A stretch of DNA of 35,227 nt from Bacteroidaceae bacterium (GTDB taxonomy: Bacteria > Bacteroidota > Bacteroidia > Bacteroidales > Bacteroidaceae): assembly GCA_017428785.1 (NCBI GenBank), contig JAFRQD010000015.1, positions 1 through 35,227 on the forward strand. The letters run 5' to 3'. The notes below the pieces were generated by a model. The model did no database searches and had not been told where the DNA came from. It worked only from the letters and a program-made list of their open reading frames with translations. Numbering within the stretch: the stretch's first letter is position 1; each line of letters opens with the position of its first letter. Below are positions 1 to 35,227 of the stretch, piece by piece. Both the position numbers and the translations under genes were made by a program.

Positions 1-1083
1 GCCCACCTTGTTCTCGTAGTCTTCGACCTTTTCAAGCAGGCCTACGGCATCGAGGTCCTTGACGATTTGCTTGCGCACATCCATGCGGTCCATACCCACA
101 TAGAGAGGCGACTGTTCGCTGATTGTGCCGTCGGGATTGAAGATGTCGATAGTCTCGAGGTTGTGAGTCTTGCCGAGCTGATAGTCGTTCACGTCGTGGG
201 CAGGTGTCACTTTCAAGCAGCCTGTGCCGAACTCGATGTCGACGTAACGGTCCTCGATGACAGGGATGACGCGACCCACCAGCGGCACGATTACCTTCTT
301 CCCGCGCAGCCATTGGTTCTTCGGGTCTTTGGGGTTGATGCACATCGCTGTGTCGCCCATGATGGTCTCGGGGCGAGTGGTGGCAACTACGGCATAGTAG
401 CCCTTCTCGTCCTTATGGATGATGTTCCCTGTTTCGTATGTTGCGTTGGCAACGCAACATACGGGACTGTCCACATAATACTTCAGATAGAACAGTTTGC
501 TCTTCTCGTCCTTGTAGATGACCTCTTCCGTAGAAAGCACCGTCTGAGCCTTGGGATCCCAGTTGACCATGCGGAGGCCGCGATAGATGAGGCCTTTGTC
601 GTAGAGGTCGCAGAAGACTTTGAGCACGCTCTCGCTGCGCTTCTCGTCCATCGTGAAGGCTGTGCGGTCCCAGTCGCAACTGGCACCGAGCTTACGGAGC
701 TGCTTGAGGATGATGCCTCCGTGTTCTTCGGTCCAAGCCCACGCGTGCTTCAGGAACTTCTCTCGCGTGAGGTCGCGCTTCTTGATGCCTTGTTCGGCCA
801 GTCGGTTCACCACCTTCGCCTCCGTAGCAATCGAGGCGTGGTCGGTGCCGGGCACCCAGCAGGCGTTCTTTCCGTCGAGTCGGGCCTTGCGGATCAGGAT
901 GTCCTGAATCGTATTGTTGAGCATGTGGCCCATGTGGAGCACGCCCGTCACGTTTGGTGGCGGGATGACGATGGTGTAGGGTTCGCGGCTGTCGGGTTTG
1001 CTTGCAAAGAGCTTGTGCTTTGTCCAGTACTCGTACCATTTTGCCTCGACCTCAGCGGGGCTGTATTTCGTAGCTAATTCCAT
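1..1083 (-). CDS. valS: Valine--tRNA ligase, N-terminal part (3' end outside window)
   Basis: Class I aminoacyl-tRNA synthetase that charges tRNA-Val in the cytoplasm. The frame is open from an ATG at 1083 to the window edge, giving 361 codons of a protein that is normally about 870-880 residues. It starts [20 protein letters not shown] and carries the HIGH-type motif in [13 protein letters not shown] near residue 45, then the editing-domain stretch [13 protein letters not shown]. Both are hallmarks of ValRS, so the name is secure. It follows the Gate-domain membrane protein, whose stop is about 30 bp upstream, and is probably the last gene of the ftsK operon. The connection between YYVDSP and the ATTRPET stretch is longer than I remember for the family and is encoded partly by a perfect palindrome at 435-463. 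The KMSKS half and the anticodon-binding domain lie beyond the left edge. Confidence 0.96.
435..463. repeat. Perfect 13-bp-arm palindrome inside valS
   Basis: The arms CGTATGTTGCGTT and AACGCAACATACG are exact reverse complements separated by only GGC. The palindrome is read in frame and on the valS strand encodes CVANATY, inside what looks like an extra loop of the editing domain. It could be an in-frame insertion of a small palindromic repeat. Its sequence is unrelated to the CTCCCC/GGGGAG family elsewhere in the window. Confidence 0.85.
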
Positions 1084-1089
1084 GTTATA

Positions 1090-1129
1090 TTTATGAGTTT
1101 AAGAGTTTAAAAGTTCAAGGGTTCAAGAG
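1090..1129. repeat. 8-bp tandem repeat at the Gate-protein/valS junction
   Basis: Five degenerate octamers read TTTATGAG, TTTAAGAG, TTTAAAAG, TTCAAGGG and TTCAAGAG. The array contains the stop codon of the upstream membrane protein and ends 7 bp before the valS ATG. It therefore fills the intergenic gap and encodes the last residues (ELLNP) of that protein. Confidence 0.8.
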
Positions 1130-2293
1130 TTCTATGAGATATGTTATGAGAAAGAATAACCAGTGTGTGATGATGCCTGCCACAATGCCTCCGATGAAAG
1201 TGCAGGTGAAGGAGCGTGAGATGAAGTGCCGGTAGCCGAGGGAGTCGAGTGTGGCGGCATCGGCGCTGAGGAAGCCGCTCCAGCACATTCCCATTGCTGT
1301 GAAGACGGCAATCGCATTGCTGTCTATGATGCCTTTGCTCATCATCTCTGGTATGAGGCCCAGGGCGGCTCCCACCGTTCCCAGCGCCGTGATGGGGAAG
1401 GCCACGAGTTCGCTGGCATTGAAGCCAAAGAGCCATTTGAAGACGAAGCCCAGACGACCGGCCAGCAGCGGCAGAAGTTCCGTTCCCTGATAGGCTTCTC
1501 CCGTATATGTCCCTGTCTCGGGGTCTGTGCCGAAGGTGAACATCATGACGAGCGTTGAGATGATGAGCACGCCTGGTATGATGGCAAGGCCAACCTCGAC
1601 GCCGCTCTTGCCTCCGTCGAGAAGCGCATCAAGCACTCGCACAAAGAGGGTTTGCCTGGAGTCGTCGGGAACGGTCTCATAGGGGGTGCGTTTCAATTCA
1701 CCATTGACCATTGAGCGTTGGCCATTCTCTTCCATGACGTCTTCATCCTTGTAATGAGGGAACTCCTTGAGCACGAGTCTCTGCATCAGTCTTGTCGCAA
1801 TGATACTGCCGATGATGGCTCCCACAAGTCCATAGAGCGGTTCGGTATAGAAGCCGTGCCCCATCATGAAGATGATGACGAGCAAGCCCATGGCATAGCT
1901 GCCGGCGAAGTTGACGAGGCTGATGTGCTGGTAGCGTTTGAAGTAGCGGGCAAAGAGGGGATTCTTCGCCACAGAAATGATGACCGGCTTATCGCTGAGG
2001 AATGTCATCAAGGCTCCGGCGGAAGAGACGCCGGGCAGGTTGAAGAGCGGTCGCAGCACAGGCTTGAGCATCTTTTGCAGCAGGTCGACTACGCCAAAGA
2101 CGCTGAAGATGCGGCTCAAGGCCCCTGTCAGCACACACATCGCCATGAGGTAGAAGACGGTGTTGAGCAGAAGGTCGTGGGCTGTCCTCATGATAGTGTT
2201 GAGCATGTTCGTGAACCCCATCACCAAGGACAGGTAACCGAAGAGACAGACGGTGACTATCAGGCAGGGAATGCCGCGAGGTATGTATTTCAT
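1115..2293 (-). CDS. Gate (nucleoside-recognition) domain integral membrane protein
   Basis: A 392-residue polytopic inner-membrane protein. It resembles the SpmA/SpmB-type 'nucleoside recognition/Gate' family, with two hydrophobic Gate-like halves (about residues 30-180 and 230-385) that share motifs such as GVSSAGALMTFLSDKP, typical of the SpmA/B group. A polar stretch around residues 190-210 (EENGQRSMVNGELKRTPYE) separates the halves and is partly encoded by a 7-bp tandem repeat. The substrate is unknown; transport or channel function is inferred from the family only. The ATG at 2293 follows the outer-membrane protein gene by 32 bp and valS follows, so it is probably co-transcribed. The C-terminal residues are encoded by an octamer array. 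Confidence 0.8.
   Translation of the reverse strand: MKYIPRGIPCLIVTVCLFGYLSLVMGFTNMLNTIMRTAHDLLLNTVFYLMAMCVLTGALSRIFSVFGVVDLLQKMLKPVLRPLFNLPGVSSAGALMTFLSDKPVIISVAKNPLFARYFKRYQHISLVNFAGSYAMGLLVIIFMMGHGFYTEPLYGLVGAIIGSIIATRLMQRLVLKEFPHYKDEDVMEENGQRSMVNGELKRTPYETVPDDSRQTLFVRVLDALLDGGKSGVEVGLAIIPGVLIISTLVMMFTFGTDPETGTYTGEAYQGTELLPLLAGRLGFVFKWLFGFNASELVAFPITALGTVGAALGLIPEMMSKGIIDSNAIAVFTAMGMCWSGFLSADAATLDSLGYRHFISRSFTCTFIGGIVAGIITHWLFFLITYLIELLNP
1700..1727. repeat. Heptamer array inside the Gate-protein gene
   Basis: Four 7-bp units (ACCATTG, ACCATTG, AGCGTTG, GCCATTC) lie in frame in the loop between the two membrane halves. They resemble the CATTGAA units at the murB/MBL junction. Confidence 0.65.
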
Positions 2294-2323
2294 TTACGAT
2301 TCTGCGATTTGCGTTTTACTGTT
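2294..2323. repeat. Degenerate heptamer array at the OMP/Gate-protein junction
   Basis: On the minus strand the gap between the two genes reads AAACGCA, AATCGCA, GAATCGT, then AAATGAA containing the start codon. The units match those at the YqiA/ffh junction (AATCGTA). The repeat fills the whole gap. Confidence 0.55.
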
Positions 2324-2325
2324 TG

Positions 2326-3069
2326 TCAGAAGATTCTGCCGCACAGGCGGAAGTTCATGACAGGATAGAACTTGAACTTTGTGATGATTCTCATGGCGTC
2401 TTTGCCTTTGCCGCCTTGGTCGGTATCGAACACCTCCATGTCGTTGCAATATACCGTGGGCTTTCCCCAGAAGACGCAACCTATGTCGAACTTGAAGCCA
2501 ATCCTGCGTTTGGGCACGCCTCGGCCTATGCCTATGCCCACATAGGGCTTTGCTTTGAAGACTTTGAGCTTCCCGTCGATGTTGCCCATAGCATCAGGCT
2601 CGAGCAGATAGTCTCCAAGAGCCAGCCCCAGCTTGTTGTCGGGATTCATGCCGTTGTATGCCGCAATCTCAGCCGGCATGGGTTCCGGGTTGTAGAGGCC
2701 CATGATCTCGTCGGAGCCGATGTAGGCACCGGCGGTAATATGAAAACTTGTGAGGACGGGGATGGGCATGACGTTGACCAGCACTTTCCCGTTCTTCATC
2801 AAGCCCTGATATTTTACGGGAACCCTGTCGATGCCAGGATAAGGCGCGTTCATGCCGAGGGAAGTCTTGAACGATGTCTTTGGAACCATTGAGAAGCCTG
2901 CCTGCACGTCGACAAAAGGCGTAATCGGCATGCTGAGGTCTATGCCCACGCCCATCGTCCCCACCTCTGCTCCCACAGAGAGATGGTTGAGGATGCGCAG
3001 GTCGGTTTGCGCCGACGTCGGGAGCAAGGACCAAAGGGCAAGGTGCAAGAGGAGGATGGCCTTTCTCAT
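2326..3069 (-). CDS. Predicted outer-membrane beta-barrel protein
   Basis: A 247-residue protein with a clear Sec signal peptide (MRKAILLLHLALWSLLPTSA, cleaved before QTD). The mature part has alternating hydrophobic residues and glycine-rich strands typical of small Bacteroidetes outer-membrane barrels, for example VGAEVGTMGVGIDLSMPI and KPYVGIGIGRG. It ends in a final aromatic strand-like segment (RLCGRIF). No catalytic motif is visible. It lies between the ABC ATPase gene and the Gate-domain gene on the same strand. A 192-bp gap with a 21-bp repeat separates it from the ATPase gene, so it could have its own promoter. Function unknown; a porin-like or structural role is inferred. Confidence 0.72.
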   Translation of the reverse strand: MRKAILLLHLALWSLLPTSAQTDLRILNHLSVGAEVGTMGVGIDLSMPITPFVDVQAGFSMVPKTSFKTSLGMNAPYPGIDRVPVKYQGLMKNGKVLVNVMPIPVLTSFHITAGAYIGSDEIMGLYNPEPMPAEIAAYNGMNPDNKLGLALGDYLLEPDAMGNIDGKLKVFKAKPYVGIGIGRGVPKRRIGFKFDIGCVFWGKPTVYCNDMEVFDTDQGGKGKDAMRIITKFKFYPVMNFRLCGRIF

Positions 3070-3146
3070 ATTCTTGATTCTTCTGTTTGGGGATGTCTGT
3101 CGTCCTGTAGGGAATTCACTTTTCTGCCGTTCTCAATTCTTGAGCC

Positions 3147-3230
3147 GCAGCCTGCGTATCAAGAGCCGCAGCCTGCGTACGGACATCTGCAACTTGCGTC
3201 TCTTCATACGCAACCTGCACATGAAGGATG
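3147..3230. repeat. 21-bp tandem array, four units
   Basis: Four contiguous 21-bp units start at 3147, 3168, 3189 and 3210. Each begins GCAGCCTG or GCAACYTG, with CGT(A/C) at unit positions 9-12 (CACA in the last). A weaker unit may precede at 3126. The head GCAACTTGCGT resembles the 22-bp units at 9.9-10.2 kb and 19.1-19.3 kb. The array occupies most of the gap between the ABC ATPase stop and the OMP start; no gene is seen there. Confidence 0.85.
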
Positions 3231-3261
3231 TGGCACCGGCGGAATGTGAATCTCCCAGTCA

Positions 3262-3981
3262 TCAGTCGTTTATTTCGAAGTAGTTCTCAAGGATTGTCTG
3301 TGCCTGCTTCTCCTTGTTGTCGATGTCGTGAATCACCTTGCCGTGTTCGAGCAGCACGATGCGCGGACAGATATCGACAGTGTGTTGCAGGTTGTGACTG
3401 CTGACGAGAATCGTGGCGCCGGTCTCCTCGTTGTACTTCTTCAGCAGATGCTTGATGGCATTCTGGCTGCTGGGGTCGAGGAAGTTGAAGGGTTCGTCGA
3501 GGATGAGCACCTGAGGCTTCAGGAGCATAGCAGCCATGATGCCAACCTTCTGCTTGTTGCCGGCACTGAGTGTGCGGATGAGCTTCTTCTGGCCAGCAAG
3601 CTCGTCGGCCATGAAGTGGTTGAACTGGGCAAGGAACTCCTGCAGCTGCTCGTCGCTGGTATCTGTGAGACGGGCTATGAACTGGAAGTACTCGTCGGGC
3701 GTCAGGTAGTCTATGAGGAAGCTCTCGTCTACGAAAGCACCTGTCCAGTCCTTCCACACCTCTGTCTCTGCCACGTTGACGTCAACATTAACCCCCTCCA
3801 TGTGAACGGTGCCCGTATCAGCCTTGATGAGGTCGAGTATGAGGCGGAAGAGCGTGCTCTTGCCCGCTCCGTTGTTGCCGACAAGTCCCAGCAGGTCGCC
3901 GCTATGGATGGTCAGGTCGGGAATATCTACGGCTACCTTCTCGCCGAATGTCTTTTTGAGGTCTTTTATAATAATGTCCAT
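3262..3981 (-). CDS. ABC transporter ATP-binding protein
   Basis: A 239-residue cytoplasmic ATPase subunit. The Walker A motif (GNNGAGKST) is near residues 35-43, the signature LSAGNKQK near 138-145, Walker B with its catalytic Glu (VLILDEPFNFLDP) near 158-170, and the H-loop in SSHNLQHT near 197. It resembles the ATPases of type-2 exporters, as expected beside a 500-residue polytopic permease encoded just upstream. The ATG at 3981 lies about 37 bp after the permease stop, across an octamer repeat. The cargo is unknown. Confidence 0.93.
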   Translation of the reverse strand: MDIIIKDLKKTFGEKVAVDIPDLTIHSGDLLGLVGNNGAGKSTLFRLILDLIKADTGTVHMEGVNVDVNVAETEVWKDWTGAFVDESFLIDYLTPDEYFQFIARLTDTSDEQLQEFLAQFNHFMADELAGQKKLIRTLSAGNKQKVGIMAAMLLKPQVLILDEPFNFLDPSSQNAIKHLLKKYNEETGATILVSSHNLQHTVDICPRIVLLEHGKVIHDIDNKEKQAQTILENYFEIND

Positions 3982-3990
3982 CTCTATATT

Positions 3991-4022
3991 TTTTTCACTT
4001 TTTTACCTTTTCTACTTTTCAA
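3991..4022. repeat. 8-bp tandem repeat at the permease/ATPase junction
   Basis: Four octamers: TTTTTCAC, TTTTTTAC, CTTTTCTA and CTTTTCAA. The array contains the permease stop codon and ends 9 bp before the ATPase ATG. It belongs to the same CTTTTCAC family as the arrays at 7023, 7143 and 26490. Confidence 0.8.
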
Positions 4023-5518
4023 CTCTGTCTTGAGGCACGGAAGCCTTCCATGTTCTTATATCTTCTGGCCATGAAGCGTGTATAGACATTACGCAGCCAG
4101 TATTGATGGGTTGCCACACCAATGATGCCGAGAACCGCGAGGAAGACATATCCCCAGGGCTCGCCGAGCAAAGCCGTAGCAGCCTTCTCCAAGCCAATCG
4201 GCAGGAAGAGGATGACGATGCTGACAATCTGCTGAGCCATGTTGCCCTGTTTGCTTGTTATCTTTGTGTTCATGGGAAGCGTGTTGTCGTTATAGACGGC
4301 CATCTGGAAGAGGAGAGGGTAGAGCACGCCTGCCGTGAAGAAGAAGTAGCCGACGTTCATCCAGACGGACATCTTGCCGATTATCATCAAGGGCAGCAGG
4401 ATGATGGGCGGAATGAGCAACAGAGCGACATTGAAGTAGTACTTTGCCGTGAGCAGCTGCAGGATGCTCTCGCGGCGACTCATCAGTCCGTCGATGTAGT
4501 TTCCCTCGTAGCACATAATCATCACGAGCGTCATCATGCCCAAGACAATATAGTTGTAAAGACAAATGAACGAGCGCATGAAATTGTTGTCGTACACATC
4601 GCTGAAGTACATGATGACGCTGAACAGCACCATCATGAACAAGCCGACGAGGAAACTCATGCGCACCGTCTTGTTGCGAAGCCTTTGCTTGACCTCGAGC
4701 TTCAGGTACTCGCCAAGCTTGCCGTAACGGTTCAGGAAGTTAAACTGCGTGGCGTGCTTGATTTCCTTCTCCTCCTTCTTTCCTATCTCGTCGTGCACCA
4801 TTCCCATCTGCAGCTTGTAGTTAGCCCAATACAACAGAGCAATGAGCGCACCGACCAAGAGGAAGGGCCACAACTTCCATCGCAGGAAGTCGTACAAGAA
4901 GAGGGTGCAGGGCATGTCGAGCGGGTTCTTGTCGGGCACGAGCATGATGGCAAGCAAAGCTCCGTGAATGGCAAGGGGCAAAAGCAGCCAAGCCATGTGC
5001 TTCAGGATAAGGGCTCGGCAGAAGAGATAGGCATAGCCGTTGGCAACCAAAAGCAGCCACCAGCCGAGCAACCACCCAAAGAAGGCAATCCATCCGGCAG
5101 GAATGGCAATCGCTATAAGCCCGAACGGTACAAGCAGGAAGAACCAATAAAGATTGCCCCAGGCAAGACCAGAACGAGTGAGATAGACGTTCATCAGGAA
5201 ACTTCTGCGGACAGGCAGCAGAGCATAGGGCTGTGCTTGCTGTGCCGGCGTCTCTTGAAGGATGAATCGCACCCAGAAGTCTGTTATCAATATGTAAAGC
5301 AAACCGCCGTCGAAGACATGGAATGCAGCCACTCCATTGTAGCTGTTCTTCATGCCCATCGCCATCACGACACCCATGAAGATCAGGATGGCGGCATAAT
5401 ATAGCCACATGAAAGCCATCAGGAACTTCATGAAGCGATTCTTGTCGAGCATCGGGTGCCGCTCTTCTTTCAGGTCGGCATTCTTGCAGATTAGTTTATA
5501 AAGCTGGTACTTGTTCAT
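4019..5518 (-). CDS. ABC-type permease, DUF5687-like membrane protein
   Basis: A 499-residue polytopic membrane protein with many hydrophobic segments, from MAFMWLYYAAILIFMG near the N-terminus to VFLAVLGIIGV near the C-terminus. Size, composition and pairing with an ABC ATPase fit the Bacteroidetes DUF5687 permeases; I assign that family from memory. The start is MNKYQLYKLICKNADLKEER at 5518. Its ATG overlaps the trxB TGA (ATGA), implying translational coupling. The frame is open further upstream, but that extension is basic and merely overlaps trxB, so I reject it. With the ATPase it should form an exporter of unknown substrate in the inner membrane. Confidence 0.85.
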   Translation of the reverse strand: MNKYQLYKLICKNADLKEERHPMLDKNRFMKFLMAFMWLYYAAILIFMGVVMAMGMKNSYNGVAAFHVFDGGLLYILITDFWVRFILQETPAQQAQPYALLPVRRSFLMNVYLTRSGLAWGNLYWFFLLVPFGLIAIAIPAGWIAFFGWLLGWWLLLVANGYAYLFCRALILKHMAWLLLPLAIHGALLAIMLVPDKNPLDMPCTLFLYDFLRWKLWPFLLVGALIALLYWANYKLQMGMVHDEIGKKEEKEIKHATQFNFLNRYGKLGEYLKLEVKQRLRNKTVRMSFLVGLFMMVLFSVIMYFSDVYDNNFMRSFICLYNYIVLGMMTLVMIMCYEGNYIDGLMSRRESILQLLTAKYYFNVALLLIPPIILLPLMIIGKMSVWMNVGYFFFTAGVLYPLLFQMAVYNDNTLPMNTKITSKQGNMAQQIVSIVILFLPIGLEKAATALLGEPWGYVFLAVLGIIGVATHQYWLRNVYTRFMARRYKNMEGFRASRQS

Positions 5519-6444
5519 TGTGCTAAATACTTTTCTGCTTCCATCGCTGCCTTCGCTCCGCTTGCGGCGGCTATGACTGCCTGGCGATAGTGCGGGTCGG
5601 CCACATCGCCTGCGGCAAAGACTCCAGCCACATTTGTCCGTGGAGAGTCGCCTTCTGTCATGATGTAGCCCTCTTCGTTGGTCTTGAGCCAAGGCGAGAA
5701 GAGCTCGCTATTGGGGTGATGTCCGATGGCAAGGAAGAAGCCGTCGATGGGAAGGTCGTACTTCCTCTCGTCGCTTTCCCCTTTGCGGAAGACGAGATGT
5801 GCGCCTTCTACGCCGTTCTCGCCATAAAGGCCGAGTGTGTTTGTCTCGAAGAGGACCTCAATCTTCTCGTTGTTGAAGACGCGCTCCTGCATTATCTTTG
5901 AGGCACGAAGGAAGGGCTTGCGAACGATGAGGTACACCTTCGAAGCAAGTCCGGCCAGGTACGATGCCTCTTCGCATGCGGTATCTCCGCCGCCAACCAC
6001 TGCCACAACTTTCTTGCGATAGAAGAAGCCGTCGCATGTGGCACAGGCGCTTACGCCTTGTCCCATGTACTTCTGCTCGTCGCTCAAGCCTAAGTACTTC
6101 GCGCTCGAACCCGTTGCGACGATGAGGCTCTCGGCAGTCCACTCGCTTCCGTCATCGAGGGAGACCTTGAAGGGACGTGCGTCGAGGTCGACCTTCATGG
6201 CAACATTCGGCAGCATCTTCGTGCCGAAACGCTCGGCTTGCTGGCGCATGTTGTCCATCAGCTCGTTGGCATCCACGCCTTCGGGAAAGCCGGGGAAGTT
6301 CTCGACCTCGGTTGTGATGGTGAGCTGCCCGCCGGGTTGTAGTCCTTCGAGCAGAACGGGATTGAGGTTGGCGCGCCCTGCGTAGATGGCAGCTGTGTAG
6401 CCTGCAGGACCGCTTCCTATGATAAGTAGTCTTGTGTGGTTCAT
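5515..6444 (-). CDS. trxB: Thioredoxin-disulfide reductase
   Basis: A 309-residue cytoplasmic FAD/NADPH enzyme that keeps thioredoxin reduced. The FAD-binding motif IIGSGPAGYTAAIYAGRA is near residues 8-25, the redox-active CATC at about 134-137, the NADPH-binding VVGGGDTACEEA near 149-160, and the C-terminal FAD motif GVFAAGDVAD is present. The length is normal for low-Mr thioredoxin reductase. It starts 2 bp after the LolA-like gene and overlaps the permease start by 4 bp, so it belongs to a tight ftsK-lolA-trxB cluster. Confidence 0.97.
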   Translation of the reverse strand: MNHTRLLIIGSGPAGYTAAIYAGRANLNPVLLEGLQPGGQLTITTEVENFPGFPEGVDANELMDNMRQQAERFGTKMLPNVAMKVDLDARPFKVSLDDGSEWTAESLIVATGSSAKYLGLSDEQKYMGQGVSACATCDGFFYRKKVVAVVGGGDTACEEASYLAGLASKVYLIVRKPFLRASKIMQERVFNNEKIEVLFETNTLGLYGENGVEGAHLVFRKGESDERKYDLPIDGFFLAIGHHPNSELFSPWLKTNEEGYIMTEGDSPRTNVAGVFAAGDVADPHYRQAVIAAASGAKAAMEAEKYLAQ

Positions 6445-6446
6445 CG

Positions 6447-7109
6447 TTATCTCATATCATTGATTAAAACATTGGGGTAATCTGCCTCTTTGAATGTGAA
6501 GAACTCGTCGGAAAGCTGGAGGTTGCCCTTGAAGCTGAGGATGCTGACGCGCTGCCAGTCGTTGTCTTCGCGGACACGAATGCAGAGAGGCTGGTAGTCG
6601 CTCTTGCGGATATCGACATAAACTTCCTTGACATCCATCTTGGCATAGCGGGCGCGAAGGTAGACCTCATAGACCGCTTCACCTCGCAGGACCGTTTCCT
6701 TCACGGTCATCTTGAAGCCTTTCTTGTAGATGTTCATGAAGGTGTAAGGGTTCATCGAAGCCATCTCCTTCTTGGAAGGCTCATCGATGTTCACCTCGTT
6801 TGCTTCCGGCACATAGCACCAGCGCGTCTTTCCGTTGTACCAAGTCTTGATGTCCTCTGTGTCGAGCTTCATCTTGCTTTCCTGCAGCCACATTGTTCCT
6901 GTGGAGGAAGCCTTCTCGGTGGCGCCGGCAAAGATGCCTGCCTTGTATTCAATCTTCACATTGCCTGCCTTGCGGATGCGGTCGGCAGTAATGTCGAGCA
7001 CCTTCATGGCGTCCTGAGCCATTAAAAGGTTAAAAGGTGAAAAGGTGAAAAGGTAAATAAAAAGCAGGAATGCTATGCGGTTCATAATCATAATCTTTGG
7101 CTTTTTCAT
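6447..7109 (-). CDS. LolA-like outer-membrane lipoprotein carrier / sorting protein
   Basis: A 220-residue exported protein with the LolA/LolB-like fold pattern: an unclosed barrel carrying lipoprotein acyl chains across the periplasm. Typical stretches are DITADRIRKAGNVKIEYKA after the signal peptide, then STGTMWLQESKMKLDTEDIKTWYNGKTRW. Starts are possible at Met1, Met7 or Met9 (MNRIAFLLFIYLF). Any of them keeps the signal peptide, whose hydrophobic core ([19 protein letters not shown]) is largely encoded by an 8-bp tandem repeat at 7023-7062. The stop lies 2 bp before trxB. Cargo and partners cannot be read from the sequence. Confidence 0.85.
   Translation of the reverse strand: MKKPKIMIMNRIAFLLFIYLFTFSPFNLLMAQDAMKVLDITADRIRKAGNVKIEYKAGIFAGATEKASSTGTMWLQESKMKLDTEDIKTWYNGKTRWCYVPEANEVNIDEPSKKEMASMNPYTFMNIYKKGFKMTVKETVLRGEAVYEVYLRARYAKMDVKEVYVDIRKSDYQPLCIRVREDNDWQRVSILSFKGNLQLSDEFFTFKEADYPNVLINDMR
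7023..7062. repeat. 8-bp tandem repeat encoding the LolA-like signal peptide core
   Basis: Octamers TAAAAGGT, TAAAAGGT, GAAAAGGT, GAAAAGGT then AAATAAAA (plus strand). They are the reverse complement of the CTTTTCAC family. On the coding strand they give the hydrophobic run [12 protein letters not shown] second array of the same family lies 80 bp away at 7143. Confidence 0.82.
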
Positions 7110-7142
7110 TTCTGTATTGTTCTATTTGTTCTAATAACTATC

Positions 7143-7190
7143 TTTTTCAACCTTTCACTTTTTCACCTTTTCAACTTTTCACCTTTTCAT
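7143..7190. repeat. 8-bp tandem repeat at the ftsK/lolA junction
   Basis: Six octamers: TTTTTCAA, CCTTTCAC, TTTTTCAC, CTTTTCAA, CTTTTCAC and CTTTTCAT. The ftsK stop codon (complement of 7187-7189) is inside the last unit. The rest of the 77-bp gap up to the lolA-like start is A/T-rich without other features. Confidence 0.85.
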
Positions 7191-9709
7191 CTCAGGTTGT
7201 CCATTATCATCATGAGTTGCTCTTCGCTGACGCACAGCACTTCGCGGGGCTTGCTGCCTTTCGCGGGACCTACGATGCCGGCCTTCTCCAACTGGTCCAT
7301 CAGGCGGCCTGCACGGTTGTAGCCGATGGAGAACTTGCGCTGAATCATGCTCGTGCTGCCGTTTTGTTCGCTGACTATCATGCGGGCGGCATCCTCGAAC
7401 ATCGGGTCGAGGCGAGTCATGTCCACATCGTTCAGGCTTCCTTCCTCGTCTCCTTCAAGCGGAACTTCCGGCAAGAGGTAGGGAGAGGTGTAGCTTTGCT
7501 GCTTTGCGATGTAGTGGACGATGTCCTCGAGTTCGTTCGTGTCGATGAAGGCGCATTGGATTCGCACGGGTTCGGAGCCTGTCATCAACAGCATGTCGCC
7601 CTTGCCCACAAGCTGGTTGGCACCGGTTCGGTCGAGGATGGTCTTGCTGTCCACGCCTGTCGTCACCTTGAATGCCATTCGGGCCGGGAAGTTTGCCTTG
7701 ATGGTGCCGGTTATGATGTTGGCCGTCGGTCGTTGTGTCGCGATAATCATGTGTATGCCGACGGCTCTTGCGAGCTGGGCGATACGAGCGATGGGGAGCT
7801 CTATCTCCTTGCCGGCCGTCATGATGAGGTCGCCGTACTCGTCGATTACCACCACGATGTAGGGCATGTATCTGTGCCCGTTGTTGGGGTTGAGCTGGCG
7901 TTCGCGGAACTTCTCGTTGTACTCCTTGACGTTTCTCGCATGGGCTTTTTTGAGGAGGTCGTAGCGTTGGTCCATCTCTATGCAGAGGCTCTTGAGCGTC
8001 TGTATTACCTTGTTGACGTCGGTGATGATGGGTTCTTCGATGTCTTCATTGCCCTCCACCTGTGCGAGGAAATGGTTGACGATGGGTGCGTAGAGGCTGA
8101 ACTCGACCTTCTTGGGGTCTATCATGACGAGCTTTAACTCGGCAGGATGCTTCTTGTAGAGCAGGGAAGTGATGATGACATTCAGGCCTACTGACTTACC
8201 TTGGCCGGTTGCGCCTGCCACGAGCAGGTGCGGCATCTTGGCGAGGTCTGTGATAAAGACTTCGTTGGTGATGGTCTTGCCGAGTGCGATGGGCAGCTCG
8301 TAGTCCGTTTCCTGGAACTTGCGGCTGTTCAGTATGCTCTCCATCGACACCATCTGTGGCTTTTGGTTCGGCACTTCTATGCCGATGGTTCCCTTGCCGG
8401 GGATGGGTGCGATGATACGTATGCCGAGGGCGCTGAGGCTCAAGGCAATGTCGTCCTCGAGGTTACGGATTGTGCTGATGCGGATGCCGGGTGCCGGCGT
8501 TATCTCGTAGAGCGTGATGGTGGGGCCGATGGTGGCTTTCGTGTTGTCGAGGATTTCCACCCTGAAGTTGTTGAGCACCGTCTTGATGCGGTTCTTGTTG
8601 TTGCGCTGCTCCTCCATGTCGATGGCGTTCGATGTGGTGTCATAATGGGTGAGCAGGTCGATGGTGGGGTATTTGTAGTTCTCCAGGTCGAGCTTCGGGT
8701 CGTACGGCTCCAGCGTCCGGCTGTCGGAGAGGTCGGCCTTCTCAGGATCCTGCCCCACCACCACCGTGATGTTGTCCTCGTCGTCTGTCTTCTCCAAGCC
8801 TTTCAGGGGAGCCAGCGGGTCGTCGGTAAAGTCGATGGTTGTAGCGGTTTGCGATGCTTCGTCGCTGAAGGGCGTGTGCGGCTCCTCGTCCTCTTTTTCG
8901 AGAGGCTCTTCGGCTTCGCTGTCGGGCATCAGGGGAGTAAAAGCCTCTTGCTCCTCTTGTCCGTCGTCTGTTGTCTGCTGTCCGTCGTCCGCAGTCTGTT
9001 GTCCGTCGTCTGTTGTCCGTTGTCCCCTAATCACTTTGTGCCGTATCCATGTGATGGCCTCGTCGCTGAGGTAGAAGATATAGAGTAGGGCGGAGAGGAG
9101 GAAGATGAGCAGCGTGCCCAATCCTCCCACCTTGCTCAGCATGAAGTCCAGTTCGTTCTTGCCAATCATGCCGCCCCAGAGTATCCAGGTCCGGTGCAGG
9201 CTGGGGAACAGATGCACGAGGTAGGCGGCAAAGGCAGAAGCCCATGCCATGATTATCATGCAGTTGAGGAACCAGAGATGGAGCCTCACCTTGACCAACC
9301 CCATGATGCGGATGCTCGCGGCAAGCATGAGGACTGGGATGAGAATGCTCGACACACCAAAGGTGTTGTCCATGAGCCAATGAGCGACCTCGTAGCCCCA
9401 ACGGCCAAGCCAGTTGGCTGCGGTGTACGACTCGCTTGTCACATATTTCTGATCCTCCGCTCCTGTGAAGACATGAGAGACAAGGGCGATGAGTATCGCC
9501 AGAGAAAGAATGGCCAGCACAGCCCCCCAAACAAAGCGGAGGTTGTCTTTGTGCTCGCCTTTCTTCTTAGGGTCAACTTCCTCGTCATCGTTGATGTTCG
9601 AGCGGAACCAGTTGAGCGAACGAAGCCACGAGGACTGCTGTTTCTTCTTCCGCTTCGTGGCAGGCTTGCCCGCAGGCTTGTATTGTCTTACGCTTTTCTT
9701 TGCGTCCAT
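7187..9709 (-). CDS. ftsK: DNA translocase FtsK
   Basis: An 840-residue septal DNA pump that clears chromosome termini at division. Order: a short basic N-terminus, four membrane segments within about residues 50-225, an acidic disordered linker (about 226-345), then the alpha/beta motor with Walker A GATGQGKSV near residue 500, Walker B VVVIDEYGDL near 620, and a C-terminal winged-helix gamma domain (RKFSIGYNRAGRLMDQLEKA). The linker starts with TTDDGQQ-type repeats encoded by nine 7-bp units. The length fits compact Bacteroidetes FtsK. A TAnnTTTG promoter (TAATTTTG) lies about 30 bp upstream, and the gene probably heads the operon ending in valS. The repeat element at 9860-10222 lies directly upstream. 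Confidence 0.97.
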   Translation of the reverse strand: MDAKKSVRQYKPAGKPATKRKKKQQSSWLRSLNWFRSNINDDEEVDPKKKGEHKDNLRFVWGAVLAILSLAILIALVSHVFTGAEDQKYVTSESYTAANWLGRWGYEVAHWLMDNTFGVSSILIPVLMLAASIRIMGLVKVRLHLWFLNCMIIMAWASAFAAYLVHLFPSLHRTWILWGGMIGKNELDFMLSKVGGLGTLLIFLLSALLYIFYLSDEAITWIRHKVIRGQRTTDDGQQTADDGQQTTDDGQEEQEAFTPLMPDSEAEEPLEKEDEEPHTPFSDEASQTATTIDFTDDPLAPLKGLEKTDDEDNITVVVGQDPEKADLSDSRTLEPYDPKLDLENYKYPTIDLLTHYDTTSNAIDMEEQRNNKNRIKTVLNNFRVEILDNTKATIGPTITLYEITPAPGIRISTIRNLEDDIALSLSALGIRIIAPIPGKGTIGIEVPNQKPQMVSMESILNSRKFQETDYELPIALGKTITNEVFITDLAKMPHLLVAGATGQGKSVGLNVIITSLLYKKHPAELKLVMIDPKKVEFSLYAPIVNHFLAQVEGNEDIEEPIITDVNKVIQTLKSLCIEMDQRYDLLKKAHARNVKEYNEKFRERQLNPNNGHRYMPYIVVVIDEYGDLIMTAGKEIELPIARIAQLARAVGIHMIIATQRPTANIITGTIKANFPARMAFKVTTGVDSKTILDRTGANQLVGKGDMLLMTGSEPVRIQCAFIDTNELEDIVHYIAKQQSYTSPYLLPEVPLEGDEEGSLNDVDMTRLDPMFEDAARMIVSEQNGSTSMIQRKFSIGYNRAGRLMDQLEKAGIVGPAKGSKPREVLCVSEEQLMMIMDNLR
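8960..9022. repeat. Nine-unit heptamer array inside ftsK
   Basis: Nine 7-bp units of the form TCYGYNG (TCCGTCG, TCTGTTG, TCTGCTG, TCCGCAG and so on) are in frame. Three units make 21 bp, which gives a seven-residue repeat (TTDDGQQ, TADDGQQ, TTDDGQE) in the linker. The family resembles the TCCRTAG array at the folD/patatin junction, which also has nine units. Confidence 0.85.
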
Positions 9710-9738
9710 ACCTTATTTATATACGCGAATTTCGGGCG

Positions 9739-9746
9739 CAAAATTA
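9739..9746 (-). promoter_or_regulatory. Bacteroidetes -7 element for ftsK
   Basis: On the minus strand TAATTTTG matches TAnnTTTG about 30 bp before the ftsK ATG. No convincing -33 TTTG is visible; the upstream side is T-rich. Confidence 0.6.
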
Positions 9747-9859
9747 CGAAAAAAACAGGAAAAAACGAAGAGGAATAAGGATTTATTTACGCTAATAATG
9801 AAAACTTAACGAATTTTGGCATTCTTTGCTTGGAGCGAAGAATGTGCGTTCTGCTGTGG

Positions 9860-10222
9860 CGAAATGTAAAGATTTCTTCCTGCGCCTCGCTTTCTGACGG
9901 CTTGTTTTTGGTCTGGTGGCACTTTTCTACCCCGGAAGGAAAATAAGGGCTTAAATCGCGTTTCTCTCTGTGGCAGGCACTTTCGGAAGAGGAGTTTTCT
10001 TGCGCAGGGCAAAGAAAGTGTCAATCCTGCTGGCTGTCCTGATAAATGAGTCGTGCTTTTCTGCCAAATTCAGCCTGCGGGGATGGGCAACTTAACACAG
10101 GGAAATTGCAAACTTCGCGTGCGGCGTTTGGCATTTTCGCGTGCGGCGTTTGAAATCTCTCCCTGCCAAGTCTGCGAATGCCGCGTTTTTCGATACATTT
10201 TTTGTAAAGGATTTTCCACCAA
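9860..10222. repeat. Dispersed intergenic element, copy A (head, 22-bp array, tail)
   Basis: This ~350-bp stretch in the 556-bp gap between ftsK and the MBL gene is a diverged copy of 18952-19310. Shared head blocks include GGCTTGTTTTTG, GTGGCACTTTTCTACCC and GGGCTTAAATCGCGTTT, then GGGCAAAGAAAGT. The tail shares TTTTGTAAAGGATTTT. Between them lies a seven-unit 22-bp array (10022-10175). No convincing gene is seen; short minus-strand frames here have 22-residue periodicity because the unit is not a multiple of three. Flanks 9747-9859 and 10223-10265 show nothing recognisable. Confidence 0.85.
10022..10175. repeat. 22-bp tandem array in element A, seven units
   Basis: Seven contiguous 22-bp units start at 10022, 10044, 10066, 10088, 10110, 10132 and 10154. 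Units 5 and 6 are nearly identical (TTCGCGTGCGGCGTTTG). Others keep CGTG, CCTG or CACA at unit positions 9-12 and start with AAA, AAT or CAA. There are no spacers. Confidence 0.88.
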
Positions 10223-10265
10223 TATACAAGCGTAGAAACGGTAGGTTTCCACAAAACAACGCCAC

Positions 10266-11027
10266 TCACACCTCGAGCACTAGGCCGTCGTAGGCATAGT
10301 GGAAACCCTCGGGAAGCTTCGGCTCTTCCACGGAATAAAGGCCGACTTGGTGGCACATGTGTATGAAATAGGTGGGGATGTTGCCCAGGCTTCGGCTGAA
10401 CGCTATGGCGTGTTCCACGGTTTGGTGCGTCTTGTGAGGCGTGTGTCGCAAGGCTCCGATAATGAGCAGCTTGATGCCTTGGAGCAGGGGGAGTGACGAG
10501 GGGAACAACTCCGTCATGTCCGTCAGGTAAGCCACATCGCCAATCCTGTATCCCATGATGGGCAACTCGCCGTGCATCACACGGATGGCCGTCACTTCGA
10601 CCGACCCGAATTGCAGCTTGTCGCCTTCCTTTATCTCGTGCAGCTCCAGCTTCGGAATGCCGGGATATGTGTGGCGGACCAAGCAATAGGGCAGCCTCTG
10701 ACGCAAGTGCCTACAGGCATAATCGTCGGCATACAGGGGAAGGTCGTGCTCGAAGGTAAAGGGGCGTAGGTCGTCGATGCCCCCTACATGGTCGTAATGC
10801 TCGTGGGTGATGAGGACGGCGCTCAGCGGCTTGGCCATCTTGATGCGCAGCATCTGCTCACGGAAGTCGGGGCCGCAGTCCACGAGGAGCCTCGTGTCGC
10901 CCTCCTCGAAGAGCGCCGAAGCACGCAGGCGGCGGTCGCGGGGGTCGCTACTGGTGCATACTTCGCATTGGCAACCGATTTGCGGCACTCCGATGCTTGT
11001 GCCTGTTCCAAGGATAGTTATTGTCAT
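10266..11027 (-). CDS. MBL-fold metallo-hydrolase (PhnP-like)
   Basis: A 253-residue cytoplasmic metallo-beta-lactamase-fold phosphodiesterase or hydrolase. The start MTITILGTGTSIGVPQIGCQ and the cysteine pair in CQCEVC are typical of the PhnP/cyclic-phosphodiesterase-like branch. The metal-binding HEHYDH is at about 75-80; further ligands are probably in RVMHGELP and YLTDMTE. I chose the ATG at 11027 because it overlaps the murB TGA as ATGA; an in-frame ATG at 11048 would add MFNVQCS, encoded only by the heptamer repeat. The substrate is unknown. It is last in a lipoprotein-murB-MBL operon. Confidence 0.88.
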   Translation of the reverse strand: MTITILGTGTSIGVPQIGCQCEVCTSSDPRDRRLRASALFEEGDTRLLVDCGPDFREQMLRIKMAKPLSAVLITHEHYDHVGGIDDLRPFTFEHDLPLYADDYACRHLRQRLPYCLVRHTYPGIPKLELHEIKEGDKLQFGSVEVTAIRVMHGELPIMGYRIGDVAYLTDMTELFPSSLPLLQGIKLLIIGALRHTPHKTHQTVEHAIAFSRSLGNIPTYFIHMCHQVGLYSVEEPKLPEGFHYAYDGLVLEV

Positions 11028-12094
11028 TGAACATTGAACATTGAACATTGAACATTGAAGTCCTTCCCTTCAGGTGTGGATTTAGGAGTGGCTATGAAGT
11101 TCACCTCCGGCTCCAGTTCGATGCCGAAACGCCCGTTGACGTCCTTCTTGACGGCCTCGCAAAGCCGTTTTATATCGTTTCCTGTGGCGCCGCCCTTGTT
11201 GACGAGCACCAAGGCCTGACGGTCGTGAACCGCCGCAGGTCCGAGACGCTTGCCCTTCCAGCCAGCCTGCTCTATCAGCCAGCCTGCCGCCAGCTTGACT
11301 TTTCCCCCGTCGGCAGGGTAACAGGGCATCGTCGGGAACGCGGAAAGCAACTGCTCCGCCTTCTCCTTCGGCACGATAGGATTCTTGAAGAAGCTGCCCG
11401 CGTTGCCCTGTTCCTTTGGGTCGGGAAGCTTGGCTCTGCGGATGTCTATGATGATTTGGCGCAGCTGCTGGGCTGTCAGGGCGTCCGTCGTCAGGCCGGC
11501 CTCCTCGATGGCTTTCATGAGGCCGCCGTATTGGAGCTTCGGTTCGAAGTGTTTCTTGAGGCGGAAGGTGACGCGAACGATGGCGTATTTGCCCCACAAC
11601 TCTTCCTTGAAGACACTCCTGCGATAGCCGTATCGGCAGTCGTCGCGCTTCCAGACGCGTTCCGAGCCGTCCGCCAGACTGATGCCTTTCACCTCCTCTA
11701 TCACGTCCTGAGCCTCCACGCCGTACGCCCCGATGTTCTGCACGGCAGCAGCTCCCACCTGACCGGGAATGAGCGAGAGGTTCTCCATCCCATACCAACC
11801 TCTCCGGATGGCATAGGCAATAAACTCGTCGCATATCTCGCCCGAGCCGACCTCGACAAGCACATCGTCTTCTGTCTCTTGAAGCAGGCAAACGCCCTTT
11901 ATGCTTGACTTTAAGACAATGCCGTCATAGTCGCTGAGAAAGAGCAGGTTACTGCCGCATCCTATCAGTAGGACTGGCAGGCTTTCGCTATATGTGTGAA
12001 GCCTCTGAATGGCAGCTGTCAGGCTCTCCTCCGAGTCGTATGTAATGACTTCGCGAGCCTCTGCCTCTATGCCGAATGTGTTCTCAATTCTCAT
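11024..12094 (-). CDS. murB: UDP-N-acetylmuramate dehydrogenase
   Basis: A 356-residue cytoplasmic FAD enzyme that reduces UDP-GlcNAc-enolpyruvate to UDP-MurNAc in peptidoglycan synthesis. It shows NTFGIEAEAREVI at the N-terminus, the FAD-binding LLIGCGSNLLFLSDY, IPGQVGAAAVQNIGAYGVE, the catalytic-serine motif GNAGSFFKNP and the C-terminal EPEVNFIA, as in the E. coli type. The natural end is near EVNFIATP; the additional tail ending FNVQCSMFNVQ comes from a CATTGAA heptamer array. The start overlaps the upstream lipoprotein gene by 11 bp, and the stop overlaps the next start (ATGA). Confidence 0.96.
   Translation of the reverse strand: MRIENTFGIEAEAREVITYDSEESLTAAIQRLHTYSESLPVLLIGCGSNLLFLSDYDGIVLKSSIKGVCLLQETEDDVLVEVGSGEICDEFIAYAIRRGWYGMENLSLIPGQVGAAAVQNIGAYGVEAQDVIEEVKGISLADGSERVWKRDDCRYGYRRSVFKEELWGKYAIVRVTFRLKKHFEPKLQYGGLMKAIEEAGLTTDALTAQQLRQIIIDIRRAKLPDPKEQGNAGSFFKNPIVPKEKAEQLLSAFPTMPCYPADGGKVKLAAGWLIEQAGWKGKRLGPAAVHDRQALVLVNKGGATGNDIKRLCEAVKKDVNGRFGIELEPEVNFIATPKSTPEGKDFNVQCSMFNVQ
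11025..11059. repeat. Five perfect CATTGAA heptamers at the murB/MBL junction
   Basis: Five exact copies of CATTGAA. On the minus strand they encode the last residues of MurB and supply both the murB TGA and the ATG of the MBL gene. The copies are identical, which suggests recent expansion. Confidence 0.95.
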
Positions 12095-12938
12095 ATCTTG
12101 TAAGGCGCCAGTTGCCTCGTTCTTTGGTAAAGGTGAAGACCTCCTGCAAGCCGTTCGATAGGCCGCTCTTTCTCAGCACTATTCTGTGCCCGCCATAAGT
12201 CTGCCCCTTGCGAATGTTGGAGATGATGCCGCTGGGTACTTCGGAGCAGAACGTTTGCCATTGGTCGGCATCTATAATGCCGTCGATGCTCCCTTCCTCG
12301 TCATCGGAGTCTTGAATGCTGATGCGAAGCGGGTCGGCAATGGATTCGCTCTGAAAGATGCTGTCGGAACAGAAGTGTGCATAGAAGTTGAGGAAGTCGC
12401 TGAGGTCGTCGTCGTCGAACGTCGCCTCCCGAATGGCTTCGAGCTTCCAATGCCCTTCTTCGCGAAGGAAACGGAAGTTGCGAATCGTCCCGTCGTTGAG
12501 GTTGATGCGCTGCAGGTTCACAATAGAGTCCTCTTCGAGCTCCTGGTCGTCCTCGGCATACATTTGCGAGGCATTGCCATACAGCGTTGTGAAGTATTCG
12601 CCGGAAAGGAAACTGAACTCAAACTCGGGGTTGAAGTCATCAAGCAACTCGGTTGGCCGCTCGATATGCTCCAGCCGCAAAGGACTTGCTGTGCGTTCCG
12701 CTCGTAAGGTATGGCTGTGTAGATAGGCAAAAAGGAAGTCGTTGAACACACCATCCAAAGCCGGAGCATTCTCCTCATTAAGGCTAAGCTCATCTTCTTC
12801 CTTCGTCAAAGTATCGGCGGGAATACTGTCCGAAAGAAGCAAGTCCACCTCATCCTTGTTCGAGTCGATCTTGTTACCTACACACGAAAGCAAAGTAACC
12901 GTCACAAAGCCCCCCAAGACCTTACACTTAATGCTCAT
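12084..12938 (-). CDS. Lipoprotein, probable DUF4348 (NTF2-like) family
   Basis: A 284-residue lipoprotein. A short signal ends in the lipobox LLSC with Cys19, followed by an acidic low-complexity stretch to about residue 55. Two globular halves follow: FNDFLFAYLHSHTLRAERT up to about 170, and SDFLNFYAHFCSDSIFQSES to the end. Both contain WKLEAIRE/WRLTRYEN-type strands, which suggest a duplicated NTF2-like fold. I assign DUF4348 from memory; the function is unknown. It heads the operon with murB (11-bp overlap). Its promoter (TACTTTTG at 12966-12973, minus strand) faces the pheS promoter. Confidence 0.75.
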   Translation of the reverse strand: MSIKCKVLGGFVTVTLLSCVGNKIDSNKDEVDLLLSDSIPADTLTKEEDELSLNEENAPALDGVFNDFLFAYLHSHTLRAERTASPLRLEHIERPTELLDDFNPEFEFSFLSGEYFTTLYGNASQMYAEDDQELEEDSIVNLQRINLNDGTIRNFRFLREEGHWKLEAIREATFDDDDLSDFLNFYAHFCSDSIFQSESIADPLRISIQDSDDEEGSIDGIIDADQWQTFCSEVPSGIISNIRKGQTYGGHRIVLRKSGLSNGLQEVFTFTKERGNWRLTRYEN

Positions 12939-12965
12939 TCTGTAACCTAACGACTAAAAATCGTG

Positions 12966-12973
12966 CAAAAGTA
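12966..12973 (-). promoter_or_regulatory. -7 element for the lipoprotein-murB-MBL operon
   Basis: TACTTTTG on the minus strand matches TAnnTTTG, about 28 bp before the ATG at 12938. A heptamer array lies immediately upstream. Confidence 0.65.
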
Positions 12974-12980
12974 CAAAGAA

Positions 12981-13008
12981 TTCTTCATTCTTCATTCTTC
13001 ATTCTTTG
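12981..13008. repeat. Heptamer array between divergent promoters
   Basis: Units TTCTTCA x3 then TTCTTTG lie between the divergent -7 elements of the lipoprotein operon and pheS. They are the reverse complement of the AATGAAG units at 18813-18919. Confidence 0.85.
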
Positions 13009-13016
13009 TTTTTTTG

Positions 13017-13024
13017 TATCTTTG
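13017..13024 (+). promoter_or_regulatory. -7 element for pheS
   Basis: TATCTTTG followed by CACGCG, 28 bp before the ATG, matches the Bacteroidetes TAnnTTTG core. The expected -33 position falls inside the heptamer array. Confidence 0.72.
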
Positions 13025-13052
13025 CACGCGAAAACGGAAATAAAGGCTCTTT

Positions 13053-14075
13053 ATGATACAGAAAATAGAACAATTGATGCAGGAAATCTCTGCGCTTCAG
13101 GCAAAGAACGCTCAGGAGGCAGAAGCCCTGCGTATCAAGTACTTGAGCAAGAAAGGCGAGATATCTCAGTTGATGAACGACTTCAGAAGCGTGCCTGCTG
13201 ATCTGAAGAAGGAAGTCGGCATGAAGATTAACCAGCTCAAGAACCTTGCTCAAGAGAAGATAAACGCTCTGAAAGAAGGTGCAGGAGAGGCTTCTGCAAG
13301 CAGTGCGGCCGCTATCGACCTTACTCGCACACCTTATCCCATTGCGCTTGGCTCGCGTCATCCCCTGACGATTGTCAAGAACGAAATCGTCGATATCTTC
13401 AGCCGCCTTGGCTTCACGCTTGCAGAAGGCCCCGAGGTGGAGGACGACTGGCATGTTTACAGCAGCTTGAACTTTGCCGACGACCATCCAGCCCGCGACA
13501 TGCAGGACACGTTTTTCGTGGAGTCGCATCCCGACATCATCCTTCGCAGCCACACCAGCAGCGTGCAGTCTCGTGTGATGGAAAAGACGCAACCGCCCAT
13601 CCGCATCCTTTGCCCGGGCCGCGTTTACCGCAATGAGGCTGTGAGTGCGCGTGCACATTGCTTCTTCCATCAAGTGGAGGGCTTGTATGTCGACAAGAAT
13701 GTCAGCTTCACAGACCTCAAGCAGGTGCTCCTCCTCTTTGCCCAGGAGCTCTTCGGCCCCGAGACAAAGATACGCCTCCGCCCAAGCTACTTCCCCTTCA
13801 CGGAACCCAGCGCCGAGATGGACGTCAGCTGTACCATCTGCGGAGGCAAGGGTTGCTCGATGTGCAAGGGCAGCGGATGGCTCGAGATACTTGGCTGCGG
13901 CATGGTAGATCCCGCAGTCCTCGACGCAAACGGCATCGATAGCAGCATCTACACAGGCTACGCATTCGGCATGGGCATCGAGCGCATCACGAACCTGAAG
14001 TACCAGGTGAAGGACCTCCGCATGTTCTCCGAGAACGATGTCCGCTTCCTCGACGAGTTCACCAGCGCAAGGTAA
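13053..14075 (+). CDS. pheS: Phenylalanine--tRNA ligase alpha subunit
   Basis: A 340-residue catalytic subunit of the heterotetrameric PheRS. An N-terminal coiled coil (about residues 1-85) that contacts the tRNA is followed by the class II core: motif 2 RVYRNEAVSARAHCFFHQVEG region and motif 3 in GYAFGMGIERITNLKYQVKD. The insert SCTICGGKGCSMCKGSGWLE has four cysteines in two CxxC-type pairs and could bind zinc; I recall similar inserts in other Bacteroidetes PheS proteins. pheT is not next to it. The gene has its own promoter and a hairpin terminator at 14094. Confidence 0.97.
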   Translation: MIQKIEQLMQEISALQAKNAQEAEALRIKYLSKKGEISQLMNDFRSVPADLKKEVGMKINQLKNLAQEKINALKEGAGEASASSAAAIDLTRTPYPIALGSRHPLTIVKNEIVDIFSRLGFTLAEGPEVEDDWHVYSSLNFADDHPARDMQDTFFVESHPDIILRSHTSSVQSRVMEKTQPPIRILCPGRVYRNEAVSARAHCFFHQVEGLYVDKNVSFTDLKQVLLLFAQELFGPETKIRLRPSYFPFTEPSAEMDVSCTICGGKGCSMCKGSGWLEILGCGMVDPAVLDANGIDSSIYTGYAFGMGIERITNLKYQVKDLRMFSENDVRFLDEFTSAR

Positions 14076-14093
14076 TACATTATTATATAATAT

Positions 14094-14127
14094 AAAGAGA
14101 GCTCGAAGAACACTTCGGGCTCTCTTT
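14094..14127 (+). terminator. Hairpin terminator after pheS
   Basis: The arms AAAGAGAGCTCGAAG and CTTCGGGCTCTCTTT pair over 15 positions with one G.T, loop AACA, ending in a short T run. It starts 19 bp after the pheS stop. The symmetric A/T ends could also serve the convergent DUF4419 gene. Confidence 0.82.
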
Positions 14128-14192
14128 GTCTGGCAAGGTCTTTCGACGTCGAGAAATCGGCCGAAAACAGACGCTCCCAGTTAAGACACAAA

Positions 14193-14302
14193 ACTATCCA
14201 CGTTATAAATTCATTTAACCCACGTGATATTTTTATTTTAACACGGTGATAAATTGATTCTACCCATGTGATAATTTCAATTAACCCACGTGATGTTTTC
14301 TG
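14193..14302. repeat. 22-bp tandem array, five units (A/T-rich variant)
   Basis: Five contiguous 22-bp units start at 14193, 14215, 14237, 14259 and 14281. Unit positions 9-12 are CGTT, CGTG, GGTG, TGTG and CGTG, preceded by ACCCA or similar and followed by ATA or ATG. It lies in the convergent gap between pheS and the DUF4419 gene. No gene is seen in this 310-bp gap; 14128-14192 and 14303-14385 hold nothing recognised. Confidence 0.85.
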
Positions 14303-14385
14303 ACACCCCTCGCTGTGTCTGTTGGTGTTGTTAGTGCCGTGGACGACAAACTCCTTTCAGCAATGCTTTTTGTGCTGGTTGGGAC

Positions 14386-16071
14386 TTAGTGTTTTTCTGC
14401 CCTTTCAAGTTCGAACTTCCTGACATTTGCCTTCTTCAAACTCTTCGAAAGACTTCTCTTCTCAGCTTTCGTCATCTTGCCTTCGAGGGTGAGATGGTCA
14501 ATGCCGAACAGAGAAAGCCATTCCGGCAGCACGGCTTTATCCGCGTAATGAAGGTCTAAATGCTTGATGTGCTGTGCATTGTCCGGCGCTTCTGGCTGTG
14601 TCTCAGGGGTTTGCTTGTTGCTTGTGATGCGTAGATAACTAATATCGGGCTCTTGGTTGAAATAGATGCCCAGGTACTCTATATGGTTTATCTTGGCAAG
14701 TATTTTCGGCAAATCGTCGCTGCTCGACACCTTGCCATCGATGGAAATGTAGTCGAATTTGATATGGTCGAACCATTCGGGCAGCACGATGCCATCGGTG
14801 AAGTGGAGTCCAAGGCCCTTGATGTGTGGAAGTTGGGCAAGCATCTCGGGCACCTCCTTTACCTTTAGGTCTATACTTTTCTCGCTTTTCTTCTGCAAGT
14901 CGGAGAGCAAGTCTTCGTTTTTCTCTGCCTTGCGCAGCAGCCAACCAATCTTCGGAGTAAGCGTATTTGCAAGCGTGTCCACCTCTTCTCCGATGAATCC
15001 CGCCATGAGCTCCATGGGGGTCTCGCTTATGATGGTGCCCTTTTCAGAGTCTATCATGCGGTATTTCAGACCGACATACACGCGCTGGGAAGGCATTTCC
15101 CTTTCGTGGTGAATGCTGTCGAGCGTCTGTCCGTTCTCGTCTGGGAAGAGTTTCAGCAGCCAACCATCAAGCATAGTAGGCTTCTCATTACTGCATCCGC
15201 CGCCTCTCAACCTGTCTGTCTGCCCTTTCTTGACAATGTCTTGCCAGAACTTCTGATTGGGCTGGCCTTTTGATGCAAGGACAAACTGCTCGAGTATCGG
15301 CTCGAGGCTTCTTGTCCATTCAGCAAGTCCGTATCCGGCAAGCTTGCGTGTCTTGTCGAGCACGCGTTGCCAGTCGGCTGGCGTTCCCTTGAGCGTGATC
15401 GTGGGAATGCCGCAAGCTGCATAATAGACCATGTATTCGAAGTACGACTTCACGCTCTCCATCAGCGTAATCTGCGAGGCGATACGCTCGGCAGGCAAGG
15501 TTGTCGAGAAGTCTGCCGTTAGGGTCTGCGCGATGTCATCCTTCGTGTACTTCTCTATTTGAGAGGCGAAGTCGCCAACAAGTTTCTCGTAGTCGGCTTG
15601 TCCAGAAAGCAAGTCCTGCTTGGTTTCTATCGCCAAGTCCATCTTGCCTGCATGGCTCACCATTTTTGGACGCAGTTCATCGCTGTGCGCATCAACGTAT
15701 CTGGCAAAGCCTTGACTGATGAGCAACCATATCATATCCGGGGAAAGTGTGACGGATTGGTGCTTCTTGTATGCCCTCAAAACGCATTGGAAGAACGCAT
15801 CCTTCTCGGCTCCCCTCAGGTTCTTTGCGCCCTCGAAGCTTGATGCCACGATGTTGTAAGCACCATTAAGGATGGTCTTGTCCTTGCTTAGAATGGCTTT
15901 TGCCATCTTCTCGCCGTCAGAAAGGTACCTGTACTTCTCTTCAATAGGCTCCAGGCCCTCGTCAACAACGAAGGTGATGCTCCCATCGGATTGGCGGATG
16001 ACCTTCCTCTCTTCTGCCTGCCCAGTTAGTGAGATGAGGGCAAGAAGGGCGATGAATGCTTTCTTATACAT
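14386..16071 (-). CDS. DUF4419 domain-containing exported protein
   Basis: A 561-residue protein with a Sec signal peptide (MYKKAFIALLALISLTGQA, start at 16071). The central region (about residues 90-330) matches what I recall of DUF4419: SVTLSPDMIWLLISQGFARY, HAGKMDL, ESVKSYFEYMVYYAACGIPT and ITLKGTPADWQRVLDKTRKL. The C-terminal part contains two related stretches (IKGLGLHFTDGIVLPEWFDH and IKHLDLHYADKAVLPEWLSL) with leucine-rich spacing. Function unknown. It starts 7 bp after the rpiB stop and so appears to be in the tkt-rpiB operon. A longer frame upstream exists but overlaps rpiB and lacks a signal peptide. Confidence 0.85.
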   Translation of the reverse strand: MYKKAFIALLALISLTGQAEERKVIRQSDGSITFVVDEGLEPIEEKYRYLSDGEKMAKAILSKDKTILNGAYNIVASSFEGAKNLRGAEKDAFFQCVLRAYKKHQSVTLSPDMIWLLISQGFARYVDAHSDELRPKMVSHAGKMDLAIETKQDLLSGQADYEKLVGDFASQIEKYTKDDIAQTLTADFSTTLPAERIASQITLMESVKSYFEYMVYYAACGIPTITLKGTPADWQRVLDKTRKLAGYGLAEWTRSLEPILEQFVLASKGQPNQKFWQDIVKKGQTDRLRGGGCSNEKPTMLDGWLLKLFPDENGQTLDSIHHEREMPSQRVYVGLKYRMIDSEKGTIISETPMELMAGFIGEEVDTLANTLTPKIGWLLRKAEKNEDLLSDLQKKSEKSIDLKVKEVPEMLAQLPHIKGLGLHFTDGIVLPEWFDHIKFDYISIDGKVSSSDDLPKILAKINHIEYLGIYFNQEPDISYLRITSNKQTPETQPEAPDNAQHIKHLDLHYADKAVLPEWLSLFGIDHLTLEGKMTKAEKRSLSKSLKKANVRKFELERAEKH

Positions 16072-16078
16072 ATTTATA

Positions 16079-16513
16079 TTATGCTTCTTGAACAGGAATC
16101 TTTGCAACCCTTCTTGCATGACGGCCGCCTTCGAAGGAAGTCGAGAGGTACTCGTCCATGATGGCATTGGCTTCTTCGTTCGTGATGAATCGGCCGGGCA
16201 TCACCAGCACATTGGCGTCGTTGTGCTGCCGGGCGAGATGGGCTATCTCGGGAATCCAGCAAAGAGCGGCGCGAATGCCTTGATGCTTGTTGAGCGTGAT
16301 GCTGATGCCTTCCCCGCTGCCGCAGACGGCAATGCCTTGCTCGCATTCGCCCGCCTCTATGCCTTTGGCCAAAGCGTGCCCGAAGTCTGGATAGTCGCAA
16401 CTCTCCTCGCTATAAGTCCCGTAGTCGTGAAACTCGATGCCTTTCTGCGTGAGGTATTCCTTTACGTGTTGCTTGAGCGGAAAGCCAGCGTGGTCGCTTG
16501 CAAGTCCTATCAT
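16079..16513 (-). CDS. rpiB: Ribose-5-phosphate isomerase B
   Basis: A 144-residue cytoplasmic enzyme that interconverts ribose 5-phosphate and ribulose 5-phosphate. It starts MIGLASDHAGFPLKQHVKEY and has the RpiB/LacAB motifs DYPDFGHALAKGI, GIAVCGSGEGISI (active-site Cys) and NDANVLVMPGRFI. Full length. Its ATG overlaps the tkt TGA (ATGA), which couples the two pentose-phosphate enzymes. Confidence 0.97.
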   Translation of the reverse strand: MIGLASDHAGFPLKQHVKEYLTQKGIEFHDYGTYSEESCDYPDFGHALAKGIEAGECEQGIAVCGSGEGISITLNKHQGIRAALCWIPEIAHLARQHNDANVLVMPGRFITNEEANAIMDEYLSTSFEGGRHARRVAKIPVQEA

Positions 16514-18540
16514 GATAGTATCTTCTTTACCTGGTTATATACGTTTGAGGCTGTGAAGCCGAGTTTCTCGTCGAGCACTTTGTAGGGAGCGGAGAAGCCG
16601 AAGCTTTCGAGGCCCCAGATTGTGCTGCGGGGGTCTGCTCCGATGAGGAAGCTTTGCAGGTTGACGGGCAGGCCGGCTGTGAGGCCGAAGACTTTTGCTC
16701 CGTCAGGCACTACGCTCTTCTGGTATGCGACAGGTTGCTCACGGAACAGGCCTTCGCTGGGAACGCTGACGATGCGAACCTTGTGGCCGTCCTTGCGGAG
16801 GAGGTTTGCTCCTGCAACAAGGGTGCTGACTTCGGAACCCGTGGCAACCATAATGATGTCGGGATTCTCGTCGCTTCCTGCCACGATGTAGCCGCCCTTG
16901 CGAGCCTGCTCGTAGTCGTTTCCTTCGGGAAGGTTCTCGATGTTCTGACGGCTGAGGATGAGAGCTGTAGGCGTCTCCATGTTCTCCATCGCCATTGCCC
17001 AAGCTGTAGTGGTCTCCTTGGCATCAGCTGGTCGCAGCACAAGCACGGAGTTCTTGCCGCTGTGGTTCTTCAGCTTCTCCAGCAGGCGGATTTGCGCTTC
17101 CTGCTCGACGGGTTCGTGCGTCGGACCGTCCTCGCCTACACGGAAGGCGTCGTGTGTCCAGATGAACTTCACGGGCACTTGCATCAGGGCAGCCATACGG
17201 ACGGCGGGCTTCATGTAATCAGAGAAGACGAAGAACGTGCCGCAGGCAGCAACGACTCCTCCATGGAGCATCATGCCGATGCAGCAGCATGCCATCGTGA
17301 GCTCGGCCACGCCTGCCTGCAGGAAGTTCCCGCCGTAGTTGTCGCGAGAGATGACAGTCGCGCCTCCCTTGAGGAAACCGTCTGTCTTGTCGGAGTTGCT
17401 GAGGTCGGCAGAGCTCACAATCATGTTGGGCACCTGCTTTGCGAGAAGCGAGAGGCAGGTGGCAGAGGCGTTGCGCGTGGCATCGTTTGGCTTTTGCTCG
17501 ATGCTTTCCCAGTCAATCTTGGGCAGTTTGCCATCGAACCAGTCTTTGAGCAAAGCCGCTTTCTCGGCATTCTGTTTTGCCCAAGCCTCTTCCTCTTCAT
17601 ATCGAGCGGCAGCAATTCCTTCCAGTTCCTTGAGGCGAGCCTCGTAGAGTGCCTTCACTTCGGGGAAGATGGCGAAGGGCTCGTCGGGATTGCCGCCGAG
17701 GTTGGTAATCGTATTGCGGAAAGCATCGCCTCCGAGCGGGGCGCCATGTGTCTTGCAATTGCGTTCGTAGCTGCTGCCATCGTCTTTGAGCGCGCCTTTG
17801 CCCATGATGCAATGACCGATGATGAGCGTCGGCTTGCCGCTTACAGCCTTTGCCTTGTCGAGCGCCTGGCGGATCTGCTCCACATTGTTGCCTTCAATCT
17901 CAATCACTTCCCAACCGAAAGCCCGATACTTCATGGCCACATCTTCGCAGGTCACGACTTTGGTCTCTGTGGATAGCTGTATGTCGTTGGAGTCGTAGAA
18001 CATGATGAGGTTGTCGAGCCCCAGGTTGCCGGCAATGCGGGCTGCTCCCTGACTGATTTCCTCCTGGATGCCGCCGTCGCTGATATAGGCATAGACGGTT
18101 TCCTTTTGGAAAGAGGGATTGCCTGTCTTTGCATAGAGGAACTTGGCTGCGATGGCTGCACCGATGGCGTATGCGTGGCCTTGTCCGAGGGGACCGCTGC
18201 TGTTCTCTATGCCGCGTTCGTAGCAGACTTCAGGATGTCCCGGAGTAGGGGACTCCCACTGGCGAAGCTGCTGGATTTCCTCGAGGGTGAACTTGTCGAT
18301 GAGCGTCAGCTGCGCATAGAGCATAGGCGCCATGTGACCCGGGTCGAGGAAGAAGCGGTCGCGACCTGCCCAAGTGGGATTCTTCGGGTCGAACTGCAGG
18401 TATTCGCTGTAAACTACGTTGATGAAGTCGGCACCGCCCATAGCTCCGCCTGGGTGACCGCTCTTTGCTTTCTCTACCATAGATGCTGCCAGGATACGGA
18501 TGTTGTCGGCTGCACGGTTCATAAGAGGTATGCTGTTCAT
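16510..18540 (-). CDS. tkt: Transketolase
   Basis: A 676-residue thiamine-diphosphate enzyme of the non-oxidative pentose phosphate pathway. KAKSGHPGGAMGGADF near residue 25, the TPP-binding ISDGGIQEEISQGAARIAGN near 155, the pyrimidine-domain stretch VRMAALMQVPVKFIWTHDA and the C-terminal VPSEGLFREQ are all present. Full length for the bacterial enzyme. It is first in tkt-rpiB-DUF4419. A TAnnTTTG promoter lies about 35 bp upstream, at the edge of the repeat-rich gap to the phosphofructokinase gene. Confidence 0.97.
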   Translation of the reverse strand: MNSIPLMNRAADNIRILAASMVEKAKSGHPGGAMGGADFINVVYSEYLQFDPKNPTWAGRDRFFLDPGHMAPMLYAQLTLIDKFTLEEIQQLRQWESPTPGHPEVCYERGIENSSGPLGQGHAYAIGAAIAAKFLYAKTGNPSFQKETVYAYISDGGIQEEISQGAARIAGNLGLDNLIMFYDSNDIQLSTETKVVTCEDVAMKYRAFGWEVIEIEGNNVEQIRQALDKAKAVSGKPTLIIGHCIMGKGALKDDGSSYERNCKTHGAPLGGDAFRNTITNLGGNPDEPFAIFPEVKALYEARLKELEGIAAARYEEEEAWAKQNAEKAALLKDWFDGKLPKIDWESIEQKPNDATRNASATCLSLLAKQVPNMIVSSADLSNSDKTDGFLKGGATVISRDNYGGNFLQAGVAELTMACCCIGMMLHGGVVAACGTFFVFSDYMKPAVRMAALMQVPVKFIWTHDAFRVGEDGPTHEPVEQEAQIRLLEKLKNHSGKNSVLVLRPADAKETTTAWAMAMENMETPTALILSRQNIENLPEGNDYEQARKGGYIVAGSDENPDIIMVATGSEVSTLVAGANLLRKDGHKVRIVSVPSEGLFREQPVAYQKSVVPDGAKVFGLTAGLPVNLQSFLIGADPRSTIWGLESFGFSAPYKVLDEKLGFTASNVYNQVKKILS

Positions 18541-18574
18541 ATAAACTTAGGTTTTAGGATGAGTAATTCACCCA

Positions 18575-18582
18575 CAAAGGTA
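18575..18582 (-). promoter_or_regulatory. -7 element for the tkt operon
   Basis: TACCTTTG on the minus strand, about 35 bp before the tkt ATG, matches TAnnTTTG. Confidence 0.68.
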
Positions 18583-18668
18583 ATGATAATTGTTGTAAAT
18601 CCCAACCATCTGCCCGCTTTTATTTACTTAAATATGACGAATGGACTGTTTAGGCCCGCAAAATCATG

Positions 18669-18712
18669 TGTATAAATGTGTGCGGTTGGCAAACTGAACG
18701 TGTGTGGCAGGC
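18669..18712. repeat. Two 22-bp units of the CGTG family
   Basis: Two contiguous 22-bp units start at 18669 and 18691, with TGTG and CGTG at unit positions 9-12. They contain GCGGTTGGC and AAACTGAACGTGTGTGG, closely like the units at 30732 and 19199. Confidence 0.65.
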
Positions 18713-18721
18713 TTTCCACAA

Positions 18722-18780
18722 CTCCCCTTGGGAGTCGGAGAGCATGCGCCCATCTCCCCTCCCATTTTAGGGGAGGGGCA
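18722..18780. repeat. CTCCCC/GGGGAG palindromic element, intergenic copy
   Basis: Two adjacent hairpins: CTCCC-CTT-GGGAG (18722-18734), then CCCCTCCC (18756-18763) pairing with GGGAGGGG (18771-18778) around an ATTTTAG loop. It is followed by GCAGAGCGAAGCGAGAGGG. Related palindromes occur at 21286, 21339, 22650, 23713 and inside rho. Confidence 0.8.
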
Positions 18781-18812
18781 GAGCGAAGCGAGAGGGACAA
18801 ATATTAATTGAA

Positions 18813-18919
18813 AATGAAGAATGAAGAGTGAAGAATGAAGAATAAAAAAATTTAAGAATGAAGAATGAAAAATTAAGAATGAAGAATGAAAAAATTAAGA
18901 ATTAAGAATGAAGAATTTT
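18813..18919. repeat. AATGAAG heptamer array
   Basis: Perfect and degenerate copies of AATGAAG and AGTGAAG, interrupted by short A-rich stretches, cover just over 100 bp. This is the longest heptamer region in the window. It matches the TTCTTCA array at 12981 on the opposite strand. Confidence 0.85.
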
Positions 18920-18951
18920 GAATTGTCTCCATTCCACCTCGGCCTTCGGTT

Positions 18952-19310
18952 TTTGTAAACATTCTTTCCTGGCAAACGCTCTCTGGCGGCTTGTTTTTGC
19001 TCCTGTGGCACTTTTCTACCCTGAAGGCAAAATATGGGCTTAAATCGCGTTTCCCTTTGTGAATGGTTGTTTGCGAGGAGGCTTTTTGACGAGACGGGCA
19101 AAGAAAGTACAATCTTCGTGCGCCAAATAGCAAAACGGAGCGTGCTTTGAGGCCGATTTCCCTGTGGGGCGTTTGCCAACTCCGCATGGGGTAATTGCCA
19201 ACTCCGCGTGCGGCGTTGGCCAACTTCGCGTGCGGCGTTTGAAATCTCTTCATGTGGCGTTCCCAATGGCCTCATTTTTCGACTGTATTTTTGTAAAGGA
19301 TTTTTCACCT
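18952..19310. repeat. Dispersed intergenic element, copy B (head, 22-bp array, tail)
   Basis: The second copy of the element at 9860-10222, same orientation: the same head blocks (GGCTTGTTTTTG, GTGGCACTTTTCTACC, GGGCTTAAATCGCGTTT, GGGCAAAGAAAGT), a seven-unit 22-bp array (19110-19264) and the tail TTTTGTAAAGGATTTTTCACC. It sits between the divergent tkt and phosphofructokinase genes. Minus-strand translations of the two copies look alike (RETRFKP, EISNAARE, RRTRS), but this follows from nucleotide similarity and I do not call a gene. 19311-19400 shows nothing further. Confidence 0.85.
19110..19264. repeat. 22-bp tandem array in element B, seven units
   Basis: Seven units start at 19110, 19133, 19155, 19177, 19199, 19221 and 19243; one extra base sits between units 1 and 2. 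Unit positions 9-12 are GTGC, CGTG, TGTG, CATG, CGTG, CGTG and CATG. Units 5 and 6 differ at only a few positions from each other and from units 5 and 6 of copy A. Confidence 0.88.
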
Positions 19311-19400
19311 CTTTTCCTGTTGATAAACGATAAATCCTGACGAAGTACATTCACGGCTGCCGCCTTTGCTTTTTGAGCGGAAACGAAAGAATAAGCAAAA

Positions 19401-19432
19401 ACTCTAACCCCTAAACTCTAAAACTCTAAACT
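19401..19432. repeat. ACTCTAA heptamer array upstream of the PFK promoter
   Basis: Units ACTCTAA, CCCCTAA, ACTCTAA and AACTCTAA end 9 bp before the -7 element at 19441, overlapping the expected -33 region. Confidence 0.7.
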
Positions 19433-19440
19433 TTTTTTCG

Positions 19441-19448
19441 TACCTTTG
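19441..19448 (+). promoter_or_regulatory. -7 element for the phosphofructokinase gene
   Basis: TACCTTTG followed by CAGCC is a textbook Bacteroidetes -7 element. The first possible start codon (19489) is 40 bp downstream and the likely true start (19630) is 181 bp downstream. Confidence 0.75.
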
Positions 19449-19629
19449 CAGCCGAAATAAGCAGAAACACCTCATTAACTGAAGAATCATGAGGAAAATC
19501 ATGACTTTCTTCGTCTGCTGTCTTTCCCAGACCTGTTTATGGTCTAACCGTACGGCCTGTGCGGAAGATGTAACTACAAGAACAGATACATTATATTATT
19601 ATATAAATAAACAACAAACAAAAAGAATC
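19449..19629 (+). other. Long 5' leader of the phosphofructokinase mRNA
   Basis: About 180 nt between the promoter and the likely start. It contains an in-frame ATG at 19489 with no stop before the PFK start, so a 47-residue N-terminal extension is formally possible. Two small hairpins can form: AGACC/GGTCT (about 19538-19554) and CCGTAC/GTGCGG just after. The last 50 nt are very A/T-rich. The context AGAATCATGA occurs at both start codons. Confidence 0.55.
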
Positions 19630-21276
19630 ATGAAGAAAAGTGCACTACAGGTGGCTCGTGCTGCCTATCAGCCCAAACTTCCCAAGGCTCTGCAAGGGCC
19701 AGTTGTTGCCGTAGAAGGCGCTGCAACCCAAAGCGTCGGCAATCAGGATGAAATCAAAGCGATGTTCCCCAACACCTACGGAATGCCCGTCATTACCTTT
19801 GAGGCAGGAGAGCAGAAACCTCTCGAACCGTTCAATGTCGGCATCATCCTCAGCGGCGGTCAGGCTCCTGGCGGTCACAACGTCATCAGCGGTCTCTACG
19901 ACGGCGTGAAGTCCCTCAACAAGCAGAGCAAGCTCTATGGCTTCCTCATGGGACCTGGCGGACTCGTTGACCACAAGTATGTGGAGTTCACCGACGAGTT
20001 TATCGACGAGTATCGCAACACAGGCGGCTTCGACATCATCGGCTCTGGCCGTACGAAGCTCGAGAAGGAAAGCCAGTTCGAGAGCGGTATCGAGATTCTC
20101 CGCAAGCTCGGCATCAAGGCGCTCGTCATCATCGGTGGCGACGACAGCAACACCAACGCCTGCGTCCTCGCAGAATACTATGCCGCCAAGAACTATGGCG
20201 TGCAGGTCATCGGCTGCCCCAAGACCATCGACGGCGACCTGAAGAACGAGCAGATAGAGACAAGCTTCGGCTTCGACACCGCTTGCAAGACCTACAGCGA
20301 ACTGATTGGCAACATCCAGCGCGACTGCAACAGCGCCCGCAAGTACTGGCACTTCATCAAGCTCATGGGCCGCAGCGCAAGCCACATCGCCCTGGAGTGC
20401 GCCCTCGAGACACAGCCCAACGCTTGCCTCATCAGCGAGGAAGTAGAGCAGAAAGCCATGAGCCTGGACGACGTGGTGACCTACATCGCAAAGATCGTGG
20501 CCGACCGTGCTGCTGAAGGCAACAACTTCGGTACCGTCCTTATCCCCGAAGGCCTCATCGAGTTCATTCCCGCCATCAAGAAGCTTATCGCAGAGCTCAA
20601 CGAAGTGCTCACAGACCCCGCAACAGGCGAGAGCCGCGAGTTCGAGAGCAAGGACGCACAGGTTGCCTTCGTGAAGGGTCACATCGCACCCGAGAACCTT
20701 GCCGTCCTCGAGTCTCTGCCCAAGGATGTAGAGCGTCAGCTCTGCCTCGACCGCGACCCCCACGGCAACGTACAGGTCAGCCTTATCGAGACCGAGAAGC
20801 TCCTCTCTGCTATGGTTGCCATGAAGCTCGAAGCATGGAAGAAGGAAGGCAAGTACAACGGCAAGTTCTCCGCTCAGCACCACTTCTTCGGCTACGAAGG
20901 TCGTTGCGCAGCTCCCAGCAACTATGATGCCGACTACTGCTACAGCCTCGGCTACAACGCAAGCCGCCTGATTGCCAACGGCAAGACCGGCTACATGAGC
21001 GTCATCAAGAACACCACAGCCCCCGCAAGCGAGTGGATTGCAGGCGGTGTGCCCATCACGATGATGATGAACATGGAGCGCAGGAACGGCGCCATGAAGC
21101 CCGTCATCCGCAAAGCACTCGTCGAACTCGACGGCGCTCCCTTCAAGTTCTTCGCTAGCAAGCGTGAGGAATGGGCAAAGAACACTTGCTACGTCTATCC
21201 CGGTCCCATCCAGTACTGGGGACCAAGCGAGGTGTGCGACCAGTGCACAAAGACCTTAGCGTTAGAACAAGCATAA
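19630..21276 (+). CDS. Diphosphate--fructose-6-phosphate 1-phosphotransferase (PPi-PFK)
   Basis: A 548-residue cytoplasmic enzyme that phosphorylates fructose 6-phosphate with pyrophosphate, reversibly. The long form, GGDD at about 169-172 (ATP enzymes have GGDG) and PKTIDGD at 197-203 mark the PPi-dependent type. [16 protein letters not shown] near residue 71 and [14 protein letters not shown] are also typical. I start at [20 protein letters not shown] because Bacteroides homologues, as I recall, begin there. It has its own promoter and a long leader. A C/G-rich hairpin (21286) follows the stop. Confidence 0.95.
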
Positions 21277-21285
21277 CCATATCCT

Positions 21286-21315
21286 CTCCCTGCCTCCCTC
21301 AATGGGAGGAGGGAG
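21286..21315 (+). terminator. CTCCC/GGGAG hairpin after PFK
   Basis: The arms CTCCCTGCCTCCC and GGGAGGAGGGAG pair with one bulged C around loop TCAAT, followed by TTATAT. It could terminate transcription, but belongs to the C/G palindrome family found after several genes here. Confidence 0.6.
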
Positions 21316-21327
21316 TTATATAAAACA

Positions 21328-22215
21328 ATGAAGACAAAGACCCCCTCCCCAAAGAAGAAAACAAAGAAACGCCCTTCCCGTAGAGGGGGAGGGAAGGGGA
21401 GAGGGTCTGTGTCTTTCTTGCATTTCTTTCGCCGCTTCCCTGCTTGGCTTTTATGGTTGGGAGGTATCCTTATAACGGTTGCTTACGTAGGCTTCTTCTA
21501 CTACTTCTTTGTAGGCCCCTTCAGTTTCCGCTGGCGTGCCCTTTATGGCGAACCTACCTATCCGGAAGGATACGAAGTGCGCGGCATTGACATCAGCCAC
21601 TATCAGGACCGCATCAATTGGGAGAAACTGCGCAATGCTTCCATCGGCGATGCCCCTGTAAACTTTGTCTTCATCAAGGCCACAGAAGGCGAGAAACTCT
21701 TCGATGATAACTTTAACAGGAACTTTGCTAATGCTAAGCGAAACGACTTGATCAGAGGCGTTTATCACTTCTTTGTGCCAGGCGTCAATCCGAAGAAGCA
21801 GGCAGAGTTCTTCCTTCGCATTGTCCAACTGGAACCAGGCGACTTGCCTCCTGTTTTGGACATCGAGAAGAAGGGCGACTTGACACCTGAACAGCTGCGT
21901 CGGGATGCAAAGATTTGGCTCGACTTGGTGGAGAAGGAGTACGGCGTGAAGCCTATTCTCTATACAGGTTACAAGTTCAAGGTGGACTATCTGAACACGC
22001 CTGAGTTTGATGCTTATCCCTATTGGATAGCGCATTACTATGTCGAGAAGCTCGCGTATAAAGGCAAGTGGACCTTCTGGCAACACACAGATTGCGGCAA
22101 AGTCTCAGGCATAAAAGGCTTTGTTGACTGCAACATCTTCAATGGTTCCTATGAGGAACTCCTGCAACTTACCCTTCCCGAGCCTCAAACAATAGAAGCC
22201 GAGGAAGAGTTTTAG
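21328..22215 (+). CDS. GH25-family lysozyme, membrane-anchored
   Basis: A 295-residue muramidase that cleaves the MurNAc-GlcNAc bond. A basic N-terminus (KKKTKKRPSRRGGGKGRG) is followed by one membrane segment (about 38-62), then the GH25 domain: GIDISHYQDRINWEKL (Asp88), FVFIKATEG, GVYHFF, PVLDIEKKG (acidic pair 178-180) and FWQHTD. It is probably a signal anchor with the domain in the periplasm. The basic N-terminus is encoded by nested C/G-rich inverted repeats at 21339-21407, which looks like an in-frame palindrome insertion. It follows PFK by about 50 bp without a visible promoter. Confidence 0.93.
   Translation: MKTKTPSPKKKTKKRPSRRGGGKGRGSVSFLHFFRRFPAWLLWLGGILITVAYVGFFYYFFVGPFSFRWRALYGEPTYPEGYEVRGIDISHYQDRINWEKLRNASIGDAPVNFVFIKATEGEKLFDDNFNRNFANAKRNDLIRGVYHFFVPGVNPKKQAEFFLRIVQLEPGDLPPVLDIEKKGDLTPEQLRRDAKIWLDLVEKEYGVKPILYTGYKFKVDYLNTPEFDAYPYWIAHYYVEKLAYKGKWTFWQHTDCGKVSGIKGFVDCNIFNGSYEELLQLTLPEPQTIEAEEEF
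21339..21407. repeat. Nested C/G palindrome inside the lysozyme gene
   Basis: The outer arms GACCCCCTCCCC and GGGGAGAGGGTC pair with one mismatch. The inner arms CCCTTCCC and GGGAAGGG are perfect. The element lies in frame in the first 27 codons and encodes most of the basic segment before the membrane span. Confidence 0.78.
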
Positions 22216-22265
22216 CCCGTAAAACATCCTTTTTCTGTGTTGAAATGCATTTTGCACGCAAAAAG

Positions 22266-22297
22266 TTTGGTGCTTTGAGAAAAATGTCGTACCTTTG
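22266..22297 (+). promoter_or_regulatory. Promoter of rpmE (-33 TTTG, -7 TACCTTTG)
   Basis: TTTG at 22266-22269, a 20-bp spacer, then TACCTTTG at 22290-22297: the complete Bacteroidetes promoter pattern, 85 bp before the L31 start. Confidence 0.82.
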
Positions 22298-22320
22298 CGG
22301 CCGCTAAAAAGTATTAACCA

Positions 22321-22357
22321 GCCCCTTATCTACTTCCAATGAAGGAAACTCGGGGGC
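22321..22357 (+). promoter_or_regulatory. Hairpin in the L31 mRNA leader
   Basis: GCCCC (22321-22325) can pair with GGGGC (22353-22357), enclosing a CTTC/GAAG inner stem with loop CAAT. It lies between the promoter and an AAGGAG Shine-Dalgarno-like site (22368-22373) 9 bp before the ATG. It may be an autoregulatory ribosomal-protein leader; unproven. Confidence 0.4.
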
Positions 22358-22382
22358 ATAAAAAGAAAAGGAGAACAAGAAA

Positions 22383-22634
22383 ATGAAAGAAGGAATTCAT
22401 CCCGCGAACTACCGTCCGGTAGTGTTTAAGGACATGAGTAATGGCGACTGCTTTTTGAGCCGCTCAACAGCTAAGACAACTGAAACCATCGAGTTCGAAG
22501 GCGAAACTTATCCTCTGTTCAAGCTCGAAATCAGTAACACCTCTCACCCCTTCTACACAGGTAAGAGCAAGCTGGTTGACACCGCCGGTCGTGTCGATAA
22601 GTTCATGAGCCGCTACGCTCGTATGAAGAAATAA
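22383..22634 (+). CDS. rpmE: 50S ribosomal protein L31, type B
   Basis: An 83-residue ribosomal protein that starts [20 protein letters not shown] and ends [10 protein letters not shown]. The core [20 protein letters not shown] is characteristic of L31. It lacks the CxxC zinc ligands of type A (only one Cys), so it is the zinc-independent type B. It has a strong promoter, a structured leader and a good AAGGAG site, which is uncommon in Bacteroidetes mRNAs. A CTCCCC hairpin and a stronger terminator-like hairpin (22693) follow. Confidence 0.97.
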
Positions 22635-22649
22635 GCAGCCCCTCCCTAA

Positions 22650-22664
22650 CTCCCCCAAGGGGAG
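22650..22664. repeat. CTCCCC-CAA-GGGGAG hairpin after rpmE
   Basis: A perfect 6-bp stem with a 3-nt loop, 16 bp after the rpmE stop and 7 bp before the nuclease start. Member of the C/G palindrome family. Confidence 0.75.
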
Positions 22665-22670
22665 AACAAA

Positions 22671-23693
22671 ATGAATAGGATGAAAAATATCAAGAGGTGC
22701 AGATACATCAAGTTGTCTGCATCTCTTTTTGTTTTCTGCTGCTTTATCAGTTGTGGCGGTGACCATGATGATGGGCCCAACTTATCGGGAGAGAACAAGA
22801 ACGCCAATACTTCAATGTCTCTGACTCTCTACACCGAAGCCACAACGCCTGCCTCTGTCAGGAATGGTGTAATACATCGCTTGGAGATTCCTTCGCTCAC
22901 GTCGGGCTTGACCGATGCACTCATTGTCCACACCCTTTCCGACGGTGAGTCCAATCAAGGCTCGGCGTTAGTCAACTATTGTGTCGGGTACAATAAAACA
23001 CTCAAAACCAATTGCTGGACAGCTTTCAAGTGGTACAGCGGCTTCTCCTCGAACAATAAGAATTGGAATCGAAGCAGGTGGAGGAATGGCGAGACCTTCA
23101 ACGGCTATGGAGGTACAGGCGACCCCTTCCAACCCGACCCAGTCTTACCTGCAGAGTTGCGTGTCTCTTCCAGCGATTACGACAATTGGAGCTATCAGCG
23201 AGGACACATCCTGGGCAGCGCAGACCGCCTCAACTCGAAGGAAGCCAACGGACAGACATTCTATATGAGCAACATCATGCCTCAGCTGAAAGACTTCAAC
23301 GAACACGGCATTTGGTGGAACCTCGAGAGCTTCCTTCGAAGCACTTACGACCAGTCCAGCTTCCGCGATACACTTTATGTGGTCAAGGGCGGAACGGTGA
23401 ATCCCGGGAACTACACAAAGGTAGGAAGCAACAATCAGTTGGTTTGTCCGAGGTACTTCTACATGGCTATCCTTGCATTTGCCAAGAAGTTTGCCAAGAC
23501 CAATGGCGGCTACTATGCAATCGCCTTCTGGATGGAACATAAGGGTAATACGGACGAGGTTAGTTCGAAGTATGCCATTACCATCGACGAGCTTGAGAAG
23601 CGTACAGGGCTTGATTTCTTCTGCAACTTGCCTGATGATATAGAGAACGCCGTTGAGAGAAGCTACTATCTCACAGATTGGAAACTGAAATAA
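22671..23693 (+). CDS. DNA/RNA non-specific endonuclease, predicted lipoprotein
   Basis: A 340-residue exported nuclease. The signal sequence ends in lipobox FISC (Cys28), so it should be a cell-envelope lipoprotein. A domain of unknown role (about 45-110) precedes the beta-beta-alpha metal nuclease core: SYQRGHILGSADR near 174-186 (catalytic His in RGH; Gln replaces the usual Asp of DRGH) and TFYMSNIMPQLKDFNEHGIW (metal-binding Asn in SNIMPQ). It may serve nucleic-acid scavenging. It has no promoter of its own that I can see, and a terminator-like hairpin lies inside its first 20 codons. The next downstream Met would remove the whole signal. Confidence 0.88.
   Translation: MNRMKNIKRCRYIKLSASLFVFCCFISCGGDHDDGPNLSGENKNANTSMSLTLYTEATTPASVRNGVIHRLEIPSLTSGLTDALIVHTLSDGESNQGSALVNYCVGYNKTLKTNCWTAFKWYSGFSSNNKNWNRSRWRNGETFNGYGGTGDPFQPDPVLPAELRVSSSDYDNWSYQRGHILGSADRLNSKEANGQTFYMSNIMPQLKDFNEHGIWWNLESFLRSTYDQSSFRDTLYVVKGGTVNPGNYTKVGSNNQLVCPRYFYMAILAFAKKFAKTNGGYYAIAFWMEHKGNTDEVSSKYAITIDELEKRTGLDFFCNLPDDIENAVERSYYLTDWKLK
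22693..22730 (+). terminator. Intrinsic-terminator-like hairpin inside the nuclease 5' coding region
   Basis: AGAGGTGCAGA and TCTGCATCTCT pair over 11 bp with a single G.T, loop of 12 nt, followed by TTTTGTTTTC. It is the natural terminator position for rpmE, yet it lies in the signal-peptide codons of the nuclease gene. Confidence 0.75.
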
Positions 23694-23712
23694 AGAAGCC
23701 GCCTTCCCCATC

Positions 23713-23727
23713 TCTCCCCAAGGGAGA
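23713..23727. repeat. TCTCCC-CAA-GGGAGA hairpin after the nuclease gene
   Basis: A perfect 6-bp stem with loop CAA, 20 bp after the stop and 20 bp before the next ATG. Another member of the C/G palindrome family. Confidence 0.72.
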
Positions 23728-23747
23728 ATGAATAAAACGACCTTACA

Positions 23748-24356
23748 ATGGTTACTAAGAAAGTTCTTATAACATTATTATTATTATTATTATCACTCCT
23801 TGGAGGAAAGACAGGAGGCGGATTGCTTCATGCACAGCCACACATCCGCGATATTTATGCCTCCGCTCCAGATAGCATCTTTCCTCTCCTGACCAAGAAC
23901 AACCGCCTCGACCAGATTGACTTTCGCGAGAACAACATGCAGGCTGTTGTAAAGGACAAGTTCGATGGCCATTCGGAGCTGCTTGTCCTCAGCGACAGAT
24001 ACCTGAGGCTCAAGCTTTCCGAGCATTGCATTGTGGAGATGCGACTGCTTTCCGACAGCACTTTCTGTATGGTGGAGACCTACAATGCTCCTGCCCCCGA
24101 CAGCCATGTTCGCCTCTTCGACAGTAAATGGAATGAGTTGCAAACCATAGAGCGACCTGCCGTAGATGACTTTCTGAGCGAGGATTTAGACATGGATACT
24201 CGCCTTTCTTTACAGGCTTTACCGCTCATCAAGGCACGCCTTTCCGAGGAAGATAACAGCATAACTTTTGAACTTCAGACAAGCGAACTGACTCGTGAGC
24301 AAAGGCAAAAGGTCGAAGGCAAGACACATGCAATAGTACGGCAAATGGAAATGTAG
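23748..24356 (+). CDS. DUF3256 family exported protein
   Basis: A 202-residue protein with a leucine-rich signal peptide (VLITLLLLLLSLL) cleaved near LLHAQ. The mature part matches what I recall of the Bacteroidetes DUF3256 family: IYASAPDSIFPLLTKNNRLD, LSDRYLRLKLSEHCIVEMRL and the later APDSHVRLFDSKWNEL. Function unknown; periplasmic or outer-membrane-associated by signal only. Six consecutive TTA codons encode the leucine core, which is odd in a gene with otherwise mixed leucine codons. It lies 54 bp after the nuclease gene without a clear promoter, so it may be co-transcribed. Confidence 0.82.
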   Translation: MVTKKVLITLLLLLLSLLGGKTGGGLLHAQPHIRDIYASAPDSIFPLLTKNNRLDQIDFRENNMQAVVKDKFDGHSELLVLSDRYLRLKLSEHCIVEMRLLSDSTFCMVETYNAPAPDSHVRLFDSKWNELQTIERPAVDDFLSEDLDMDTRLSLQALPLIKARLSEEDNSITFELQTSELTREQRQKVEGKTHAIVRQMEM

Positions 24357-24509
24357 AGAACATGTTTCCGCTCGGATGTGTTTGCAATCCGGCCGCAATA
24401 TCCTGCCTCGGCCATCCTTGATTCTCGCTTTTCTATTATATGTTGTACCTTTGACTTGCGCTTGAAATTACTCTCGCTATAAAATAAAAAGAAAAACTTT
24501 GGCTTTCTT

Positions 24510-24540
24510 TTTGTATTTCGCTTGCTTATTCGTAATTTTG
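24510..24540 (+). promoter_or_regulatory. Promoter abutting the YqiA-like gene
   Basis: TTTG (24510-24513), a 19-bp spacer, then TAATTTTG (24533-24540) form a complete Bacteroidetes promoter. Transcription should begin about 6 nt later, essentially at the GTG start codon at 24546. A second possible -7 element (TACCTTTG) is at 24446-24453 without a good -33. Confidence 0.68.
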
Positions 24541-24545
24541 TGCCC

Positions 24546-25139
24546 GTGAAGAAAGTGCTATACATACATGGCTTCGCTTCAGCAGGCAGTACAGGTTCTG
24601 CCACACAGATGCGCAATCATCTCTATCCGAAAGGCGTGCAGGTGATTAGTCCTGATGTGCCGGTCAATCCTCTTGAAGCTATTGCCTTCCTGAAAGACCT
24701 CGTGCAGAAGGAGCAGCCCGACCTCATCGTGGCAACAAGTATGGGGGCTCTCTATGCAGAGCAACTCAAGGGCATAAAGCGGATACTTGTCAACCCTTCC
24801 TTCCACATGGCCCGTCTGCTGACCTTCAGAGGATTGGGACGACATGAGTTCCGCAATAAGAGGCAAGACGGTGCAACAGAGTTTAAGGTTGACAAGGAGA
24901 TGATTCAGGCTTTCCAACAAGTCGAGAAGGAGAGCTTTAAGGGCATTGATGCCACAGAGAAGGCACTTGTGTGGGGACTCTTTGGCACGCAGGACAAACT
25001 CGTCAACTGCCAGGCTGACTTTCTGAAGCATTATGGTAAGGCGCAGATGCAGCTCTTCGAAGGCGAGCACTTCCTCAACGACAAAGTGCTCAGCAAGGTC
25101 GTGATGCCGCTCGTTGAGGGAATCGTAAATTGTAAATAG
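24546..25139 (+). CDS. YqiA/YcfP-type alpha/beta-fold hydrolase
   Basis: A 197-residue predicted cytoplasmic esterase. The N-terminal strand and oxyanion region are KVLYIHGFASAGSTGS, the nucleophile elbow is ATSMGALYAEQL (Ser65), and a late WGLFGTQDKLVN (acid) and FEGEHFLND (His) complete the triad. This is the YqiA/YcfP pattern; the natural substrate is unknown. I start at GTG 24546 (GTG-AAG-AAA-GTG). A TTG at 24522 would overlap the promoter and no ATG fits. The stop lies in a heptamer array just before ffh. Confidence 0.87.
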   Translation: MKKVLYIHGFASAGSTGSATQMRNHLYPKGVQVISPDVPVNPLEAIAFLKDLVQKEQPDLIVATSMGALYAEQLKGIKRILVNPSFHMARLLTFRGLGRHEFRNKRQDGATEFKVDKEMIQAFQQVEKESFKGIDATEKALVWGLFGTQDKLVNCQADFLKHYGKAQMQLFEGEHFLNDKVLSKVVMPLVEGIVNCK

Positions 25140-25156
25140 TTAAATTGTAAATATAG
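25121..25156. repeat. Heptamer array at the YqiA/ffh junction
   Basis: Units AATCGTA, AATTGTA, AATAGTT, AAATTGTA and AATATAG contain the upstream stop codon (25137-25139) and end 3 bp before the ffh ATG. They encode the last residues (IVNCK) of the hydrolase. Confidence 0.72.
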
Positions 25157-25159
25157 AAG

Positions 25160-26497
25160 ATGTTTGAAAATCTAAGCGAACGGCTTGAGAGGTCGTTCAA
25201 GATATTGAAAGGTGAAGGTAAAATCACCGAGATCAATGTTGCTGAAACATTGAAGGATGTGCGTCGTGCTCTGCTTGATGCTGATGTCAACTATAAAGTG
25301 GCAAAGTCCTTTACTGACACAGTCAAGCAGAAAGCACTCGGACAGAATGTTCTGACTGCCATCAAACCACAGCAGTTGATGGTGAAGATAGTGCATGATG
25401 AACTGGCAGAACTCATGGGTGGCGAGACCACAGACATGAACCTGAAGGGACATCCTGCAATCATCCTCATGGCTGGCTTGAATGGTGCCGGTAAGACCAC
25501 GATGAGTGGCAAACTGGCTAAATTGCTCAAGGAAAAGCGAGGGAAGAATCCTTTGCTTGCCGCTTGCGACACATTCCGCCCTGCAGCTATGGAACAGCTG
25601 CGTGTTCTTGGCGAACAGGTGGGCGTTCCCGTTCATATCGAAGAAGGTGCAACTGACCCTGTGCTTGTTGCCAAGAATGCTATTCAGCATGCAAAGGCTC
25701 AGGGATTCGATGTCCTTATCATTGATACAGCAGGTCGTCAGGCTGTCGACGAGGAGCTGATGCAGCAGATTCAGGACATTCGTGATGCCGTACAGCCCGA
25801 TGAAATCCTCTTCGTCGTAGATGCTATGACGGGCCAGGACGCAGTGAACACGGCAAAGGAGTTTAATGACAGGTTGGACTATACAGGTGTCATTCTCACC
25901 AAGCTTGATGGTGACACTCGAGGTGGTGCGGCACTCAGTATCCGTAGCGTCGTCAACAAGCCCATCAAGTTCGTCGGAACAGGTGAGAAGATGGAGGCTC
26001 TCGATCCCTTCCATCCCAGTCGAATGGCTGACAGAATCCTTGGTATGGGTGATATCGTATCGCTTGTTGAGAGGGCTCAGGAGCAGTATGATGAAGAGGA
26101 AGCCCGTCGGTTGGAAAAGAGGATTCAGAAGAATCAGTTCGACTTCAACGACTTCTACAAGCAGATTCAACAAATCAAGAAGATGGGCAGCGTTAAGGAC
26201 TTGGTAGGCATGATTCCTGGTGTGGGCAAGGCTGTTAAGGACTTGGACATTGATGATAATGCTTTCAAGAACATCGAGGCCATCATCCTCAGCATGACTC
26301 CCCAAGAGAGAAGCCATCCCGAATGCCTCAACACGAGCCGCAGAATGCGATTGGCAAAAGGCTCAGGCACCAGCATACAGGAGGTGAACAAACTCATCAA
26401 GCAGTTCGACCAGACGCGCAAGATGATGAAGCTCGTCACGGACAGGAGCAAGATGCAGCAGATGGCTTCTATGATGAAAGGCCGTGCACCCCTTTAA
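25160..26497 (+). CDS. ffh: Signal recognition particle protein Ffh
   Basis: A 445-residue SRP54-type GTPase that binds 4.5S RNA and delivers nascent membrane proteins to FtsY. The N domain (1-85) is followed by the G domain with GLNGAGKTTMSGKLAKLL near 107, DTFRPAAMEQL, DTAGRQAVDEELMQQ and TKLDGDTRGGAALSI, then the methionine-rich M domain from about 300 (MGSVKDLVGMIPGVGKAVKD, SMTPQERSHPECLNTSRR). Full length. The stop codon lies in the first unit of an octamer array that extends almost to folD. Confidence 0.98.
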   Translation: MFENLSERLERSFKILKGEGKITEINVAETLKDVRRALLDADVNYKVAKSFTDTVKQKALGQNVLTAIKPQQLMVKIVHDELAELMGGETTDMNLKGHPAIILMAGLNGAGKTTMSGKLAKLLKEKRGKNPLLAACDTFRPAAMEQLRVLGEQVGVPVHIEEGATDPVLVAKNAIQHAKAQGFDVLIIDTAGRQAVDEELMQQIQDIRDAVQPDEILFVVDAMTGQDAVNTAKEFNDRLDYTGVILTKLDGDTRGGAALSIRSVVNKPIKFVGTGEKMEALDPFHPSRMADRILGMGDIVSLVERAQEQYDEEEARRLEKRIQKNQFDFNDFYKQIQQIKKMGSVKDLVGMIPGVGKAVKDLDIDDNAFKNIEAIILSMTPQERSHPECLNTSRRMRLAKGSGTSIQEVNKLIKQFDQTRKMMKLVTDRSKMQQMASMMKGRAPL

Positions 26498-26554
26498 CCC
26501 TTTAACCTTTTTACCTTTTCACCCTTTAACCTTTTCACTTTTTCACCTTTTATT
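26490..26554. repeat. 8-bp tandem repeat filling the ffh/folD gap
   Basis: CCCTTTAA x2, a 9-bp unit, then CTTTTCAC, CCTTTAAC, CTTTTCAC, TTTTTCAC and CTTTTATT. The first unit holds the ffh stop and the last ends 2 bp before the folD ATG, so the whole gap is repeat. Same CTTTTCAC family as at 3991, 7023 and 7143. Confidence 0.85.
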
Positions 26555-26556
26555 AT

Positions 26557-27435
26557 ATGAAGCTGATAGACGGAAAACAGACGGCTGCCACGATTAAGGC
26601 AGAGATAAAGAAGGAGGTAGAAGACATTGTTGCCAAAGGAGGGAAACGACCTCATTTGGCTGCTATCCTTGTTGGTCATGATGGAGGCAGCGAGACTTAT
26701 GTCCGCAACAAGGTCCTTGCTTGCGAGGCCTGTGGCTTCCAAAGCACATTGCTTCGTTTTGAGGACGATATCACGGAGGAGCAACTCCTCGAAGAAGTAG
26801 ATAAGCTCAACAAGGATGCCTCGGTAGATGGTTTCATCGTGCAGCTTCCTTTGCCCAAGCACATCAGCGAACAGAAGGTAATAGAGGCCATCGACTACAA
26901 GAAAGATGTGGACGGTTTCCATCCCATCAATGTAGGAAGAATGGCAATAGGACTTCCGTGCTACATCAGCGCCACGCCCAAAGGCATCCTCGAGCTGCTG
27001 CGTCGCTACGAGATACAGACGAGCGGCAAGAAGTGCGTCATCCTTGGCAGAAGCAATATCGTGGGCAAACCAATGGCGCAGCTCATGATGCAGAAGCAGT
27101 TTGGCGACGCCACCGTGACTGTTTGCCACAGTCGCAGCAAGACGCTCAAGGAAGAGTGTCAGCAGGCCGACATCATCATCGCTGCCATCGGACAGCCAGG
27201 CTTCCTCAAGGCAGACATGGTGAAGCCCGGCGTTGTGGTCATCGACGTGGGCACTACAAGAGTTCCTGATGCTACCAAGAAGAGCGGCTTCCGTCTGCAG
27301 GGCGACGTCGACTTCGAACATGTTGCACCTCTTTGCTCCTACATCACACCTGTTCCTGGCGGAGTAGGGCCGATGACGATTTGCATGCTTATGCTCAATA
27401 CCCTTGCAGCAGGCAAGAAGATGTACTATAGTTAA
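26557..27435 (+). CDS. folD: Methylene-THF dehydrogenase / methenyl-THF cyclohydrolase
   Basis: A 292-residue bifunctional cytoplasmic enzyme of one-carbon metabolism. Signature stretches: [20 protein letters not shown] (catalytic Tyr-x3-Lys around residues 48-52), [27 protein letters not shown], the Rossmann segment [18 protein letters not shown], and C-terminal [14 protein letters not shown]. Full length. It is flanked on both sides by short tandem repeats and has no recognisable promoter of its own, so it is probably co-transcribed with ffh. Confidence 0.98.
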
Positions 27436-27436
27436 A

Positions 27437-27501
27437 AGTCCATAGTCCGTAGTCCATAGTCCGTAGTCCATAGTCCGTAGTCCATAGTCCATAGTCCATA
27501 G
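27437..27501. repeat. Nine-unit heptamer array filling the folD/patatin gap
   Basis: Nine units AGTCCAT or AGTCCGT, the first six strictly alternating, start 2 bp after the folD stop and end next to the patatin ATG (27504). In TCCRTAG register it resembles the nine-unit TCYGYNG array within ftsK. Confidence 0.95.
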
Positions 27502-27503
27502 TT

Positions 27504-29726
27504 ATGAAGAAGACACTTTTGTTTTTGGCTTTGCTCTTGTTGTCTTGTAGCACAATGTTTGCTCAGCAGGACAGCATTCCGGGCAGGAAGAAGGTAGGTG
27601 TCGTCCTCAGTGGTGGCGGTGCGAAGGGAATGGCCCACATCGGTGTGCTGAAAGTCTTGGAGGAGGCAGGCATACCTGTCGATGTCATTACCGGCACATC
27701 GATGGGCAGCATCATCGGCGGCTTGTATGCCATAGGCTATAATGCCAACTCGCTCGACTCCGTGGTGCGCAAACAGGACTGGAGCTATGTCATTACCGAC
27801 AAGGAAGACCTTCGCAATCAAAGCCTCAGCGACCGCAGCAAGCAATATAAATATGTCATCTCTACGGGGATTTCTTTTAGCAAGAAGAATAAGTCCGGCG
27901 ATGGCGGCATCATCAAGGGAAAGAACCTTGCCGAGCTTTTCGGGCAACTCTGCACGGGCTACACCGACTCGCTCGACTTCACGAAGGACCTGAAGATTCC
28001 TTTTGCTTGTGTGGCGACGAACATCATCGACAATAGCGAGGTTGACTTCCATAGCGGCCGTCTTCCTCAAGCCATGCGAGCCTCGATGGCTATTCCTGCT
28101 GCCTTTGCTCCTGTCAGGCTTGGTGACAAGGTGCTTGTGGACGGTGGCTTGAAAAACAACTATCCTGCCGACATTGCCAAAGAGATGGGAGCGGACATCA
28201 TTATCGGCGTCACCGTTCAGGGCGACCCGAAGAAGGCCGACGACATCAAAGGCACGATTGGCATCCTCTCTCAGATTGTCGATGTGAATTGCAAGAACAA
28301 GCTCGAAGAGAATCTTGCCATGACCGATTTGCATCTTCAGATCAACACGACAGGTTATGGCACAGCCAGCTTCTCATCGGTTGCCATTGATACGCTGGTT
28401 CGTCGAGGCGAAGAGGAAGCCCGTCGTCATTGGGGAGAGCTGATGGCCCTCAAGCAGAGGATAGGCATCGACGACAGCTTCACCCCTGTCCGTCATCATC
28501 CGCTCCGCCCGAAAGTGATGACCGAACGGCAGCACATCAAGAGTTTCATCTTCGAGAACATGACGCCGCAGGACGAGCGCTTCCTCAGGCAGAAGTTCCA
28601 TTTGAACAAGGCAGACAGCATCGATGCCGGATTGCAGCAGCAGCTCACCACCTCGATGCGTGTCGACCTCTTCTATAAGACGGCCGAGTGCCGCTTGCTG
28701 CCCGATGACGACGGCGTGCATGTGGCTCTTACTGCTGGCAACCGCAGGTCGATACAGGCTAATGTCGGTTTGCGCTTCGATACAGAGGAATATGCTGCTG
28801 TCCTGCTTGGGCTCGATGTGCCTCTCAAGTCGGCTGTCCCCGTGAATACAGAGGTGACGGTTCGCTTGGGCAAGCGTATCATGGCTCGTGGTGAGCTGAC
28901 TGTCCATCCGCGAAGCTTCACGCGTCCCTCCCTGAGCTATACTTTCCGGCGCAACGATATCGACTTCTATGTTGGCGGCGACCGCGGCTACAGTCTCCTC
29001 TACAACCAGTTCCAGGCAGAGGCGGTGCCCATCAACAACGACTTCCGCAACTTCAACTTCCAGATAGGCTTCCGGTGGGACTATATGCACTACCGCAACA
29101 AGCTCGAGTCGGAGAAGTCGACGAATGTCACGCTCAATAATGGTAACTACCTCAGCTATCGTGCACGCCTCAACTACAATAGCGAGGACAACTGGTATTT
29201 CCCCACTCGAGGCGCACGCTTCAAGGCCGAGTATGCTTATCTGACGGACAACCTCGTCAAGCTCGAAGGTAATGCAGGCTTGAGTGATATAAGTGCCAGC
29301 TGGCGCAAGTCGTTCACTTTCGGCAAGCGCTTCACCCTTCAGCCTATGGCGTATGGCCGTCTGCTTCTTGGCAAGACGGTTCCCTTCATCTTTGCCAACA
29401 CGGTGGGAGGCGATTGGTTCAGTCATTACGTCGAGCAGCAGATGCCTTTCGCCGGCATAGGCAATGTGGAGTTTGTGGCCGACCAGTTCGTGGCGGTCCA
29501 GCTCCAGGGGCAGCTCCGTATCGCAACCAACAACTATGTGTTGCTTCGCTTGGCAGGCGCACAGCAGGCCGAGAAGTTGAAAGAGCTCTTCGACCACAAG
29601 ACGCTCTATGGCATACAGGCCGCTTATTACTATAAGACGATGTTCGGCCCTCTCGGTGCCACTTTTGGCTACAGCAATCGCACGAAAGAGCCGTACTTCT
29701 ACCTGAACTTGGGTTATGAATTCTGA
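27504..29726 (+). CDS. Patatin-like phospholipase with C-terminal BamA-like barrel
   Basis: A 740-residue outer-membrane protein with the layout of PlpD-like type Vd autotransporters. Signal peptide (MKKTLLFLALLLLS, ending near MFAQ); patatin domain with oxyanion motif SGGGAKGMAHIGVL (37-42), nucleophile motif GTSMG (Ser66) and catalytic VDGGLKNNYP near 213; a POTRA-like linker (about 350-410, IKSFIFENMTPQDERFLRQK); then an Omp85-type barrel from about 430 to the C-terminal aromatic strand FYLNLGYEF. The predicted activity is a lipase/phospholipase at the cell surface or in the periplasm; the substrate is unknown. It overlaps the next gene by 11 bp. No promoter or ribosome-binding site is visible because the upstream gap is a heptamer array. 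Confidence 0.92.
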   Translation: MKKTLLFLALLLLSCSTMFAQQDSIPGRKKVGVVLSGGGAKGMAHIGVLKVLEEAGIPVDVITGTSMGSIIGGLYAIGYNANSLDSVVRKQDWSYVITDKEDLRNQSLSDRSKQYKYVISTGISFSKKNKSGDGGIIKGKNLAELFGQLCTGYTDSLDFTKDLKIPFACVATNIIDNSEVDFHSGRLPQAMRASMAIPAAFAPVRLGDKVLVDGGLKNNYPADIAKEMGADIIIGVTVQGDPKKADDIKGTIGILSQIVDVNCKNKLEENLAMTDLHLQINTTGYGTASFSSVAIDTLVRRGEEEARRHWGELMALKQRIGIDDSFTPVRHHPLRPKVMTERQHIKSFIFENMTPQDERFLRQKFHLNKADSIDAGLQQQLTTSMRVDLFYKTAECRLLPDDDGVHVALTAGNRRSIQANVGLRFDTEEYAAVLLGLDVPLKSAVPVNTEVTVRLGKRIMARGELTVHPRSFTRPSLSYTFRRNDIDFYVGGDRGYSLLYNQFQAEAVPINNDFRNFNFQIGFRWDYMHYRNKLESEKSTNVTLNNGNYLSYRARLNYNSEDNWYFPTRGARFKAEYAYLTDNLVKLEGNAGLSDISASWRKSFTFGKRFTLQPMAYGRLLLGKTVPFIFANTVGGDWFSHYVEQQMPFAGIGNVEFVADQFVAVQLQGQLRIATNNYVLLRLAGAQQAEKLKELFDHKTLYGIQAAYYYKTMFGPLGATFGYSNRTKEPYFYLNLGYEF

Positions 29727-30729
29727 AAGCAGGCATCTTCTCCTTCTCCTCATCCTGACTTTCCACGCCTTGTCAGCCAGTGGACAGCCACGGCTGAAGC
29801 GTTTCCTCTCCCGGGCCGACAGCATGCTCACCGCTCGCTATTACCGCGCGTCGCACGACTCGACCTATATCGTCCGCCCAGAAGGCAAGTTGACGCTCAA
29901 GCTCAGAGGCAACCTCTCGGGCAACAGCCTGCATGCCAAGGGCACCATCGACGGCATCCGAGCCCGCACCGACCTCAGCACCAGCCACAAGGCCACCATT
30001 TCCATCGGCGCTGCCTACAGGGGCATATCGCTCAGCTATTCCATCAACCCTGCCAAGCTGGCTGGTTTCTACAAGGACTATGAGCTGAACTTCGCCTTCT
30101 ATTCAGGTCGTTTCTGCATCGACGCCAGCTATCAGCGCTCCCTCTCCCTGTCGGGCGACATGACGGTGGGAGAGGATGCCTTCCGCCTGGAAAGGAATGA
30201 AGCGGACATGAAGGTGCTCAACGTCACGGCCTACTATGTCTTCAACCATCGGCGCTACTCCGTTTCGGCAGCCTACAACCAGAGCTACATCCAGCGCCGT
30301 TCTGCCGGTTCGTGGCTCGCAGGCTTGAGCTATCAGGGCGGAAGCATCGAGACGAGCGACGACTGGAAAAACCAGCACCCCGACGACTACACCGTTCGCA
30401 TCACCGTGGGCCACCTGGGCATCGGCGGCGGCTATGGCTACAACCTTGTCCTCGGAAAGCGGTGGCTCTTCAATCTCACCTTTTTGCCCACGGTAGTTGT
30501 CTACAATCGCAACAAGATGACTATCGACGGCGAGAGCCAGCACGCAGGTCGCATGCGCTTCAACATGCTCTTCAACGAACGCGCGGCCATCGTCTACAAC
30601 ATCTCGCCACGCTATTTCGCAGGCGCCTCCCTCGTGATGACCAACTCGCTCTTCGACGACAAACACGTCATCGTCAACCAAAACAAATGGCTCGCGCGCG
30701 CTTTCGTCGGCATGCGTCTGTGGAAGTAA
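29716..30729 (+). CDS. DUF4421 family outer-membrane protein
   Basis: A 337-residue protein whose signal peptide (HLLLLLILTFHALSASG) begins inside the end of the patatin gene. The mature region is rich in beta-strands, with DSTYIVRPEGKLTLKLRGNL near the start and GIGGGYGYNLVLGKRWLFNL later, and ends with an aromatic strand (FVGMRLWK). I recall this as the DUF4421 pattern of Bacteroidetes. Function unknown. The 11-bp overlap implies translational coupling to the patatin-barrel protein, so the two may work together in the outer membrane. The stop is followed directly by a 22-bp repeat array. Confidence 0.82.
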   Translation: MNSESRHLLLLLILTFHALSASGQPRLKRFLSRADSMLTARYYRASHDSTYIVRPEGKLTLKLRGNLSGNSLHAKGTIDGIRARTDLSTSHKATISIGAAYRGISLSYSINPAKLAGFYKDYELNFAFYSGRFCIDASYQRSLSLSGDMTVGEDAFRLERNEADMKVLNVTAYYVFNHRRYSVSAAYNQSYIQRRSAGSWLAGLSYQGGSIETSDDWKNQHPDDYTVRITVGHLGIGGGYGYNLVLGKRWLFNLTFLPTVVVYNRNKMTIDGESQHAGRMRFNMLFNERAAIVYNISPRYFAGASLVMTNSLFDDKHVIVNQNKWLARAFVGMRLWK

Positions 30730-30731
30730 GA

Positions 30732-30841
30732 AAAGTTGACGTGTGGATTTGGCAAAGTTGACGTGTGGATTTGGCAAAGTTGACGTGTGGATTTGGCAAA
30801 GTTGACGTGATATGTTTGCAATCATCATGTGTTACGTTTGT
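30732..30841. repeat. 22-bp tandem array, five units (three perfect)
   Basis: Units start at 30732, 30754, 30776, 30798 and 30820. The first three are identical (AAAGTTGACGTGTGG then ATTTGGC); the fourth diverges at its end and the fifth keeps ATGTG and TTTG. CGTG or TGTG is at unit positions 9-12 in all. It begins 2 bp after the DUF4421 stop. Confidence 0.95.
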
Positions 30842-30890
30842 TTTTTTATATTTTTTTCGCCTTACCACTTCACCTTTCATTTATTTTTGT

Positions 30891-30898
30891 TAACTTTG
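30891..30898 (+). promoter_or_regulatory. -7 element for the LRR protein gene
   Basis: TAACTTTG followed by CGCC, 35 bp before the ATG, fits TAnnTTTG. The upstream A/T-rich stretch lacks a clear -33 TTTG at the usual distance. Confidence 0.65.
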
Positions 30899-30933
30899 CG
30901 CCATAATAACACATACCTAAAATATTACGCTTT

Positions 30934-33120
30934 ATGAAAGACATGAGTATTATCAAGAGAGTAATCGTGGCGGTCTGCCTCATGGCTCTCACCCTTCATG
31001 CCAGTGCGGTGAAGTTGGATGACAACAATTTCCCCGATGAAAGCTTCAGGGGTGCTTTGTGCCTGATTCTTAATGTTGCCCCGAACTCTGAGCTATCGGA
31101 CGAACTGCTGAAGTCTGTGAAAACGATGAACCTCAAAAATAAGGGTATCTCCCGCCTTAAAGGCATTCAGTATTTCTCCAATTTGGAAGAGTTGGATGTC
31201 AGCGAAAATAATTTGGAGTCTCTTGCTTATATTAAGGATTTGAGTCAACTCAAAAAACTTTTGGCAGCAAATAACCATATTACTCAGTTTTTTTTCACAA
31301 GCTTTTATCTGAGGCTGGAATATTTGGACTTAAAACACAATTCCCTCTCATCTTTGTATCCATTTCCAATCAACGACTTTCGAAACCTGCAATATTTAGA
31401 TTGCTCCTATAACCACCTGACAGAAATAGATTTCTCACGGCTTTTCTTGCTGAAAGATATCCGTTTCAATAACAATGAAATAACAACTGCTGTTACCCCA
31501 TCCTACCCTTATAACGCTTTGGAAAAAATAGATGCCAGCAACAACCAACTGACATCCATTGACACAAAAAAACTTATGAATTTGCGCGAATTGTGTGTCA
31601 CTAATAACAAAAACATTTCTTTCGATGTCTCTAAGAATACCGCCTTGCAGGACCTTCAGTGTGCATATTGTGGAGTGAGCACCCTTGATTTGACAAACAA
31701 TACCCAACTGTGGTGCTTGTACTGTGCTTATAATACATTGGAAGTTCTTGACCTAACGGCAATGGGGAACTTGAGGCTCGTGGCATGTGATAAAAATAAA
31801 TTAACTCAGTTACAGATGCCAACATCGGCACCTTATCTGTATCGTCTTTCGTGCGGTTACAACAATCTGACCAAGCTTGACGTGTCTGGTTGTCCTGCGC
31901 TCGAAAAGTTGGAATGCCAAAACAATAAGCTTACCACTCTTGACCTTTCGAAGAACACGCAGCTGACAGATTTATCCTGCGCACAAAAATTCTCCTTGGA
32001 CGTCTATCGCTATTTCAACGGCAAATATCTTATGCCCGTAAAAGGCGTTTCGGAGGCTTTCAACATGGCAAGGTTTACCAACCTGACATCGGATGGCGTG
32101 GCGCAGGACAGCCAGTTGCAGTGCGGTTATCTGGTCGTAGAGCGAACAGCAGGGCTGACCAAATATGATTTTGACACAGGCAATGGCATGACGATGCATG
32201 TAGATGTGGACTGTCGGGACAAAGGGATGATTCAGACTGTGAACCGCGTGGACATCACCGGCTTCGACTGGCCCGAGGACTTCACCCCTGCCGACTATGA
32301 AGCCACGAGCAGCACGCCAGGATGCCAGATAAATTTCATTGAGTATATCTGGAATCGAAGGTTGTACCCTGATTATGTGGGAACGACCGGCGAGAGCTTG
32401 GAAATAAGGTTCAACATAGAACTTGAGGACGGTTACATCTATGGCGACCCGTCGGCTTACATCGGCGATGCGCAAAACAATGTTTGCCTGCAGCTGTCGA
32501 AAAATGAGCGCATCAAGGATTTTGCGTGGACCTACACCGTGCCCACACCGCCAGGAGGATTGTATGTGCGCTCAATAAGAGAAACCATTGCCGAACCCGA
32601 GGATGGAGCTCATCCTTCCTTCCAGACCGAGTCGATGATGGCAGGCGTCAAGCCTCCTTCCACGAAAGATTTTGCCAAACCGGTATTCATTCGCCATTAT
32701 ACCGTCGATCAGGTGATTTGGCTTGAGATGCCATATGAAGATGAAGCGGAATTTAGGATTATGCAGCCGAGCGATGTGTTCAAACAAGGTTATTATTATG
32801 GCGTGATTATGTTGGTCAGCCCCGAAGCCGGCTATCAGTTCAGCCCGAACACCGTCGCCAATATCAACGGTGACCTTGAGGGATCGGGATTTCTAATGGA
32901 TATAAGAGAAGAGACAGAGGGCTTTCTCGACCTTGACGGAGCCTGCGTCATGTGGCAGACTTACTTGGAAATCGATCCAACGGCAATCCATCATCCTGTG
33001 TCCGAACCCGAGGCGCCGTCTGTTAAGGGATGGTATTCGCTCGACGGGCGGAAGCTCGACGCGAAGCCCACGCAAAAAGGCATCTACGTGAAAGACGGCC
33101 GAAAGGTCATCGTCAGGTAG
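30934..33120 (+). CDS. Secreted leucine-rich-repeat protein with short C-terminal sorting-like tail
   Basis: A 728-residue exported protein. The signal peptide ends near LTLHASA (Met1 or Met4 as start). Leucine-rich repeats span about residues 60-350, early ones like NLEELDVSENNLESL and later ones of the Bacteroidetes type LTKLDVSGCPALEKLECQNN and KLTTLDLSKNTQLTDLSC. A C-terminal region of unknown fold follows, then the tail GWYSLDGRKLDAKPTQKGIY with VKDGRKVIVR, which resembles C-terminal tails of many Prevotella secreted proteins (possibly type IX secretion, not proven). The LRR half is visibly A/T-richer than the rest. Own promoter and a hairpin terminator at 33188. Confidence 0.88.
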   Translation: MKDMSIIKRVIVAVCLMALTLHASAVKLDDNNFPDESFRGALCLILNVAPNSELSDELLKSVKTMNLKNKGISRLKGIQYFSNLEELDVSENNLESLAYIKDLSQLKKLLAANNHITQFFFTSFYLRLEYLDLKHNSLSSLYPFPINDFRNLQYLDCSYNHLTEIDFSRLFLLKDIRFNNNEITTAVTPSYPYNALEKIDASNNQLTSIDTKKLMNLRELCVTNNKNISFDVSKNTALQDLQCAYCGVSTLDLTNNTQLWCLYCAYNTLEVLDLTAMGNLRLVACDKNKLTQLQMPTSAPYLYRLSCGYNNLTKLDVSGCPALEKLECQNNKLTTLDLSKNTQLTDLSCAQKFSLDVYRYFNGKYLMPVKGVSEAFNMARFTNLTSDGVAQDSQLQCGYLVVERTAGLTKYDFDTGNGMTMHVDVDCRDKGMIQTVNRVDITGFDWPEDFTPADYEATSSTPGCQINFIEYIWNRRLYPDYVGTTGESLEIRFNIELEDGYIYGDPSAYIGDAQNNVCLQLSKNERIKDFAWTYTVPTPPGGLYVRSIRETIAEPEDGAHPSFQTESMMAGVKPPSTKDFAKPVFIRHYTVDQVIWLEMPYEDEAEFRIMQPSDVFKQGYYYGVIMLVSPEAGYQFSPNTVANINGDLEGSGFLMDIREETEGFLDLDGACVMWQTYLEIDPTAIHHPVSEPEAPSVKGWYSLDGRKLDAKPTQKGIYVKDGRKVIVR

Positions 33121-33187
33121 CCCGTCATTGGCAGCCTGCTGAGAGCCAACATCCCACGAGCCAACACACCTCATTGGAAAATACATT

Positions 33188-33222
33188 AGGAGCCGACGCT
33201 TTTTGGAAGTGCCGGCTCCTTT
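33188..33222 (+). terminator. Hairpin terminator after the LRR gene
   Basis: AGGAGCCG (33188-33195) pairs with CGGCTCCT (33213-33220), extendable inward by CGC/GTG, followed by TTTG. It lies in the convergent gap between the LRR gene and rho and may serve both. Nothing else is seen in this 176-bp gap. Confidence 0.7.
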
Positions 33223-33296
33223 GTTGTCGGAGTAGCAGGAATCGTACGAAGGCCGACGACCTGTACCCCTCTCCTTTATTCTATAAAAGGTTGTCT

Positions 33297-35105
33297 TTAT
33301 GAGTTCATGCTGAGCAGGAATTCCTCGTTGCTCTCTGTGTTCTCGAGGCGGGACTTCACTTCGTTCATGGCTTCGATGGGTGTCATGTCGGCCAGGAACT
33401 TGCGCAGAATCCACATGCGGTCCAGCGTCAGCTTGTCCTGCAGCAGGTCGTCGCGACGCGTGCTGCTGGCCACGATGTTGACGGCAGGGAAGATGCGCTT
33501 GTTGGAGAGCATGCGGTCGAGCTGCAGCTCCATGTTGCCCGTGCCCTTGAACTCCTCGAAAATCACCTCGTCCATCTTGCTGCCGGTATCGATGAGGGCA
33601 GTTGCGATGATGGTCAGGCTGCCGCCGTTCTCGATGTTACGGGCAGCACCGAAGAAGCGCTTGGGCTTGTGCAGGGCGTTGGCGTCCACGCCGCCGCTCA
33701 ACACCTTACCGCTGGCAGGAGAAACCGTGTTGTAGGCTCGGGCAAGACGTGTGATGGAGTCGAGGAAGATGACCACATCGTGTCCGCATTCCACCATTCG
33801 CTTTGCCTTCTCGAGCACAATGCCGGCAATCTTGACATGACGCTCGGCAGGCTCGTCGAAGGTGCTGGCAATCACCTCAGCCTTCACGGTACGGGCCATA
33901 TCGGTCACCTCCTCAGGACGTTCGTCGATGAGCAGCATCATGAGGTAGGCTTCGGGATGATTGGCAGCGATGGCGTTGGCTATGTCTTTCATGAGGAGCG
34001 TCTTACCAGTCTTTGGCTGCGCCACAATCAGGGCGCGCTGGCCTTTGCCGATAGGAGCGAAGAGGTCAACCACGCGAGCCGAGAGGGAGTCACCTTTGCC
34101 CTTGCAGAGCATGAACTTCTCGTCGGGGAAGAGAGGCGTGAGGTTCTCGAAAGGACTGCGGTCGCGCACGGTGTCTGGATTGCAGCCGTTGATGCGCTCC
34201 ACACGAATCAGGGGGAAGAACTTCTCGCCGTGCATAGGCGGACGAACAGGGCCTTCCACCACATCGCCAGTCTTCAAGCCGAACTGCTTTACCATCTGCT
34301 GGGTGACGTAAATGTCGTCGGGGCTGCTCAAATAGTTGTAGTCGCTGCTGCGCAGGAATCCAAAGCCTTCGGGCATCACCTCGAGCACACCTTCGCCGCG
34401 AATGTTCTCGCCGAAGCTGTAAGAAGCCGCACGGCCCCCTTCCGTCTCTCCGGGGGAGGGAACAGAAGTCTCCCCTCGGGGAGATTTGGCGGGGGCAGTC
34501 AGTTCTTTTGTCTGTTCCTCAATTGAGGGGATGTCCTGGATGATGATGAAGTCGTCGGAGACATTAGGTCCTTCCGCAGCCACAGCCTTCTCTGCTTTTG
34601 TGGCTTCTGTGCTGACAGGCTTTTCTTCCTCTGTCTGTGCCTGAGCCACTTTCTCAGCGGCCTCAGCTTTAGCCTCGCCGATGCGTTTGCGACGCTTCTT
34701 CTCGGGCTTGGCTTCTGCAGGAGCGGCCCCCTCTGAATCTCCCCGAGGGGAGACTTCCTGCTCTGTTTGTTCCGCTTCCTTTGCCGTTTCCTCTGCAGCC
34801 ACCATAGCTGCTGCTTCTGCAGCCTTTTCAGCCTTCGACTTGCGTCCGCGCTTCTTAGGCGTCTTCACCTCTTCGGCTTTCTCGGCCACAGGTGCTGCTT
34901 CTGCAGGTTGAGCCTCTGCCTCTTTGGCTGCTTTCGGCTTCCTGCCTCTTTTCTTCGGAGCAGGTTCAGCAGAGGCCTGCAATGACTGAGCGTCCAGTAT
35001 GTTGTAAATGAGTGTGGTTTGGTCGTTACTTAATTCCGCACCGAGTTTTCCGGCAAGCGCAGTAAGCTCTGCCAGGGTCATTCCTTCAAGTTCACTTTTG
35101 TGCAT
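33297..35105 (-). CDS. rho: Transcription termination factor Rho
   Basis: A 602-residue hexameric RNA helicase. Start [20 protein letters not shown] (35105); the frame continues upstream over the promoter, which I reject. A short Rho_N region (1-45) is followed by a long disordered insert rich in Lys, Glu and Ala (about 48-225, with [16 protein letters not shown]), then the RNA-binding cold-shock domain ([20 protein letters not shown]) and the motor with Walker A AQPKTGKT, Walker [18 protein letters not shown] and the C-terminal [14 protein letters not shown]. Such inserts are typical of Bacteroidetes Rho; the one in B. thetaiotaomicron is reported to drive phase separation. Here the insert also carries two in-frame C/G palindromes. 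Confidence 0.97.
34433..34496. repeat. C/G palindromic element in rho, copy 1
   Basis: It runs from GGCCCCCT to GGGGGC, with core TCTCCCC-TC-GGGGAGA at 34469-34484. In frame it encodes [17 protein letters not shown] of Rho, immediately before the cold-shock domain. Confidence 0.85.
34724..34757. repeat. C/G palindromic element in rho, copy 2 (inverted, shorter)
   Basis: Core TCTCCCC-GA-GGGGAGA at 34738-34753, with the flanks GGCCCCCT and ACTTC. It is the reverse complement of the right part of copy 1 and encodes [13 protein letters not shown] in the disordered insert. Confidence 0.85.
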
Positions 35106-35205
35106 AATCTGTGTATGCTTAATAAATAATAGATAATGTGTAAGGGAAAGTAATGAACTGCCGAAAAGAATATACTGGCAGCACTTATCTTTGGTATTAC
35201 GAGTG

Positions 35206-35213
35206 CAAAGATA
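35206..35213 (-). promoter_or_regulatory. -7 element for rho
   Basis: TATCTTTG on the minus strand, followed by CACTCG, matches TAnnTTTG and gives a leader of about 95 nt. The -33 position falls outside the window. Confidence 0.7.
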
Positions 35214-35227
35214 CGACAAAAAGTGAA

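Follow-up and report, generated by a model that had tools for sequence, protein, structure and literature searches.

Two intergenic sequences of a Bacteroidaceae contig belong to a family of interspersed repeats of near-constant length

Two otherwise gene-free gaps on a Bacteroidaceae contig hold similar sequences of ~350 bp, each with a head, an array of 22-bp units and a tail, raising the question of whether these are products of random slippage or copies of a defined element and, in the latter case, of what kind. Within the window (i.e. the whole stretch of 35,227 nucleotides that was analysed), copy A is bordered by ftsK and by a gene for a metallo-beta-lactamase-fold protein, and copy B by the genes for transketolase and phosphofructokinase. 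The original prediction had the two copies aligning from end to end in the same orientation, and this was borne out with an identity of 73%; both copies possess the shared head blocks as well as the block GCAAAGAAAGT and the tail TTTTGTAAAGGATTTT. Both gaps had been correctly located, with the true element bounds lying a few bases further in (Table 1). Seven 22-bp units had been proposed to follow GGGCAAAGAAAGT. These are real as a register but only ~4 are clear repeat copies: across columns 161-314 of the family alignment (A1, see below) each 22-bp block of the window copies fitted the central units best at offset 0, with a tie between offsets 0 and -2 for the first block (column 161 on), and TRF reported 3.5 repeat copies in copy B and none in copy A.

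Table 1. Positions of the two copies and of their parts in the window
Feature	Positions	Strand	Basis
Copy A, whole element, 354 bp	9863..10216	+	profile match to model 3-355; alignment A1
Copy A, left end motif AATGTAAAGATTTCTT (family consensus TTTGTAAAGATTTTTC)	9863..9878	+	
Copy A, right end motif TTTTTTGTAAAGGATTTTC, oriented like the left one	10198..10216	+	
Copy A, head hairpin region, A1 columns 102-118, covarying across copies	9964..9980	+	
Copy A, seven 22-bp register units, columns 161-314	10023..10176	+	
Copy A, two central array units, columns 249-288: 18-bp arms and 4-nt loop	10111..10150	+	
Copy B, whole element, 354 bp	18952..19305	+	profile match to model 2-355; alignment A1
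Copy B, left end motif TTTGTAAACATTCTTT	18952..18967	+	
Copy B, right end motif TTTTTGTAAAGGATTTTT	19288..19305	+	
Copy B, head hairpin region, A1 columns 102-118	19053..19069	+	
Copy B, seven 22-bp register units, columns 161-314	19112..19265	+	
Copy B, two central array units, columns 249-288	19200..19239	+	

Further copies were sought in the window's own draft genome (G000; 2.98 Mb, 71 contigs, 84% complete), where BLAST returned 43 matches with copy A and 46 with copy B. A profile built from a first alignment was run over the fetched loci, and matches with a score of >150 that started by model position 60 were taken as full-length. This yielded 49 full-length copies, far beyond chance, which are dispersed and non-coding. 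Forty of the 49 measure 352–355 bp, six carry ~22 extra bases (C32:22785, C36:49652, C42:114982, C43:12211, C47:52775 and C58:20646) and the remaining three (C3:14842, C35:6595 and C43:32830) are shortened or degenerate at the right end. Unit number, which had been predicted to be constant, is not wholly fixed, as the six longer copies carry about one extra unit. Pairwise identity among the G000 copies averages 62% (range 48–91%), with subfamilies reaching up to 91%. Copies are unevenly distributed over the contigs and occur in both orientations; a replichore-polarised motif was rejected as both orientations were present on one contig. Copies A and B are two of ~50 copies of a non-coding intergenic element of near-constant length.

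Gene context was derived from a crude longest-ORF prediction after removal of the small ORFs over the element. The flanking genes were divergent for 15 copies, convergent for 12 and co-oriented for 18; the other four, at contig ends, had one neighbour missing. Forty copies were clear of predicted ORFs and nine overlapped an ORF end by 27–212 bases. No orientation rule relative to genes was apparent for the G000 copies and no common theme emerged among 20 neighbour proteins, four of which were without a Pfam match; neighbours include FtsK, a metallo-beta-lactamase fold, transketolase, PFK, asparaginase, UvrA, a MutY-like protein, GH43, AraC and M16. A gene-linked regulatory element was rejected because orientation to genes is not fixed and the neighbours are mixed. 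The expectation that neither window copy holds a convincing protein gene was confirmed: stops occur in all frames, no frame is open in more than five of the 49 copies, no open frame is conserved and three ORFs over the copies had no Pfam match. A scan of positions 18500–19600 found three sigma-70 promoter-like sites against 1.5 expected and no terminator-like sites against 1.3 expected; the promoters of Bacteroidetes are of a different type.

Both ends carry the motif TTTGTAAAGnTTTTTC, as a direct and not as an inverted repeat. Its sequence is TTTGTAAA[G/C]ATTTTTC on the left and, in the same direction, TTTTTGTAAAGnnTTTT on the right; the two consensus sequences differ by eye, and on this ground the direct ends were rejected as a target-site duplication. 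With up to one mismatch allowed, the motif TTTGTAAAGNTTTTT occurred at 75 sites in G000 as compared to none for a reversed control pattern. Thirty-six of these sites formed 18 pairs with a spacing of 337–339 bases or, for one pair, 360 bases, such that the end motifs stand ~338 bp apart in an element of ~354 bp. A stricter pattern of paired end motifs gave no matches in 15 genomes for gaps of 282–312 and 11 matches for gaps of 313–343 (nine in G000 and two in G034, all of 344–346 bases), a result that says little as this pattern overlooks most known copies. Between the ends, the head consists of conserved blocks (TTTCTGACGGCTTnTTTTTG, GTGGCACTTTnCTACCCC, GGCTTAAATCG and GCAAAGAAAGTA) placed ~29 bp apart and separated by linkers that are variable in sequence and constant in length; a clean helical period of 10.5 bp was not found in the conservation. 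The head is followed by the array of inverted half-units in 22-bp phase, whose 22-bp unit has the consensus AACttcgCGTGcgGcgTTgGCa. Across 96 sequences, each 22-bp block of columns 117-336 fitted the central units best in a single register, with weak matches for the outermost blocks at both ends, and the seven units originally described seem to be the visible middle of a longer 22-bp register.

Some elements combine other heads with 22-bp arrays and with a direct end motif resembling that of the family (L073 on C70, L076 on C40, L075 on C56 and L074 on C59). End spacing is 317 in L073 and L076 and 284 in L075, i.e. shorter by 22 and 55, which hints at 11-bp steps across three cases of which the two 317s look related. 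Additional 22-bp arrays with other units occur in the window at 30696–30848 and 14198–14294 (AAAGTTGACGTGTGGATTTGGC and CCACGTGATAAATTCATTTAAC, respectively), with no end motif seen beside them. A second type of element (L077, C9:18681; L078, C9:35425; L079, C49:48689) has the end TTTTGTAAAGATTTTGG and a short 22-bp array, and the far end of L078 is inverted (CCAAAATATTGACAA). In another genome, a gene is immediately followed by a 22-bp array of different sequence (L162, G013 C4; CATAAGCTCACGAGTCATCGGC), which suggests that such arrays are widespread in the genus.

A separate element of ~298 bp was also encountered in G000 at C9:30071–30369 (L102), at C68:2138–2436 (L093) and elsewhere. This element has inverted ends (TATTGSTGTCCGG...CCGGACASCAATA) and CCCAGGGC..GCCCTGGG hairpins. 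The C9 copy has ATTTGTAAA on both sides, containing the left end motif of a family copy, and the C68 copy has TTTTATTTA on both sides; by eye, the element abuts the ends of several family copies. The outer inverted repeats CGGACAGCAATA/TATTGCTGTCCG were considered as terminal inverted repeats of the family and rejected, as they belong to this separate element of ~300 bp. A Y1 (RAYT-like) transposase gene of G000 (L160, C56:71986–72324) is flanked by CCCAGGGC..GCCCTGGG hairpins and not by 22-bp units, and the shared hairpins suggest that it goes with the ~298-bp element.

The distribution of the family was examined at several levels. BLAST gave matches in six out of 36 further genomes of the genus, whereas none came from 24 genomes of other families of the order. 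A profile from 56 copies matched 47 of 139 genomes of the genus at E ≤ 1e-4, G000 included; as no more than 11 candidates were scored per genome, the copy numbers of genomes other than G000 are minimum values. Full-length matches were present, for example, in G075, G133, G134, G095, G104, G129, G155, G160 and G020, and some of the 47 genomes (e.g. G077) had only weak partial matches. In a family-wide draw of 201 genomes, at least 13 of them of this genus, ten genomes of other genera were matched, nine of them weakly and partially over the array half. The sole full-length match in another genus (G336, L227, C21:1253–1606) is in a 100-contig draft with 5% contamination and may reflect contamination or transfer. 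An exact pattern detected seven stretches among 84,980 species genomes, all in assemblies of uncultured Prevotellaceae, Bacteroidaceae or Bacteroidales; isolates named RUG (for rumen) or Reindeer account for five of the seven. As far as searched, the family occurs only in a single genus of uncultured Prevotellaceae-type bacteria, with one match in another genus. A phage or plasmid origin was rejected: copy A had no match in phage records, copy B had none in plasmid records and the exact pattern was absent from viral contigs. A known RNA family was likewise rejected, as Rfam at the gathering threshold gave no matches in the window; at E ≤ 1, six loci produced a single match at chance level (16.9 bits, E 0.71). 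No published description of the family was found in the literature searched, and the statement that no named family has this layout stands for Rfam, for the phage and plasmid records and for that literature.

To what extent are individual copies retained? BLAST listed 32 places in three related genomes (G005, G034 and G035), of which 20 were fetched; 15 were full-length (14 of 350–355 bp and one of 374 bp) and five were partial. Nine of the 15 full-length copies are orthologous to G000 copies, having like flanks and like orientation. The loci concerned are C36:14268 (in three species), C3:14842 and C58:13825 (two each), and C54:15602 and C63:33334 (one each). Identity of the element to its G000 counterpart was 0.56–0.69 in these nine comparisons, and pairwise alignment introduced 46 internal gap events as compared to 1996 substitutions over 15 orthologous comparisons. 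The orthologous copies kept their ends, head blocks and near-length while the sequence of the array was almost wholly changed, and the intergenic flanks beside them mostly aligned poorly, with a better alignment at C54. The claim of length invariance rests on the 49 G000 copies and on these 20 of the 32 listed loci, which were chosen by BLAST. At the locus orthologous to copy A, G035 has an array only and G075 has another short array. Conversely, the intergenic region at positions 24360–24547 of the window is without the element, and two more of the 15 full-length copies, in G034 (L148) and G035 (L155), lie there in reverse orientation, upstream of the ortholog of the gene at window position 24547. 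The array-only locus in G035 and this empty site in G000 indicate that single copies are dispensable. The occurrence of orthologous loci in different species, with ends, head and near-length preserved while ~40% of bases differ, indicates that the copies are old; they are often kept intact and can be lost. The original prediction of a defined element, and not of random slippage, is strongly supported by copy number, precise ends and near-fixed length, and is further backed by genus-wide occurrence and orthologous retention.

Covariation was analysed in alignment A1, which comprises 56 sequences and omits the 374-bp copy of a relative and eight G000 copies in which units are added or the right end is damaged, and in a 96-sequence alignment with 40 further sequences. 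The additions were picked from full-length matches in the genus, so this larger set cannot by itself show length invariance. In a scan of 57,970 possible 6-bp helices over the 96 sequences, the arms of the central units (centre column 268.5) ranked first with a z of 16.8; nearly all other strong array signals fell in one 22-base register series, and the non-repetitive head hairpin had a z of 5.6. The covariation score in A1 was 0.333 for head plus array as compared to at most 0.139 with partners slid by 1–3 columns, and 0.344 as compared to at most 0.152 for the alternative with two central units (columns 249-288), which form the best-supported covarying arm pair. Arm-swap permutations gave p ≤ 2e-4 in G000 for the head hairpin and the outer array arms; values for the two central units were 0.07 in G000 and ≤4e-4 in 16 relatives, and several other registers were non-significant in G000 or in the relatives. 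These permutations ignore the relatedness of copies, for which the slid-partner control accounts. Perfect 18-bp arms of quite different sequence were present in L207 and L208 of G104 and in L218 of G020. Pairs of arms matching at ≥14 of 18 positions were found in 12 of 55 copies from outside G000 and in eight of 41 G000 copies, against 2% of random partners. Arm complementarity is thus kept in a minority of copies and is far above chance, and covariation is present in array arms and head hairpin alike. The head block pair ACTTT/AAAGT is able to pair but showed no covariation, and in an all-pairs analysis of mutual information with APC the signal was, in our reading, mostly that of subfamily structure.

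Selection on an RNA would lead to G-U being tolerated on one strand, and G-T and A-C mismatches were compared on this basis. Outside G000, there was no G-T excess in strong hairpins (9 G-T versus 13 A-C) or in the head (49 versus 48). Whole-array registers outside G000 had 109 G-T versus 54 A-C and 113 versus 59; for the first of these registers 56 of the 109 G-T mismatches lie in two core pairs and the remainder is even, whereas the excess in the second persists without the core pairs. Of seven pair sets bootstrapped over the 96 sequences, two had intervals wholly above zero and a third had one just touching it. Strong hairpins of G000 had 33 G-T versus 17 A-C. Folding of 14 sequences on both strands gave the lower value for the minus strand in ten. 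The wobble evidence is thus mixed, compatible with an RNA without establishing one.

Tentatively, we infer that the family is of old standing, belongs with interspersed repeats such as BOX and BrickBuilt and is constrained as DNA of fixed geometry, a reading with a reasonable chance of being correct while falling short of probable. Selection would act on the copies as DNA: end motifs, head blocks and phased dyads could form a nucleoprotein platform, with array arms perhaps extruded as a cruciform or a single-strand hairpin, and spacing within such a platform would have to hold the helical register. Such a demand would account for the rarity of gained or lost bases in the variable linkers and for the tolerance of whole 22-bp steps (~two turns). 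The combination of near-fixed length with variable linkers, steps of 22 bp, covariation without a clear strand signature and orthologous retention points to selection on geometry and self-complementarity. The family probably arose by proliferation, as for the modular repeats BOX and BrickBuilt, with later retention. Several findings pull the other way: arms that change freely and yet stay complementary would not be expected of sites for a sequence-specific dimeric protein, few copies reach 14 of 18 arm pairs, single copies are dispensable, the conservation lacks a clean 10.5-bp period, five of the 20 fetched loci of relatives are partial, the whole-array G-T excess is as expected of an RNA, the spread over contigs is uneven with both orientations present, and the central-unit arms are not significantly copy-specific in G000 alone (p 0.07).

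A non-autonomous, MITE-like mobile element served by an enzyme in trans, whose full length is needed for transposition and whose old copies persist by chance, is conceivable but rather unlikely. Dispersal in both orientations, the lack of a neighbour-gene theme in the sample, subfamilies of up to 91% identity, presence/absence differences between species and a layout resembling BrickBuilt and BOX are all compatible with mobility; however, the ends are direct and not inverted, and neither terminal inverted repeats nor the target-site duplications that the original prediction suggested looking for were seen. A clean empty site with a duplication was not among the loci at hand, and a short duplication outside the ends could still be present. 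Old copies (62% mean identity, loci common across species) are also nearly free of indels, unlike the expectation for drift. No mobilising enzyme was tied to these repeats among the Y1 transposases, the enzyme family searched: the only Y1 transposase of G000 adjoins a different repeat, and G005 and G035 (drafts, 84–89% complete) carry the family and have no Y1 match. Were the element transcribed from many loci, as part of UTRs or into a structured non-coding RNA whose array forms hairpins, this would explain covariation in head and array and the excess of G-T over A-C in whole-array registers, which extends to genomes other than G000. This reading is unlikely given the Rfam results, the even mismatch counts outside G000 in strong hairpins and head, an array excess that owes much to two core pairs and to the repeat-unit consensus, the lower folding of the minus strand (contrary to an RNA from the plus strand), the mixed orientation to genes and linkers with few indels, which are unusual for RNA loops. 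It is more improbable still that arm complementarity is a mutational by-product of template switching between near-palindromic 22-bp units, with selection on head and ends alone; such a process fits the occurrence of some complementarity in registers at every 11 bp and the small number of well-matched arm pairs outside G000, but the non-repetitive head hairpin covaries too and the array is nearly fixed in length and position. Among the three options initially offered for the element, a protein-binding or DNA-geometry platform would fit best, a mobile unit is possible, and an RNA has support from covariation for pairing, with mixed wobble evidence and neither strand standing out.

The ~50 elements might constitute a chromosome-wide set in which length, end spacing and self-complementarity are held while sequence may drift, i.e. 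sites for nucleoid organisation or DNA processing at which a host protein reads spacing and DNA structure over sequence across this genus of gut bacteria; this extension is speculative and somewhat unlikely. Repeats scattered through bacterial genomes are usually seen as selfish DNA that decays and varies in length. Same-locus copies across species that retain an almost exact length at ~60% identity argue for a function of spacing and self-complementarity, and the family provides a ready comparative set with many species and tens of copies in G000.

Porphyromonas gingivalis, like the present host a member of the order Bacteroidales, carries a MITE named BrickBuilt. This MITE has a leader, 23-nt tandem units and a tail, is always intergenic, and has 19 copies in ATCC 33277 with predicted stem loops and no Rfam match. 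Its length spans 84–991 nt and its unit number 1 to 22.8, it bears 12-bp TIRs of the IS5 type along with some TSDs, and strains differ through its expansion and contraction (PMC4596501). The same organisation of leader, array and tail, intergenic and multicopy, was found here with a 22-bp unit (nine of the 49 copies overlapping a crudely predicted ORF end). Relative to BrickBuilt, unit number is not freely variable (352–355 bp in 40 of 49 copies and ~22 more in six), the ends are direct TTTGTAAAG motifs without IS5-type TIRs by eye, and copies persist across species with no TSD seen. BOX of Streptococcus pneumoniae is built of boxA, repeated boxB and boxC, is intergenic, dispersed and predicted to fold, and has a variable boxB number and an overrepresentation between convergent genes (PMC3049150). 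Judged by layout against this description, the present family is similarly modular, intergenic, dispersed and predicted to fold but has a near-fixed length and, for the 45 copies with both neighbours predicted, lies between convergent genes in 12 cases and between divergent genes in 15. REP palindromes with RAYT transposases are described as intergenic palindromic units in high copy (PMC3733652, PMC6006769), a feature shared by the present family; a RAYT-REP system was rejected as the Y1 gene is flanked by other hairpins and has no profile match of the family there. We class these elements as a new family among the modular interspersed repeats, one whose layout is known from BOX and BrickBuilt and which is distinguished by near-constant length, direct ends and long retention.
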